The translations under genes and the position numbers were made by a program. From Chrysophaeum taylorii (Eukaryota > Sar > Pelagophyceae > Pelagomonadales > Pelagomonadaceae): a DNA stretch of 64,000 nucleotides. Position 1 is the stretch's first letter; each line of letters starts with the position of its first letter. The stretch covers positions 62,001 to 126,000 of the forward strand of contig JAQMWT010000230.1 of the NCBI GenBank assembly GCA_029834535.1, given 5' to 3'. Below, in pieces: positions 1-64,000 of this stretch. The notes below the pieces were generated by a model, which saw only the letters and a program-made list of their open reading frames with translations, ran no database searches and was not told where the DNA came from.

Positions 1-1968
1 GCGTACTACGACGAAAATCTCGGCGGCATTCTCGTGAAGAGCCGCTCGCTCATTGCCAGGAGATACCTCCGCGGGTGGTTCCCGATCGACGCGGTGTCGT
101 CGCTGCCATTCGACGTCATCAACCTCCTCAGCACGGGCAAGGGGGGATCCTTGAATCTCCTCAAGTCGCTGCGCCTGCTGAGATTACTCAAGTTGTTTCG
201 GGTCATCCGAGCGTCGCGAATCCTCGCGCGCTGGGAAGCTGCCGCCGTCTTCGCCTTTTCGTACACCGAGATTTCGATGTACAAATTCTTCTGCAAGCTC
301 CTGCTGTACGCGCACTGGAACGCGTGCGTCTGGGGCATGGTCGCGCACAAGGACATCACCAACGGGTGGTCGTGGATGCTGGCCCTCGAAGAATCCCAGA
401 CCGAGCACCGCGGCGTCTATCGGTGTCGCTTCGGCGACGGCTACGCCGACTACGCCGCGTCGGACCTCGGCTTCGACACGATCCCGTACGTCGACGACGC
501 CGGCGACGACGCGAGGCGCTCGGGCTCGTTCGAGCGCGCGTGCGTCGAGAAAACCTACAAGCACTTCGACAAGAGCGTCGTGCTCCACAAATACTGGGCA
601 TCGTTGTACTGGTCGGTATACACGATGACCGGGATCGGCTACGGCGACATCACGGCGACGAGACACACCGAAGTCGTCGTCGCGACGCTCATCATGCTGA
701 GCGGCGCCGTGTTCTGGGCGTACATGATCGGAGAATTCGTCACCCTCGTCTCGCACATGGACATCTACGGCAACGCCTTTCGCCAGCGAATGGACGAGCT
801 CAACTACATGATGAAGGACAAAAAATTCCCGGTCCACCTTCGACGCCGCTGTCGCATGTTCCTCTTGCACAGCCGCCAGCACCATCGTCAAACCAACTAC
901 CGCCAGCTCGAGAAGAGCATGTCCGTCTCGCTCAGACACGAGGTCGCGGCGGCAAACAACAAATGGATCCGGCGCGTCTGGTACTTCGACGACGTCCGGC
1001 CGCCCTTCATCGCCGACCTCAGCCAGAACGCCAGCTCGCTCGTCTACGCGCCCATGGAGGTCGTCGAGCAGCCGCTCACGCTCTTCGTCGTCACCAGCGG
1101 CATCGCCGCGCGCAAGGGCCGCGTCATGTCGAAATGGTCTGTGTGGGGTCACGACTTCATGCTCGAAAACCTCGACCTCGTCGACATGGCATTCACGGCC
1201 GCCCTCTCCTACCTCGAGGTCGTCGGCATCTCTCGCGAGCGCATGACCAAGATGCTCGAGTCGCCCGCCCACGAGCGCGAGCGCAAGCTCCTTCGCAAGG
1301 CCGTCGTCTTCTACACGGTCAAGGCCCACGCCATGCGGATGGGCACCGAGAGGCTCAAGCGACGACGACCCAAATCGAGCCGCGCGCTCATCTCGAGCGA
1401 ACCTTGGCGCGCGGGAAAAAAACACCAACCCGCGCCCGAGGGAAAAAATTATGAAACCGGCGGTTCGGCCGATGCTGCCCGACGTCGCAGCGTCGCGTCC
1501 CTGAGTCCCGGCAAAGAAGAGCACGTCGCCGGGAATTCGGCGATCGCGAGCATCAGCGCAGTAGTTCACACCTTTAACAGCCAGAGCGACGACGACGACG
1601 ACGACGGCGACGGCGGCGACGACGGCGACAAAAACTTGTTGTTGACGGCCAGGGGGCCTGACAATGTCGAGGGGGAAGACGACGGCGGAGACAAGCAGCA
1701 AGACATGAAGATTGTGAGGTCAAAACTCCGAAAGCTCGACAGCAAGGTGACGCTTCAGCACGAACGCGTGATTCGCATCGAGCAGAAGCTGTCGGCTCAG
1801 ATGGACAATTTGAGCCAGAGGCTCGAGACCCTCATCGAGGGTCTCGCGGTGCCAGCCCCTAACGCCTCGCCCGAGGCGCACGCCCCAGTCTCTCGGCGCC
1901 GAAACCTCAGCATCCTTTCGAGTCTCGGCAAGAGGACGACTGCCGCCGCCGTCGTGCCTAGGGGGTAG
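1..1968 (+). CDS. Voltage-gated K+ channel, EAG/CNG-like, 5'-truncated by the window edge
   Basis: The frame is open from base 1 with no start codon, so the N-terminus (S1 and part of S2-S3) lies outside the window. The visible part begins in the S2-S3 linker (ARRYLRGWFPIDAVSSLPFD). An S4-like helix follows (SLRLLRLLKLFRVIRASRIL), then S5, a long extracellular turret, and a pore loop with the K+-selectivity signature TGIGYGD near base 640. After S6 comes a C-linker and a region matching the position of a cyclic-nucleotide-binding fold, but I do not see its phosphate-binding cassette, so ligand gating is doubtful. The tail is basic, then acidic (Asp-rich repeat near 1587-1632), and ends with a predicted coiled coil that could drive tetramerisation. 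This is a plasma-membrane K+ channel of the KAT/EAG/HCN superfamily; the exact subfamily is unclear. The stop lies 40 bp before the next start codon. Confidence 0.88.
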   Translation, partial: AYYDENLGGILVKSRSLIARRYLRGWFPIDAVSSLPFDVINLLSTGKGGSLNLLKSLRLLRLLKLFRVIRASRILARWEAAAVFAFSYTEISMYKFFCKLLLYAHWNACVWGMVAHKDITNGWSWMLALEESQTEHRGVYRCRFGDGYADYAASDLGFDTIPYVDDAGDDARRSGSFERACVEKTYKHFDKSVVLHKYWASLYWSVYTMTGIGYGDITATRHTEVVVATLIMLSGAVFWAYMIGEFVTLVSHMDIYGNAFRQRMDELNYMMKDKKFPVHLRRRCRMFLLHSRQHHRQTNYRQLEKSMSVSLRHEVAAANNKWIRRVWYFDDVRPPFIADLSQNASSLVYAPMEVVEQPLTLFVVTSGIAARKGRVMSKWSVWGHDFMLENLDLVDMAFTAALSYLEVVGISRERMTKMLESPAHERERKLLRKAVVFYTVKAHAMRMGTERLKRRRPKSSRALISSEPWRAGKKHQPAPEGKNYETGGSADAARRRSVASLSPGKEEHVAGNSAIASISAVVHTFNSQSDDDDDDGDGGDDGDKNLLLTARGPDNVEGEDDGGDKQQDMKIVRSKLRKLDSKVTLQHERVIRIEQKLSAQMDNLSQRLETLIEGLAVPAPNASPEAHAPVSRRRNLSILSSLGKRTTAAAVVPRG

Positions 1969-2008
1969 GGAACCTTTTCGTAATAACAAAATTAATAACC
2001 CTCCTAAG

Positions 2009-3142
2009 ATGATAGTCCCTTCTCCGTCGTCCAACGGCGTCGTTAAGTTGAGCGACGAGACGACGGAGACGTCGTACATCGAGTTGCCGGCGTCGACGCG
2101 ATTCGTCGAGAGCTGCGCGGTGAATTTGGAGTTTTCCGAGAGCGTGTACCTGCCGCTGCAGCTGTCGGATGAGCTGCTGTACGTTTACGAGGTGCGCTTG
2201 GGGTGGGACGCGGCCAAGCCCTTCCACGGGCCTGTCGCCTTACCGGGCGAGGCACCCTCGAAACTGACGCCCTACGGGTCCGTGCTGACAGCCGACGGGC
2301 ACTTGTGGGTTTGCGTCTACAACAGGAACGCTGTCGTCGATTTGGACTTGACCGACGGGCGAATCTCGCGCGTTCTGGCCGTCCCTGCGCCCAACGACGT
2401 CGCAATCGGTCGGCGAGACGTCTATGTTGCGGGCGGTACCGCGAGCTGCGGCGTGACCGACCCGACGCGCGGAGCCGTCTACGCGGCGTCGACGGGCGAC
2501 GTCGTCGTCCGCGCCGAGCTCGCGATCGCCGGCATCGCCGCTCACGGCGAGGAGGACACGCTGTATGTAGCGCAGCTGGTCGACATGTTCACCGTGCCGG
2601 GCGGAGTCGTGTGGAGAGGGGACGACGGCGACCGCGTCTGGCTCGCGGACAACGCGCGATGGTTCGACGAGACGCGCCTCGTCGTGCCCGCGTACCGCGC
2701 GGCTCCCCGCGCCGCCGCGACCTGTTTGCGCACGCGGGTCTGCGCGTCGATCGCGAACGCGGCGCTCCAGTGCGCCACCTGCAAGATCGCCGGCGAGAGC
2801 TGCGAGGCGGCGTGTCGGGACCCAGAGGTGGCCCTCGTCTTTTCGCGCAACGACACTGCTGACCCGTTCCGTTTTTTCGTCTTCGACGTCCGGACTAGGG
2901 CAGCGACCCATTTCGCTCTCGATCTCGAGTCCGCGCACCGACGACCCTCCACAACTGCTCGCGCCTATTATTTTGACTCCAACGTCACCCACGTCTCCCG
3001 CGTCCGGGACCACCTCGTCTGCGTTAACTTCCAACAGCCGCGTCTCCTCGTGATCCCCGTCGAGGCCATAACGCCCCACCTCGGCGGAACCACGACAACC
3101 ATCCAAGTCCAGCCCCGAGCGTCATTATGTAACGACCCTTGA
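2009..3142 (+). CDS. Uncharacterised protein with beta-propeller-like blades and a Cys-rich patch
   Basis: The 377-residue reading frame starts at the first ATG after the channel gene. The sequence has repeated short blade-like segments (LTADGHLWVCVYNRNAVVDL, then VAIGRRDVYVAGG, then GEEDTLYVAQL) resembling NHL/SMP-30-type six-bladed propellers, but no metal-binding or catalytic residues can be assigned. A Cys-rich stretch around residues 230-272 contains paired cysteines (CLRTRVC, CATC, SCEAAC). No signal peptide or membrane segment is evident. It is co-directional with the channel gene and separated from it by only 40 bp, so its promoter must overlap the channel 3' end or the two share a transcript. 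I do not recognise a family; the propeller call is inference. Confidence 0.6.
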   Translation: MIVPSPSSNGVVKLSDETTETSYIELPASTRFVESCAVNLEFSESVYLPLQLSDELLYVYEVRLGWDAAKPFHGPVALPGEAPSKLTPYGSVLTADGHLWVCVYNRNAVVDLDLTDGRISRVLAVPAPNDVAIGRRDVYVAGGTASCGVTDPTRGAVYAASTGDVVVRAELAIAGIAAHGEEDTLYVAQLVDMFTVPGGVVWRGDDGDRVWLADNARWFDETRLVVPAYRAAPRAAATCLRTRVCASIANAALQCATCKIAGESCEAACRDPEVALVFSRNDTADPFRFFVFDVRTRAATHFALDLESAHRRPSTTARAYYFDSNVTHVSRVRDHLVCVNFQQPRLLVIPVEAITPHLGGTTTTIQVQPRASLCNDP

Positions 3143-3376
3143 CGGCTCCAATACGGCTGTAGTTCTTCTTCCTCGACCGCGCGGCGACGACTCGCGCGGC
3201 GACGACTCGCGCGTCGCTAAAAAGACGATATCATATAATTTGGTGGTTGCGCCGCCACCGCCGCCGCCGGCGCCAAAGAAGAGACTCGAATCATCGTCCA
3301 AGGTAAGCGTCGAGCATATCGATGCCGCTGGCGAAGACCGGCCAGCCGAGCGCGACGGAGTCGAGCGTCTGGACGA

Positions 3377-3880
3377 TTATTTATGATTGCCGAGGGGCGC
3401 CGAGAAGTTCGCAATCTTGGCCGTCGCGCGCCCGCAGCATCCCTCGACTGATCTTAGAGAGATGCCGAAGACGTCGCCCGCCGAGACCGGGAGGTCGACG
3501 TGGCCGTGCTGGTCTCGCGGCCCGGTGGTCGTCGTCAGCGGTTCGAAGACGCCGCGCAGCGTCGTGCCAAAGGGGTCGTACGCGGGCGCAGAATCCTTGG
3601 TGAAGTAGCTCCAGTCGAACGAGACGATTCCGTTGGCGACAGCGACCAGTGCCACTTCGGCGCGGCCCTCGCGCCCTGCGTCGACGCCCACCAGTTTGAG
3701 CACGTGCCTCGCAATTATGATAATTCTCGCGTCTAGGTCCGCGCGACAAGTTGCCCACTTCTCGGCCTCGTAGGCACCGACGAACCCCTCGGACACCGCT
3801 CCCGTCGGCGCTGCAGTGGGGTCGGTGCCGTACGCGCCGAGAGCCCCGATCATCATCGCAGTGCACCTAACCATCATCAT
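3377..3880 (-). CDS. Small putative secreted protein with a bacterial-type extracellular domain
   Basis: The 167-residue frame opens with a Met-rich hydrophobic start (MMMVRCTAMMIGALGAYG) that could be a signal peptide. The C-terminal half has the sequence style of a beta-sandwich domain common in bacterial surface or PEP-CTERM-type proteins: VSFDWSYFTKDSAPAYDPFG, then a hydrophilic turn, then AGDVFGISLRS and ATAKIANFSAP. I recognise this pattern (SFDW..Y.T.D..P.YDPFG...AGD.FGF...A.I.NF.AP) from bacterial proteins. The middle (residues 45-70) fits the domain less well and might hide a short intron. It is convergent with no close partner. The function is unknown; cell-surface or adhesion is a guess. 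Confidence 0.55.
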   Translation of the reverse strand: MMMVRCTAMMIGALGAYGTDPTAAPTGAVSEGFVGAYEAEKWATCRADLDARIIIIARHVLKLVGVDAGREGRAEVALVAVANGIVSFDWSYFTKDSAPAYDPFGTTLRGVFEPLTTTTGPRDQHGHVDLPVSAGDVFGISLRSVEGCCGRATAKIANFSAPLGNHK

Positions 3881-4345
3881 CGTCGGCCGAAACTTTTTTT
3901 TTAGGAAAAAAGCAATCCTTCACTTCTACTTACTACTGAGGTGGCGTAATCGATTTGAATCGAGAGCTGATCGCGATACATTCACCGCCGTTGTGATAAC
4001 CTTACGCTGCGCTCCCACCACGCCGAAGGCGTCGCCGCCATTGCCCGCGAACCATGATCTCGAAGCGCTTCTGATTTGAACGCTGCGATCCCTACGTCGT
4101 CGTCGTCGTCGAGCACCAGAAAAGCACCAGAAAACGAAGACGACTAGGAATAAGATTCGGTTGGGCGAAAAAAGCAAGCCCTCCCCTGTCGTTAGATAAT
4201 ATTCGCCATTCTCTCGTTCCTCGAGCGTGTTGCATGCTGCTGCCAATCAGAAACAAAGAGCCTCGTTCGTTCGTTCGTTCGTTCGTTGTTCGAGAGAAAG
4301 AAGGGAAGAAAGAGCCCGTCCCGTCCGTCAAAAAAAAAGAGCAGG
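3881..4345. other. Intergenic spacer with a GTTC tetranucleotide repeat
   Basis: No coding signal is convincing here. A (GTTC/TTCG)n microsatellite sits at about 4263-4288, followed by A- and G-rich sequence next to the PRP19 stop. The stretch separates the start of the small secreted protein gene (minus strand) from the 3' end of PRP19 (also minus), so it should hold the former's promoter. Confidence 0.5.
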
Positions 4346-5800
4346 TCAGTCTGGGGGCTTGAAGAGATCGAACGAGGTGGCGTCGGCCGCGACGAGGATG
4401 CCGCGGGCTTCGGGGAGGAAGGCGATGGAGTGGTTGGTGCCGGGCGCGGGGAGATTGTTGAGGGGGGTCCACTCCTTGACGACGCAGACCTGGAGAGCCT
4501 TTTGGGTGGTGATCGCGAGGTACTTTCCGCTGCGGTCCAAGGCGCAGGCGGTGGCGGGGCCGTCGTGGCAGTCGATCTGATGGACCTGCCTGAGCTTGCG
4601 GAGGTCCCAGACGCGGGCGGTCGCGTCGCTCGAGGCCGAGGCGAGGTAGTAGCCGTTCTCCGAGAAGGAAACCGAGGCGACCGTGCCCTGGTGCGCGTCG
4701 AAGGTGTGGACGCAAGAGGCGTTCTTGACGTCCCAGACGCGGAGGAGGTGCTGGCCGTCTCCTCCTCCTCCTCCTCCTCCTCCTCCATCGGAGGGTTGCG
4801 CCAGGATGATACCGTCGGGGTGGAAGGTGATTGGTCCCGTCGCGGTCTCGGTGTGGGTCGGGGGGGGCGCGACGTAGATATGACGCGCGTCCGGGAGCGA
4901 AACCAAGGCAAAACCGGCGTCGGGGCGGCCGAGCGCCGCGAAGCTTCCAGAGGGGTGCGCCGCGATACCCCGATAGTCTCCCGCGACCTCTTTTTTCAAC
5001 TCCATGGAGTCTCGAGAAGACCAGAGGCTCACCTTGGTCGCGTCGCAGCTCAGCAGCAGGTCGCCCGCGACGGCGACGGCTCTGACGGCAGAACGAGTCG
5101 AAGCTGTCGCGGCGATTACCTCCAGGCTCGCGCTATCGAGGCGGCGCAGGCTGCCGTCGCTCGCGCCGGCCAGAAAAAAACCGTCTCCCGGAACGACGCA
5201 GGTCGCGGGAAGGTCCTCGAAACTTTTCGTTTTGGTCCAGCGTCGCAGATCGTCGGGCCCGGCGAGGCCGGCCGGCACGGGTCGCTTTTTTCTACCGGAA
5301 CTCGCGGTCTTCCAAAACTCGTCCAGTCGCAAGATGTCGTCGGCCCCGAGGCCGTCTTCCTCCATCGGTTGCTGGTCTTCCGCCGCCGCGAGGCGGCGCT
5401 GGAGGTCGGCCACGGCGTCTCTGGCCTGGTCGCGTTCGCGCGATAGTCGAGCGATCACTCGGCAAGCCGCGTCGTGCTGGTACAACGCGTGGCTCAGCTC
5501 CTTCCGCGTCGCGTGGAGCTGCTGCTTCATCTGGTGGGTCTCGAGCATCACGTCGTCCCACTCGTTCTGGAACATCGCCAGCATTCCCGGAATCGACGTC
5601 GCCGTCAGGGGCTTTGGTCGCACGGCGAGGTCAGCTTGGACAGGGACCAAGTCCGAGGTCGAGAGGGACGTTCCCGTCGCCGGGCACACCCCCTTGGACG
5701 CCTCGAGCGCCTTCTCGATCAGCCGACGTTCGAACAGGTGCCCGGATTTCACCGACACGACGGGCTCGACGGGCACCTCGCCGCTGATCGCGCAGTACAT
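4346..5800 (-). CDS. PRP19: Pre-mRNA-processing factor 19 (U-box E3 ligase, spliceosome)
   Basis: I chose the start at 5800 because the protein then begins MYCAISGEVPVEPVVS, the conserved PRP19 N-terminus; an upstream in-frame Met at 5833 would add 11 unrelated residues. This gives 484 residues, close to the usual ~500. Order: U-box (residues 1-70, HLFERRLIEKAL then VCPATGTSLS), a tetramerising coiled coil (about 70-140, ending in REREQARD-like heptads), and a C-terminal WD40 propeller with several clear blades (VASVSFSENGYYLASASSDA, ARVWDLRKLRQVHQIDCHDG). PRP19 is the scaffold and ubiquitin ligase of the NineTeen complex that activates the spliceosome in the nucleus. A Gly run near residue 350 comes from a CTC repeat. 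There are no introns. It is divergent from malic enzyme across 80 bp. Confidence 0.95.
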   Translation of the reverse strand: MYCAISGEVPVEPVVSVKSGHLFERRLIEKALEASKGVCPATGTSLSTSDLVPVQADLAVRPKPLTATSIPGMLAMFQNEWDDVMLETHQMKQQLHATRKELSHALYQHDAACRVIARLSRERDQARDAVADLQRRLAAAEDQQPMEEDGLGADDILRLDEFWKTASSGRKKRPVPAGLAGPDDLRRWTKTKSFEDLPATCVVPGDGFFLAGASDGSLRRLDSASLEVIAATASTRSAVRAVAVAGDLLLSCDATKVSLWSSRDSMELKKEVAGDYRGIAAHPSGSFAALGRPDAGFALVSLPDARHIYVAPPPTHTETATGPITFHPDGIILAQPSDGGGGGGGGGDGQHLLRVWDVKNASCVHTFDAHQGTVASVSFSENGYYLASASSDATARVWDLRKLRQVHQIDCHDGPATACALDRSGKYLAITTQKALQVCVVKEWTPLNNLPAPGTNHSIAFLPEARGILVAADATSFDLFKPPD

Positions 5801-5880
5801 TCTTCTTCTTCCTACTGCTAACCCTCCAAACACTTAGAAACAAACAAACAACCCTTGTCGAAAGACAAGACGGAAGGAAG
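5801..5880. promoter_or_regulatory. Short shared upstream region of PRP19 and malic enzyme
   Basis: Only 80 bp separate the divergent start codons. It contains a TAACCCTCC element near 5818 and A-rich sequence. It must hold both 5' UTR starts or the promoters must extend into coding sequence. Bidirectional promoter activity is inferred from the spacing. Confidence 0.5.
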
Positions 5881-7737
5881 ATGATAGGAGCAGCCGGGGG
5901 ACGGCGGTTTTTGTCGTCGTCGTCGGGCGCGGGATGGAAGCGGAAATCGGCTCTCCTGGACCGCGCGACGCAGGCGGGGTACGGGGCCGAGGCGGCGGTG
6001 ATGCGGGACCAGGAGAAGGAGCCGTACCGGTTCCGCAAGGCCCTGCGCGTCCCCGCGGAACGACGCGGGATCGAGATCTTGAACGACCCGTTGTACAACA
6101 AGGGGACGGGGTTCGAGGAGGGAGAACGGGACCGGCTCGGGCTCCGCGGGCTCGTGCCCCCGGCGGTCTTGACGATGGAGCAGCAGCTCCTCAAGATCAT
6201 GGCGGCGGTCCGGGCGTTGCCGGACGACCTCTCGAAACACACGTACCTGACCGACCTCCACGACCGGAACGCGACGCTCTTCCACCGCGTCGTCGTGCGA
6301 CACATCGAGGAGCTCGCGCCGCTGATCTACACGCCGACGGTCGGCCGCGCGTGCCAGCTCTTCGAAACGATGTTCAGGCGACCGCGCGGCATGTACTTCA
6401 CGCGAAACGACGTCGGACACATGGCCGCGATGACGGCCAACTGGCCGGCGAAGGACGTCCGCGTCGTGGTTGTCACCGACGGCTCGCGAATCCTAGGTCT
6501 CGGGGACCTCGGGTCGAACGGCATGGGCATTCCTATCGGCAAGCTCGCCTTGTACTGCGCGGCAGGAGGCATCGCTCCTCACCGCGTGCTTCCGGTCGTC
6601 GTCGACGTCGGCACCGACAACCGCGAGTTGCTGGAGGATCCGTTTTACCTCGGTGTCCGCGAGCCCCGCCTCACGGGAGACGAGTATTTCGCGGTCGTCG
6701 ACGAGTTCGTGCGCGCGATCTACGCGCGATGGCCCGACGTCTTGGTCCAATTCGAAGACTTTTCGTCGCGCGTCGCAAAGCCGTTGCTCGACCGTTACAG
6801 GGATCATCGCCTCTGCTTCAACGACGACGTCCAGGGCACGGGCGCGACGGTGGTTGCTGGGGCCTTGGCGGCCCTCCGTCTCCAAGAACAGCACCTCCGG
6901 GACCAGACGATCGTCGTGTGCGGCGCCGGAAGCGCCGGCGTCGGTTGCGCGAACGCTTTGTACGACGCCGTCGTCCGCGGAGGAGGACTTTCGCGCGACC
7001 AAGCCGCCCTTAACTTTCACATTCTCGACGAGAAAGGCTTGATCGCGCGCGACGGCGGCGACGACTGGGACGACCTGACGCGCGACCAACAATTTTTTGG
7101 ATCCGACTTTAAGCACCCAAATCTCGTCCGCGGGACGAGCCTCGTCCGCGTTATCGAGACGGTCAAGCCCACCATGCTCCTCGGCCTCACGACAGTCCGC
7201 GGCCTCTTCGACCGCGAGGTCGTCGACGCCTTTTCTGCCAACTGCCCGCTCCCGAGACCAATTCTGATGCCGCTCTCGAACCCGACGGCCAACGCCGAGG
7301 CGACCGCGAAGCAAGTCTACGAATGGACCGACGGCAAGGCTATCTTCGCCTCGGGCTCGCCCTTCGATCCCGTCACCCTCGACGACGGACGCACCTTGGT
7401 CCCGAGTCAGTGCAATAACTTCTTTATTTTCCCGGGGCTTGGTCTCGGGGCAACTCTGGCCAAAGCGACGCGCGTCTCCGACGCGATGCTCCACGCCGCC
7501 TCCCTCGCCTGCGCCGCCGCGGTTACCCAGCAAGAACTCGACCGGGGCCAGGTCTTTCCCTCTGTCTCCCGCATCCGCGATGTTTCCAAGGCCGTCGCCC
7601 TCGCCGTCATTCGTGCGGCGCGGGATGAGGGCCTCAACAGACTCGCCCCGCTCCCTCGAGACCTCGACGCCTACGTCACCTCCAAAATGTACTACCCATT
7701 CTACGTCCCGCTCTACCAGAGCCCCTACGGCTCCTGA
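5881..7737 (+). CDS. NAD(P)-dependent malic enzyme, probably mitochondrial
   Basis: The 618-residue protein performs oxidative decarboxylation of malate to pyruvate and CO2. The N-terminus MIGAAGGRRFLSSSSGAGWK is Ser/Arg-rich like a mitochondrial presequence. The N-terminal malic domain follows, with YTPTVGRACQLFETMFRRPR near residue 145 and GSRILGLGDLGSNGMGIPIG containing the conserved Gly-rich loop. The family signature LCFNDDVQGTGATV lies at about residue 318, and the Rossmann loop IVVCGAGSAGVGCANAL at about 345. The length agrees with eukaryotic NAD-ME/NADP-ME (about 550-620). Cofactor preference cannot be decided by eye. No intron is evident. The stop is followed by a poly-T tract and microsatellites. 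Confidence 0.95.
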   Translation: MIGAAGGRRFLSSSSGAGWKRKSALLDRATQAGYGAEAAVMRDQEKEPYRFRKALRVPAERRGIEILNDPLYNKGTGFEEGERDRLGLRGLVPPAVLTMEQQLLKIMAAVRALPDDLSKHTYLTDLHDRNATLFHRVVVRHIEELAPLIYTPTVGRACQLFETMFRRPRGMYFTRNDVGHMAAMTANWPAKDVRVVVVTDGSRILGLGDLGSNGMGIPIGKLALYCAAGGIAPHRVLPVVVDVGTDNRELLEDPFYLGVREPRLTGDEYFAVVDEFVRAIYARWPDVLVQFEDFSSRVAKPLLDRYRDHRLCFNDDVQGTGATVVAGALAALRLQEQHLRDQTIVVCGAGSAGVGCANALYDAVVRGGGLSRDQAALNFHILDEKGLIARDGGDDWDDLTRDQQFFGSDFKHPNLVRGTSLVRVIETVKPTMLLGLTTVRGLFDREVVDAFSANCPLPRPILMPLSNPTANAEATAKQVYEWTDGKAIFASGSPFDPVTLDDGRTLVPSQCNNFFIFPGLGLGATLAKATRVSDAMLHAASLACAAAVTQQELDRGQVFPSVSRIRDVSKAVALAVIRAARDEGLNRLAPLPRDLDAYVTSKMYYPFYVPLYQSPYGS

Positions 7738-7765
7738 CTCCTCCGATTTTTTTTTTTTAATATCC

Positions 7766-7837
7766 GTCCATCCATCCATCCATCCATCCATCCATCCAGA
7801 TGGGCTAACGGTGGTTATATATAATCCCCTTTCTCCT

Positions 7838-7879
<42 letters not shown>
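7766..7879. repeat. Two microsatellites: (TCCA)n and (GAT)n
   Basis: A (TCCA)n run occupies 7766-7798 and a (GAT)n run 7839-7879. They lie in the 3' flank of malic enzyme and separate it from a decayed region. No coding function is supported. Confidence 0.9.
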
Positions 7880-7880
<1 letters not shown>

Positions 7881-8159
7881 TTCGACGGATCGATTACGTG
7901 GTAATAAATAGTAATAAGCTGTATGGTTAGACCATGGCTGCGCCTTTTTTTCTGAACAAAATCCCCAAGCCCCAGCGGAACCGTCGACAGGTGTTTGCGA
8001 AGACGCGGGGCTTCGTTCACCGTCCCGGCGGGTGGTTTGTCTTGTCTTGTCTTGACTTGTCTTGTTTTGTTTTGTTTTGTTTTGTTGGTGGGCGTCGACC
8101 CACAAGATTTAGGTTTATTATTAGAACAACGGAAGCGATGATGAGGCTCATTTTCAGAT

Positions 8160-9117
8160 AACAGGAACAGGTACGAACGATTCGCCGCGCTCAGCGACGA
8201 AGTTCAAGGAGCGTTGATGCAGGCGGCTTATCGTGTTTGTAGAACCACGAGGCCCAGGCTACCGCGCCGGCGCACCATGCCGTCGCGCCGCTTCGGCCGT
8301 CGCGCCGCTTCGGCCGTCCAAGAAGGCCCTCGAGCGGCGCGCGAACGACTACGCCAAGGCACTGGAGGCCACGCAAGTTAGATCTGTCGTCGTCGACGAG
8401 CGTGCCCTCTTTGGGAGGACCCAACTCTCGACGCGGCAATTAAGCAGCTTCCGAGCGACGCCGCGCGGTCGAAAATCTTCGAGGGGTACGTCGAAAGGTT
8501 TTGCTGGCACGGGAAACCTTAAACCCAAGTCCTACGCCTCGGTAAAGGACCCGGCGATCGGCCAGACCTTTTTCCAAAGCCAACGTCGAATTCCTCACAG
8601 GGCGCGCGAAGTACGTCTACGAACAGATCAAGATCAACTCCGGCGAGTTGGTCGCCGAGGAGGCAGTGGTGACGGCGGCTGCCAGTGCCCGTGACCGCGA
8701 CGACCCAGCGTGTCCAAGTCGTCGCGAGGCGGCACTCGATTGTTGACGAGCTCGAGGTCGAGGTGAGTGAGGAGTGCCGCACCTCTCGGCCACTCGAGAA
8801 TTATTGGACAACGAGTGGCTGCTCGAAGCTACCGACCATCGACGCGGCGTTGGTTCGGTCGCGCGTCGAGGTTCTCTCGTAAGTTGTCGGGCGACCGTCG
8901 CAAGAAACTGGGTTGGATCCTCGTTTTCTACGACGACGACGACGACGACGACGGTTTAAATCAGCGGGTGGCGAAACGCCCCACCTTCTTCGACGGCTCC
9001 AAGCCCGCTTCCCGGCGCTTCGTGTCCGAGGACGACGAATACGGCGACGAGGAGGAGGAGGGTGAGGAGGACGCGATAGACGTCGTCGTCGTCGTCGACG
9101 ACGACTTATTGGCATAG
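8160..9117 (+). pseudogene. Decayed protein-coding remnant, possibly FF-domain-like
   Basis: Short plus-strand pieces in different frames look protein-like but do not join into one ORF. One piece (about 8410-8519) reads DPTLDAAIKQLPSDAARSKI then FEGYVERFCW, which resembles the end of an FF domain (R..IF..Y). Another (about 8582-8744) reads EFLTGRAKYVYEQIKINSGE. The last (8767-9117) ends with an acidic tail (RRFVSEDDEYGDEEEEGEED) and stops at 9117. At least two frameshifts and internal stops separate them, and the flanks carry (TTGTT)n-type simple repeats at 8040-8090. Alternatives are an unrecognised multi-exon gene or chance. FF-domain identity is weak. Confidence 0.3.
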
Positions 9118-9515
9118 CTGCGTTCGAAGGTCCCCTGACTTCCCGCCCTAAGACGGGAAGACCAGGACAATAGATAAGTGGTCGCCCCAGCGCGCAATGA
9201 AAGGCGCGACGATCGATCCAAACGCCCGCACGACCCACGTTGGAACCACAGACGGTCCCGATGCGCCGGACGTTGTAATTGGGGCCGATAGCATCGCGCG
9301 AAGAGTAGAGCCACCACCTAGGACCCCGCCCCCAAAATGCCTCAGCCCCACGTAGTAGTAGTTTCTCCGAATCGGCGGTAGCTACCGACTGGTTGGTAAA
9401 AATTCGGCACCAAAAACAAATCATTAGGTCATCCGTCCCGATTTTGAAAAAAGCCGGCCGTAGCAACGGCAGAGTATAATAATAATAAAAAAAATAGTAA
9501 ACCGCAGGTAAGAAG
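9118..9515. other. Intergenic region, nothing recognised
   Basis: About 400 bp between the decayed remnant and the PUB-domain gene's 3' end. I see an AT-rich stretch (TAATAATAATAAAAAAAATAG near 9477) that may serve 3'-end formation for the minus-strand gene, and no reliable ORF. Confidence 0.4.
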
Positions 9516-10472
9516 TTACGGCTTGGTGGCCCATGGCGGTGGCACCGCGCCAGCGTTATCGAGAGCCCGTTGCTTTTGGCGCAGGGACTCAGTCCAGGCG
9601 CTGTTCGCGCGGATGCGGTCGTCGACGACGGCGGCTGCCCGCTTGAGGGCGTCGAACCAGGCCGCCCACTTATCGAGGTCTCGAGTGGGGTCCGGCTCGG
9701 CCATGACAAGAAAGTCTTCGTCGTCGAGGACGACGAGCTCAAAGCCGACAGCATAGAGACCCTTCCGGGCTTTGAAGTCGCGGCGAAAGGCGTCGCTCTC
9801 GCATCGGAGCCTGCGTCTGGCGTCGACGTCGGGTCTTTCGAGGATCGCGCCGAGGAGGAGAGCGAGGGACACGGCGGTGGTCTCGTCGGCGGCGTCGAGC
9901 GCGGCGGCAAGCGCCTCGGGGCCGCGGAGCGCGCGGCGCGATTCTTCGACTTTCCGCGCTCGGTCCTCGGCTCTCTCGCGTCTCGCCTCGTCGGCCGCCC
10001 GTCGCTTCGCCGCATCGGCCTCGAGGAGCGCGAGCCTCGGAGGGGCGGGCAACGGCTTGAGCGACGGCTCCAGAAGCAGCGTGATCTTCTCGTCTGGCGG
10101 AGGGGTAGGCGGTTCGAGGTTCGCGAGGTCGCGAGCGGCGAGTCTCAACGCCTCCAAGCGCTCCAACGCGACGCGGGCGCGCGCGCGCGTCGCCTCCCCG
10201 TAGCGCGGGACCGTCGTCATGACGCGCGCCGCCTCCATCTCCTCGAGGACTTGCGGCGGCGTCGTCCCCGCGCAAACGTCGGCGCGGCACGCGTCGAGGG
10301 CGACTAGGTAGGCCGATGACGTCACCTCGTTGACGGCGGACAGGTTCGACCGGACCTCTTCGCCTCGGGCGAAAAGCGCGCCGCTCGCACACGACTCAAA
10401 GACGGCCCCGGCGCTCACCTCCAAACGGCGCTCTGCCTCCAAAACCTCGCGTTCGAGCTTCGCGACGCTCAT
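9516..10472 (-). CDS. Coiled-coil protein with a C-terminal PUB-like domain
   Basis: The 318-residue protein starts MSVAKLEREVLEAERRLEVS. The N-terminal half is helical and charged. The middle is Ala/Arg-rich (AKRRAADEARRERAEDRARK) and likely coiled coil. Residues about 195-265 resemble a PUB/PUG domain: LLLGAILERPDVDARRRLRC then DAFRRDFKARKGLYAVGFEL, matching the family pattern of helix, NP, YR.ir..n..F, and the GF turn. PUB domains bind the tail of the AAA ATPase p97/CDC48 in ubiquitin-linked pathways. A p97 cofactor role is inference. Its start codon lies only 12 bp after the RhoGDI stop on the same strand, so it has almost no private promoter space. Confidence 0.6.
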   Translation of the reverse strand: MSVAKLEREVLEAERRLEVSAGAVFESCASGALFARGEEVRSNLSAVNEVTSSAYLVALDACRADVCAGTTPPQVLEEMEAARVMTTVPRYGEATRARARVALERLEALRLAARDLANLEPPTPPPDEKITLLLEPSLKPLPAPPRLALLEADAAKRRAADEARRERAEDRARKVEESRRALRGPEALAAALDAADETTAVSLALLLGAILERPDVDARRRLRCESDAFRRDFKARKGLYAVGFELVVLDDEDFLVMAEPDPTRDLDKWAAWFDALKRAAAVVDDRIRANSAWTESLRQKQRALDNAGAVPPPWATKP

Positions 10473-10484
10473 TATTATTTACCC

Positions 10485-11132
10485 TTACTTGCCAACCTTG
10501 AGGGGATAGCTGTACTCGAGGTGGACGACGCCGTCCGAGTCGACGAACTTGTCGGTGGCCGTGTAGCTCCCGCGGTACATCATGCCCTTCGGCGTCTCCA
10601 TCCATCCGTGCCGGGGAAATTCGAAGACGTGGGCCGCGGTCTGCGGGGGGTACGACCCGATCATCAGCTCGTCCGCCTGGGACACGCCCATCTTTTTCGT
10701 CTTGTTGCAGAACTTGAGCCCGGCGAGAATCTCGTGCTGGACGCGAAACGAGATACGGAACTTGTACTCGACCTACGCAGCAGCAGTACCTTACTTTTTT
10801 TCTTCTCAACCAGGGAGGGAGGGAGGGAGGGAGGGGTTCTCTCTCACCCCTTCCTTGATACTCATGCCGTTCTGCTTGAGCAACATCATGCCCGCGGGAT
10901 TGTCGAGCGTGAACACGAGGTCAGGAGCCGCGCCGTTAAACATGACGCGAAATTCCGTCACGATGAGCTTGCGCGGATCGCTCGCATCTCCCAAGTCACC
11001 CTTGGCCGCCGCCCCGAGCAGCTGCTCCTTGTACTTGCGCAGGCTCTCGTCCTCCGCGTCGGCCTGCAGCAGCTCCCCGACGTTCCCCGACGCCTTGGGC
11101 GCGTTGTACGCTTCTTGGCTCTCCGCCGCCAT
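10485..11132 (-). CDS. Rho GDP-dissociation inhibitor (RhoGDI), two exons
   Basis: Exon 1 is 11132-10848 and exon 2 is 10772-10485, separated by a 75-bp GT...AG intron (10847-10773, phase 0). The spliced protein has 190 residues, close to the ~200 of animal RhoGDI. Exon 1 carries DESLRKYKEQLLG and LIVTEFRVMF, and exon 2 begins VEYKFRISFRVQHEILAGLK and continues to GMMYRGSYTATDKFVDSDGV, the immunoglobulin-like prenyl-binding domain. The junction reads ...SIKEG|VEYKFRISF, matching the conserved EGVEYRIKISFRV of known RhoGDIs, which supports the splice sites. It extracts prenylated Rho/Rac GTPases from membranes and holds them in the cytosol. It is divergent from the next gene across 183 bp. Confidence 0.93.
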
Positions 11133-11315
11133 CGACCCTTTTTACCCGTACCCTAACCCTTTTCTTGTTCCGAGACGAGACGCTGCCCCCTTGTAGAGGA
11201 GATGGATGACGTGGTCTTCATTTGGATGACGCGATGATGCAGCATGTACGTTGATTTTGAATTTCGATCTTTTGAGAGCTTTCTTTTTGGGTCCCCATCA
11301 GAGTTCTTCTGAAAG
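11133..11315. promoter_or_regulatory. Divergent upstream region with a CCCTAACCC element
   Basis: The 183 bp between RhoGDI (minus) and the membrane protein gene (plus) contain ACCCTAACCCTTTTC near 11150, a telo-box-like motif seen near other starts in the window. Regulatory function is inferred. Confidence 0.4.
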
Positions 11316-12308
11316 ATGGCCAAGCTGTTGAGCCACCACGATCCTAAACGGATCCACGCGACGACGGGTCTTCTGGCCCTCGTGCACTTTGTGTACAGGG
11401 GGGTGCTCTTCGCGCGGACGGGGTCTTCTTTCCCGACCTGGGAGCCCCGGTGGGCTGGAATCGGGGGAGCGTGCATCCACCTTGTGCTCCACGCCACGAG
11501 CTTCATCCCGCCGCTGCCGGAGAAGCGCATCATGGCCAAGCCGATGATCTGGCCCGAATTTCGCGTGCACAACGCGATTTTCGGGTGCCGGCACGCCCTC
11601 GCAACGGTCGCGGCGCTCGTCGCTCGAGACGTCGACGTCCCTTTCTTCGTCCAGCTCGGCATCGTCGCCGCGTTTGTGTTTGGGCCCAGCGCGATCGCCA
11701 CGTGGGCCTCGAGAGTCTACGGCGATCCTGTCAATCGCACGACGAACAGCATGGCCTACCCCCCGAACGTCGCGGAGGGGGAGCGCCAAAATACAAAAAA
11801 ATGGTACGCGAACGCCCAATTTGGGGCTACGTTTATGTGCACTACCTTGTCGCCGACCTGTTGTTTTTGGCCCGTCTTGGCCATCGAGCTCTCGCCGTTC
11901 ATGATGACCCTGGTGCGCAAGAACCTGGCCTCGACCACGTCCTACCACCGGGTCTACACCCTCGCTCTCCTCGTCCCTTACTTTATCCTTACGCGGGCAT
12001 TTTTGGCCCAGCTCGGCCGGTCGACGCCCGAACCGGAGATGCTGACTCCGTACTTGGGCCTCGGCATGATTTCTGCATGCCTCGCACCGCCGTTGCGCCG
12101 CGCCGGCGCCTCGAAACCTCTCGCCCTCTCGACGTTTATCCTCGCCTTTGTCCTCGCGCGCCTAGGACCGTTGAACCGCCTTTTTCTCAAATCACTCGTC
12201 GCTTCCGTCGTCGGCGGCCTTCTCTTCACGCCCTTCAACGAGGCCCGATGGATGTGCGTGCCGACCCGCACCAATCCCTCGCGCACCCCCATCCAAGTCT
12301 CCGGCTAG
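11316..12308 (+). CDS. Multi-pass membrane protein of unknown function
   Basis: The 330-residue protein contains roughly six to eight hydrophobic segments, for example LLALVHFVYRGVLF, IGGACIHLVLHATSFI, VAALVARDVDVPFFVQLGIV, LALLVPYFILTRAFLAQL, and ALSTFILAFVLARLG. It has no signal peptide beyond the first membrane helix. A conserved-looking loop is Trp/Pro/His-rich (KPMIWPEFRVHNAIFGCRHA), suggesting a real family, but I cannot name it. No catalytic or transport motif is identifiable. The C-terminal end is hydrophilic. There is no intron. It is a standalone gene, divergent from RhoGDI, and may act in an internal membrane. Confidence 0.7.
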   Translation: MAKLLSHHDPKRIHATTGLLALVHFVYRGVLFARTGSSFPTWEPRWAGIGGACIHLVLHATSFIPPLPEKRIMAKPMIWPEFRVHNAIFGCRHALATVAALVARDVDVPFFVQLGIVAAFVFGPSAIATWASRVYGDPVNRTTNSMAYPPNVAEGERQNTKKWYANAQFGATFMCTTLSPTCCFWPVLAIELSPFMMTLVRKNLASTTSYHRVYTLALLVPYFILTRAFLAQLGRSTPEPEMLTPYLGLGMISACLAPPLRRAGASKPLALSTFILAFVLARLGPLNRLFLKSLVASVVGGLLFTPFNEARWMCVPTRTNPSRTPIQVSG

Positions 12309-12867
12309 GCAATCAGCCTGCTACACCTCGCACCGCCACCACCTATTGTTGTTGTTGTTTTGTTGCACACGATGGTTGATTTCACACACACACACCTCTC
12401 GAGGAGGAGCCGTGTGTTTGTTTGTTTGTTTGTTCCTCCGACTTGTTCCTCAAAAAAAGTCTTCTTTCTCGTCACCACCTAAGATTTTTTTGTGTGTCAA
12501 TTACCTCCAAGCTGCCAGTCCAAGATAAAGATGAAAATTTAATCACCAGTCGACACCATTTGGAGGTGGTTTCGAATCTTCCATCATACCTTGCAGATTC
12601 GAACAACTAGAGTGATGACTGACTGTCTTTAAATGTCGACTGCTAAGAGGGGGGGGGGGTGTGATGACTGACTGACTGACTGACTGTAATAATAATAATA
12701 ACAAGCTACGGTATTGAATTCGAGAATTTTGAGTTTGGGCGGCGGGCGACCTCTGCCGTTTCGTCCCTGCGGTGACGCCGCGACGACAACCACTGCAGTC
12801 GGTCGTTGTCGTTGTCGTTGTCGCTGTGGTTTGTGCGGCAATATTATTAGATTTCTGGGGGTGCTAG
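12309..12867. other. Intergenic spacer rich in simple repeats
   Basis: This spacer lies between the membrane protein and the 3' end of the channel gene. It holds (TTG)n, (CA)n, (TTTG)n, (GACT)n at about 12660-12684 and (AAT)n, plus the dispersed TTTAAATGTCGACTGC repeat. No ORF is supported. Confidence 0.6.
12625..12656 (+). repeat. Short copy of the TTTAAATGTCGACTGC dispersed repeat
   Basis: About 30 bp here (TTTAAATGTCGACTGCTAAG followed by a G run) match exactly the start of the two 121-bp repeats at 23361 and 24051. Homology stops after the G run, where (GACT)n begins. A divergent minus-strand copy lies at about 19280-19316. Confidence 0.85.
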
Positions 12868-15800
12868 TTATGCGGCGTCCGTTGTGCGGGAGTCGAAGTG
12901 GTGAGCTGGCGCCAGGATGAGGAGCCACTTCGGGAAGAAGTAGCTCGGCGGGATCCGGTAATGGCTGACGAGCATGGGCAACCACAGTCGCTCAATCGCG
13001 AGAATGATCTGCGATTTCTCGTGGAGCATCTCCTGAACGGCGGATGCCTTAACCTGCGCAAGAAGAGCCGTCGGTCGAGAGAAGAGGAGGACGACGCGGG
13101 CGAGGGGACGTCCTCGTAGGCCGAGTTCATGATGGCAATGAGGAGGTTGAGGACGAGAAGAGCGACGATGAGCATGAAGACCTGCCAAAAAAATCACCCG
13201 AAGACGGCGTGGTGCTAACCTGGAACATGAAGACGACGGTCCCTTGTCGGTCCGGCCACTCGGTTGGCACGAGGTGTTTTTCCTCGGCGACGTGAGCGTA
13301 GAGTCCGGACTGGACGAGGTATACGACGAGCCAGACGGACGGTGGTCTGCGTAGAAGGACGGCAAAGGAGGCGCAGAAGCCCGTGATGAGGACGAGGACG
13401 ATGCCGACGAAGAACCTGACCTCGTAGACGATCTTGACGATCATGCGGACGAGGGGGCCCCACTTCTTGAAGCCTCTGGCGAAGGAAATGATGCGGCACG
13501 TGAAGCAAAGAAGGTTGAGAGCTGCAAAGAAGGCGATGCCGGCCTTGACTTTGGAGAGGAGGAGGGCGTCGACGAAGATTTGGAGACCAAAGCACGCGAG
13601 GTCGAGTATTTTCCAGTGCTTGTGGCTCGAGAAGTAGGCGCCTCGTCCCTGGATGAGCAACTGGCGGACTTCGATGCTGATAAACACCGAGGAGATGAAA
13701 ACGGCGGGCCCAAAGGCAGCGATAGTCACGACGCCCTTGACGCCGGCCTTGGTGGCGCGCGCCGACCACGAGAGGCCGAGGTTGTCGAGCATGCTAAAGT
13801 AGAGCACGCACACGACGACGAGGTGGAGCACGCAGAGTGCGAATTCTGTGAGAAATATCCATCGGCCGTAATGGTCCCATTTGAATTGGATGATGCATTG
13901 GACGAGGACCGAGCCGTAGGCCGTGTAGCTTTCGAGGTCGGCCGAAGACTTGGCGACGAGGGAAAGGACCGAGTCTTTCGCGGGCCCGTCGACGTCCCAT
14001 TTTCCCAGCACGAACTCGAAGGGCACGCGGAGCGCGACCACCTCGGTCTTCTTGCCTTGGGTGAGGTTGCGCGCGTGGTGGCGGAGGAAGAGGCGGTGCA
14101 GCTCGGTTGCCCTGTGGTTTTTCCGATACTCGTCGTTCGAGTAGATCGAGCTCAACGAGGACAACGTTCCGAGCGACGACGACGAGGAATAATGCGGCGC
14201 GAGCGGCCCGCTGTGCCCAAAAAGCTCGAAGATCGACGACGCCGTGCGCCGCGAGCTGAAGATCGAGATCGACTCGCGCTGATCTTGGCTGGCGGACGCT
14301 CGCTCGTCCGCGCCGACCCCCGAGCTCCGGAGGAGCTGCGGCTGCTGCGACGGCGTTCCAGCCGAGCAGCCAAATATGCCGAAATTTGGCGGCGAGCAGG
14401 AGGCGGCGCCCGACGACGGCGATGACGGCGTGCCACCACCACCACCACCACCACCACCCGCGAGGGAGGAAATTGTGAGCAAATACGGATCCCAGAAACC
14501 CGAGGGCGAGTGTTCGTCGCTGCCGGCCGTGATGAATGTCGCGCGCTGCGGCATGAGCGCAAAATTTCGGTTGAGCGGGACGAGCTTGGTGTCGCGCATG
14601 AGCGTGACGCGTTCGAGGAAGCTCAGGTAGAGGTCGGGGTACTTGTCGGCGATGGCTGCCTGGATGTCCATGAACGAGCTCGAAACGAGCGGCGAGTGTC
14701 GGAGCATGTTCATCGTGGCATCGAGCAATTTAGAGAGAACGTTTTTCCGCTCGTGCTCGAGGGCGACCGTGAGCGCGTTGTTGCCATTGACGTCACTCGG
14801 AAAGCCCACGCGGCAGTCGGCGCCGAGGAGCGCGTCGACGGTCGCCGACGTTTTCTTGCGAACGGCGTATTGGAGCAGGCTCTCGCCGGACAACGGGCTC
14901 TGGGCGTTGACGACGGTTGGGTGCTCGCGGAGGATCGTCTCCAACGACTTGCGGTGGTTGAGCGATGCCTGGAGCATCTCGAAGTTCATGCGATCATCCC
15001 ACTTTGGTTCTTTACGTCCGCCGCCGAACGTCGAGAACAACGACCCGCTGCAGTACGCGAACCCCGTCGCCGAGAGCGCGACGTCGTGGGTGCTCGTGTG
15101 CCGCCGGAGCACGAGCTTGGTGATAGGTGGGCGCTCGTACTCGGCGCCGCCAGACAGCTGCCAAATCTCGACGTAGTTTTGCTCGCTCGCGATCGCGAGG
15201 TCGAGCGAGACTGGCGAGAAAGCCAAATTCTGAATGAGGCCTTCTTGCGCGATGGTGTGGACCCGGCACCTGTATTTGAGCGCGTAGATACCAACGACGC
15301 CGTCGACGCCGCCCATGGCGAACCACGTCGCATCGTGGCTTATCGCGACGCAATACACGAAGCCGCCCTGCGGTTCGGTCTCGAAGTCGACCCGACACGC
15401 GCCGCGTCGGTGGTCGACCTGGTAGACGACGCCGCGCTTGTCGCGCCCTCCGACACATAGCAGCGACGCATCCCTCGAGAGCGCGACGCTGTAGACGCGG
15501 TCGCTTCGGCGCACGACGGCGACCTCCGTCCAGCCGGCGTCGACGCGAACGAGATACGCGCGGCAGTCCCACTTGCCGATCGCGAGGTATCGTCCATCCG
15601 CGGACCACGCGACGCTCCACGTAAATGGCGCCCCCTCACCGACCCACGTCGTCTTCTGCCACGCGTGTTCTCCGGTCTCCGCGTCGTAGACGACGACGGC
15701 GTTCGAGTAGTCGCCGGCGGCGACGTACCTCGCCGACGGCTCGACGGCGACGACCCATACCTTAGAGTCGTGGACCGCCGTCCACAGTTCGACCGGGGTC

Positions 15801-18800
15801 TCGCGCAGGCTGTAGCAGCGGCAGCAACAGTCGTCGCCGCCGACGGCGAGGATCGTGCCGCCGCGGTCGAGACTCACGGAGCGCACGACGTCCGAACTCT
15901 CGACCGCGGCGCCCGTCGCGCCGTATTCGACGTGGTGTACGTGCATCTTCGCGTCGAAGCCCCCAAATGCCACGAACTTGCCCGTAAAAGAGAGCGCGAC
16001 ACATCGCACCCTGTCGGCGAGCGCGGTCGCGTACAGACCGGCGCCCGTGGCGACGTCGTGGAGCTGGACTTTCTTGGACGCCCCGCCGAAGAGGACGTCG
16101 TCGCCGTAATAGCTGAGCGCGACGCCGTACACGAGATCCGTGCTCGCGTGCTGGAAGATGAGGCACCGCTGGCCAAAGTCGTAGACGAAGGTGAGATTCC
16201 TCGCACACCCTGCGACTCGCCGCGCGTCGCCGCTCAGGCTCACGCTGCTGACCGCGTGCTCGAATTTCATCGACCACTCTTGGCGCGCGATCGGCGTGCT
16301 GTTCGCCGTCGTCCATTTCTCGTGCAAAGGTGGCGGCGGTGTCCTACGTCCGCTGGATTCGACCTCGCCGTCACCGGTGCACCAACCGGACATGCGAGAG
16401 ATGTAGTTTTCGGTCGTCGCCTGGTGCGGTTTCGTCTCGAGCTGGGCTTCGGTCAGGTCGTACGACCAGACGCACGCCTGCTGCGATTCACCACCAAACG
16501 CAATATATTTGCGCACTTCGCAGTCGGACGACCTCGCGTGTAGCCGTACCATGACGGCCATGCGGTCGCGCTCGCCGAGCGACGACTTGAGGTGCGGGTC
16601 GATGCTGCGCCGCTTGGCCGCCATCTCCTCCGTCGACAGAGACAACCGCCGCGTGAATCGGAGTCGAAACGACGCGCGGCTTCCGGGTTCGCAGCAGCAG
16701 CTCGAGTGGGGAGCGCTCGAGGAATTCGGCCCCCGGGTTGTTTCGACGCGATGCCGAAACTCGATGTACTCGCGTTCGCTCGTCGACACGATGTCCTCGC
16801 GCGGCACGTCGCGAACGACCAGGCCGGTCGGCAACTCGACGTCGTACTTGACAACCTCCGACGCGTGCCGCGGCTGCAGCTGCTGCTGCTGCTTCTCGGT
16901 ACCAGGTTGCTTGCGCTTCTTGTTCTTCGCGCGCTGCTGCATCCATCGCTTCTTAACTTTGGAGAGGTGCGCGAGTCGGAGCACCTTGGGAATCCCGCCA
17001 AACTTGTCTCGCGTTCCAGCCACCATCAACGCGAAGTCGATCCCGATGACCACCAGGTCGAGGACGCAATAGGCGTTTGCGAAAAAGCTTTGGAGCGTGT
17101 GGTGCGTTTGAAGCATGTATACCATTCGGAGCACGACCTCCAACACAAAGATGGCGGTCACCCAGAGGTCGACCAACAGCGTCGCTCGCGCCGCGTTAAC
17201 CCTCGTCGCCCGCAACACTGCGAGCGTGAAGGTCGCCGTCGCCAGCAAAATCACGATGCACAACCATGGCAAACTGTCGAGAGCGTCGAGCATGACTTTC
17301 CCAACGCTCGCACGATTGATTGTCGAAATCCGAAGCACGCCCTCGGCGATTATCGTCGTCTTTCGGCGCGACCCCTCGGCGGCGGCCGCGGCCGCGTGCT
17401 GCACGGACCGCCACTGGTTCCGGTGTCGCAACGACCCGATGCCGCCGAGATTCGACGCAAGACGTGGAACACCCACGCACGCGCTGTTCTTGGATGGGGG
17501 AGGCTTCCCATCTTCTCCGCCTTTTTGGTGCTGCTGCTGCTGTTGTTCTCGAGCCTCGTTGTCGTCGTTTACGACGACGACGACGGCGGCGGCGGCAGAG
17601 GGGGCCGGTGCCGCCACCTTCGCGTTGTTGGAAGGGGCCGTAAACGACGCGCTCTTTGTGAAAACATGGTCTTGGAGTCGTCGTCGTCGTCCTCGTCGTC
17701 GTCCAGAAGACGACGGGTCGTCGCCACGTTCGTCGTCGGGCGCTGCTCCTCTAATCTCGGGCGAGGTCACCCGGCGCGACAGCTGAGGAATAAACGACCG
17801 ACTCTCGAAGTGCGGCCACTTTGAAGGGTGCGTTCCGGGTGTCTCGACCTCGAGAACACCCGATGTGAGCTCGACTTTGGAGCCGCGCCCGTCGTCGAGG
17901 GCGACCTGGTAGGCGACGACGCGGGCGAGCGAAACCCCCCAGACCGTACCCTTGGCGGCAAACTTGTAGACCAGGGCGTGAGTCCGTAAGCAGTAGACGC
18001 AGACGTCGGTGCCGGCGGCCACGGCGACCTCGCGATCGTCCTCGTTGAGCGCGACGGTGTGGACGTCCTTGCCCATTTGCCAGGTCGTGACCCCCGAGAC
18101 GTCGTGCTCGCTCGAGGAGACGGCGGCGGGGTCGTCGACGACGACCGAGAGCGATGCGCGGAACTCGAGGTGGCCGCCAAAGCAGCCAACCGCCAGTCCC
18201 GCCCGTCCCAGCGAAAGCGCGCCCACTTGCTTGGGACATTTTTTCTGAAACAACAAATCGTGCGTTCCGAGGTCGTAGATCGAAACCGCGCAGTCCATAC
18301 CGCCAAAGCCGACGCGCTTGGCGTCGGGCGAGATAGCCACCGTCGTCACCGTGTTTTTCCGCTCGATCTCGAGCCTGCTCGGCGAGATCTCGCTTTTGCG
18401 ATCATTTTTTTCGAGGAATGTCGCGAGGTCGGTCACGCGGATCGTGTCCATGGAGTTGTCGAGGAGGTCGTGGAGCGCCTCCGTCTCCGAGTCGAGCAGC
18501 TGAATTCCCATCGTGTGGGTGAAAAATGCGGCGATCTCGTCGAACTGCACGAGGCCGTCGTTGTTGACGTCGTACTGCGCGATGTGGTGGCAGCTTACTC
18601 CGAGGCTCCGTATGATGTTGCGCAGCAGGTGCGCGACGTCAACTTGTTGGTATTTGGCGCGCTCGCTCGAGTCGGCCATCAGCGGAAACATGTGTGGCTG
18701 CCGCGGCACGAGGGGATCTGGAGGCTTTTTTACGCTCGTCGCCCACGTCGTCGGCTGCTGCTCTGGGTGAACTGACGAAAGTCGGTCGCGCGCCAGCAAC

Positions 18801-19108
18801 CCCGCCAGGTGACGACCACCCTCTTCGCTGCTGAAAGCGTCGTCGGACACGCGCTCCGCGACGAGCATCCCGCGCAAGAGGCCGAGGACGGCGGGATTCT
18901 CGCGCGCGAGCGCCTCTCGTAGGGCCGCCATTTCGTTCATGGTCAGCGCCTCGTCCGCCTCCTTTCCCAGCTCTAGCCGCAGCGCGCTCGTAAGCGCGTG
19001 ACACACGACGTTCGCAATTGGCCGGAGTCGCGACGGCGACTCGTCATCGACGGCATCTCTCAACAATCGGTTGCAGGTCCCCGACTTCTCGAGGGTCGAC
19101 GCCGACAT
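12868..19108 (-). CDS. Giant composite channel: EF-hand, WD40, voltage-sensor-like, WD40, ankyrin, TRP-like pore; three exons
   Basis: Exons: 19108-13220, 13181-13110 and 13053-12868, with GT-AG introns of 38 and 56 bp. The spliced protein is 2048 residues. A canonical EF-hand loop DVNNDGLVQFDE is at about 179-190. A first WD40 block spans about 255-440. A four-helix voltage-sensor-like segment is at 604-716 (WVTAIFVLEVVLRMVYM, VLDLVVIGIDFALM, then basic VLRLAHLSKVKKRW). A second WD40 block covers about 850-1360. Ankyrin-like repeats lie near 1370-1480 (SGESLLQYAVRKKTSATVDA, DVNGNNALTVALEHERKNVL). A TRP-like six-helix channel starts at about 1749 and ends in VALLVLNLLIAIMNSAYEDV, the hallmark TRP S6. 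The splice joins restore YEDVKASAVQEMLHEK, as in TRP C-linkers. It is probably a Ca2+-regulated cation channel; gating mode is unknown. Confidence 0.85.
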
Positions 19109-21396
19109 TTATTTGCTACTGGCCTCGCCCAAACGTAATAATACCGCGATAGGGTCTTAGGTAACTCATCATCATCAGACGAAAAAATTGTTATTGTACA
19201 ATTCGTAAAATTGTACAGTACAGGGGGGTCCAGAAGATCAAATAACATCTATCTCTTGAGAAGAGGCCCGTGCTCCCGTTCGCACCCCACCCCCTCTTCG
19301 CAGTCGACCTTTTTAAACACCTCTGAGCGGGATACCTCCATTTCCCATGTGCATCCCACTTGTTTCCCCCCAAACCCTATTATTGCCACCCACCCCACTC
19401 TCATAAACAGCCGACATTTAAATACCCTTCAAATAGCGTAAAAGCACATATAGCTGCAGTAATGATGTGTTTGCTGGGGATTTGAGTTGCATACCCTCGC
19501 AGGATTTTTGTAGATTATTTTTATTATGGTTAGCAACTCCCAGGCTCAGAGAGCCAGGATCTCTAGGATGGGTGATCGCTGAAAGGAAGAGAAACACAAG
19601 ACAAAAAAAGACCGCAGGGGAAGGCGATGGTGAAAGTAAAATGACAAAGCAGACGGGAGAAAGGCGATAACGCAGTGAGTGGCATGGTGAGAGCAACAAA
19701 AAGAGCGCATGGTCGGGTGAGGGCGCGCGAAAGAGGCCTAGAACAGAGGGGACAGCACAATGAACGCAGAGCACGTAGATCGGGAAGGGGCCAGAACGAG
19801 TGTTTTTTTGGGGTAGAGAGATGGGAGTGGTTCAGAGGCAGGGCCGCCGCGATCGCCGTCGCCGCCAATACCACCTATGTTATGGGGCTATCCAAGTCCG
19901 CCGCTTGTACTCAGGCGGGGGAATGATCCCGATCCCGCTCAGCGCAGGTTGAACGCGTGTGGTGGAAAGAGGAAAGCGAACCAACAGCACTGAAATGGAG
20001 AAATGGAGAAGGAGATGGGGCAATACAAGGAGGCCGCACGTACGAAGGCGGGAGTGAAATCCCGCTTAGCGCAAGTTGTGGAAACAGAACTTGAAGCCAA
20101 AACGCAAACCTATGTACAAACGGGGGAGACGCTAGATCACTTTTATCCGGTCGACAGGCAACCAAAGGTAGACGCTTGCCCCACAAAAACGAGGGAAATT
20201 TTCTCGGAGTATTTCCAGCGTGGGAGCGATGTCTGCGAGTAGCTTGGCGCAAGGCTTGGGCAGTAGTTGCTCCGCGTTAAGTACGTCCGTACCTCTGTTA
20301 GTTGGATTGTGCTCAGAGAGTATCATACTAATCCTGGCTGCGACGCTCGTAGGGAAACAAACGTCCTTCGGGAGCGTTATGATGCACATCGATACCAAGA
20401 AGCGATCAAATATTGCCGTGCCAGGTGGCGCCTTTGCCTTATTCCTACTCGAGATTGCCACGAAGACACGTTTTATTTTTTTGTTTGTAGCGGTGCCGGT
20501 AATCAGAAGATCTCCAGAGAGCTACACTATTATGTGTGCGACACTGGAACATTTTCACGCCTATCTCTACACGAGGGTTTTCTCTCCGTAATACGGCTTT
20601 CCCTCTTTCTTTCCTTTCCTTACCCCTTCCGCCCCTTTTATCTCAGATTATGAAGAACCCAATCTGGAGCTCTTTTCCAACATGGAGTAGGCCTCCAGGT
20701 GCGTACCGTCGGGTACGGGGTTTTCTGTTTTATTAACAGAGACTTCGTTCCCCGTTGTCAGTGTAAACGCTTCTATGGGACCTAATGTCCTTAAGGAGTT
20801 AGGGCCTAAATCCCTACCTTGTGTAGTAGCATGTGACAAGCGGAATGGTCTGTACACGCCTAAGACTGCACGCAGTCTCTACCATGTACTCGGAGAGGGT
20901 CAAATCTCTCCAGGTTATGGGCCCAGATGCGTAGGTGTGTCAGCCCAACTGTGTTGTACGTCTAAATCGAATGATCAATTTACGCCTGATCACGAGTACA
21001 ATGCGATAATGTGTTTGGCGGTGGTCTACTGTACATATTTGTTGTGTGACGGTATGTGCCCACCAGTCAAATTGGTTTGTGACCGAGTTGGGTCGGTCAC
21101 TGGTCACATGCACTCGCATAACCAATAAAATTAAAATTTTTCCTATACAAGCTGCGGAAACTTGTACGGTTTTTTACTTCCATTCCCCAACAAAAGACTG
21201 ACTGCTCGAGAACTAATCCATTCTTCAGTCTCAAGTCACCCTGTTTTAAATAGCATGTTGATTTGTTCGGTCTTGTCAATAAGCCCACGTTTAAAATAGC
21301 GTACTGTACATAGAACCCGCACTTGAGAAGCCCTTCATTCTTATGTGTCGAAGCTGTCTATCAATCCTCTAACCTATCCCTTAATAGGTCACAATC
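19109..21396. other. Non-coding flank of the transposon island, possible 5' LTR/leader of the copia element
   Basis: Base composition shifts towards AT after about 19.2 kb. I find only short, unrecognised ORFs, such as 20220-20591 (plus, hydrophobic) and 20132-20461 (minus). The last 750 bp before gag hold an AATAAA at about 21122 and TATA-like TTTTAAATAGC near 21243, as expected for an LTR or leader, but I could not find a matching 3' copy, so LTR limits are not assigned. Confidence 0.4.
19280..19316 (-). repeat. Divergent copy of the GTCGACTGC(T/G)AAGAGGGG repeat
   Basis: Read on the minus strand, the sequence is TTTAAAAAGGTCGACTGCGA followed by AGAGGGGGTGGGG. It matches the start of the 121-bp repeats with a few changes. 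A weaker match (ATTTAAATGTCGGCTG) lies at about 19405-19421 on the same strand. Confidence 0.6.
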
Positions 21397-22170
21397 ATGT
21401 CAAAACAAAAAACAATATCTACCACGGATATCTACAAACAAGAACAAATCCTCGTTGATAAAATTAACGCAGGATTGCGTTTCCAAGATAATTCAACCAA
21501 GGTGAGCTTGCAAATTGAAGCGCTTCGCAGGCATATGACAGGTCCATGTGTGGACGCGTTATTCTGCTTCGATTCATATGAAGCTTACACCCGGAATGCT
21601 CCGGAATATAATCAACTTCTTGAACAAGAAGTTGATATCATCTTCGCTCAATGGAAAGCTGAAAAAATTAATGATTTAAATTTACCTGATGAAGATGCCC
21701 TGCCCGAACATTTAAAGACTTGGCACGTCAACTCTTCCCATCAACTAACAGTTGATGCCCGTAATAATCTTGAACGACTTTACTACCAAGAGTCGTACAA
21801 CCTTGTCCGTCCTGAATTAAATGAGGAAGTTAAACATGTCCTCACTTTATTAGATACCCGATTTCCTAAATCAATTGTGTATGATTCATCTTTAACTAAC
21901 ATATCCTTTACAGGTCTCTCTAATGCCAATTGGATCAAACACTGCGAAACTTATGCTGGTTTCTTGTACACATTCTTTAACCTTGAGTCCCAGGAAAAGC
22001 CCGCTCTCGCTACGTGGCCTCAACTAAAGAAAATTTATGCAATTACTGCACATCCCAATAAATTACGTGCTGTAAAGCTTTTAGCCTATCATTACTATGA
22101 GACAGTGTCTTGTACAGATGTAACTGAGCTTAAATCTCAGTTTAATCGAATGTCTCTAAATGTTAATTAG
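21397..22170 (+). CDS. Gag-like protein of the copia element, N-terminal part
   Basis: The 257-residue ORF begins MSKQKTISTTDIYKQEQILV and is hydrophilic and helical. It ends at a TAG (22168-22170), after which the same frame stays open for about 80 codons (QLLAFQSQAKQLHNDEASIQ), so the stop looks like a point lesion or a readthrough stop. The sequence has no obvious zinc knuckle. Assignment as gag rests on its position directly upstream of pol. Capsid-forming function is inferred. Confidence 0.6.
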   Translation: MSKQKTISTTDIYKQEQILVDKINAGLRFQDNSTKVSLQIEALRRHMTGPCVDALFCFDSYEAYTRNAPEYNQLLEQEVDIIFAQWKAEKINDLNLPDEDALPEHLKTWHVNSSHQLTVDARNNLERLYYQESYNLVRPELNEEVKHVLTLLDTRFPKSIVYDSSLTNISFTGLSNANWIKHCETYAGFLYTFFNLESQEKPALATWPQLKKIYAITAHPNKLRAVKLLAYHYYETVSCTDVTELKSQFNRMSLNVN

Positions 22171-22346
22171 CATGCCCACGTATTTGTCGAACAACTCCTT
22201 GCCTTTCAATCTCAGGCAAAGCAATTACATAATGATGAAGCATCAATCCAATTTAATAACTCCATAATCACTCTTTTAAAGCTCACGAGGAGATCTTCCG
22301 TCTATATGCTAATCCCTCGGGTTAGGAGCGCTATTCTCAATCTTTA

Positions 22347-23330
22347 TTGGAATGGTGTAGACTCTACGAGACACGCTCTAGTAACAACTCGAATCACGAT
22401 CCCGAATTGTTAAAGCTAGTTGATCCTAACGACGTTCGTCCACTATTGGAATTCTTGTTAAAGATATATAATGAGACAAAGTTTTCTTCTAACCGACGCT
22501 CGGATAAACCCGCTTCCTGGATCCCTTACATCCCTGGTACTACCGCTACCAAGCCACCTAAGGTATTATTGATGGATACTATTCATCAATCCCACGACTC
22601 TCTAAACAACGCTTACTCGTTGTTAGCCACTGTAGCTGGACAGTCTGGCTTCAACGCTCGTAAGCTTCGTAATGCAAAAGATAAAGCATCGACAATCTCA
22701 CCCCGTGACACGTCGTACTATCGTTCACCCTCAAATTATAACGTCAGAGGTACCAGCTTCGATCGTCCTATCTACTCATCTTCCTCTAACCGTAATGCAC
22801 GCTCTAATATGTCTCTTATGGACCGGGCTACTTATCAAGTTGATCGTCTTCGCCACCTGTTTGGTAAATTACAGGAAGCGAATCCCAATCCTTCAACCGA
22901 CTCTAAAATGGTACAGGAGGAAATGAAAAGCTTTTTGAGTACCCTCTGGACAACAGCTTCTCAAGCTTCGACACAGTCCTTAGATCCTGATGAAGCCACC
23001 CAAGTTCATCTCTACTTATCTCGAATTGATACTATGTCCAATACCATATCGAACCTCTTGGAAGCCGATAAGGAATCTCTTGTTTCAGAAGAAAAGTATC
23101 AAACTGAAACATCTGCTCCTGAAGCGTCCCCCAGTGATGCGGAGCAGAGGGGGACTGCTGATACAGAGAAAATGTTCCACACTTTCCTGTCCATTAAAGA
23201 TGATAAAATCGATAACATCCCTCAGCCGCTATTGCAGCACATAAATACTAAAGCTCAGAATGCTATTGTTCATCGTCAAGCTCGGGAAACTTCTTCGCAC
23301 TCTGAGCTCCCCAGTAGTCCTAACTACTAA
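22347..23330 (+). CDS. Gag-like protein, C-terminal part, -1 frame relative to the first ORF
   Basis: The 327-residue frame continues the gag region after a frameshift at about 22310-22340; protein-like sequence already starts near 22322 (SQSLLEWCRLYETRSSN). It is Ser/Asn-rich (YRSPSNYNVRGTSFDRPIYS) with a helical C-terminal segment (YLSRIDTMSNTISNLLEADK). No CCHC knuckle is visible. The stop at 23328-23330 is followed by a (TGTC)n run and then the nested insertion, so the natural continuation into protease may have been displaced by about 1.85 kb. Confidence 0.6.
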   Translation: MEWCRLYETRSSNNSNHDPELLKLVDPNDVRPLLEFLLKIYNETKFSSNRRSDKPASWIPYIPGTTATKPPKVLLMDTIHQSHDSLNNAYSLLATVAGQSGFNARKLRNAKDKASTISPRDTSYYRSPSNYNVRGTSFDRPIYSSSSNRNARSNMSLMDRATYQVDRLRHLFGKLQEANPNPSTDSKMVQEEMKSFLSTLWTTASQASTQSLDPDEATQVHLYLSRIDTMSNTISNLLEADKESLVSEEKYQTETSAPEASPSDAEQRGTADTEKMFHTFLSIKDDKIDNIPQPLLQHINTKAQNAIVHRQARETSSHSELPSSPNY

Positions 23331-23360
23331 TCGACAGATGTTTGTCTGTCTGTCTGTCTG

Positions 23361-23481
23361 TTTGTCTTTAAATGTCGACTGCTAAGAGGGGGGTGTGTGT
23401 GGGGAGCATGAAGGATGTGGGTGGGTTTGTGGGGTATGAGGGATGTGCCTGGCGGGCGGAGATAAGTACGCGGGACCTAGT
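23361..23481 (+). repeat. 121-bp direct repeat, left copy
   Basis: Begins TTTGTCTTTAAATGTCGACT, continues with a G run and GT-rich sequence, and ends CGCGGGACCTAGT. It lies directly after a (TGTC)n tract. Confidence 0.9.
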
Positions 23482-24031
23482 CGGGGTCATCGCCGAGGCG
23501 TGGGGCAGGCGAAGAGAGGACGGGCCCTGCCCGTAGGTCGTACGCATGCTGCCGCCGGACGTATGTGCGACGAAGGGTGACGTCCTGCTGGGATCGGGCG
23601 GCCTGGGTGGGGTTCCCCGAGGCGGCGACATGGGTGAGGGCGGTGAGGGCACAGCGAGCCCGGCCTAATGCGTTGGCGATCCCCCTCTCACGGTAGATGC
23701 GGCGAGTTTGGGCCGCCTTTGCCTCTGTGAAGTTGGCGCAGCCGCTTGCCACCCAGGTTCGCGCAGCGATGTGCTCTGCGCATGTTTGGGCGAGAGCGTG
23801 GCACGCCGCACTGGCCTCACCGAAGGCACCAAAGACGAGGCCGGCGACGGTGCCGTAGCTACGTAGCCGCTGTTCGACAGGGCCCAAGAAGCCAGGCGGT
23901 GGTGCTGTACCCGGCTGGGGGATGATGGCGTCGATGCCGCGGGCGTGAGCGAGGTATTCGGAGTGGACTTGCGCTGCGCGCCGATCGACAGGCGACGGGT
24001 GGGAGGTATGGAGGGCGTGGGCGGTGTACAA
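23477..24031 (-). pseudogene. Fragment resembling the C-terminal end of an algal/dinoflagellate-type retroelement protein
   Basis: The minus-strand 184-residue ORF is Ala/Arg-rich. It contains YGTVAGLVFGAFGEASAACH, then AARTWVASGCANFTEAKAAQ and RRIYRERGIANALGRARCAL. This pattern (FGAFGE... then a helical Ala/Arg region) resembles C-terminal tails of non-LTR retroelement ORFs that I associate with microalgae. No RT core is present, so it is at most a fragment. Its GC content is far higher than the surrounding copia sequence. Confidence 0.4.
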
Positions 24032-24050
24032 CGAACCCCAAGCGAGGGTT

Positions 24051-24171
24051 TTTGTCTTTAAATGTCGACTGCTAAGAGGGGGGTGTGTATGGGGAGCATG
24101 AAGGATGTGGGTGGGTTTGTGGGGTATGAGGGATGTGTCTGATGGGCGGAGATAAGTACGCGGGACCTAGT
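24051..24171 (+). repeat. 121-bp direct repeat, right copy
   Basis: Same length and boundaries as the left copy with about four substitutions (for example GTGTGT to GTGTAT and CCTGGC to TCTGAT). It is followed by the Helitron-type helicase remnant. Confidence 0.9.
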
Positions 24172-24179
24172 GAGGGTTT

Positions 24180-24790
24180 GTCCCTCGATTTAGGGTAAGT
24201 ATCAGGTAGGCCCGCGAGCCAGGCAGGCAATGATCCCCCAAGCCGTCTACAACGACCTCGCAGACTGTTTCCACGACCCGCGGCGGCTCTTTCAGCGCGC
24301 CATTCTCACGCCCCGTCGAAACGATGTTGTTGATGCTGACAACGCGCGCATGACCGCGGCCTTTTTTTCCCGGAGACGAGGCGTCGGAGTTCTTTTCGGC
24401 CGACTAGGTTGGGTCGGAAGACGACGCCTCGCTCTCAAGAGTCGAGTTTTGAACTCCCTGACAACCAACGGCATGCTGACTTTGATCGCGAGCTTGAAGT
24501 CTTCGCAACCTCGACCCGTCGCACGGCCACTGCAACGGTACCAGATACATGATCGATCGTGTCGTTGTCACCGAGGCTCCTCCAACCTGTATCCCTTAAG
24601 GCCCGCCGACGCCAAACGATCACCAAGAGCCAGGGCCAGACGCCCCGCGAGGTCGGCGTCCTCTTGCCCAAGCCCGTCTTCTGCCACGTCCAGCTCTACG
24701 TGGCTCTCTGTCGATCGGCAATCCCGAGGATATGCTCTTCTGAGTCGACGACTCCACCCTACCCCACACGTGCTGCGCAATACCGTTAAG
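24180..24790 (+). pseudogene. Broken Pif1/Helitron-type helicase C-terminal fragment
   Basis: Plus-strand pieces in shifting frames match the C-terminal part of Pif1-like helicases carried by Helitrons. Near 24240-24345: DCFHDPRRLFQRAILTPR then NDVVDADNARMT (family: RAILTP.N..V..iN). Near 24455-24500: NSLTTNGM. Near 24610-24720: ITKSQGQTPREVGVLLPKPV then FCHVQLYVALCRS (family: T.nKSQGQTl..VGvyLp.pVFsHGQLYVAlSR). At least two frameshifts break it, so it is inactive. The rest of the Helitron was not seen in the window. Confidence 0.75.
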
Positions 24791-24829
24791 CCCCCTCCCG
24801 GCGTCTACACGCGCACTATAGGTTAACTT

Positions 24830-25190
24830 ACTGGGACCAGGTGAACTTACTGGAACCAGGTGAACTTACTGGGGTTAGAGATTGGGACTAGGTGAACTTA
24901 GAGACCAGGTGAACTTACTGAGACCAAGTGTGAGCTTACTGGCTGGGCTTTTAGAGTAAACTCAAAGCTTAGCGGCGTGTGCGGATCGAAGCAGCTTAGA
25001 TTGGCGGGGGTGAGAGCGACGAGCTCGAAGGAGAGTGGGGTGAGTGGGTGCGGGTTTACGCCGAACTTACTGGGGTTAGAGATTGGATTTACACTGAATT
25101 TGCTGGGGTTAGAGATTGGGACTAGGTGAACTTAACAGGAACAGGTGAACTTGCTGGGGTTAGAGATTGGGACTAGGTGAACTTACTGAG
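24830..25190 (+). repeat. Imperfect minisatellite, unit about GGTGAACTTACTGGGACCA
   Basis: About ten variants of GTGAACTTACTGG alternating with GGGACTAGGTGAA or GGTTAGAGATTGG occupy this stretch, including a more diverged middle part. The right edge runs directly into the protease ORF, whose apparent start (GTG at 25177) lies within the repeat, so the original 5' part of that ORF has been lost or displaced. Confidence 0.8.
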
Positions 25191-26022
25191 ATGCACTTGT
25201 TTAACCAATGAAGATAATGAAGATGGTACAGATCCCCCTGTGTTGCTACCAAAATTAAATACCTGTTTTACACTCGTCGTTGTGCCTTCCGAACAAACGC
25301 AAAGTTTCATGACACAGTACGTGTTTGGTCAAAGCTCAGCACATGCCTGTTATGCAACAATGCTTAAACTGTACAACGAGTACAATTTGCCGCTAATGAC
25401 TACGCCGGGATATGCTGACACATGTGCTTCTCAACATGTAATTAACTTTAAACGTTATGCTGATCCTATCCACATCGTAAAGCTACTCGAGTCTCTATCA
25501 CCTGCTATCCAGACTGCTACGGATACACAGAGAATCACACATGCTATGATTATAAGGACCGTCATTCCCGCTCTGCCAAAGCATCCAAATGTGGGATATG
25601 TAAAGCTAGACGTTGCGCTTTTTCTACCCAAGCAAAACGACCATAACGATCCCGATCTGCACATCATCAGTATGACTCAATGGGGAGAAGATAAACTTGG
25701 TATACATCTTTATGGAGTTGAATTTAAAGGACAATCATCTATCCAGAGTAAAATTGATGATAATGTCAAGATTACTTTGTTTAGACTCAGTAACCTGTTG
25801 CCAACTCTACCAATTTACTCGCTACAACAAGCAAAAGCGCGTAAAATGGAACTTCGCTCACTACAGTTCAGACTATGTGCTTTTAATGAACAGCGCGAAA
25901 TGCTCAAACTATATTCCACCCTCATGGAACGAGTAATTTACGTCCCATGGCTTAAAACCATCCTGGAGTCAATGCATTCGCAGCTGCCTTACATACGCAA
26001 GCACTTCCCACCTCCTGTATGA
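25177..26022 (+). CDS. Retropepsin-like aspartic protease region of the copia pol
   Basis: The readable frame begins inside the minisatellite, so the start is artificial. Residues about 80-95 read GYADTCASQHVINF, aligning with the copia protease active site D-[ST]-G-A-[ST]-x-H but with Cys in place of the Gly. About 60 residues later LDVALFLPKQNDHN then LHIISMTQW matches the second family motif (L..VL.vP....nLiS). The enzyme would process Gag-Pol. Loss of the active-site Gly suggests inactivity or an unusual variant. The ORF ends at TGA overlapping the ATG of the next ORF (ATGA, 26019-26022). Confidence 0.65.
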   Translation: MNLLRCTCLTNEDNEDGTDPPVLLPKLNTCFTLVVVPSEQTQSFMTQYVFGQSSAHACYATMLKLYNEYNLPLMTTPGYADTCASQHVINFKRYADPIHIVKLLESLSPAIQTATDTQRITHAMIIRTVIPALPKHPNVGYVKLDVALFLPKQNDHNDPDLHIISMTQWGEDKLGIHLYGVEFKGQSSIQSKIDDNVKITLFRLSNLLPTLPIYSLQQAKARKMELRSLQFRLCAFNEQREMLKLYSTLMERVIYVPWLKTILESMHSQLPYIRKHFPPPV

Positions 26023-27780
26023 CGCAAGGTGACAACACGTTTGCTCCACACAGTAACTTCACTCCTAGCCCACGAACACTTACAGTAACTTTACTTTGCT
26101 CTGGGATGTCCACTCCTGCATTCTTGGCTTGCGCTTCTAATGACTTGCAAATCAACATCAACGTTAAAGTTCTTGTTGAGAGCGACGACAATATCACGCA
26201 CATGCTACGAAGACGTTTTGGTAATTCCATCGAAGTTTTCCCATCCTTACCTAATTTTTTGACATATCTCCATCGAGCATCAGACGTTGAACGTGCACGA
26301 TATTTCACTGACATAGTGGAATTGACATCACCATGCACAAATCGCAACATAATCAATTGGAGATCCATTTCCACCTTCGAGCGCGATATGGATGATTCTT
26401 TGTTCCCAAGTGCTCTAAGTGTACTTGAGCTTTTAAAACCGCTCGTTCTCTTCATGGAAATGACTCCACCACACTCCGCATCATACGAAGATCATATACG
26501 AGATGCCAATCTCATCTTCTCAACGATGCACTATACGGTGGACATATGTGACCGATTTCCATGCTATTTATGTGGAGATTATCAAGCCAGAGAAAGATGG
26601 ATCCTCGTCGCACGCAAAAAAAACACCGGCCCTCTCGATCTGCTTTCATGGCCTAATAAACGAGTCACTTCCTTTCTGGATATTGCAGACCACGCTAACT
26701 CCATCAGTCGCAAGTTAATAGTCGACGAACCTTGGACGCAGGTCTTTCCTGACATACCATTTGTGTCCACACCTAAAACCTACAATATTTTCGGTCGTAC
26801 AGGATCCGTGCGCTTAACTGTGACTGAGCTTGAAACCTTAACTATGCTGTTCCTGTCGTCTGCACTCTAATAAAACAGTCGAACATCCAAAATGAAATGG
26901 AGGGCATTTCTAACTTTCGCCTGGGATTCTTGACTAATTCAAGAAAACCACTTGCTTGCATGAGATCCCCTATTGAACTCAAAGCTTTTGTGCTCCTCTA
27001 TAATACTATGGGACGATTATTCCCTAAATCTATCACATTACCTGCGTCCTTTCGCATTACAACTATCGAATCTAACCAACCATCTCACAGGTTATTCTTA
27101 AATAAATCCTCTACTTCATCCATCATTTACATCACTGGTGGAAGACATACAGGCGGAGACATAACAGTTTCTAACTCTTCCTCTAAATACCAGGCACACA
27201 TCAATGCTTTTGGCGAAACCTACGCCCTTTTAACACACGATGCCGGAATCGATAAGACTGCTTCTCTCGAACCTGTTACCGGTTTTCTTTGGCTTTGCCA
27301 AGCATACCATCATAATGAAAATCAAGACACGCGTCGTCTAGTACAAGCACTGGTTTCATATACCTCTCCTGTATTTCACGATTCTTTTGTCTTCTACCCT
27401 CAGGAAAATCGTCTTGAATTTATCGACAAAATTTTTGCTTTAAGTGACATGCATTTGTCCCAAAGCAGATATTTGGGTTTTATAACATCAAGCGATAGGA
27501 AGATGGGTGCCAAAGTTCACTCTATATATACTCCCACTCCTACCATTCGTGGATTTGCTAATATGCTCGTGTACGATCCACGACTCGATCACATCCGACA
27601 CTACTCAACTCGCGAATTGGCACGCGCCAATAACTTCACAGCGTACCAAATCAATTTTCTTTTGTCTTTGTCCCCGGACCTATGCTGTGATATCATCGCA
27701 AATGCTATTCCAGCTGGAAAATATCATACAATTTATAAACATTTGTGTCAGCTTGTCTATGACTTGCGTACATTAACGCT
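26019..27780 (+). CDS. C5 cytosine DNA methyltransferase domain within the retroelement (two reading frames)
   Basis: Motifs appear in family order. Motif I: VTLLCSGMSTPAFLACA. Motif II: VKVLVESDDNITHMLRRRFG. Motif IV with the catalytic Pro-Cys: DIVELTSPCTNRN. Motif VI with Glu: LVLFMEMTPP. Motif VIII Q-x-R-x-R: GDYQARERWILVARK. The first ORF stops at 26870. The frame -1 relative to it (ORF from 26897) continues the presumed target-recognition region and then shows motifs IX/X-like IRHYSTRELARANNF and DIIANAIPAGKYH near 27590-27730. The domain sits between protease and integrase. The product would transfer a methyl group from SAM to cytosine C5, perhaps on element DNA. The frameshift at about 26830-26890 either splits the enzyme or requires recoding. 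Activity is unknown. Confidence 0.72.
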
Positions 27781-29812
27781 ATCACCATCGTTTGACCCTG
27801 ATCACGCTCCTCTAACCAAAAACTATAGGTCAACCTTCTTCACAAATATATTCCCAACAGATACATCTTTAACATTACACCAGAGTTCCATTACTATGCC
27901 CTACATCTCCAATAAAAAACTCTTATGTTGTGATACTATCACTTCTAACCACGAACTTACTTCTTTTCATACTGATTCAGTAGCTCATGCTTTCCTCTCT
28001 AACATCTTATCCGCAGATATATCATCTCCTACTAAAGAAAAACAAATACCCTTTATAACGCCAAGACAGCTCCATGAGAAGCATGCGCCCTTCGATAAGA
28101 AAGTCCATGCCAGGGGCACCCTTGCATTTCGAGATGCGCAACAACGAGCCACCAATTTTCACAACATTCACCATTCCAGTGATTCTCAAGCCATAAAAGC
28201 TGTTCAGGTTATTGCCAATCCTGGACACCACCCATCTGACGTACCCTACCGTAAATTCTGTGTGGATTGTACGATTCATAAAAAACACTTTCCTCATCCA
28301 CACCACCTTATCAAGCAACCATCATTCGAAAAAAAAATTCAACCTGGTGAAGCTTGGGCATGTGACGGTGGTTACGTCTCTGTGCTCTCGGAATGGGGAT
28401 CCTTTCGACATATCATTGTCTTCAAGTGTCTCATTTCTAAATTTCTGTTAGTGTACTTTTGTCGTAGCACTAACTCCACCGAATTTTGTAACGCCCTTGA
28501 GTTTGTCCGCAATTTTTGCTCTACTTATGTTCATGTACAACTAAAACAAATCTATTGTGATTCCTTTAAACCCTACTTATCTCAGCATGTTACAACCCCC
28601 TTCCGTGTGGAACATGGTATTTATATGTCCGCGTCCCCCCCTTACTTACATGTCTTTAATCATGAAGTCGAAGCCGCTGTTGGTCACATAGCCACTGCCG
28701 CGTCTACACGACTCCGGCATATGCTTAATGTATCCTATAAAGGTCACCCCCTAACAGATCCGGCACCACACTACCCGTGGGCTGTTATACATGCTATCCA
28801 ATCATATTATCTCCTCCCTAACGTTTTCCTCGAACGTATTTACAATAAAGTCCTAAGCCCCCAAAAAGTTTTGTTAGACCAATGTAATGTTCCCCAACAA
28901 GACTACCTCAAACCATTTGGTTATGTTTGTTATTTGCATTTGGAACCTAACGAATTACATAAATATGAACCCCGATGCCGTCCCTACATCTACTTATGCG
29001 GTGCTATCGTTATAAACCCTTTAATAACACCCCATGTTAATCATTTAGCCGATGTTGTCCTTAATCCTAAAAACGGTCAAGTCCGTGTTTCCTCTAAACT
29101 GACTTTTCCCCATCTTATTTCTAAATCTCCTCCTGATTATGAACTGCATCCACCTCCCGCACATTCACCCGACATTCCCTTCTCTGTTCACAGCACCCCC
29201 AATGATGCGGCGCAGAGGGGGAATGCTATGCCTACCGACATCGACCATGAGAGGAGGACTCCATCTTTTCATCTCCATGCTCTCTCTCCCGCTCCCGCTT
29301 GTGCTCCAGCTGCTCCTGCACCCGCTACTTCCGCCACCACACCTACATCTGAAGTGTCTTCCGACACTCTGCCACTTTTACCATCTTATCGGTCTCTCTA
29401 TTCCCAGGATGTCCTCTGTCTCACCCGTGGTCCTCATCACCCTCAGCCTCGTCGCAAAACCAATCTCAAGGATGTTCTTACTCGCATTGCTTCGCCTACT
29501 GTTGCCGCTTATAAACAAGCCGGTGGTGCGCTTGCCGACTTCAAGTATGACCTCTCCAAGCAGTACATAACATTCTGCGACCCCACCCTCCACTCCCTTC
29601 ATATCGCTCATGGCATCCACTGGACGGCTATACCTCCAGAGGGGGGATTTACACCATCCTTCATCACCATGTGCACGAAGCGATTTCACAGTCCTCTTCC
29701 GTTATGTGTCATAGGAGCCATAGCCACCCATCGCCTGATGCTCCCCATGTCCACTTCTACGACGACGTCAACCTTGCCGATTTTCACCTTCCTCAAGCTC
29801 TCGTTCATTTAG
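26897..29812 (+). CDS. Copia pol: methyltransferase C-terminus plus integrase
   Basis: The 971-residue frame first carries the end of the methyltransferase (to about residue 290) and then integrase. A zinc-binding HHCC module is visible (FHNIHHSSDSQ ... GHHPSD ... KFCVDCTIHK, about residues 418-465). The catalytic core has Asp in EAWACDGGYVSV, Asp in QIYCDSFKPYLS and Glu in FNHEVEAAVGHIATAA, consistent with a DDE triad. The C-terminal region is Pro/Ala-rich with a PSDAEQRG-like short repeat (TPNDAAQRG). Integrase inserts element cDNA into host DNA in the nucleus. The frame overlaps the RT frame by about 170 bp from a G GGG GGA heptamer. Confidence 0.85.
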   Translation: MEGISNFRLGFLTNSRKPLACMRSPIELKAFVLLYNTMGRLFPKSITLPASFRITTIESNQPSHRLFLNKSSTSSIIYITGGRHTGGDITVSNSSSKYQAHINAFGETYALLTHDAGIDKTASLEPVTGFLWLCQAYHHNENQDTRRLVQALVSYTSPVFHDSFVFYPQENRLEFIDKIFALSDMHLSQSRYLGFITSSDRKMGAKVHSIYTPTPTIRGFANMLVYDPRLDHIRHYSTRELARANNFTAYQINFLLSLSPDLCCDIIANAIPAGKYHTIYKHLCQLVYDLRTLTLSPSFDPDHAPLTKNYRSTFFTNIFPTDTSLTLHQSSITMPYISNKKLLCCDTITSNHELTSFHTDSVAHAFLSNILSADISSPTKEKQIPFITPRQLHEKHAPFDKKVHARGTLAFRDAQQRATNFHNIHHSSDSQAIKAVQVIANPGHHPSDVPYRKFCVDCTIHKKHFPHPHHLIKQPSFEKKIQPGEAWACDGGYVSVLSEWGSFRHIIVFKCLISKFLLVYFCRSTNSTEFCNALEFVRNFCSTYVHVQLKQIYCDSFKPYLSQHVTTPFRVEHGIYMSASPPYLHVFNHEVEAAVGHIATAASTRLRHMLNVSYKGHPLTDPAPHYPWAVIHAIQSYYLLPNVFLERIYNKVLSPQKVLLDQCNVPQQDYLKPFGYVCYLHLEPNELHKYEPRCRPYIYLCGAIVINPLITPHVNHLADVVLNPKNGQVRVSSKLTFPHLISKSPPDYELHPPPAHSPDIPFSVHSTPNDAAQRGNAMPTDIDHERRTPSFHLHALSPAPACAPAAPAPATSATTPTSEVSSDTLPLLPSYRSLYSQDVLCLTRGPHHPQPRRKTNLKDVLTRIASPTVAAYKQAGGALADFKYDLSKQYITFCDPTLHSLHIAHGIHWTAIPPEGGFTPSFITMCTKRFHSPLPLCVIGAIATHRLMLPMSTSTTTSTLPIFTFLKLSFI
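29641..29647 (+). promoter_or_regulatory. Candidate -1 ribosomal frameshift heptamer G GGG GGA
   Basis: In the integrase frame the codons read gaG GGG GGA, the X XXY YYZ arrangement. Slipping back one base moves translation into the RT frame, which is open from here (GGIYTIL...EAISQ). Integrase reading would otherwise end at 29812. A downstream pseudoknot was not assessed. A single-base loss in an originally fused pol is the alternative. Confidence 0.45.
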
Positions 29813-31944
29813 TTTCTGAACATGCTCACGCCTTTCAAGTTCCTCCCGCTCAATATGCTTATGCTTTGTTCACGTCCCACTCCATTTTGGATCATAATGA
29901 CGCTTCTTATGGTGCTTCCGAGCCTCATCTCTCCGCCATTGAAGACTATATCACCGTGCAATCGCATTACATTGAAGCCCACCTTAGTGATGCTCCTCTA
30001 CTAGTTGTTCAACTCATCGAAGATCCCGATCATGCTCATCTGCACGACAATATCGCTTCTTATGCGATTACTCATCTGACGACGACTCACGACCCCAGCA
30101 CGGTTGGTTCGGACGAATACAAGATTCAAGCCAAAGATATCAAAATTGATGAATATGAGTTGACCTGCCTCAAAGGTCTCTCAGACGCTGATCGCAAAGC
30201 TTATGTTGCCGCCATCTCCAATGAGATTTTTGACATTGTTAAGTTTGGCTGCTTTAAACTAGCGCTGCCAATGGTCAACTCAAGGCCTATTGACACCCGT
30301 CTCGTCCTACGTATAAAAGCCAACGCTGCTGGTAAGTACATTAAACATAAAGCACGCCTGGTACTACGAGGATTCTTAGCCTCTCTGGGCACCGATTTCT
30401 TCAACACATTCATCGCTATGGCACAGCTTACCGGCATCCGTTGTGTTTTGGCGATAGTAGCTCATCTGCGACTTCCTGTCTATCATGTCGACGTCCCTAA
30501 CGCTTTTGTTCAAGCTCCCATCGATTCGCATGTCTATGTTATACTGCCACAAGGCGTTTACCTTCTCGATCCCGAAGATACTAAATACCAAGGCCGCCGT
30601 CTCCCAAAGCTACTTAAATCTCTCTATGGATTGCGTCAGAGCCCTACCCTTTGGAATCAAACCATAAACAGTTTCTTTGATTCCTTAGGCTATACACGAT
30701 TTCGAACAGACACATGCATTTACGCTAAAGTCCAAGCTGACGCTACATTTCTAATTTGCACGCTCTCAGTAGACGACGTCGTCATTACTTGCACTTCGGA
30801 AACTCTACGTCGTGAATTCCAGCAAGCCCTGAAAAAGGAATACTCAGTCGACACCTTCGAGGAAGTCCATACTCTCCTAGGCATGCGCATAGCGCGTACA
30901 ACAGATGGCTCTATATCACTGGATTGTCAGGCTAAACTTGACGCATTGTTCGAAGAGTACCCCATTTTAATGCAGTTACGTCCCACTTCTACACCGATTT
31001 CACCATCAGCCACGTATAAAACTGGAGAGCCATCTTCTGATATGGACAAGTTCATCCTTCATACCTTCTCTACGCTACTCGGCAAGCTCACGTGTGTTCA
31101 ATTGGCCTGTCGCCCTGATTTATCCCAAAGCCTTAGTCGTTGCTCTCGAGGAATGCATAATCCAGCATTTCTGCATGTTCAAGTACTAACAGGAACGCTC
31201 CGCTACTTGCGTAAGCCCGAAAATCGTAATCTTCGCCTCTGGTACTACTCTGGTTCTTCCGCTCTAATGGACCATCTTCGACTTCTTATCGGTAATCGTA
31301 CTGACATGGTCACCATGTTGGACTACGCTAAAGAGCAAGTTAATTCAGGTAATTTTGATCCACTGGTCGCATTCGTTGATGCCGATAATGCACCTTCTTA
31401 TGAACAAGACCGCAAATCTACAACCGGCTATGCTATCTTTTTGTTTGGTTCTCTCATCACTTGGAAGTCTAAGCTACAGCCTATAACAGCTACTTCTACG
31501 CATGAGAGTGAACTTATCGCCCTCAATATGTGTGCCGATGATGTGGTTTGGTTACGCAAATTGCTAACGGAAATGGCATTCGTTATAAATCCTCACTTCT
31601 ATCTCCACCAACCTTCAGGGAAAGATCTGCTACTAGATTATGATGCTCACGACAATCCCTTCCCATCGGACATGTCGTACATACGTAACAGTCCTATACT
31701 TGGAGATTCGGCCTCTGCTATTCATCTATCAAATAACCCCGACAGCGCGACTAAGGCTAAAGCTATCAGCACACGCTGGTCCCGTATACGCGACTTCGTA
31801 CACTTAAAACGAATACGCCTACATCATGTTTCCGGTACCCATAATATCGCCGATGGATTTACCAAACCCTTTGGAACTCCACTCTTCAGCAGATTTCGCA
31901 CGTTACTCGGCTTACAACAACCCATAGTTCCACAAGATGGTTAA
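29641..31944 (+). CDS. Copia pol: reverse transcriptase and RNase H
   Basis: The first convenient initiator in this frame is a GTG at 29671, but expression probably depends on the upstream frameshift. RT begins near 30290 with TRLVLRIKANAAGKYIKHKA and ARLVLRGF (family: tKWVFKIK...KARLVa.Gf). It continues through YHVDVPNAFVQAPIDSHVYV, LLKSLYGLRQSP and the catalytic Asp pair LSVDDVVIT (SVDD instead of the usual YVDD). RNase H shows VAFVDADNAP, DRKSTTGYAIFLFGSLITWK, HESELIAL and LGDSASAIHLSNN, so its Asp/Glu residues are present. The C-terminus ends with HNIADGFTKP, typical of copia. The RT frame is uninterrupted for over 700 codons, which argues for recent activity. Confidence 0.93.
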   Translation, partial: GGIYTILHHHVHEAISQSSSVMCHRSHSHPSPDAPHVHFYDDVNLADFHLPQALVHLVSEHAHAFQVPPAQYAYALFTSHSILDHNDASYGASEPHLSAIEDYITVQSHYIEAHLSDAPLLVVQLIEDPDHAHLHDNIASYAITHLTTTHDPSTVGSDEYKIQAKDIKIDEYELTCLKGLSDADRKAYVAAISNEIFDIVKFGCFKLALPMVNSRPIDTRLVLRIKANAAGKYIKHKARLVLRGFLASLGTDFFNTFIAMAQLTGIRCVLAIVAHLRLPVYHVDVPNAFVQAPIDSHVYVILPQGVYLLDPEDTKYQGRRLPKLLKSLYGLRQSPTLWNQTINSFFDSLGYTRFRTDTCIYAKVQADATFLICTLSVDDVVITCTSETLRREFQQALKKEYSVDTFEEVHTLLGMRIARTTDGSISLDCQAKLDALFEEYPILMQLRPTSTPISPSATYKTGEPSSDMDKFILHTFSTLLGKLTCVQLACRPDLSQSLSRCSRGMHNPAFLHVQVLTGTLRYLRKPENRNLRLWYYSGSSALMDHLRLLIGNRTDMVTMLDYAKEQVNSGNFDPLVAFVDADNAPSYEQDRKSTTGYAIFLFGSLITWKSKLQPITATSTHESELIALNMCADDVVWLRKLLTEMAFVINPHFYLHQPSGKDLLLDYDAHDNPFPSDMSYIRNSPILGDSASAIHLSNNPDSATKAKAISTRWSRIRDFVHLKRIRLHHVSGTHNIADGFTKPFGTPLFSRFRTLLGLQQPIVPQDG

Positions 31945-32017
31945 TCATTACCCTCCATTATGTCCGAAATGACTTTGAACTAACCCTACTATGCGCAGGA
32001 TACTGGCTTGCTAAAAT

Positions 32018-32314
32018 GTGAAATGCTACATAAAATGTGATGTGGAGATTCCTCTCATGATGAATCCCACTAAAAACAAAGATGCTGCGAGCCGACGCCA
32101 CTCTACCATGAACTGTGGTCGCGGTGGTGGTATACTGTCACTGTCTCCACCTTTTAATGCTCTAACTCCAAGCGTTGCACCGACTAGTTCCCCTAATCGG
32201 AAACATCAAACCTATTTGTCGGTCGCGCAAGGACATCAATCTACGCCCGTGACGCCCAAGGCGCCCAAGACAGCTGCCCAACAACAGTCTAAAAATCGCA
32301 AGCAGCAAGTCTGA
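32018..32314 (+). CDS. Small basic ORF in the transposon island, uncharacterised
   Basis: The 98-residue frame (an inner Met at about 32060 gives MNPTKNKDAASRRHSTMNCG) is rich in Lys, Gln, Ser and Pro, with low complexity at the end (TPKAPKTAAQQQSKNRKQQV). It directly precedes the next ORF on the same strand and may be the N-terminal piece of the same gag-like gene or just leader sequence. No domain is recognised. Confidence 0.3.
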   Translation: MKCYIKCDVEIPLMMNPTKNKDAASRRHSTMNCGRGGGILSLSPPFNALTPSVAPTSSPNRKHQTYLSVAQGHQSTPVTPKAPKTAAQQQSKNRKQQV

Positions 32315-32351
32315 GTATTTCCTGCTCAAACATTGTAAATTTGACGTATTA

Positions 32352-33560
32352 GTGATGATGTCCGGGAACGTTACTGCTCTTGGCTCATCACCACCCAACT
32401 TTCTTATTCCGCAACACAAGGACCCCCAGTGCTGCCTTAAGTCTTTGCAGCAGCTGCATACGGAAGCACAACAGACAGAGTTTGTAGACAACGTACAATA
32501 TCTCAGTTCATTGTTGTGTGTCAAGACTAAGCGTATCCGAAACGCCCCCGCTATATATCCTAACGAGGGAATACGTCTGCATCGCTTCCCACCCATTAAA
32601 GGGGTTGTCAAAGTACATGTGACGTGTACAAAGTGCTACAACAAAACTGATATCCCAGGCACTCCAGTCGTGCTCATCATATGTAATGAAGATGAACTTA
32701 AAACTGACCGGATTCGCCAAATTATTGAGGATCATCTCGCGTCTGAGCAACACGCATCCCACTGCTTTGACGTACCGCGTCCTTTCTTCCTGTTGATTTA
32801 TGCGCTGTGCGATCGGTCACACCATGGGATAGCCTTAATTCGCAACAGTCAGCAGCCATTCCAGCTGTCTTGTTTTAATGAGCCGGCTGCTCACACTAGA
32901 GCTATAATCCTCCGCCTTGGAAAGTCAATTGCTATTAATAAGCAGCTCAAAGATGCAATCATGCAGACTGCGACATTCCTTAAAGTTGATGCCTCTAAAA
33001 TCATTGTTAACCTTGACGATAGCACCATGCTTTTACTTCAGTTGCCCTTTATCTCGAGTGTAAATCTTGAGATTCTTGTAGCAGCTTGGTCTTTGTTACA
33101 TTCTGTTGAAGATAAAGTATGTGTAGTAACCAACCCGGATGAGCTGCTTAACGTGCTTGTCGAACACTTCGTTAACGATGTTTCCCACCAATTTAACGCA
33201 ATCTCCTCCGAAACGTTACCGCCAATGCTTAATTATTTTCGTCAACTATCACCTGTACAGCAAACTGCCTTTAAAAATGTGCTAATCCAGGTTGGCTACC
33301 CTTCGGACATAATTGATGTCTTTTCAGATGATACTTCTTTTGAAGATGTTTCACCAGAGCCGATCGACAATCCACCCGCTGAACCCACGCCAGATAAAGC
33401 TAACGACGATATGGCTGAATCTTTACATCAATTAAAAGAAGAGGTTCGGTCTTTATCCTCACGTCTCACTAATACCGAACAGCAATTGATGGCGCGAGAT
33501 CAACAACTATCGCTTGCATTAACATCTCTCACGCAGATGCAAGAGACTTACGAAAATTAA
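32352..33560 (+). CDS. Second gag-like ORF (402 residues), probably from another retroelement
   Basis: The protein begins MMMSGNVTALGSSPPNFLIP. It contains a helical middle (AINKQLKDAIMQTATFLKVD, LEILVAAWSLLHSVEDKV), an acidic/Pro linker (SPEPIDNPPAEPTPDKANDD) and a C-terminal coiled coil (LKEEVRSLSSRLTNTEQQLM). I see no enzymatic motif. Organisation and several segments parallel the decayed ORFs at 59.1-60.2 kb (short hydrophobic helices, then a Ser/Pro linker, then coiled coil), so I place both in one gag family. It is followed by an inverted copia remnant, so its own pol is absent. Confidence 0.5.
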   Translation: MMMSGNVTALGSSPPNFLIPQHKDPQCCLKSLQQLHTEAQQTEFVDNVQYLSSLLCVKTKRIRNAPAIYPNEGIRLHRFPPIKGVVKVHVTCTKCYNKTDIPGTPVVLIICNEDELKTDRIRQIIEDHLASEQHASHCFDVPRPFFLLIYALCDRSHHGIALIRNSQQPFQLSCFNEPAAHTRAIILRLGKSIAINKQLKDAIMQTATFLKVDASKIIVNLDDSTMLLLQLPFISSVNLEILVAAWSLLHSVEDKVCVVTNPDELLNVLVEHFVNDVSHQFNAISSETLPPMLNYFRQLSPVQQTAFKNVLIQVGYPSDIIDVFSDDTSFEDVSPEPIDNPPAEPTPDKANDDMAESLHQLKEEVRSLSSRLTNTEQQLMARDQQLSLALTSLTQMQETYEN

Positions 33561-33724
33561 AACACTCAAGTGATTGAGAACATCAAGCATGTGTCTCTAT
33601 TAGACAACATCTTGTCAAGTCTTCAGATGCATCAGGACACCATAATCCCGCCCTCTCCTAGGTACACGAATCCCACGGGGGAAATGGATCCAAACGTGGC
33701 GATCAAGCATCTATTGAGTAATAA

Positions 33725-34167
33725 GTGCTTTTAGAGAATGTCCGCGTCCGCGACCGAAAGCTTGTTCTTGACTGCAATGGCGAGCAAGAGGCGCGCAGTT
33801 GCAAGCATAGCGGTCGGTGGGGAGGTAGCATAAAATCAATACCAACTCTAGCGAGAAAACCTGCTTGGGCGACGAGGCGAGCTTTGTGCCGATCGGGAGT
33901 GCCATCAGCAAAGTACTTGATCTTGAACACTAACTTGGTGGAGATCGAGGAGAGGCCAAGGGGCAGTCTTTCCAATTGGAATGCGCCATCAGAATATAGT
34001 CGGGTGGAGTCCACATGCTCGATCTTATCTTCGGGACTCAGACACTCGAGTTCGACGATTTTCATTCCCGGTATATTATCGGCCGTAGCGAATTGTAGAG
34101 CGACGTGCTCAACGTCCTTTTGGTCGTAGTTCATCACTTCCTGGAGGATGTCTACGTTGGTGACCAC
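33725..34167 (-). pseudogene. Copia reverse transcriptase N-terminal fragment
   Basis: The minus strand reads STKLVFKIKYFADGTPDRHK then ARLVAQ (family: tKWVFKIK...dG...r.KARLVAqGf). After a frameshift it continues in another frame as TAMLATARLLLAIAVKNKLS then VADADIL, which matches the helix leading to the first catalytic Asp region. The palm with the DD pair is missing because the element ends. Confidence 0.7.
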
Positions 34168-34868
34168 TACTTCGACTTAGAAAAAAAGCTGTCCGATTCC
34201 CCAGCGTCACGCGTGCGTGAATGCGCGTGTCGGTGTTGAGAGATCGCTTACGCGGCAAACAAACAACGAAGTGCTGGTCTTCGGAAATGCGTAATCCACG
34301 GTCATCATTCAGGTCGTCCTTGACCGTGTCGCTCTGGATGCGGTGAATAACAACCAGTGTCGTCCAGAACAATCTGTAGGTGGTCATTTCGCTCGGGCAT
34401 CGGCTTTTATGATCGGAAGAGGGAGGCCTGTTGAGGGGGGTGTAGAAGTCTTGTGGGCGTCTGGGTCCTGATGCTTCCTGGAGCGGTCATCTGAGTTCGT
34501 TGATCAGGCGGCTCTTCTCTTCACTTCATCAGAGGGTGATTCGGCGTCTCGAGCAGGCGGTGACTCGTCCTCGTCAGGCGGCGGCTCTTGCGGTATCTCC
34601 TGATCCTAAAGGTGGGAATCGGCGTGAGCTTGTTGGAGCTGCCTGGTTGGAATTAAGCTCTGATGTGCTCAATTTATAGCGGGCGCGGTTACTGGCGGCA
34701 AGTAGTTGTCTCGACGTGGTAGTCCGTAGACGTGACAATTTTTTTGCCATACTTCCCCTGATTTACAAGCAGGATTGAGGTATGTGCGGTCGGGTTGATT
34801 TCCGAGGTAGTGATTGCAGCGAAAGAACGAGGCTGGAGCACTCGAAGGTTCCGTTCTTGGCTTTGCGT

Positions 34869-35560
34869 TTACACGAAGGTGAGAGTCTCGCCGATTGGGA
34901 GAAGTTTCAGGAGGGCGACGGCAGCGGAGATTACTCGACACGGTATGGTAAGCGATGTAATGGCGTGTGCCAAAAGTCCGTGAGAGCGTTCATTATCGGC
35001 CTGAATCTTATTTGCGAGAGCGAACGGGTGGAAGTATGACGACATAAAGAGGAGGCTTTTAATCGATGCGAACGTGCGCGAAGCTCGGAAGACGAATGAC
35101 CGTGCCTCTCGCCGTGTTTTCTTTGATTTTTCTTTGATGAGACTCTCGGCTAGGTTGCGCTGATGAGGTGGCGGGCGTCCCATGATTAGGAACTGGGTGC
35201 CTAATTGGACCTCGCGTGGATGAAACACTTCTGAGCGGAACGTGGCGTCGGACGTGATCATCTTCACGTTGATGCGAAATTCGATCTTGGTAACATTATT
35301 GCCCACGGACAGGATGCCAGCTAATAAGACATCATTAGTTTCGAGGTGTCTCAGGAAATAATAAGCCCACTTGTAGGAGGCAGAGACAGCACAAACATAG
35401 TGCATGATATATCGAGAACCTCCGTAACACTGGTGGACGCTCGGGTGTGATATGTCACAGTACAGGTATTGCATCCTGTCACACCACTGGAGATCATTGG
35501 TGGCAGATGGGTATGTGCGATTTGCAGCGCTTGCAGTCGGCGCAGTCTTGAAGAAAAAGG
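34869..35560 (-). pseudogene. Copia integrase fragment with zinc-module remnant
   Basis: At about 35510-35560 the minus strand reads LQDCADCKRCKSHIPICHQ, a CxxC remnant of the integrase zinc module. Following it in shifted frame, the 201-residue ORF shows YIMHYVCAVSASYKWAYYFL, then NVKMITSDATFRSEVF (second Asp) and ADNERSHGLLAHAITSL (Glu helix). Stops separate the pieces. Confidence 0.7.
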
Positions 35561-36294
35561 TACCCCGTTCGTCTCCTGGTTTAAGATTAGTCCAGTTGGA
35601 CTGGATGGTTCGGCGGCGTTACACATTGGTGAATGCGGTCGCGTGACGAGGAGAACCCTCTCAGCGTGCTGCTCGGCGCCGGGCTTATGAAAGTCTGGTA
35701 GCCAAGCGACGGACGCGTGGGGCGGCGATTTGCTTTCCTTGCTTATAAAAAAAAAAAAAGAATTGGCTGTGTTCACCTAAATGCACATACCGGCGAAACA
35801 ACGTCTGCGAGCAGAGTCTCGATGTGATAAATGCGTCGGCGGAGGGCTGCGCAATTGCGGCCTGACAACATTCCGTATCAGACCGAAAACCAATTTCGAG
35901 GTGTTCGTCGTCGAGAGACAGGTGGTGTAAACTAGAAACCTTACTAGAGAAGTCGGTTGTAACTTGACAGAGGTTTCGCGTGTCAAAGCAGACGGCCTCG
36001 CATACGGTGGTGCCTGCACACGTTTAAGTTGTAGGTCTGCATAATGGTGCAGGGAGGGAAGAAGCTGCGCAGGGCGGTGTGAAACCTGCCCTGCAACATA
36101 CGCTGCGGGACAGCGTTGACCATTTCCTCCTTACTACAAGCACAAGCGGGTAGGTGGTGGTTGTGTACCGTGACCCCGTGCGCGCATTGTTACAGCCTAA
36201 TGAACTCACAAGCTTTCGTTGCACGCCACGCCACGCGACCCCACCAAGAATTTTACACGACGACGCACAGTAGGTAACTGCATCACGCGCCCCT

Positions 36295-36333
<39 letters not shown>
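36295..36333. repeat. (CAG)n trinucleotide repeat
   Basis: Thirteen consecutive CAG units lie just outside the transposon island in non-coding sequence, about 180 bp from the 3' end of the TRAP-alpha gene. Confidence 0.95.
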
Positions 36334-36337
<4 letters not shown>

Positions 36338-36515
36338 CCGGAGTCAATCGATCAGTCCAGCCAATCACGAGAACACACACGCAAGCGCGTGGATGAAATA
36401 AAAATGGCGAAACTATCAGAAGACGAAGATGCCAGCCCGCGCGAGGGTTGGGGTTGCGACGTTGTTCAATCACTCGCTTGGACGAGGGAGGTCGAGGGAG
36501 TCGGTCGGATCACGA

Positions 36516-37376
36516 CTAGTTCTTCTTCTTGGTCTTGGAGGCCTTTTTGCTGGGCTTTCGGGCGGGCTTGGCCCCAGTATCGAGGTGTGCCGTCCAGCTC
36601 TCGTCGTTCGCGGCGGCCTGGGCCGCGGCAGCCTGCTGCTCTGCCGCGCGCGCCTTGGCTGCAGCGGCGTCGGCGGTGCCTGCGGGTGCAAGCGTACGAA
36701 GTCGGAGGAAAGGAAGATTCTCGATACCTTTCTTTTGTATTTGGATGCCGAGGGCGGCAAGGAGGGGGTCTCTGAAAAAAAAGGCCGAAATGGCGGCGGC
36801 GAGGAAGATCGCCAGGAGCCATAGCAAGGAGAAGCCGGACGAGGGCTGGGCGAGGGTGACGGTCTCGTTGAAGAAAGTCGAAGCGAAGAGCATGCGGCCA
36901 ACTTCGTAATACACGGTGACCGCGACTTGCCACTTGCCGGGATCGAGGGTATCCGCGAGCTTGAAGGTGTAGTCGAAGGTGACGTCCTCGCGGGCCGCCG
37001 CGCGATAGTTCTCGGCGTCGAACGTGAAGTTCTGGAGGTAGTAGTTGAAGTTGACCGGGCTGTTGAGGGAGCCCATCAAGCCCGTAACGTTGACGTCCTT
37101 GGCGAGGCGGTGCACGAAGTGGCACAGCAGCGTCACCTCGTCTCCGACGCTCCACGCGAGGCCCTCGTGGCTGACGAGGTGGGGCGTGGCAGTGGCAAAG
37201 TCGCCCGGCGCCGGAATGTCCGTCAACGGATGCGTCGACCGTCGGGTTCGCGGTCGTCGTTCCTCTGTCACTTCATCGGGCTGCTCGTCCTGGGCCTCGC
37301 GCACCGTCGACCGCACGAGATCCTCGTCGGCCATGGCGCACATCGCCATCATCATCGCCGTTCGGAGGAGACGCAT
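36516..37376 (-). CDS. SSR1: Translocon-associated protein subunit alpha (TRAP-alpha/SSR1)
   Basis: I start at 37376 (MRLLRTAMMMAMCAMADEDL), which gives a proper signal peptide; 25 further in-frame upstream residues are less plausible. The lumenal domain includes LVSHEGLAWSVGDEVTLLCH, NFTFDAENYRAAAREDVTFD and WQVAVTVYYEVG. One transmembrane helix follows (SLLWLLAIFLAAAISAFFF), then a basic Lys-rich tail (KPARKPSKKASKTKKKN). TRAP assists Sec61-dependent import into the ER. A likely 48-bp intron (36727-36680, GTATCG...CGCAG) interrupts the cytosolic tail; because its length is a multiple of three, it is readable without a stop. Splicing gives about 270 residues and joins KKG to TADAAAAKAR. Confidence 0.9.
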   Translation of the reverse strand: MRLLRTAMMMAMCAMADEDLVRSTVREAQDEQPDEVTEERRPRTRRSTHPLTDIPAPGDFATATPHLVSHEGLAWSVGDEVTLLCHFVHRLAKDVNVTGLMGSLNSPVNFNYYLQNFTFDAENYRAAAREDVTFDYTFKLADTLDPGKWQVAVTVYYEVGRMLFASTFFNETVTLAQPSSGFSLLWLLAIFLAAAISAFFFRDPLLAALGIQIQKKGIENLPFLRLRTLAPAGTADAAAAKARAAEQQAAAAQAAANDESWTAHLDTGAKPARKPSKKASKTKKKN

Positions 37377-37391
37377 CCTAGGGTTTAGGAG
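37377..37391 (-). promoter_or_regulatory. Telo-box-like AAACCCTAG directly upstream of TRAP-alpha
   Basis: On the gene strand the sequence reads CTCCTAAACCCTAGG immediately before the ATG. Related TAACCCT motifs occur next to other starts (1993, 5818, 11150). Function is inferred from telo-box knowledge in plants. Confidence 0.35.
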
Positions 37392-37596
37392 TAAACTCAA
37401 GGGAAGAGTCCAGAGAGGTGGTAGGCATTTTAGGGTAAAGGAGTAAACCAAGGCGCCGGGTGATCAAGATTAAATCATCTCATCCCATCTTATATATATC
37501 TCATCTCGGGAGAGATGAGCGCGTGCGAGGAGAGAGGACATGATGAAAGACGCCGGTTGGTTGGTTTTACGCAGAGAACGAACGGCAGAGGCATAG

Positions 37597-39078
37597 TTAG
37601 TGGCGACGACGACGACCCCCCAGGGCCGCGAAGAAGATCCCCAGGAAGAGAGCGGAAAGGGCAAGGACTTTGGCGCCGAGGAGGCGAGGTTTGTGCGAGT
37701 CCTCGACGAGGTTGAGGGGCGGCCAGGTCGGCCGGTCCAGGGGCAGGGGGCAGAGGTCAGCCATGTCGAGGCGGTGAAAGTCAAAGTCGGCGAAGCGCGG
37801 CGGAGTCTCGTAGCTCGCGGGCGTCCGGAGGAGGCGGTCGTTCTTGGGGCACGTAGTCTCGGCGAGGGGTTGGGCCTGGGTCAGGACGCCGCGCGTCGCG
37901 GCGTTGGCGAGGAGGTCGAAGATTTCGGCAGTCGGGGCGCGGCCGAGGAGTTGGGAGTAGTGGGCTAGAGCGCCGGCGACGGCGGGTGCCGCGAACGAGG
38001 TCCCGTCGGCGAGCGCATAGATACCGTCGTCATCCGGCGGCAGGAGCGAGGCCCGGGCGACGGGGACCAAGACGCCGGGGGCGACGAGGTCGACGCAGCT
38101 GCCGTAGTTGGAGAAAGGAGCGACTTTGTCGTCGACGGCCGAGGCGCCCACGGAGATTGCCTTGGTCGCGGCCTGCGGCAGGTAAAAGCAGCCGTCGTCG
38201 GCGTCGTTGCCGGCGCTGACGACGACGGCGACGCCAAAGTCGTCGACGATCGACTCGATCGCGAGGGCCTGAGGGTTATTGCGGCGGCAGTAGGCGACGT
38301 CGCCGCGGTCGCACTCGTCGCCAAACGACAGCGAAACGACAGAGGGTTCCTCGATAATCGAGAGAAGCTCGGCCAGTGCATCGAGCGCGAGGATGGACCA
38401 TTCGTTGTCGCCCCAGCCGTTCTCGTTAAGGACGCGCGCGTGGTACACGTTGGCCTTCGGGGCCGTACCGAGGGTTCCGCCCGCGGCCGTGGCCGAGGTC
38501 ATCGTCCCGTGGCCATGGAGATCGTTGTTGAGAAGGGCGGTCCAATTCTGGGGGGGCGACGTAGTCCAGCCGACCTCGGGCCACCATTGCCACTCGTCTC
38601 CGTCGACGAACGACGCGACGTTCCTGACTTCTCGCGAGTCGTCGCCGAGAAATTCCGGATGCGTAGTGTCGAGGCCCGTGTCCAAGACGAAGATGTTGAC
38701 CCCCGAGCCGTTGCCCCGGCGCGAGTCGTCGCCGTCGAGGGGAAGCAGGTCTTGATTGAGGCGATCCGCGTGCCACCACGCCCCCATCGGTCGCGCCGCG
38801 TGCTCGTCCAGGAGGTGCGCGGCGTGCTGGCGGACGCGAATCACGTCGCAGACACCATCGATGCGCCGCAGCCGCGACGAGTCCCTGGCCGAGACGTACA
38901 TCGACGGCAACCGCCGAAGGTTTCGCACGTGTTTCCGAACGGTCGCGTGCCGCGAAACGGCGGCTTCGACCACCTCGCGCACCTCCTCGCTGCACAGCTG
39001 CACGAGATACTTGTCGTCGTTTGTTGCCGCGGCGACCACGCGCCGCGAGATCATCATCATCATCATCATCATCATCAT
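37597..39078 (-). CDS. Subtilisin-like serine protease with C-terminal membrane anchor
   Basis: The first ATG in frame is at 39078 and lies within a poly-Met run coded by an (ATG)n microsatellite. The open frame extends further upstream (KVRFAIIVRILAFLLA), which looks like a signal peptide, so a missed 5' exon is possible. The S8 catalytic set is complete: Asp in VNIFVLDTGLDTTHPEF, His in NDLHGHGTMTSATAAGG, oxyanion Asn in VVVSAGNDADDG, and Ser in DGTSFAAPAVAGALAH. An I9-like propeptide region precedes it. Near the C-terminus is a hydrophobic anchor (VLALSALFLGIFFAALG) with a short Arg tail. It is probably a type I membrane or secretory-pathway protease related to proteinase K/kexin-like enzymes; the substrate is unknown. 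Confidence 0.9.
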   Translation of the reverse strand: MMMMMMMMMISRRVVAAATNDDKYLVQLCSEEVREVVEAAVSRHATVRKHVRNLRRLPSMYVSARDSSRLRRIDGVCDVIRVRQHAAHLLDEHAARPMGAWWHADRLNQDLLPLDGDDSRRGNGSGVNIFVLDTGLDTTHPEFLGDDSREVRNVASFVDGDEWQWWPEVGWTTSPPQNWTALLNNDLHGHGTMTSATAAGGTLGTAPKANVYHARVLNENGWGDNEWSILALDALAELLSIIEEPSVVSLSFGDECDRGDVAYCRRNNPQALAIESIVDDFGVAVVVSAGNDADDGCFYLPQAATKAISVGASAVDDKVAPFSNYGSCVDLVAPGVLVPVARASLLPPDDDGIYALADGTSFAAPAVAGALAHYSQLLGRAPTAEIFDLLANAATRGVLTQAQPLAETTCPKNDRLLRTPASYETPPRFADFDFHRLDMADLCPLPLDRPTWPPLNLVEDSHKPRLLGAKVLALSALFLGIFFAALGGRRRRH

Positions 39079-39199
39079 CGCCAGCAAGAACGCGAGAATT
39101 CTGACGATAATCGCGAAACGAACCTTGGGCAGGTTCCAAACGACAACGTGGAGGGTTATTATTTATTTATATTTTTATTTATTTAATTATTTATGTATC

Positions 39200-40324
39200 C
39201 TAGTGGTCGTCCTCTGCCGGGACCGTCTTGTTTTTTTGTGAGAAGGCGAGCATGGAGGCGATGACGAGGGCCGCCCCGAGAGCAAAGGCGGGGGAGGGGA
39301 GCGTGTGGGTGTAGAGGGAAACGAGGAAGGCGGTGGCGACGATCGAGGTGGGTTTCGCATAGAGGTAGACGAGGTTGCCGGCGTACTTGAGGGTAGCGGG
39401 GATGAGGATGCCGTTGAGGGCCTTGAGGCCGACGACGAGCCAGACGGCGGGCGTGATGCCGTCGAGGCCCGTGCCGCCGAAGAGCGCGGCCCCAAACCTG
39501 GCGAAAGATGCGAAGGGCCGGGCGCCCGCGCGGAGGGCGTGCCAGATTTGGCTCGCGGCGATCCAGAGGAAGATCCAGCAGGTGACCTGGACGTTGCGGA
39601 CCCACTCGTCCTCGCCCTCGGTCTTGAGGAGTTTTTCGTACCAGACGTTGGGAAGGGCCGAGAGGAGGGCGCCGAGGACGGTGAGGAAGCCTCCGTAGAG
39701 CGCCGCGCGCCCCCCCTCCAAGTAGACCCCCCCCGCCATTTCGGAAACCTGGACGAGGAGGGAGCCGACGAGGAGTGTCAGGAGCGCACCCCACTGCCGC
39801 AGGGAGAGGGGCTCGCGGAGGACGGTAACCGCGAGCACGGCCGTGAAAAGAAGCTTGGACTGCGAGAGAACTTGATAGGAGGCGGCCGATATGTAGGAGA
39901 GGGCGGCGAAGTACAAAACGTTCTGGGCGGCATAGGCGCCCGCGATCCAGCCGGTGGCCATGGGCCGGTCCGTAAGGGCGGCTTGGATGGTTGGCTTGAC
40001 GCGCCTCCAGCCTCCGCCGAACGCGCAAATAGCCAGCGCGAGCACGGGGAACTTGGCAATCTCGCTTAGCATCGACACGGTCGCGCCCGAGTAGGTCGTG
40101 CGCGCGCGCGTCCAACCCGTCAGGGTGTCGGCTGCGACTTTTTGTGTCACGAGTGCGCCGAAGAGGACGGCCGTCCTGTACCGCGCCGCGCGCTCCTCGC
40201 CGCCCCCAGTTGTTCTTGTCACCATCGCCTCTCCGAGCCGCTCCCGCTTCGGGGGCGGCCGCACTCTGAGCGCGGGCCGTCGCAACGCGCCGGCGACCCC
40301 GCACACCACCAGTGCCAGCTTCAT
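39200..40324 (-). CDS. Nucleotide-sugar transporter (UDP-galactose/CMP-sialic acid transporter family)
   Basis: The 374-residue protein starts with a hydrophobic stretch (MKLALVVCGVAGALRRPALR) and an Arg/Pro-rich linker. The family core follows, with about ten membrane helices. Characteristic segments are SMLSEIAKFPVLALAICAFG, QNVLYFAALSYISAASYQVL, SQSKLLFTAVLAVTVLREPL and SLRQWGALLTLLVGSLLVQV, the last matching the conserved QWxxL...G of this family. It should exchange a nucleotide-sugar for the nucleoside monophosphate in the Golgi or ER. The N-terminal extension could be a signal anchor or plastid-type presequence; substrate specificity cannot be read. The C-terminus is Lys/Asp-rich. Confidence 0.88.
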   Translation of the reverse strand: MKLALVVCGVAGALRRPALRVRPPPKRERLGEAMVTRTTGGGEERAARYRTAVLFGALVTQKVAADTLTGWTRARTTYSGATVSMLSEIAKFPVLALAICAFGGGWRRVKPTIQAALTDRPMATGWIAGAYAAQNVLYFAALSYISAASYQVLSQSKLLFTAVLAVTVLREPLSLRQWGALLTLLVGSLLVQVSEMAGGVYLEGGRAALYGGFLTVLGALLSALPNVWYEKLLKTEGEDEWVRNVQVTCWIFLWIAASQIWHALRAGARPFASFARFGAALFGGTGLDGITPAVWLVVGLKALNGILIPATLKYAGNLVYLYAKPTSIVATAFLVSLYTHTLPSPAFALGAALVIASMLAFSQKNKTVPAEDDH

Positions 40325-40570
40325 ACACCACCACCTTCAACCCGAAAACACACACTGGGGTGGGTGGGTGGGTTTCTTCGAACAACTAACAAATGTAACT
40401 ACATACATTCGTCCATTCAACGTGGAGCTCCGGCCACGTTAATAATCCGAGAGGGTTGTGTGAGCATGATGAGGTTGGATTGAGAGATTTCAAACGGTCG
40501 ATGCGGCGATTGGTGGGCAACAAGGCAGGGGCAGACCACAACCAAATGGGTGGTGATTTTTTCTTCAGAT

Positions 40571-40601
<31 letters not shown>

Positions 40602-41114
40602 TGCGTGTCGCGCGCGCCACACTCGTTGGTTCTTCAAATGAATGAGTGCGCAGGGGGGATGGATGTAGTATGCATTTCAATATTCGCGGAGGGAGTTTCA
40701 AGTTTCCGAGTTTCGAGTTGTTCCGAAGGATGAATTTCGTTTGTTTGCCCATAGGAGGTGGTGGTGGCGGCGGTAGCGGGGCCTCCTACTGCGGATCCGG
40801 CTGCGGCGGGTTGCTTTTGATGGATGAATGAATAACGAGGGGCAGCACAGACTTGGGCGGGCGCTCGCGCGCAAAGAGAAAGGTGCTGTCGATATTTTTT
40901 TTTCAAGGGGAGGAGAAAAAGAAGGTCGTTGTGGCAGTGGTCGTGTGAAAGAAACAAACAAACAACAGTTTGGGCGCACGGTCCGGTCCGGTCCCCAATT
41001 AATGAAAAGAGGTCGGGTACGAGGACGCGCGTCCGACGTCGAGAATTGAATCAGTCGTTCGTCAGTCGTTCGTCAGTGGCTTATTCGAGTCGCAAAAGAA
41101 AAAGAAAGGTGATG
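40325..41114. other. Intergenic spacer with (GAC)n and other simple repeats
   Basis: This 790-bp spacer between the transporter start and the 3' end of the bromodomain gene has a (GAC)n run at about 40571-40600, a (GGT)n-rich stretch near 40757, and AAACAAAC repeats near 40950. I see no credible ORF. Confidence 0.6.
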
Positions 41115-43382
41115 TTAGCCGAGGGCGAGACCGAGGTCGTCGTCGTCGTCGTCGTCCGACTCGAAGCCCGGCCCCAAACCACCGCCGAGGGCCATGTCGA
41201 CGAGCTGCTGGCCGTCGTCGACGGGATCCGCCGGAGGATGCGGCGCGGGTTCCGGGGGCTTTTGCAAAGGCTGTTGTTGTTGTTGTTGTTGGTTCTTGAG
41301 CGTCTGCTGCTTGGACTTGCGGGGGCCGCCCTTCTTCCGGAGAGCTTGCTTGACGTAAGTCTGGAGGTGGCGGAGCGTAGCAGTGTCGAGCGTCTCGATG
41401 TCGATTTCGATCTCGTCGTCGTTGTTGCTGCTCGCGAGGGGCATGTGCTCCTGCACGATCTTGACGACGTGGCCGAGCTTTTCGGGGGGGAGACTGTTGA
41501 TGTCGTTCGAGAGCTGGGACTTTTCGTCAAAAGTGAGGGGCTTCTTGGCGAGGGCCGCCTTCTTCGTGGCCGACTTGGACGGACCCGACGGCGCGGTCGC
41601 GAGTTCCATGTTCATCTGGACCTGGACTTCGGTCTCGGCGGCCTTCTGCTGCAGGGCCTCGATGGTCGCCTGCATGCTCGCCATCTGCTGCTGCATGGTG
41701 TAGAGCTGTTCGACGGGAACGAGCTGCGAGGACGAGTTCTGTCGCGAAAACGATTTCGTCGACGCGTCGTCGTCGTCGCCGCTGCCGGCGCTGCCTCGGG
41801 GACCCTTCTTGCCCTTCTTGCCTCCCTTTCCCCCCGAGGCTGAAGAAGACGCCGGCTGCTGCTTGCTGCGGGGGCGTTTTCCGCCGAAGGCCGTCGCGAG
41901 GGCGTCGTCGTCGTCGTCGTTCGCCGCGAGATCGCGCTTCTTCGACGACGAAGTCGCCGAGGCTTTGCTCGCCGAGGCGGGAGCCGCGAGTTGCTTCCAC
42001 AAGCCCTTCATCGCCTCCTCGAACTTGTCGTGGAGGTCGCGCGCCGCCTCGTGGACCTGCGCCTCGGGCAGCACGTTGAAGGTGAGGGCGTTCCGAAGCA
42101 CGAGCCGAACGTCGGCGGCGAACGCGTGCGCGTCGAGATAGTCGTTTTCTTCGAGTCTTCGCTTGACCGTGCCGAGGTCCATCGGGTCCGGGACGATAGT
42201 CGGGTAGTGGAGAACGCCGGCGGCCGCGGGGTCGACGGGGGCGGCGAACCACTGCGCGCCCGGGACGCGCTCGAGTTGGCACACGATCGCGTGGCACTTG
42301 CGGAGCGGTTCCGAGAGCGACTGGACCGCGACCGAGGTCCGTTGATGACCCCCGGGCTCGGCGAGCTTCGAGGGGGCCTTCCGGGGACGCGCCGACCGCT
42401 TCGACGCCGACGAGCCTCCGGCGGCGGGCGAGATCTCGGCCTGGCTTCGTTTCTTCGGCGGTCGACTATTGCTCGACGACGCGCTCTTGAGCGCCGCCTG
42501 AACGCGCATCAGATCCTTTCCCGACTGCTTCCGCGGCTCGTCCTCCTCGTCGTCCTCGACTTTTGGCGGTGGCGGCGGCGGCGGCGGCGGCGGCGCGTTT
42601 TTGGGCGGGTACGTCCGAAAGAGCTCGACGCCGTCGCCGTCGAGGCCGCACGTGCCTTGAATACGAAAGTCGCCGTAGCCTGCGGCGGACGTCGTTCGTT
42701 CGTTCGTTCGTTCGTTATCTAAAGGTAACGCTCACGGTTCTTGCCCTGGCCGCGGATGTTGAAGCCATCGGCCGTGTTCAGGACGAAAGTGAGGGTCATG
42801 GTCTTCTCCTCGATCTTCACGGGCTGCGCCTTGCCGGGGACTTGAAGGAAAAAGTGGCCCGCGTACGAGCCGCTCAGCCGGACGGCGAGCGTACTCGGGT
42901 CGGCGGCGAGCGAAACCGGGGCACCGCCCCGGGGCACCTTCCGTCGGTACTCAAATTTCGACCTACAAACACGTCAGCACGTCGCGACCGACACCAAATG
43001 TGTGCGCCGGGGGAGACGTCTGCGAGTCGTCGGCGAGCGCCGCCCGCGTCATACCCCACCGGCCGTTCAGCTTGCCGCCTTCCGAAATCTCGCCCTTCAT
43101 CGTACACGTCTGCTCCGCCGGCGCTGGAATCGGCGGCTCCTTCCGCCCCGTCCACTCCTCGACCACGCTCGGCCCCTCCTCATCCTCCTCCTCGCGACGC
43201 GCGGCGGCGCCGCTCCGCGTCGTCTGCTCGGTCGACTCGGTCGACACGATGAAAGACGTCACGTCCCCCGCTTTCGAGGCCCGCTCGGCGAGCTTCTCGT
43301 CCTCCTCCGACACATCGGAATCGTCCTCGAACACGCCCCTCCGGGCCTCCTCCTCGGCCTTGGTGGTCCCCGTATCCCCCAT
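41115..43382 (-). CDS. BET-like protein: N-terminal beta-rich domain, bromodomain, NET domain; three exons
   Basis: Proposed exons are 43382-42993, 42949-42736 and 42679-41115, with introns of 43 bp (boundary less certain) and 56 bp. The second junction restores GKNRYGDFRIQGTCG. The product is about 722 residues. N-terminal acidic part, then a domain seen in repeated units (MKGEISEGGKLNGRWGMTRA; GSYAGHFFLQVPGK; NIRGQGKNRYGDF), a poly-Pro stretch, a bromodomain (PGAQWFAAPVDPAAAG, YPTIVPDPMDLGTVKRRLEE, ending NALTFNVLPEAQVHEAARDL), Lys/Ser-rich linkers, a coiled coil, and a NET domain (PLTFDEKSQLSNDINSLPPE, EIDIETLDTATLRHLQTYVK). It likely reads acetyl-lysine on chromatin. An upstream ATG at 43520 is an alternative start. 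Confidence 0.8.
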
Positions 43383-43899
43383 GCCGACTTCTCCAAGCTT
43401 ATGACCGCCTCTTATTAAAGTCGGATTCACGACAACCAGGTCCCCTCCCTCCCGCGGGTCAATCAAAGCGGGACCCACGATCCTCCTCACTCTTCCACTG
43501 TCCCGCCCGCGGGAGGCCACCCAAGCTCGTCACCCTCGATACCTCCAAGCCTCTCTGGGTCGGCGGTTCGTCTTACCGCATAGGCAGGCACCACTCTCTC
43601 CTCTCCTCTCTTCTCCTCTCTCCTGGGAACGCGCACACGCGAGACACAAAAAAAAGGGCAATTGCTTTTTTCAGCGACCACTAGCGGCCTTTTTTACCAC
43701 TTTCGGTATGTATGCGTCTACCCAAATATCTCTCTCTGTTCAACGCTCAAACCGGTCGCAAAATGACGCATGCACGTCGCGGCGTTCAACGGACGCCAAA
43801 GAACTTTCTTTTAACGGTCGGTCTCGGGTCCTTTTTTTTTTTTTTCAATCAAGAAAAGAAAGAAGAATTCTTTTTTATTTCACTCACTCACTCACTCAC
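43383..43899. other. Intergenic spacer with poly-T tract and (CTCA)n repeat
   Basis: Contains CTTTTTTTTTTTTTTCAA near 43840 and (CTCA)n at about 43880-43904. No gene is seen. It separates the 5' end of the bromodomain gene from the 3' end of the next minus-strand gene. Confidence 0.5.
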
Positions 43900-44715
43900 T
43901 CACTCCTTGGGGGCGGGGGTGGGTTCTTGTCGCCAGGTCTCGTGGTAAACGAGGGAGGTGGCGACCGCGGGCGAGGCCAGGAGCTGGAGGTGGGTCCTGG
44001 CCCGCGAGGCCTTCGAGGCCATCTTCCGCGCGTGCCACTCGGCGCGGCGGGGGTCCTGGAAGTCGGTCTCCCACTCGACCCCGGGGAGGTCGAGGAGAAG
44101 GGCACGCGAACGGTCCGGGATGATGCGGTTCAAGGTCTCGATTGCCGAGACCTCCTCGACCCCGCCGTCGACGCCCGGGAAAATGCCGTCGGCGAGCATC
44201 GGGAACCCAGCGAGTCCGAGCGAGGCGACGCGCCAGAGGGCCAGCGTGTTCCACGGCACCGTCACGCCCGAGAGCTCCCGCGCCCCGGGCTGAAAGTCGT
44301 GCCCGGGCAGCGCGGCACCGGCGACCAGCACCGAGGCGTCGTCCATCGCAGCCCTCAGCGCGGCGACGACCGACGGCCGCGGCGCCGCCTCGACGGACGC
44401 GTAGAGAATCCATTCGCATTCGGCGCGCGCGGCGTGCGCCAGCAGCGCGTTCAGCGCGGGCACGAACCGGCCCCACGGCTCGACGCCGATCACGTCCACC
44501 GCCACGCCCTTGTTGGCGGTGACGGCCGTGGCACCCGCGACGAGCTCGGCAAGCTTCGACGCCTTGTGCTCCTCGGGTACGCCCGGGACCCCGACGGCTA
44601 CGGCGACGCGCGACACGGCGGGACCCACCGTCTCGACGAACCCCCCGAGCTGCGCGAGGTCGGGCGCCCGCGACACGTCGCCGAGGTGAATCCTCGTCGC
44701 AGCGCAAATCGCCAT
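43900..44715 (-). CDS. Glycosyltransferase-like (GT-A-fold-like) protein, uncertain
   Basis: The first ATG in frame is at 44715, giving 271 residues (MAICAATRIHLGDVS...). The frame reads through without introns. Segments such as VPALNALLAHAARAECEWIL, then YASVEAAPRPSVVAALRAAM and LSGVTVPWNTLALWRVASLG, followed by FPMLADG and GGVEEVSAIETL, resemble the second half of GT2-type nucleotide-diphospho-sugar transferases. The DxD metal motif is not evident, so catalytic status is unclear. No signal peptide is obvious. It is divergent from the kinesin gene over 86 bp. Confidence 0.5.
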   Translation of the reverse strand: MAICAATRIHLGDVSRAPDLAQLGGFVETVGPAVSRVAVAVGVPGVPEEHKASKLAELVAGATAVTANKGVAVDVIGVEPWGRFVPALNALLAHAARAECEWILYASVEAAPRPSVVAALRAAMDDASVLVAGAALPGHDFQPGARELSGVTVPWNTLALWRVASLGLAGFPMLADGIFPGVDGGVEEVSAIETLNRIIPDRSRALLLDLPGVEWETDFQDPRRAEWHARKMASKASRARTHLQLLASPAVATSLVYHETWRQEPTPAPKE

Positions 44716-44801
44716 GACCTCGGCCACTTTAGGTTCTTATGACCAGTCGAGACAATCCTTAACACGTGGTCGTCTCAAGCTCGTTAACGACTAGAAGAAG
44801 T
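44716..44801. promoter_or_regulatory. Shared 86-bp upstream region of the GT-like gene and kinesin-2
   Basis: Start codons diverge across 86 bp. The segment includes CACTTTAGGTTCTTATG near 44727. Bidirectional promoter function is inferred from spacing only. Confidence 0.4.
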
Positions 44802-47034
44802 ATGTCTGAGAGCGTCAGGGTGGTGGTGCGCGTGCGGCCGCTGTCGAAGAAGGAGAGCCAGGACGGTCACGAGGTCGTGACGGTCGCCGAGGAGGGCCGC
44901 GGCACCATCACATGCAGCAACCCCAGGGGCGACGAGGGCGACCCGCCGAAAGCGTTCACCTTCGACGCCGTCTTCGGATGCGACTGCAGCCAAAAGGCCA
45001 TCTACGACACGTGTTCGGCCCCGGTCGTCGAGGCGGTGCTAAGCGGGTAGGCGTGGGGTGTCGCGTCGGTGTGTATCCGGGCGCAGGTTCAACGGGACGA
45101 TATTCGCGTACGGTCAAACGGGCGCGGGCAAGACGTTCACGATGGAGGGCGCGAGCGAACCGCCAGAGCTCCGCGGGATCATTCCCAACGCGTTCCAGCA
45201 CATCTTCGATCGCGTTGCGGTCGCCGAAGAGACCAAGCAGTTTTTGGTGCGCGGGTCGTATCTGGAGATCTACAACGAGGAAATTCGAGACCTGCTGGCC
45301 AAAGACCCGAAAAACCGCCTCGAGCTTAAGGAAAACTTGGAGAGCGGGGTCTACGTCAAGGATCTCACGAGCTTTGTGGTGAAGAGCTCGCACGAAATCG
45401 ATCAGGTGATGCAGGCCGGGAAAAAAAACAGGAGTGTTGGCGCGACGCTCATGAACGCGGGATCGAGCCGGTCGCACGCCATTTTCACGATCATCGTCGA
45501 GTGCTGCGAGACCGACGCCGAACGGGGGAGCCACATCCACGTGGGAAAGCTTAATTTGGTTGATTTGGCGGGGTCGGAACGGCAGGCCAAGACGGGAGCG
45601 ACGGGCGACCGGCTCAAGGAGGCGACAAAAATCAATCTCTCGCTCTCGGCGCTCGGCAACGTCATCTCGGCGCTCGTCGACGGAAAATCGCAGCACATTC
45701 CGTACCGCGACTCCAAGCTCACGAGACTGCTTCAAGATAGCCTGGGGGGCAATACGAAGACCGTCATGTGCGCCAACTGCGGGCCGGCGGGCTACAACTA
45801 CGACGAAACGATATCGACTTTGCGGTACGCGAACCGCGCCAAGAACATCAAAAACAAGCCCAAGATCAACGAGGACCCCAAGGACGCGATGCTCCGCGAG
45901 TTCCAGGACGAGATCAAACGCTTGAAGGACCAGCTCGCCGCGCAGCAGCCGACGCCGGCCACAAGTGGGCCAACAACAACAACCGCGGCCGTCGCCGAGG
46001 CCAAGGTAGTGCGGGAGCGCGTCGTCGAGAAGCTCGTCGAGGTCGAGAAAATTGTCGAGATCAAGGGCGTTGCGACAGACCGCGAGGTCGCCGAGCTCAA
46101 GGAAGCCGCAAACGCCGAGCAGGCCGAGATTTGGCGCCGCGCCGAGATAGAAATGAAGGAGGTCTTGGACTCCCAGTCTCGGAGTTCGAAGGAGCGCGAC
46201 AAGCTCCAGCAAAAACTCGAGGCCGAGGCCGAGAAGGCCGCGCACGCCGAGAAGCAGCGCCGCGCCCTCGAAAAAAAGCTCAAGTCCATGGAGGAGAAGC
46301 TCGTCGGCGGAAAAAATCTCCTCGACAAGGCGGCAAAGCAGGAAGCGATGCTGCGACGCGCGCAGTCCGAGCTCGAAGAGCGGAAAGCGCAGGAAGAAGC
46401 TCTCGCCCGAAAAGTCGCTGAGAAGGAGGAGGAAAATTACCTCCTCGAAGAAAAATTCGCCTCCAAGACAGAAGAAGCCGACATCAAGACCCGCAAGCTC
46501 CAGAAGCTCTGGAAGCGGCTCCAGGTCGTCCAGGCCGAATCCCAGGACATTCAAGTCGAATTTCAGACCGAACGAGAGGACATGCTCGACACGATCCGAC
46601 AGCTCGCCCGCCAGCTCAAGCTCAAGGAACTTCTCGTCAATTCCTTCGTGCCCCCCGAAGACGAACTCAAAATCGAGCGCCACGCTAGGTGGAACGACGA
46701 GGACGATAAGTGGACCGTCGCCGCCGTCGACATCGTCGGCAATCGCCGCCGCCCCAGCGACAATCGCACCACCAAGTCGTCCCGACCTGCCACCGCTTCC
46801 CGCTCTGCCCACCACGACTTCTCCTCCCACGGTGCCTCCTCCTCCATCCAAAACCCCTACCACCACTACACCCACGACGACCAAGACGCCGCCGCCGCCC
46901 CTAAGACATCCTCCGACGACGCGATGGCCGACGACGGACCACCCGACTCGCGAGCCCGCTCGAGTGCCAGGTCTAGGCCCAAGTCCACCCGACCTCCCAC
47001 CTCCTCCAGGAGGAAAAAGCACGAAGACAAATAG
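44802..47034 (+). CDS. Kinesin-2 family motor (KIF3-like), two exons
   Basis: Exon 1 is 44802-45046 and exon 2 is 45087-47034, with a 40-bp intron (45047-45086, phase 2) whose removal joins VLSG to FNGTIFAYGQTGAGKTFTME. The protein has 730 residues. The motor domain (about 1-335) shows the P-loop GQTGAGKT, switch I NAGSSRSHAIF, switch II LVDLAGSERQ and the HIPYRDSKLTRLLQDSLGGN helix. The neck KNIKNKPKINEDPKDAMLRE is diagnostic of kinesin-2. A coiled coil follows to about 620, then a basic Ser/Arg/Pro tail. Kinesin-2 drives anterograde intraflagellar transport with a partner motor and an adaptor, so the organism probably builds flagella. Confidence 0.93.
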
Positions 47035-48440
47035 TAACGACGTCTCTTTCTTTATCACACAAAATCACGCCCTCGACTTCTTCTCGATCCTCGAAGCTCC
47101 ATTATGTCGCGGACTAATAGCTAGCTTCGTGGTCGCGTCGGGTGCGGCGGCACTCTCGTTGCTGTTGTTGTTTTTGTTATAGACCCGCCGTTTAGTAAAT
47201 AAATAAATAAATAAATAAACAAACAGACCCCAAGTCTCCACCAGCGCGCGCGTTATCGTAAAGAAAATCTGGGCTGCTCGATGGACAAGGCTCCTAGCAA
47301 AAAACACACTACCGCGGGAGCCGTCGGCATACTATGGATCGGACATTGAAGCAGTTCGACGACGCAATCACCAACACTGGGAAAGCTTTTGCTCGTCGCG
47401 AAGAGCCGGGCGAATTTGCGGAAAGAGCAAGTTGCTCGAATGGTGCCCGGGATGCTCGTCGACACCGCCTCGCAGATCGAAACGACCACAATGATGCACG
47501 GCTTGGCAAGACTGGATCTCCCTGCGTCGTATGCATTCTCAGCAGGACATCTACACATATTCGCCACATATTTCCCGAACGTGGCCTCCTGCGCCTCGAA
47601 CGTACGGCAGTAATATTTATCTGCCGATTTGAAAGCACCTCCTATGTCTGTCTCCGAGCGCGAAAGAGCCAGATAATGTCATGGTAGGCCGTGACGCCAA
47701 CCGAGCTGTCGAAGTGCCGATAAACTTTCTCAATAAACAAATGATTAGATCGTGGTTCCTTCGCTTTTCTTCGAGCCGCGCCTTGCGCGTATTCGCGAGA
47801 TCCTGAGGGTAGATCTCGACCAGTCGCGGCGGTGCTGTGTCAGCGATGTGATCGAAGAAGATCCGAAGCGCGTCTCCGTGCCCGTCGTTGCAACGTCCTA
47901 CGTCAAGATTGGCTCGACGTTGTTAAGTGGCACGCCGACGACCGCGCCTCGTCGGCGAACGCGCCAAAGAGCCTTCACGCATGTATTCCCTAGAACCTAC
48001 GTGTTTGCGAAATGCTGCGTTTCGGGTTAGGACATCGTGAAAGCACGAGTAGTAATAAAACGTCCGTCGCTCAGAACGTCGCGGCGATAGCAATATGAAG
48101 TAAAAAATACGCGCAAGTACCGATCAGCGCTGTCGAGGCAACCAAAGGGTAGATAACCAAGTCAAAATCACGGGTAAATCAATAATCGATACCGAGATTC
48201 CATGTGGCATCTCACAGTTGCGGACTGACTGCGCTCATTAATCGGGGCACAAATTCATCATCAGCTTTCTTCGGCTGCGAAGGGAGGGAGTCACCGAGAC
48301 TGTGGAAAACCCTGTTTCTTTTTGATACTCCTCAAGTAGCAGCAGCAGACCACTCGTAATAATAATAAGACTCTGAAAGCGATGCGACGTCACGCGTAGG
48401 GTTTGTTTTGACGATGTAGTTCGGAGTTTCCGCAAGGACG
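47035..48440. other. 1.4-kb region without a clear gene; possible decayed ORFs
   Basis: Contains an (AAAT)n run near 47195-47222 and short plus-strand ORFs (47334-47687 and 47752-48030) that are not recognisable. Protein-like pieces in different frames, such as LARLDLPASYAFSAGHLHIF, suggest a decayed gene, but no family could be named. It is compositionally closer to the transposon island than to neighbouring genes. Confidence 0.35.
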
Positions 48441-49370
48441 ATGACGCTGCTGTTGCCGATGGGAATCGCTATAGCTTTCCAGCAGCAGCAGCGCCTGCCT
48501 CGGGGCGGTGGTTTGGTGTCACTTGGCGAAGTGTTGTCGACGTGCATCGATGCGGCGATGATTGGATGCGAAGAGATCCGTTCGGTGCACGAGAAGGGGT
48601 TCGCCGCGCGGACCAAGGAGGCGGGAAACCCGCGGTCGGCCGTGACGGAGGCGGATGTCGCGGCGCAGGCAGCGATTGTCGGAGCGTTGCGAAGCGAGTG
48701 GCCAGGCTTGCTGATCATTGGCGAGGAGGAGGTAGAAGACCGTCCGGTAGTCCTCGGGTTGCGGCGAGATATCGTTGAGGAGGCGACGGAGGTGGGGCTG
48801 GAGGAGCTGACGATCTACGTGGACCCCCTCGATGGGACGCGCGAGTTCGTCGAGGGACGGCTGGAAAACGTTCAGTGCTTGGTAGGCGTCGCGCGCGGCG
48901 GTCGCGCGGTCGCGGGCGCCGCGGGCGTCGCGTTCGAGGATCGCGTCGTGTACGCGGTGCGCGACGCGGGTGCCGTTGGGCTCGTGCGTCGTGGCGACCA
49001 GAAATCGGTGTTCGTCGCGGGCGACGGGGGGGAAGGGTCGGTAGCGTCTGGCCGCGAGGCGGCCGTCGAGCTCGGGCTCGGGGTGCGCGATCCTGTGGGC
49101 GGAACGGGCGCCAAGTTGCTCATGGTTGCGGAGGGGGAGGCGGCGCTCGCCATGACGCACACCAAGACGATGGCCTGGGACACGTGTGCCCTCGAGGCCG
49201 TCCTGGTAGCCGCGGGAGGACGCGTGACCGACTACTACGGCGCCGATCTCCGGTACGCGGGCGCGTCGCGGAACGATCTCGGAGTCGTCGCGTCGGCGCC
49301 GGGATTCGCGGCAGCGCACGACGGCCTGTGCCGGCACCTCCGTGGCGACGCAGCCGTGCCTTCTTTTTGA
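48441..49370 (+). CDS. Inositol-monophosphatase-family enzyme, 3'(2'),5'-bisphosphate nucleotidase-like (BPNT/SAL1)
   Basis: The 309-residue protein has the Li+-sensitive phosphatase motifs: GEEEVE (metal-binding Glu) at about 95, YVDPLDGTREFVEG (DPLDGT) near 128, and WDTCALEAVLVAAGG (WD.cA...L...GG) near 250. The DPLDGTREF form and a TEAD after the first helix favour BPNT/CysQ-like nucleotidases over inositol monophosphatase proper. Such enzymes hydrolyse PAP to AMP in sulfur metabolism. The start MTLLLPMGIAIAFQQQQ may be a short signal or presequence. Length is typical (about 300-330). No intron. An upstream GTAGGGTTTG (telo-box-like) lies near 48397. Confidence 0.85.
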   Translation: MTLLLPMGIAIAFQQQQRLPRGGGLVSLGEVLSTCIDAAMIGCEEIRSVHEKGFAARTKEAGNPRSAVTEADVAAQAAIVGALRSEWPGLLIIGEEEVEDRPVVLGLRRDIVEEATEVGLEELTIYVDPLDGTREFVEGRLENVQCLVGVARGGRAVAGAAGVAFEDRVVYAVRDAGAVGLVRRGDQKSVFVAGDGGEGSVASGREAAVELGLGVRDPVGGTGAKLLMVAEGEAALAMTHTKTMAWDTCALEAVLVAAGGRVTDYYGADLRYAGASRNDLGVVASAPGFAAAHDGLCRHLRGDAAVPSF

Positions 49371-49630
49371 GTAGAGCGGGAGTACGTACGTACCTCCTAG
49401 TCCCGCGACTGAAAAAAGCCGCCGGCACTTGTCCCCCGAACTCCGGTCACAACGTCCTCTCGGCCGAAACACAAGGTGGCTGCTGCTGCTGCTGCTGCTG
49501 CTCGTGCTGGAGGTGTGCTTGGGCTTTTTCAGAAGTGGATAATAATAATGGGGGGGGGGGGGCGAAGTTTTGTTTGAAACGACGGTCTTGGGGTTGTTGT
49601 TGAAGTTCATCCAGAATGATGAAATAGACG

Positions 49631-51226
49631 ATGGTATTGGTCCTCGTGGTCGTCGCGAGCGTCGCAGGGCTGCGGCCGCCGCAGCCAAAGCTCGCGATGA
49701 TGATGGTCGTCCCCGATATCGACAAGCGCATGCCCGTGGGGTGGAACGAGACCGCCGAGCGGTGGCTGGAGGGGGTGGGGTCGTCCGCGCTCGAGGTGCT
49801 CGTGTCGTTTCGCGGGCTCGCGCTCGCCGTCCTGGGGAGGGCGCCCGCGCAACCTTCACCCACGGAGACGAAAATAAGGGAAAAACCAAAGAAGCGGCCG
49901 AGCGTGCTGGGATTCGTCGGCCGGCGGCTCTTGCGATGGTTTTTGATCGGGCGACCGGCGCGCGTCCTGGGACGGTGGGCGGTGATCGCCGGAATCTACG
50001 CCGCCGCCGTGTACCAGACGGCTCTCCTGAAATCGATGGCGAAACAGTCGCTGAAGGGTGCGAAGAGCGCCGCCAAGAGCGCGAAGGAGTTCGCGACGCA
50101 GAGCCCCGCGCAAGCGGCGACCGCGACGCTGGAGAAGCTGAGAGTACCAAAGCTGCCGCAGGAGGATCTTCAGGCGTACGTGGCCCGACGCGACATCGAG
50201 CGGCGGCTGCGGCAACACGTGTCGATGGGACGGCCCGAGGACTATTTGGTGGTCGTGGGCCCCCGGGGCGCGGGCAAATCGTTCATAGTAAAGAAGCTGC
50301 TCGCGGACTCCAAGGCGCCCGTCGCCTACGTGGGACTCACGGCGGACACTCCGAGCATCGACCAGTACCTGCGACGCGAGCTCAACTTGCGAGCAGAGAA
50401 GCAGTTCAAAATCCAGCAGCTCCTCGAACCCTTCGCCGCGAGACGCGGCGCCGAAAAACCGGTGTTGGTGGTCGAAATCGAGGGAACGCTCGACGCGGAC
50501 GTCGTCAAGTCCCAGTCCCAGATAATCAAGGCCTTGACGGTCGACGAAAAGCTCGCCCACGGCATCATCGTCTTGACGAGCACGATGTCGGCCATCTCGT
50601 TGAACCTCGACGAAAATAGGCAGGACTTTTTGTGGGTCGGCGAGTATACGGTCGAGGAAATGCGCGACTATCTCAACAAACGCGGCGTCTTGCTCGAGGA
50701 CGGCGACAACGGCCCCAACACCCAGCTCCGCGTCCAGCTTATCCGCGACGTCTCGACGAATCCAAAGTTCTTGGCGCGCCTCGCCGCTAAAGCTATAGCC
50801 GCGGGCGATCAATCCAAGCAACTCGCGATGGCCGAGGGCAAGAGTCTTCCAGAGTGTGCGATGCGAGCGAGACAAGCCGAGCGTTCCTTCATCGAATCCC
50901 AGATCAAAATGAAGCAAGCGACCGCCGCCAGGGATCTCCGTCTCTCCCTCCAGCACGCCCCCGAGCTGGAGGTCGTCCTTCGCGCCCTCGTCGAATACCC
51001 GGGTGGCGTCGACCCCGCGAGGCTCGGCATATCCACCAAGTCGCTCCTCACCAAGCTCGACCAACTCAAACCCGAAATCGAGACCACCGTAATCACCTAC
51101 AATCAGGCAAGCAAGCTCGTCGTCTTCCTCTCGCCCGCGCACGAACGCGCGACCTCCTCCTGGGTTGCCAAGCAAGATCCAAACCATCAAGCCGACGACG
51201 ACAACAGCAACAACCAGTCGTGGTAA
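49631..51226 (+). CDS. P-loop NTPase with N-terminal membrane/targeting region
   Basis: The 531-residue protein begins MVLVLVVVASVAGLRPPQPK, a signal-peptide-like stretch. A second hydrophobic segment (WAVIAGIYAAAVYQTALL) lies near residue 120 and may be a membrane anchor. A helical Ala/Lys-rich region follows, then YVARRDIERRLRQHVSMGRP and a Walker A loop (VVVGPRGAGKSFIVKKLL) near 225, and LVVEIEGTLDADVVKSQSQI in the Walker B position. The pattern suits a STAND/AAA-like ATPase (ATPase domain 2 type). The C-terminus is helical. A plastid or mitochondrial location is possible, but no ASAFAP motif is clear. Function is unknown. Confidence 0.7.
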   Translation: MVLVLVVVASVAGLRPPQPKLAMMMVVPDIDKRMPVGWNETAERWLEGVGSSALEVLVSFRGLALAVLGRAPAQPSPTETKIREKPKKRPSVLGFVGRRLLRWFLIGRPARVLGRWAVIAGIYAAAVYQTALLKSMAKQSLKGAKSAAKSAKEFATQSPAQAATATLEKLRVPKLPQEDLQAYVARRDIERRLRQHVSMGRPEDYLVVVGPRGAGKSFIVKKLLADSKAPVAYVGLTADTPSIDQYLRRELNLRAEKQFKIQQLLEPFAARRGAEKPVLVVEIEGTLDADVVKSQSQIIKALTVDEKLAHGIIVLTSTMSAISLNLDENRQDFLWVGEYTVEEMRDYLNKRGVLLEDGDNGPNTQLRVQLIRDVSTNPKFLARLAAKAIAAGDQSKQLAMAEGKSLPECAMRARQAERSFIESQIKMKQATAARDLRLSLQHAPELEVVLRALVEYPGGVDPARLGISTKSLLTKLDQLKPEIETTVITYNQASKLVVFLSPAHERATSSWVAKQDPNHQADDDNSNNQSW

Positions 51227-51342
51227 AAACCTGACGACTCAGTCGTTGTCGTCGTCCTACCTATTCTTTATTTTTTAACTCCGAGTCTGAAACGAGCAAT
51301 TTATTTCCTTCCACGAGTCGAGTCGAGTCGGGGACCCCCGCT

Positions 51343-51382
<40 letters not shown>

Positions 51383-51671
51383 CATCAAGTTTGTTTGTTG
51401 TTTGTTCACTGTTAGTTATTAATAATCGACAATAATCTCTCTCTCGAAGCGCAGCGGAGCCGGCCGTTGAAGCGCAGAACGGAGCTCGCAGCTGCCGCCG
51501 CCGTTGGAAACCGTGAGGTCGCCGTTGAGTACGACGATAATTGAGGAGCTCCAACTCAACTTCAAGGAAGGGCTTCAATTTCGGTAGATGTTCTGAATCT
51601 GGTGTCAAGAACAGCGCTCGTGATCTACTATCACACAAACCGAACAAACAAAAGAAGAGTCGAATCTCAGG
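51227..51671. other. Intergenic spacer with a (GAC)n microsatellite
   Basis: (GAC)n occupies about 51344-51380. The rest has mixed A-rich sequence upstream of the AsnA gene. No ORF is credible. It should contain the AsnA promoter. Confidence 0.6.
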
Positions 51672-52760
51672 ATGAGCAAGTACATGAACGCCAAGCTTTT
51701 GCCGTCGGGGTACCGCCCGCAGTTGTCAAAGCAGAGCGTGCTGATCGCATCGGACGCCGTGAAGCGGTTCGTCGAGGACCGGCTCAAGTCCGACCTCAAC
51801 CTGCTCAAGCACCCCGCCCCCTTCGCGTTCGAGGCGTCGAGCAAAATCAACGACGACCTCGACGGAAGCGATGCCCACAAGGCCGTGCGGTTCCATATCA
51901 GCAATATCACGCGGGATCGCGGTGTCGCCCCGCCGACGACCGAGGCCGAAAAGTACGGTCTCGAAGCCGAAGTCGTCCAGTCGCTCGCCAACTGGAAGCG
52001 CGTCATGCTCCAGTGGTACGGCTTGGAGGTCGGCCAAGGCCTCTTCTGCGAGTCGACCTCGATCCGAAAGGGCTACAAGGGCGACGTCACCCACTCGAAC
52101 ATCGCCGACCAATGGGACTGGGAATTGCGGATCGAAGAATCGCAACGGACTATCGAATTCTTGCGGGGAATCGTCAACAAGATCTGGCGCATCATCAAAG
52201 ACTGCGAAGCCATGGTCGCCGAACGATTTGGCCTCGAACCCACGCTCCCCGACAAAATTCACTTCGTCACCTCCGAGGAGCTGCACGCGACCTGGCCCGA
52301 CGCCGACATCCACGGCCGCGAGGATGCGGCGGTCAACAAGTGGGGCGCTATCTTCATTCTCGGGATGGGCTGGCCGATGAAGGACGGCAGCGCCCCCGAG
52401 GAAATCCGCTCGCCCTCCTACGACGACTGGCTCCTCAACGGCGATATCATCGTTCGACACCCCGTCACCGGCTACCGCCACGAACTAACCTCCATGGGAA
52501 TTCGCGTCGACGCCGATGCCCTCAAGAAACAGCTCGCCCACCGCGGCATGAACGACCTCGCGACCAAGCCCTATCAAGCCGCCGTCATCAGAGGCGACCT
52601 GCCCTTTTGCATCGGTGGCGGCATTGGCATCTCGCGCCTGCTCATGCTCATGCTCAAGACGGGCCACATTGGCGAAGTCCAGGTTGGCGTCTGGCACAAG
52701 GACCACCACGCGCAGGCCAAGGCCGCGGGCATTGACCTCATCCCCGACCGCATCCTCTGA
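51672..52760 (+). CDS. asnA: Ammonia-dependent aspartate-ammonia ligase (asparagine synthetase A)
   Basis: The 362-residue protein is an AsnA-type class II aminoacyl-tRNA-synthetase-fold enzyme making asparagine from aspartate, ammonia and ATP. Key segments are GYRPQLSKQSVLIASDAVK near the start, DLNLLKHPAPFAFEASSKIN, THSNIADQWDWELRIEESQR with the conserved QWDWE, and GGGIGISRLLMLMLKTGHIG then EVQVGVW near the end (family: GGGIGQSR..M......HIGEVQ). Bacterial AsnA is about 330 residues, so this is slightly longer. Eukaryotes usually use AsnB, the glutamine-dependent enzyme; AsnA in algae is unusual. No intron or transit peptide is apparent. GC and codon use match neighbours, so any transfer is old. 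Confidence 0.93.
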   Translation: MSKYMNAKLLPSGYRPQLSKQSVLIASDAVKRFVEDRLKSDLNLLKHPAPFAFEASSKINDDLDGSDAHKAVRFHISNITRDRGVAPPTTEAEKYGLEAEVVQSLANWKRVMLQWYGLEVGQGLFCESTSIRKGYKGDVTHSNIADQWDWELRIEESQRTIEFLRGIVNKIWRIIKDCEAMVAERFGLEPTLPDKIHFVTSEELHATWPDADIHGREDAAVNKWGAIFILGMGWPMKDGSAPEEIRSPSYDDWLLNGDIIVRHPVTGYRHELTSMGIRVDADALKKQLAHRGMNDLATKPYQAAVIRGDLPFCIGGGIGISRLLMLMLKTGHIGEVQVGVWHKDHHAQAKAAGIDLIPDRIL

Positions 52761-53698
52761 TTTTTTCTAAAGCAAAACAAAGCAAATCAAAAGAAAAGAA
52801 ACGTCACGCGCCCTGCGGGTGATGATGTTGTCCCCGCACCCCTCTTGTTGCATCTCCAATGCCGCGATGATCGTCGCGGCGGCCCGCCCGCCCGCTTGAA
52901 GTCCTCAGTCTCCTGCGAGCCTGTGCATAGACTGTGTGCATAGGCTGTGCATGCCTTCTCCTCCTCGGCCTTGTCTACACGCCATTTCTCCCGATTCGGG
53001 AGAACTATCCTGTCTCTCTTGAACGAACGAACGAACGAACGAACGAACGAACGAAGGCCATGTCTCATTTCCACCACCTGTCTAGTCCTGCTTATTATTC
53101 TTATTACATACATGCACATGCAAAAAAATGGAAATTCCGAGGGTGGTGCGATCCACCGTTGTCGTCGTCGTTGTTTTCGTCTCGGGGGGGTTCCCCCGGG
53201 GGGGGGGTTCCCCCGAGAGGGGCATTACATTACATTACATTACATTACAATACGCAAAGTCCGTGAGACTGCGAGCGGCAAGGCGGAGCTCTCCGCCGCA
53301 GTAGTGTGTGCGGAACGACGAAGATGCCGGTCTTCTCTCCTCACCGGAGTTGAGAGCGCCACTTCCGCCGGGTCGGCAGGCGGCTGCCGGGTAGTTGTTC
53401 CGATTCCAAACTAGTAGGGTCTTTTTCAGCGTTCGTTCATTGTCATTGGTGGGTAGAGGTAGGTCGCCTCCGTGTGAAGGGCAGAGTTGCACAACATATG
53501 GTGGGAGGGAAAAAATTAATTAATTCGGAGCTTCACAAACCGAAAAAAAAAGAAAAGCGCGGAAAAAATTCAAAAAAAAAAAAGTAGAAAGGTCGCGTTC
53601 AACTCTCTGACACGTGGTTTAACCCAATCAATCTGAGGCCACGTACTGTGACGGCACCTGTGAGCAATCGAACCGTGGCGGTTCTTGTCGAAGATTGT
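52761..53698. other. Intergenic spacer with (GAAC)n and (ATTAC)n repeats
   Basis: About 940 bp. It holds a (GAAC)n run at about 53019-53056, a G/C homopolymer inverted pair near 53185-53220, and ATTAC repeats at about 53223-53250. A-rich sequence precedes the bZIP gene. No gene is recognised. Confidence 0.6.
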
Positions 53699-54118
53699 AT
53701 GTCGGACCAGAGCGACTCGGGGAAGATCTTCGAGCAGAAGGAGGAGACGCGACGGCAGCGCAACCGGCAACATGCGCGGGTCAGCCGCGAGCGGAAGCAA
53801 CGGCAGTTCGAAATGCTGCAGGAGGAGAACGTGCGGCTTCGGACGGCCGTTGCCGACCTCGAGCGCCAAGTGGCTGTCAACTTCAACGAGATCAATTACC
53901 TGCGGGAGCTCTACCATCGAAGCGAGCGGGAGAACTTGTACTTGCGCGGCCAGCTCCAGGGATCTTGCGCGGCCGCGCAGGTCTGGCCAAACAACGGGAC
54001 CCCGCTGCCGCCGCCGCCGCCGCCGCCGCCGCATTCGGCACCGCCCACGTCAGCGACGAGTACGCCGTATTACCATCACCCGCAGCAGTCGCAGCAGCCG
54101 CCGCAGCAGAACGAGTAG
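53699..54118 (+). CDS. bZIP transcription factor
   Basis: I use the ATG at 53699; an upstream GTG reading frame exists but has no support. The 139-residue protein begins MSDQSDSGKIFEQKEETRR. The basic region is RRQRNRQHARVSRERKQRQF, with the signature N-x7-R (NRQHARVSR). It is followed by heptads with hydrophobic residues (MLQEENVRLRTAVADLERQV, then FNEINYLRELYHRS and YLRGQL). The tail is Pro-rich and His/Gln-rich (coded by CCG and CAG repeats). It should bind DNA as a dimer in the nucleus; targets are unknown. Such short bZIPs with poly-Pro tails are common in stramenopiles. Confidence 0.88.
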   Translation: MSDQSDSGKIFEQKEETRRQRNRQHARVSRERKQRQFEMLQEENVRLRTAVADLERQVAVNFNEINYLRELYHRSERENLYLRGQLQGSCAAAQVWPNNGTPLPPPPPPPPHSAPPTSATSTPYYHHPQQSQQPPQQNE

Positions 54119-54263
54119 TTTCTTGTACTTTTTTTGGTCAACGACGATGACGCGCGAGAAGCCCGCGGTCGTCCTCATATCCTCCGCCTGACTCGTGACG
54201 ACGACGCCTGCTCCTCTTTCATCGATGATAATGACAATGATAATGATTGCCTTCTTCTTCTTC

Positions 54264-55137
54264 TTATGTATGCTGCTGCTCGTGGACAAAAGCGGTAGCC
54301 GGGCCCCAGTCGCCCTCGACGCGCGCCTTTGCGACGAGGCGTAAAGTGGGAATCGGCTTGTCGATCGACACGAGCATCGCGCCTGGACGGAGGCTGGTCG
54401 TTTGGGCTTGGAGCCGCGCCATTTGGTTGTCGTCGAAGCAGGTCGCGACGGCCAGGACGACGTCCGCTTCGGACGGCCACTCGGTCCCGTCCGCCGTGAA
54501 GTCGGCGTGCCGCAGCTCCGCTTTCGCATCGCCGAGCTTTTCTTCTTGCAGGGTGCGCCGCGCGACCTCCAAGTACCCATCCTGCGCGGTCGGTCGGTCG
54601 GTCGATATTATATTCTCTTTAGTCGGTCGCGACGCACGAGGAGTTCGTAACCGACAACTTTCCGCCTAAAATTAATTTATTTTCTTTCTTTCTTTCTTCT
54701 GATCGAAAAATAATGCAGTGTCTCACTCACAACCCGGGCACGAGGAGCGCGGCCCCAAGAAGTTGGCGGCCGGCGCCGCAACCGAGATCCGCGAAGACTT
54801 GGCCGCTCGCGAGGCGCGCTACCGCGAGGACGCGCGCGAGCGACCGCAGGGACCTTGTTGGAGACGTCCGCAAAGAAGACCCGCACGGCACTCACAGCTC
54901 GCCGGTGACGAAGTTGCAGAGGCTCGGTCGGTCCTTCATCGTCGAAATTTTCGATGGGCCGCGCCGCCGGGGGACGGCCTTTCCTTCGTCGAGCAGTGCC
55001 CCCCGAAGCTGCGAAAGCCGGTCGCGAGACCAGAGCGCCCACGCCTCGACGGCGCCAGAGAAGGCGCGGCACGCCTGAGCTGCGGAAAGAGCGTCGGCGA
55101 CACCGCAGAAGGAGAGAACCGCCGTCGTTAGGATCAT
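54264..55137 (-). CDS. SAM-dependent methyltransferase, DOT1-like fold, four exons
   Basis: Proposed exons are 55137-54896, 54853-54731, 54665-54638 and 54581-54264, with introns of 42, 65 and 56 bp; all have GT-AG ends and splice in frame to 236 residues. Exon 1 carries a signal-peptide-like start (MILTTAVLSFCGVADALSAA) and NFVTGEL. Exon 2 has ARLASGQVFADLGCGAGRQL (SAM-binding motif I), exon 3 adds RKVVGYELL, and exon 4 continues DGYLEVARRTLQEEK and SEADVVLAVATCFDDNQ. The GEL...FADLGCGAGR...VVGYELL order resembles DOT1-type or small lysine methyltransferases. An upstream ATG at 55170 is possible. The substrate is unknown. Confidence 0.72.
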
Positions 55138-55175
55138 CCAACGGAATTTTCTTCTATGTTCTAACGGCAACGGCT
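55138..55175. promoter_or_regulatory. 38-bp divergent intergenic gap
   Basis: The ATGs of the methyltransferase (minus, 55137) and the DUF4460/4461 gene (plus, 55176) are only 38 bp apart. If the alternative minus-strand start at 55170 is used the genes nearly overlap. Promoters must extend into both coding regions. Inferred from spacing. Confidence 0.5.
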
Positions 55176-56483
55176 ATGGGGCGTGCGGTCGTCATGCTGC
55201 GGCGGTTTCTGCTCCAAGTGCACCCCGACCTCATCCCCGAGGGCGCGAAGCGGCGCGTCAACGCGACCAACGTGGGTTTGCTCCAGGCCTACGTCCGCGA
55301 GCACCAGTACCAGGGGAGCGCCTGGCTCCTCTTTTACCACAAGAGCTCCCTGGCGCCGCTCAGGGTCCTGGTCGGCCGCGGCGTCGACGCCTGCGTGCGG
55401 TCGATGGCCGAGGCCCTCGGAGCCGACGACGACGACGATATCCCACCTCCGCGCGTTCCCTTTTCGATGTTCCATTCGCGCAGTCCCGCGCCGGCTCCGC
55501 CGCTCTCTGCCGTCGACGGCGAGCGTCTGCGGGATCAACGCCGCGCCGCGGCGCACCTCGCGGCCAAGGCTTCGCAGCTTGCCGCGAGACTCGGGCTCGC
55601 GCGCGTCGAGTCCCGGTGCGGCTGGGGTCCGCGGCCGTTGGCCCAGTTTCTGCGCGGCCTCGAGACCGCGCCGGTACGCTGCGACGGCCTCTTCTCGCTC
55701 GTTATCTCCAACCGCGACGCCGTGACCAGCGCGCTCGAGGGCGACATCCACGTCTCGCCATCGCGACCCCTCGCGGCCTCGCGGTCGGCGCTCGCGGGAG
55801 CCCAAGCTAAGCTCGAGCAACGTCGAGAGCACGAGAAACGCGTAGTCGCGAAGCGCGCCGCCGCTACGGCGGCGCTCCGGGCGCGTCTCGGGCGCCCCGT
55901 CGAGCTACGCCGGGGCGCGACCTCCACGGTCGCGCACTTCGAGGCCTTCTGCGACGCCGCCGTTACGACTCTGAGGCCGGGCGCGACGACGACGACGACG
56001 ACGACCGGCCCGCGCGCCCCCGTCGTCGTCAGGGTCGAGCTCGACGCTCCTTTTTCCGCACCCAACTACGCGGCGGCGGCGGCGGGAAGCATCGGCGTGT
56101 CTCGCGTCGAAGACCTGGACGCGTCGTTCATCTCGGAGGATGACGTCGCGAGGGTCGAGCGGGACAGACGACGCGCCCGCGACCTCGCGGCGCGATGCGT
56201 CGACGCGTTCGGCCTGCACGACCTCGAGCTCGCCCTCGGGCCCGACACCTTCCGCGTCCCCGACACCCCCCCCGCGCCTTTCGTCCTCTCGGGCGCCCAC
56301 GCGCTCCGCGGCGCCGACCTCCCCGACGCCATCGCCGCCCTCGCGCGCCTCCTCTCCGTGCCGACGGACCGCCTCTCTTTTCTGAGAGGGGCCTCCCTCG
56401 CCGTCGTCGCGCCCAACGGCGGCCACATTTCCGACAACAAATTCGGGCGCCTCCTCATCCCAACCGACTTTGTGTTGTGTTGA
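55176..56483 (+). CDS. TCAIM-like protein with DUF4460/DUF4461 regions
   Basis: From the ATG at 55176 the protein has 435 residues (MGRAVVMLRRFLLQVHPDLI). The N-terminus contains LRRFLLQVHPDLIPEGAKRR and VNATNVGLLQAYV, matching the J-domain-like DUF4460 pattern (LR.F...VHPDLf...vN..SL..L). The C-terminal end GHISDNKFGRLLIPTDFVL fits the DUF4461 close (G.i.IP). In animals such proteins (TCAIM) are mitochondrial, so a mitochondrial role is likely but the molecular function is unknown. Middle parts are Ala/Arg-rich with low complexity. The stop is 15 bp before the start of glycerate kinase on the same strand. Confidence 0.7.
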   Translation: MGRAVVMLRRFLLQVHPDLIPEGAKRRVNATNVGLLQAYVREHQYQGSAWLLFYHKSSLAPLRVLVGRGVDACVRSMAEALGADDDDDIPPPRVPFSMFHSRSPAPAPPLSAVDGERLRDQRRAAAHLAAKASQLAARLGLARVESRCGWGPRPLAQFLRGLETAPVRCDGLFSLVISNRDAVTSALEGDIHVSPSRPLAASRSALAGAQAKLEQRREHEKRVVAKRAAATAALRARLGRPVELRRGATSTVAHFEAFCDAAVTTLRPGATTTTTTTGPRAPVVVRVELDAPFSAPNYAAAAAGSIGVSRVEDLDASFISEDDVARVERDRRRARDLAARCVDAFGLHDLELALGPDTFRVPDTPPAPFVLSGAHALRGADLPDAIAALARLLSVPTDRLSFLRGASLAVVAPNGGHISDNKFGRLLIPTDFVLC

Positions 56484-56498
56484 TGATGACCGTTGAAG

Positions 56499-57518
56499 AT
56501 GTGGCGGCGGTGGCAGCGCATCTTGTCCAGTAGTCTGTGCTCGGCGGCCGCCGCTGCCGCCTTGCGGGGGGGGGCGCTGCGCGAGATCATCCGGTCGGGC
56601 CCCGTGTTCGAGCAAGCCAAGCTCGCCGATTTGGACGACTTTGATCGCTGGGAACGCCTCGGTTCGCAGCTCGCCGCATCCCTCAAGCTGTCGTCGCCCG
56701 AGGAGGAAAAGGTGCGCGTGTACTGGCTCTACCTGCCCGTCTACGAGTGGATCCGGCGCGCGGCGGCCGGCCGGTCGCGCCCGCTCTTCGTCGGACTCCA
56801 GTGTCCCCAGGGCGGCGGCAAGACGACGATGTGCGACGCCATCGGGCAGCTCTTCGAGGCCGAGGGAGCCTCGTGTGCGGTCGTGTCGATTGATGATTTC
56901 TACAAAACGCACGCCGACCTCGAGGCCCTCGCCGCGCGCCACCCCGACAACCCGCTCCTCCACGGACGCGGCCTCCCCGGAACCCACGATCCCGAACTCG
57001 CGAGATCGACGCTCGACGCGCTTTTCGCCGCGAATAGCGCGGTCCGCGTGCCTCGCTACGACAAGAGCGCGCGTGCCGGTCGGGGCGACCGCAGACCTCG
57101 GACCGACTGGCCCGAGGTCAAACCGAACGTCGACGTCGTCCTTCTCGAAGGCTGGTGCCTCGGATTCCAACCCCGACCTCCAAACGCCGTCGACGACCCC
57201 CGAATGCGCGTCGTCAACGAATACCTCCGAACGGATCTCGCACCTATCTACGAACGATTTGATGCCTTCATCACCATCCAAGTCCCGGACCTCCGCGTCG
57301 TCTACGCCTGGCGCGAGCAGGCCGAGCGGCCGCTCCGAGATAGGGGCGAGGGCGCCATGACGCCCGACCAAGTCAGAACCTTTGTCGACCGCTATATGCC
57401 GTGCTACCACCAGTACATCGACGCGCTCTACGCCACCGACCTCGTCCCCGGCGCCACGCTGCGTATCGCGATCGACGCCCACCGACGCCCTATTCGATGG
57501 ACCGACCCCCGTACCTAA
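56499..57518 (+). CDS. GLYK: D-glycerate 3-kinase (photorespiration)
   Basis: I take the ATG at 56499 (MWRRWQRILSSSLCSAAAAA), giving 339 residues; the N-terminus looks like an organelle presequence. The kinase core follows: FVGLQCPQGGGKTTMCDAIG (P-loop), CAVVSIDDFYKTHADLEALA, NPLLHGRGLPGTHDPELA and VDVVLLEGWCLGFQ, all hallmarks of plant GLYK. The C-terminal part contains WREQAERPLRDRGEGAMTPD and FVDRYMPCYHQY. The enzyme phosphorylates glycerate to 3-phosphoglycerate, the last step of photorespiration in plastids or mitochondria, supporting a photosynthetic host. It has almost no promoter space of its own. Confidence 0.92.
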   Translation: MWRRWQRILSSSLCSAAAAAALRGGALREIIRSGPVFEQAKLADLDDFDRWERLGSQLAASLKLSSPEEEKVRVYWLYLPVYEWIRRAAAGRSRPLFVGLQCPQGGGKTTMCDAIGQLFEAEGASCAVVSIDDFYKTHADLEALAARHPDNPLLHGRGLPGTHDPELARSTLDALFAANSAVRVPRYDKSARAGRGDRRPRTDWPEVKPNVDVVLLEGWCLGFQPRPPNAVDDPRMRVVNEYLRTDLAPIYERFDAFITIQVPDLRVVYAWREQAERPLRDRGEGAMTPDQVRTFVDRYMPCYHQYIDALYATDLVPGATLRIAIDAHRRPIRWTDPRT

Positions 57519-58079
57519 TATTGACGGACCACCGCCTGCTGGTGGTATGTGTGGCTGCTGACCTGTCCTATGAAGAAAGAAATGGTGGTATGCGCCTTCG
57601 TCGTCGCCGTCGTCGTCGAGGATCCATTACGGGACGTAGTTTTATCAGTAGTATCCGACGAGGATGCATCTAGCTGGTGATGTGGTGGGTTGTTTGGTTT
57701 GTTTTGGTGACCACAATTAAATTTTTTTTTTTTTATATATGTGGAGGAAACGGTAAAATGTCACACTCGCGAGCGAGACACCAACGCTGACTACTATATA
57801 GCTGCAGCCCCACACACGAACCAACCCCGAGAAAAAAAGTTGTGAGTTCTGGCTGCTGCTATCTATCTATCTCTCTCTCTCCCGCCACATACTTCGACAA
57901 ACGCGCGACCGACATCAACTTCCACCGACCGACCGCGTGGACACACGTCACCACGAAATCGACAAACAAAAACAAAGTGCACGAGAGTAATAACCACAGT
58001 GTACGGCCGGTTCCCGGCGGCGGCGGCAGTCGTCAATAAATCAAACTGGTGTTTGGCTTGTTATTGAAACGCCGGCGCG
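57519..58079. other. Intergenic spacer
   Basis: About 560 bp between the ends of two convergent genes. It contains GTCGTC repeats, a poly-T tract near 57721 and CT repeats near 57868. I see no gene. Confidence 0.55.
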
Positions 58080-58733
58080 TTAGGACGGATCCTGAGACAA
58101 TTGCGAAAAAACGGCGGCGTGGGCTTGAATGTTGGCGTCCATTTGGACTTTGACGGCGTCGGCGTGAGCTTTGGTGATGTGATCGTCGTAGGTGTAGTCC
58201 GCCTGGGTCGCTGCGGCGTTGGCGGCGGCACGGACGAGTCGCGCGAGGACGACGTCCGACGGTGGTCTGCGGTGGGCGAGGGCGGCGACGAGCTCCCAGG
58301 CGCGATTTTTTGCGTCTCTTGGCGCGGCAGAGGCTGCCAACAGGAGCCGACAGTAGAGCTCGTCGACGAGAAGTCCCGAAATATCACTTCCCACGGCCGC
58401 GAGAATCTCCAGAATAGGGTTGTCCGGCCTCCGGCTGTCCACATACGTCAGCGCGAGTTGGGAGATCTCCACCGCCGTCGTCGTGTCGGGTCTTGTGAGG
58501 GGCAGCAGGGGAAAGACGTAGGCCCTGATCGCCGCAATCCAGCGGCGCCTCTCGCAGGCGGTGCCGGCGTCGAGGACAACTTCCATCTCGCGGCCGATGA
58601 CACGGAATGTCGTTGGTCCCACGGGCTCGACCCGGTCCACCCGAACCGAGCCCTCGGCCCACCGGAGCTCGCGTCCGTCGAACTCGTGGAGTCCACCGCC
58701 GAGAGGACTCGCTAGGAGTCCAGAGTAAATCAT
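58080..58733 (-). CDS. Small protein with PH-like and MyTH4-like segments
   Basis: The 217-residue protein starts MIYSGLLASPLGGGLHEFDG. Residues 1-72 have the strand-turn-helix organisation of a PH domain, ending CERRRWIAAIRAYV (C-terminal helix with Trp). Residues about 95-170 resemble MyTH4 from unconventional myosins and related proteins: NPILEILAAVGSDISGLLVD then ELYCRLLLAASAAPRDAKNR and AWELVAALAHRR (family: L.DElycQl.kQ.t.n....s...gW.Ll). There is no motor. It might bind membrane lipid and microtubules. The C-terminus is helical. Call by motif only; confidence for MyTH4 is higher than for PH. Confidence 0.65.
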   Translation of the reverse strand: MIYSGLLASPLGGGLHEFDGRELRWAEGSVRVDRVEPVGPTTFRVIGREMEVVLDAGTACERRRWIAAIRAYVFPLLPLTRPDTTTAVEISQLALTYVDSRRPDNPILEILAAVGSDISGLLVDELYCRLLLAASAAPRDAKNRAWELVAALAHRRPPSDVVLARLVRAAANAAATQADYTYDDHITKAHADAVKVQMDANIQAHAAVFSQLSQDPS

Positions 58734-59056
58734 CTTCGCTATCGTTATTACGAAGAAGATACTTCGAACGCCTCCATTTTCCTAGAAACCTACAAAAAAA
58801 AAACCTATGAACAGAATTGTGGGAATCGATTTGGACCGATAAATCGAACCACGTTTTTGGTACGGAAGTGTCGGGAACCTCCTCATTGCGTCTAGGATCT
58901 GGCTCAAAACGATGATGATGCATACGAGAGCTTGGAGTAAGTAAGTAAAAACCGCACCACACTAAAACATACTGCAAGTAAAAGAAGTCCCGCATTTGGT
59001 GTGATGCCACGGCCAATAAACAATTTCCTGTCTGCTACACCACTCACTCTTTTTGT
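58734..59056. other. Spacer upstream of the PH/MyTH4 gene
   Basis: About 320 bp, AT-richer than the gene. No ORF is supported. It likely contains the promoter of the minus-strand PH/MyTH4 gene, and the transposon fragment follows it. Confidence 0.4.
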
Positions 59057-60203
59057 GTGTTGGGCTTGGTTAAAACGCAGACCACGCTAAGGAAAGCATT
59101 CTGGTCATCGCTCGCAACTATGATACCTACCATCCAAGCTCCTTGTGCTTCGTACCCTGCTGGTCGTCTTCGTGCTACACTCATTCGCACATACTATCTA
59201 CCAGCTGACGACCTCAGGGCACTGTCGGCCAAATTGCTAGTACAACACGACGACTCGCCTACACAGATTTGATTTTGGAATCGCCAACGCCTAGTGACTC
59301 CAACCAATCCATCCTTGCTCTCAATCTAATGCACTTAACACTTATGCACTTTGATGAACACCTTTCCCTGCTTGTAACCACCGCCCCAGCTCAAGCGCTA
59401 CTCGCCCATTCAGCTTGGATTCAACAGTACTTGAACTCCTCACTCACTCTCTCCTTACTCAAACCATCTCCAATTACGTTTTCTCTCCTGCTAACGACCG
59501 CTCTCCTTCCATTATTGAGGAGGTGCAGTCCCCCCTTTTCTCTCTCGGATGAGGAAACAAGAGAGTTCATTAAATCGCTCTCTACCAGATTCCCTCAGCA
59601 GCTGTATGCTGAACTCGCCGCTGCTTCTGCTGATGCGACCGAATCTTCCCAGGTCAATTAGGTGACAGTTCTTCTACCGAACCTCAACCATCGTCATCTC
59701 CTTCATCACCTGCTCCGTTTGCACAACAGACTGATCTCTTGATGATGTAAATGCACGAATTGATCTTATGTTTCAAGCAGAAACCTCATTACAGACCCAA
59801 ACCGACGACAATCAAACCCGAAAAAAAAAAAAGTTTCGTCTGCAGATAACGACAAGCTCCGTGCTGAACTCTAAAAAGCCGTCTCCTTGGTCAACTCTCT
59901 GGAGAGTCGCCTCTTCCCTCCACACCTTCCAATGAAAGCGTCTTGTTCACCACTCTCTTCAAGATCTGTGAATTGTTATCGAGACTATCTTTATTTCTCG
60001 AAGCCCAACATCGACTTCATCGTCAAGTCACAGACAATCGTCTCCTCCTTCAACTCCGGCAATCCTTATGCTCGACCATACGACTCCCCTGTCTTCAACC
60101 AGATGCCGATTCCGTACACGATCCCTTCACCACACCTCGCTTTAACGAGGACCGCCTTGGCGATTTACAATTGAGGGAGCTCATTCCAAAAGTTTTGGGT
60201 TAA
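59057..60203 (+). pseudogene. Decayed gag-like retroelement fragment
   Basis: Plus-strand ORFs 59057-59272, 59269-59661, 59887-60174 and 59943-60203 carry successive pieces of one protein in shifting frames: RLRATLIRTYYLPADDLRAL, LILESPTPSDSNQSILALNL, LSDEETREFIKSLSTRFPQQ, then a Ser/Pro linker and a coiled-coil-like end. Composition is AT-richer than host genes and the layout parallels the gag-like ORF at 32352-33560. Frameshifts and stops make it inactive. No pol follows; by 60.68 kb a host gene begins. Confidence 0.5.
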
Positions 60204-60677
60204 TAAGTGTCCTTGCTCTCACGTTTCGCTTATTCCCTGACTTACATGTTAAATTAGGTTTGGTCCTACGTGTCGTCTGTCGTCAGCTGAATGGCTAGGG
60301 GAACTATAACCCGTTCCCTGAACTCTAACCTGCCAAACTCACACGGCGAGGCGGTATGGTTTTATAGTGACATTTACCACTCTGCACTTCAGACTCCTCT
60401 GGAAGCTTAGGTGAGTCCGTCCAATTCAGTTAGAGCTGCTGTGAGTTGCGGGATTATGAGTGCGCATGATCCTGTTCTATCTGTCTACGCGAGGCTTATT
60501 TATTGCTACAGAATCAAGCCTGCTCTTTCTCTGCAATCCGCACTGATCCAGGTTCGGTCCTCGTAGTAAGCCACGCATGGCTTACTACATTTTTGTTGTG
60601 GATCACCTTCTTCGAGGAGATGGAGGACGAGGCGAGAGTCAACAACGCCGGGATCCCGCTCAGTCCTCTTGGTTTTC
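60204..60677. other. Region between gag remnant and CobW gene
   Basis: Further AT-rich retroelement-like sequence without a recognisable ORF. The last part lies immediately 3' of the CobW-type gene, which ends at 60678. Confidence 0.4.
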
Positions 60678-62609
60678 TCAGCCCTTTGCCCTCCCTTTCT
60701 TGCCCTTCTTCTTCTTCTTCCCCGTCTTACCGTTCTTGGTCTTGGCCTCGTCCTTCTGACCTTCCGGTCTTTGATGCTTGCGAATCATGATCTGGGGTTG
60801 CGGAAATTCCTGGAGAAGCACACCCTCCGCCTTGGCGTCCAGTTTGACGAGCTTCTGGCACTGCTCGACGATACTGTAGCGATCCTCGTCGACGACGGTC
60901 CTCGTCTCGACCCGAATCTGCAGCCATTCGAGTTCGACCCTGTCCCCCTTTTTAAGCTGTGCGATCGTGCTGGATAGGGCGTCGCCACTTGTCTGGTCGG
61001 CGAGGATTGCAGTCTGAGCGTCAGCGGAAGCGAGAGGGAGGTCGAACGCCTCGACGAGGCCAGAGGCGAGCTCCGGAAATAGGTGCGCATATTTCAGGTA
61101 TCGCTCGACTCGGAAGCGGGCGACGCGCCCGGGAGAGGCGCCGCCCGCAGTGCCGTCGTCGGGCGCAGCACCGTCGCCCTGGAATACGGCGATGCAGCCG
61201 TGCGCCGAGAGGACGTCGGTGGACACGGGTGCCGCGGCGAGGATTTGGGTCTTCTTTTTTTTCGGGGCAAGAATCTCGATCTCGTACCGCTTGATGCGCT
61301 CAGCCAAGTCGGCCGGCGCGCCAGGTATTCTCTTCTCGTCGAGCACGTCGAAGGGCTGGGCCTCGAGAAAGGTCGACGCGTAAGCAGCCATTTCGTCGTC
61401 GGTCGCGACGCAAGCCTCGAGCGCCGCCGTCAAAGCGGCGTGTTCCATATCCTGTCCGATGACGACGAGCTCCGTGCGTCGATCCCCCCACGGTTCCTGC
61501 CAGAGCGCCTCGGTTCCCCTGCTGTCGATTGCCGCGGACCAGGGAGCGCCAAAGGCGATGGTGAAGTGGCGCCCGGCCAGCGACGCCGTGGCCTGCTGCC
61601 AGTGGCTCTGCTGAGTCGCGAGCCAGACCAGCCCCTTGGCGCGGAGGACCCGCGCCGCCGCGTCAAGACGATGATGGGATTGACCACCACCGACAACCTC
61701 CTCCTCGGCGCGTCTCTCCATGGAGGCCATGAGGCCTTCGAAGCGCCTGACGTTCAAGGGGCGACGGCTGCGGAAGGTGATGGACGAGATGCCGTACTCG
61801 TCGGTCTCCGGAGGGTGCTCGCCGACGCGCGCCTCCTTGAGCCAGTCGGGGTGCTGCTCCGCTTCGGCCAGGTCGAAGAGGCCCGTGCCGAGCAACCTCT
61901 TGGGCTCGACGCGACCCCACGTCGCCTCGATGAGCTGGGCGCCGGGGTTGCATCTCCGCAGGATGGCTCTGAGCCGGGCTCGGCCTCGCTCGTCCAACAG
62001 GTCCATCTTGTTCGCGACGATGACGTTGGCAAACTCGAGCTGGTCGCAAAAGAGCTGCGCCACGGTGCGCGCGTCCTCGGCAGAGACCTCCCACCCGCGG
62101 GTCCGCAGCTCGTCCGCCGCGCGCAGTTCATCCAGGAAAGACGCGCCGTCGACGACCGTCACCATCGCGTCGAGCCGCGCCACGTCGCTCAGCGAGGAGC
62201 CATTCGCGTCCTTGAAGGTAAAGGTCTCGGCTACCGGCAGCGGCTCCGAAATGCCGGAGCTCTCGATCAGAACGTGCTCCACACCCTCGGGCCGCGCCGC
62301 GAGCTTGGCAACCTCGACGAAGAGGTCCTCGCGCAAGGTACAGCAAATGCATCCGTTCGAGAGCGCAACCAGCTTCTCTTCGGCCTGCACCAGCGACCCC
62401 TGGTCTACGATCAGATTCGCGTCCACGTTCACCTCAGCCATGTCGTTCACAATCACCGCCACACGCAGACCGTCCCGGTTCTCCAGGATGTGCTTTAGTA
62501 GCGTCGTTTTCCCCGCTCCCAAAAAACCGGACAGGACCGTCACGGGCAGCCTGAAACCAGCGGACCCCGCAGCCGTTTTTGCTTCTGCCGCCTTCCTCAC
62601 GGCATCCAT
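60678..62609 (-). CDS. CobW/COG0523-family GTPase (metal chaperone-like) with extended C-terminus
   Basis: The 643-residue protein begins [20 protein letters not shown]. The GTPase domain starts with [20 protein letters not shown] (P-loop), followed by [18 protein letters not shown] and the metal-binding CxCC motif in [20 protein letters not shown]. Further motifs are [15 protein letters not shown] and [18 protein letters not shown] (NKxD). A CobW C-terminal domain follows ([14 protein letters not shown]). The last ~200 residues, absent from the usual ~350-400-residue members, form an added domain of unknown fold ending in a Lys-rich tail ([13 protein letters not shown]). Family members deliver Zn2+ or other metals to client proteins; the client here is unknown. 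No intron. Confidence 0.9.
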
Positions 62610-62774
62610 TGGCTCCTCCTCCTTGCGTCTACGCGGGATCCCTCTGCGCTCGGACTTATTATTACTCTATTCTTCTCAAACCTTGTGGTGGTTGGTACGA
62701 GCGGGTTTGAGCATAATGGTCCCCTCGTCCACCAGGTCCGTTGTGTCCCACCATGGGCAGGATACGCAAAAATT

Positions 62775-63929
62775 TCAATATGTCAAAATGAAAGCGCTTT
62801 TCGGAACCCGACCACCAACGTCTTCGAGTTCCACACCGACGACGACGTCGTCCCCTCCCTCTGAAGAAGAAGAAGAAGAAAACAGTGAGACTCCTCCTCC
62901 TGGCGTTGTTTCACCACCACTCTGCCGAGGAGCCTGGGTCGTCCTCTTCTTTTCGCGGAGGATCGGAACGAGGCCCGAGAGCACGGCGATCGCCCCCGCG
63001 ATCTGGTACAAGTTCGTGGGCTGGCGCAGGATGCAGAGCTGAATCACGAAGCTGACGGGGACTTCCGAAAAACCTGCCATCGCGGCGCGGACGACGTCCT
63101 TCGTGACGGCGTAACACGCGGCGAGGAGCAGGCCCGCCATCGCCATCGCGCCCGCCGAAGCGACGACGTCGAAGGCGTGCGCCGCGTACACGCGCCGCCG
63201 CGACCGCGCGAGCCCGACGGCTTCAGGACCCAACGCGAGGCGCGCAAAGCCGACGAGGACTGGCAACGCGAGACCGACGGTCGCGGCCGACACGGCCTCG
63301 CTCTGGTCGTACCAGCGGAGCCACGACGCTTTACGCGTGACGCGTTCGAATAGGAAGGGCATGACCGCCTCGATCGCGGCGACGGCGAGCGACATGACGT
63401 AGCCCTCGCCCGAGCGCGTCGAGCCCTCGCCCTTCTTGGTCGCCCACGGCCGGTACGTGACGGCCACGCCGGCGAGGCAGACGCACGAGCCGAGAGTGGC
63501 GGCGCGCGACGGCGCGATTGCGTCCCTTGCCGCGCCGAGCCACAGCGAGATCACGGGGTACACGCTGAAAATAGTGAGCACGACGCCGAGCGGGAGCAGA
63601 GTGACGGCCGTGAAAAACAAGAGCGCGTCGAGCGCAAAGCAGAAACCGAGCGCGACGAGCGTCGCGAGCGTCGCGAGCGCGGCGCGTCGACCAGCAGTCC
63701 CGGAAGAAGAATCAGAAGACGTCTTGTGGTGCTCTTTGTGCAGGTGGCGACGTCGGAGCCAGGCCCAGAGCGGCGTCATCGTGACGAGGCGGATCGCGAA
63801 GGCGAGGCCGCAGAAGACGAAGGCGTTGAGGCGCAACTCGACGACCTTGACGGTGCACAGGCCATAAAGGACGGCGACGACGAGGCGAAGCGGCAGACCG
63901 AGATCGCACGCGGCCTTGGTCTGCGGCAT
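62775..63929 (-). CDS. DMT-superfamily (EamA-like) membrane transporter
   Basis: The 384-residue protein has about ten hydrophobic helices in two halves. Segments include LGFCFALDALLFFTAVTLLP, LGVVLTIFSVYPVISLWLG, VSLAVAAIEAVMPFLFE-like helices (MSLAVAAIEAVMPFLFERVT), and MAMAGLLLAACYAVTKDVVR, followed by EVPVSFVIQLCILRQPTNLY and IAGAIAVLSGLVPILREKKR, matching the EamA end pattern (G..li..g......). The tail is Ser/Glu-rich, coded in part by an AAG repeat. It may export metabolites or nucleotide-like compounds; the substrate is not deducible. It lies 165 bp upstream (on the same strand) of the CobW-type gene. Confidence 0.8.
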   Translation of the reverse strand: MPQTKAACDLGLPLRLVVAVLYGLCTVKVVELRLNAFVFCGLAFAIRLVTMTPLWAWLRRRHLHKEHHKTSSDSSSGTAGRRAALATLATLVALGFCFALDALLFFTAVTLLPLGVVLTIFSVYPVISLWLGAARDAIAPSRAATLGSCVCLAGVAVTYRPWATKKGEGSTRSGEGYVMSLAVAAIEAVMPFLFERVTRKASWLRWYDQSEAVSAATVGLALPVLVGFARLALGPEAVGLARSRRRVYAAHAFDVVASAGAMAMAGLLLAACYAVTKDVVRAAMAGFSEVPVSFVIQLCILRQPTNLYQIAGAIAVLSGLVPILREKKRTTQAPRQSGGETTPGGGVSLFSSSSSSEGGDDVVVGVELEDVGGRVPKSAFILTY

Positions 63930-64000
63930 ATGATCCTCTCGTGATCAGAACAACAAGATTTATTATTTGTGAGCGTTGTTCTTGATTTGAACATCGGACC

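Follow-up and report, generated by a model that had tools for sequence, protein, structure and literature searches.

A predicted C5-methyltransferase domain in the Pol region of a multi-copy Ty1/copia lineage of Chrysophaeum taylorii

By comparing copies across the genome of Chrysophaeum taylorii, we show a multi-copy Ty1/copia lineage in which a predicted C5 cytosine methyltransferase (MTase) is a standing domain of Pol. The starting point was one element in the window (the whole stretch of 64,000 nucleotides analyzed here), for which an earlier note had proposed a C5-MTase-like domain between the protease and the integrase of a copia element. This arrangement is borne out, with the integrase placed before a copia-type reverse transcriptase (RT). 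Scoring across 70.8 Mb gave 294 MTase places, which fall into three families (alpha, which includes the window copy, alpha2, and beta). Capture of DNA methyltransferases (DNMTs) is already known in LINE, DIRS, and Gypsy elements (PMC5890265), and its family-wide copia version is new. Copia would thereby join the few retrotransposon groups with a DNA methyltransferase of their own, and here the domain persists through three families and hundreds of copies. Equipped with an MTase, these virus-like jumping genes of a single-celled alga might tag freshly made copies of themselves, and why a parasite should carry its host's silencing enzyme becomes directly testable in a small genome with DNMT5.

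The window copy and its relatives

The window element is a damaged Ty1/copia copy, and the extent given in the earlier note (25177–31944) was too short, as the left long terminal repeat (LTR) begins at 20513 and similarity to another copy, C523, extends to 33656. All element parts lie on the forward strand. The left LTR (20513–20912; 400 bp), whose ends were read in the sequence, is 90–97% identical to most LTRs of the copies C523, C317, and C68, with lower values for the right LTRs of C317 (89.5%) and C68 (87.9%); a right LTR of the window copy was searched for within the window and not found. Directly adjoining the left LTR is a probable primer-binding site (PBS; 20913–20926), complementary to an initiator-tRNA-Met-like anticodon arm, and we take the pairing tRNA to be initiator tRNA-Met. 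This arm plus its following bases occurs at eight places in the genome; one of these was read, and ARAGORN did not call a tRNA there. The gag region of ORF1 (20927–23316), taken from the ORF list and collinear with L029, is uninterrupted in C523; its last open part in the window is 22326–23330, and the gag ORFs are without a Pfam match. In the window copy, gag is split from protease by a foreign insert (23317–25215, no strand assigned) of dispersed repeat DNA that is no part of the element; its flanks are contiguous in C523, and pieces related to it occur near other loci.

The retropepsin-like protease at the end of ORF1 (25216–26019) was recognized by eye from the motif ADTCASQH, a Pfam scan of the region giving no match. 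Between it and the MTase lies a UGA stop (26020–26022), followed by CGC. The C5-MTase-like domain (26064 to about 27780) contains motifs I, IV, VI, and VIII, a long middle region, and IX/X-like motifs, and is interrupted by a frame break between 26855 and 26888; a second break lies near 29.55 kb. Further downstream are an integrase core (28340–28645; rve, E = 0.0022, below the cut-off), an SH3-like part (28892–28996; PF25597, E = 6.6e-5, below the cut-off), a copia-type RT (30274–30957; RVT_2, E = 2.2e-39), and an RNase H region (approximately 31300–31850) that has motifs visible by eye in the ORF and no Pfam match. ORF3 (32253–33560), which has a coiled-coil-like end, is open in the window copy and has a 582-aa counterpart in copy C641; it gave nothing over the Pfam cut-off, and an Rfam scan of 20400–34000 returned no match.

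The earlier note had allowed that the segment might be a later insertion not shared by related elements. The genome search argues otherwise, the domain being common to relatives: within contigs C1–C116, 27 of the 36 best RT matches have an MTase motif at 3–7 kb on their upstream side, against 0 of 150 in the downstream control, and this linkage rules out a later insertion into a single copy. At locus C70, the 3.5–5.3 kb upstream of RT holds repeat DNA and no MTase, and at C110 the MTase is present, 5'-truncated. LTR pairs were found in three of ten copies (C523, C317, and C68), with a further 176-bp repeat in C641 and no LTR pair in the other six. ACTCC flanks C523 on both sides as a possible 5-bp target site duplication, with no match by eye at C317. 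The MTase domain is under purifying selection, with dN/dS medians of 0.04–0.14, similar to that of integrase (0.09). In alpha and alpha2, the catalytic Cys of motif IV is kept at 403 of 407 places, and the Glu of motif VI and the Arg of motif VIII are retained nearly always in the alignment.

In alpha, an in-frame UGA divides gag-protease from MTase-integrase-RT at 121 of 121 exact genome sites, the window included. A frameshift at this point, as the window copy had suggested, was rejected, since 13 of the 19 distinct copies read place protease and MTase in the same frame on either side of a UGA. Given the conservation of this in-frame stop, readthrough is the probable route by which the alpha MTase is produced, as one part of Pol. 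In alpha2, a UGA is found in L038, L060, and L064, and L027 is shifted; the alpha2 stop pattern matched a single place and is thus uninformative on conservation in that family.

Identity of the methyltransferase domain

All the motifs named in the earlier note (I, IV, VI, VIII, and IX/X-like) are present in the translations in the order proposed, whereas the profile match to PF00145 that it had suggested as a check came from family beta and not from the window copy (E = 0.074, 12.9 bits; cut-off 22). By itself, the window copy is weak evidence for an MTase, and its relatives carry the case. Family beta matches PF00145 above the cut-off (E = 1.1e-7, 32.1 bits against 22) in a single open frame of 1952 aa that also holds rve (0.0061, below the cut-off) and RVT_2 (1.6e-38). 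The order I, IV (Pro-Cys), VI, VIII, IX/X recurs in beta, where motif VIII only loosely resembles QxRxR. Among alpha and alpha2 members, 4 of 21 match PF00145 at E ≤ 1 (best 0.0035). Alpha itself scores below the cut-off and is linked to PF00145 instead through the MMETSP protein P0001, which falls just under the cut-off (E = 4.4e-4, 20.2 bits against 22), shares 41% identity over 360 aa with the alpha copy L020, and matches family beta by tblastn at 6.7e-7. The best match in a PDB profile search was a C5 MTase (4.7e-4); alpha and alpha2 alone gave no match in that search, and none of alpha, alpha2, beta, and P0001 matched an MTase model in NCBIfam.

The domain is very divergent. When the window MTase was compared directly with the beta loci by BLAST, nothing significant emerged, and profile comparison of alpha plus alpha2 with beta gave E = 0.012 but a probability of 3.6% (P0001 with beta: E = 2.8e-4, 41%). 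BLASTP of alpha ORF2 against the beta ORF aligned the integrase at 3.6e-17, and the motif IX–X region at E = 0.018 only. Single-sequence protein searches at E ≤ 0.001 yielded nothing among 6392 candidates or among the 8000 candidates listed, and an alignment-based search yielded P0001 only, again among 8000 candidates listed. None of 25 pattern matches in IMG/VR was a relative.

Possible roles of the enzyme and the host context

The earlier note had raised marking of the element's cDNA, and escape from or manipulation of host silencing, as possible functions. The role we favor, at roughly even chances, is that the copia MTase acts as part of Pol to methylate the element's own cDNA, and that selection keeps the enzyme. 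Ribosomes translating alpha would make gag-protease up to the UGA, and occasional readthrough would yield MTase-integrase-RT-RNase H. The MTase may then accompany RT and integrase inside the particle or the integration complex, where it would methylate cytosines of the new double-stranded cDNA; new insertions would arrive pre-marked, and host DNMT5 could copy the mark. Selection on the enzyme is evident, and the reason may be that the cDNA or the new insertion survives better. We favor this role because PF00145 and RT share one frame in beta, and because of P0001, the PDB match, the conserved Cys, the MTase-RT linkage, the low dN/dS, the invariant alpha UGA, and a host DNMT5. The CG methylation performed in yeast by SymbioDIRS-Dnmt3 domains, as described in the cited account (PMC5890265), adds to these grounds. 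Counted against it are the alpha score below the PF00145 cut-off, the missing PDB (alpha/alpha2) and NCBIfam matches, the null BLAST between the window MTase and beta, and the CpG data below.

With 123 of 474 candidates scored, 57 PF00145 places were counted; 36 of the 57 coincide with family beta, and three more are beta by sequence. Outside the elements, the places read (16 of the 57 being unread) held only a DNMT5 gene and a DNMT2-like gene. DNMT5 is elsewhere a maintenance-type enzyme. Could copia-borne MTases be the main, perhaps only, source of new cytosine methylation in the alga? We consider this doubtful; if true, retroelements would seed the host methylome and DNMT5 would copy the marks. 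CpG observed/expected is 0.88–1.03 in elements and 1.31–1.39 in the host, and each of three LTR pairs has a single CpG transition; since the element ratio is not below expectation and each pair shows only one such change, these data give no clear trace of self-methylation (CpG decay). The genome also has 84 light-harvesting matches, one of them of fucoxanthin type by eye, compatible with the earlier note's "probable stramenopile".

DNMT2 methylates tRNA, and a genuine MTase acting on RNA, either the element's own or its tRNA primer, would fit both the pairing of the LTR-adjacent PBS with an initiator-tRNA-like arm and the absent CpG decay. RNA methylation has also been raised for LINE DNMTs (PMC5890265). 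However, the closest solved match, on weak scores, is a DNA C5 MTase, and the domain lies on the integrase side within Pol, so an RNA target appears unlikely. We give similarly little weight to an enzyme that works in trans, with the host genome or rival elements as its target, and alters silencing instead of tagging the cDNA of its own element: hundreds of copies in a DNMT5-bearing host would suit it, but membership in Pol would tie the MTase to the particle.

Somewhat less likely again is that catalysis has been lost and that the domain now serves Pol by binding DNA or a cofactor, or structurally. The high divergence and the loose beta motif VIII would agree with such a loss, whereas the near-invariant Cys, Glu, and Arg of alpha and alpha2 speak for an active enzyme. 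As for chance resemblance of the motifs, or a host gene inserted in one copy, the E-value of the window copy taken alone would leave room for either, but the PF00145 matches of beta and P0001, the recurrence of the domain, its linkage, and its selection make this highly improbable; alpha2, beta, and P0001, with linkage and selection, rule out chance resemblance.

Comparison with known systems

Like PF00145-type C5 MTases such as 8yf3 and M.HhaI, the copia domain has motifs I, IV, VI, VIII, and IX/X-like in order and gives profile matches; unlike them, it is very divergent, with some 320 aa separating motif VIII from IX and alpha under the Pfam cut-off. Among retrotransposons, close parallels are SymbioDIRS-Dnmt3 and SymbioLINE-Dnmt of Symbiodinium, which are multi-copy with a DNMT under purifying selection; in SymbioDIRS-Dnmt3, DNMT and RT share one ORF, and methylation of cDNA has been proposed (PMC5890265). 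The elements described here are likewise many-copy retrotransposons with a DNMT-type domain under purifying selection, but they are copia rather than DIRS with a tyrosine recombinase or LINE. The ORFs scanned gave no match to a tyrosine recombinase (PF00589) and have an rve-type integrase instead. The Symbiodinium Copia elements in that account are without a DNMT (PMC5890265).

KnitGypsy-Dnmt3 of Klebsormidium nitens is likewise an LTR element whose Pol polyprotein includes the DNMT, but that element is Gypsy and its enzyme of the Dnmt3 clade (PMC5890265), whereas ours is copia; in the window and in beta, Pol is not of Gypsy type, having an RVT_2 RT with the integrase upstream. The stop codon has a counterpart in Tca2, a Ty1/copia element of Candida albicans with an in-frame UGA before pol (PMC2194720). 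Tca2 as described there is without an MTase, and its UGA divides gag from pol (PMC2194720), whereas in the alpha elements the UGA divides gag-protease from MTase-integrase-RT.

Identity of the methyltransferase-like domain

The C5 methyltransferase motifs that the earlier note had read between the protease and integrase of the copia element (window 26064 to about 27780) are all found in the translations, in the order claimed. The search against PF00145 (cut-off 22 bits) that it proposed bears this out in a related family, whereas the window copy falls below the cut-off: at 12.9 bits (E=0.074) its score would not convince by itself, and matches at E<=1 occur in four of 21 members of its own family, alpha, and of the nearer relative, alpha2 (best 0.0035). 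A 1952-aa frame of the more distant beta family (locus L059) matches PF00145 at 1.1e-7 (32.1 bits), followed in order by rve (0.0061, under its cut-off) and RVT_2 (1.6e-38). Over the genome that holds the window PF00145 finds at least 57 places (123 of 474 candidates scored), of which 36 coincide with scored beta places and three more (L005, L073, L074) are beta by sequence. Among the matches listed for a profile of all three families, there is one public relative, P0001, a 392-aa MMETSP protein (E=1.6e-89), which is 41% identical to the alpha copy L020 over 360 aa and matches both PF00145 (E=4.4e-4) and the beta locus L073 (tblastn, 6.7e-7). Against PDB sequences the top match of this profile is the C5 methyltransferase 8yf3 (4.7e-4), with M.HhaI entries at 0.12-0.28 interspersed with Rieske proteins (0.05-0.8) that look like chance matches; a beta-only profile gives 8yf3 at 0.046 and 8c56 at 0.069, a profile of alpha and alpha2 found no PDB match, and an NCBIfam search returned no methyltransferase. 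It is the beta matches to PF00145, P0001 and the 8yf3 match that carry the case for a probable C5 methyltransferase.

Copy number, linkage and constraint

The three families sum to at least 294 scored methyltransferase places: at least 130 for alpha (1157 candidates; identity 70-100%), 89 or more for alpha2 (1429 candidates) and at least 75 for beta (717 candidates). Alpha and alpha2 are 47-48% identical, so their lists are distinct. A motif IV pattern for these two families occurs at 403 genome places with its cysteine (backward control 0) and at 407 with that codon left free (backward control 3), counts that leave out copies with neighbouring changes and that, because copies are related, do not represent independent cases. 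The earlier note would have been refuted by copies showing the segment to be a late insertion that related elements lack; the linkage speaks against this. A same-strand alpha or alpha2 hit, or a listed motif IV place, lies 3-7 kb upstream of at least 60 of the best 150 of 1670 RVT_2 candidates, against 0 of 150 in the downstream control at that distance, among the matches listed; on contigs C1-C116, which the motif IV list covers, the proportion is 27 of 36. The nine unlinked hits are C17, C39 and C54, together with two close to a contig start (C98, C66), one whose contig ends short of the expected place (C41), one with a beta domain upstream (C58), one with a 5'-truncated methyltransferase (C110) and one in which the stretch read is repeat DNA (C70). 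Elsewhere, at L027:6079-7974 (contig C641), a single 632-aa frame leads without a break from an alpha2 methyltransferase fragment into the last part of an alpha protease, which points to recombination between the two families or to nesting of their copies.

The domain is constrained about as strictly as the integrase. For 34 of 38 alpha loci (copies with a stop or short match were excluded, favouring intact ones), median pairwise dN/dS of the core is 0.14, 0.10, 0.11, 0.10, 0.07 and 0.04 in bands of rising dS. By region, ten long copies give 0.10 for motifs I-VIII, 0.08 for the middle, 0.10 for IX-X and 0.26 for the following linker, and the integrase 0.09 (six of ten copies kept). Values for alpha2 are 0.11 (middle 0.23, six copies) and for beta 0.13 (ten copies; middle 0.12, five of ten). 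Since alpha and beta share both the placement between protease and integrase and a long middle region, a single capture before their split is suggested, the profile evidence for it being weak.

Structure of the elements and the UGA stop

Around the element in the window, GC falls from about 0.62 to 0.42-0.50. The element is longer than the 25177..31944 first noted: a 400-bp LTR at its left end lies at 20513-20912, and gapped similarity to the copy on C523 extends as far as 33656. A foreign insert (23317-25215) makes up the largest gap, and the window yielded no right LTR. This copy is dead: it loses its methyltransferase frame between 26855 and 26888 and is broken again near 29.55 kb. The insert is made up of dispersed repeats that contain short tandem units, also present near other elements and host genes (L021, L027, L030, L035, L068, L070 and others). 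Of ten copies searched, three (C523, C317, C68) have LTR pairs of about 350-415 bp, with 16/396, 15/394 and 37/328 substitutions per aligned bases; C641 has a 176-bp repeat, and the other six yielded neither. ACTCC flanks C523 on both sides, and no matching flanks were seen by eye at C317. Adjoining the LTR is GGTTATGGGCCCAG, whose complement we take to be an initiator-tRNA-Met-like anticodon arm; with the bases following, this arm occurs at eight genome places; ARAGORN, run on one of them, called no tRNA. An ORF3 3' of RNase H (582 aa in C641) recurs in the copies read (L028:6277-8019; window 32253-33560), with nothing over the Pfam cut-off.

The protease-methyltransferase junction was read in 19 distinct copies (21 rows, two copies twice). 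Protease and methyltransferase share one frame around a single UGA in 13, four are frame-shifted (window, L010, L011, L013) and two unreadable (L012, C428). The exact site occurs at 121 genome places; leaving the stop codon free also gives 121, so no other codon is seen there, while neighbouring third positions vary. Ahead of the alpha2 domain stands UGA-CUA in L038 and L060 and UGA-AUA in L064; the protease of L038, the one copy so judged, is by eye in the methyltransferase frame, and L027 is shifted. In beta copy L059, gag and Pol frames overlap briefly, and one ORF holds protease, methyltransferase, integrase and RT. We infer from the conserved stop that it may be read through.

Possible function, host and known systems

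Most likely, the methyltransferase would be synthesised as part of Pol, in alpha by readthrough, then packaged, and would act on the element's cDNA before or during integration, presumably to the element's benefit. It might alternatively methylate RNA, act on the host or on competitors, or have a non-catalytic role. Element stretches have a CpG observed/expected ratio of 0.88-1.03, host stretches within the window one of 1.31-1.39, and each of the three LTR pairs has one CpG transition; these values are compatible with methylated or unmethylated elements, neither showing nor excluding methylation.

The assembly is eukaryotic (70.8 Mb, 697 contigs). The host has a DNMT5-type gene (L002 matches the methyltransferase at 7.9e-18 and RING weakly, and adjoining L069 matches SNF2 at 2.3e-14), on C621 in one long, intronless-looking open frame, and a stand-alone methyltransferase (L001, 4.1e-19), DNMT2-like by eye. 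There are 84 matches to PF00504 (light-harvesting), and the one read, in L068, looks like a fucoxanthin protein; the host is thus a photosynthetic alga, compatible by resemblance with the "probable stramenopile" of the earlier note and, for instance, with a pelagophyte. Light-harvesting genes also form tandem arrays (G000:C88:35406-41267; C539:24843-30127) with equal or nearly equal scores, most steps being about 1.2 kb.

Among known systems, the Ty1/copia element Tca2 likewise has a UGA, although between gag and pol and not between protease and methyltransferase; the junction alone reportedly gave no readthrough in yeast (PMC2194720). Action on cDNA, as proposed here, has also been suggested for SymbioDIRS-Dnmt3; in yeast its domains methylated CG, and LINE and Gypsy domains gave no signal, an outcome that the authors termed inconclusive (PMC5890265). 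What the present data establish is the sequence, its placement and conservation, the linkage to the element and the conserved stop. In the literature, DNMT capture is described for LINE, DIRS and Gypsy elements, with Symbiodinium Copia elements lacking the domain (PMC5890265), unlike the copia families here, and adenine- or cytosine-methylase retrotransposons of Gypsy and DIRS clades occur in several groups including stramenopiles (PMC6338049). The part available of a survey of SAR DNMTs does not mention one inside a copia element (PMC9998398), and among the titles and abstract openings listed from open-licence PMC articles, none describes a copia element that carries a DNMT in a stramenopile. 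One paper, citing PMC5890265, assigns DNMT3 members of streptophytes and dinoflagellates to "LTR Copia and DIRS" elements (PMC12344493), wording that may refer to a copia case.
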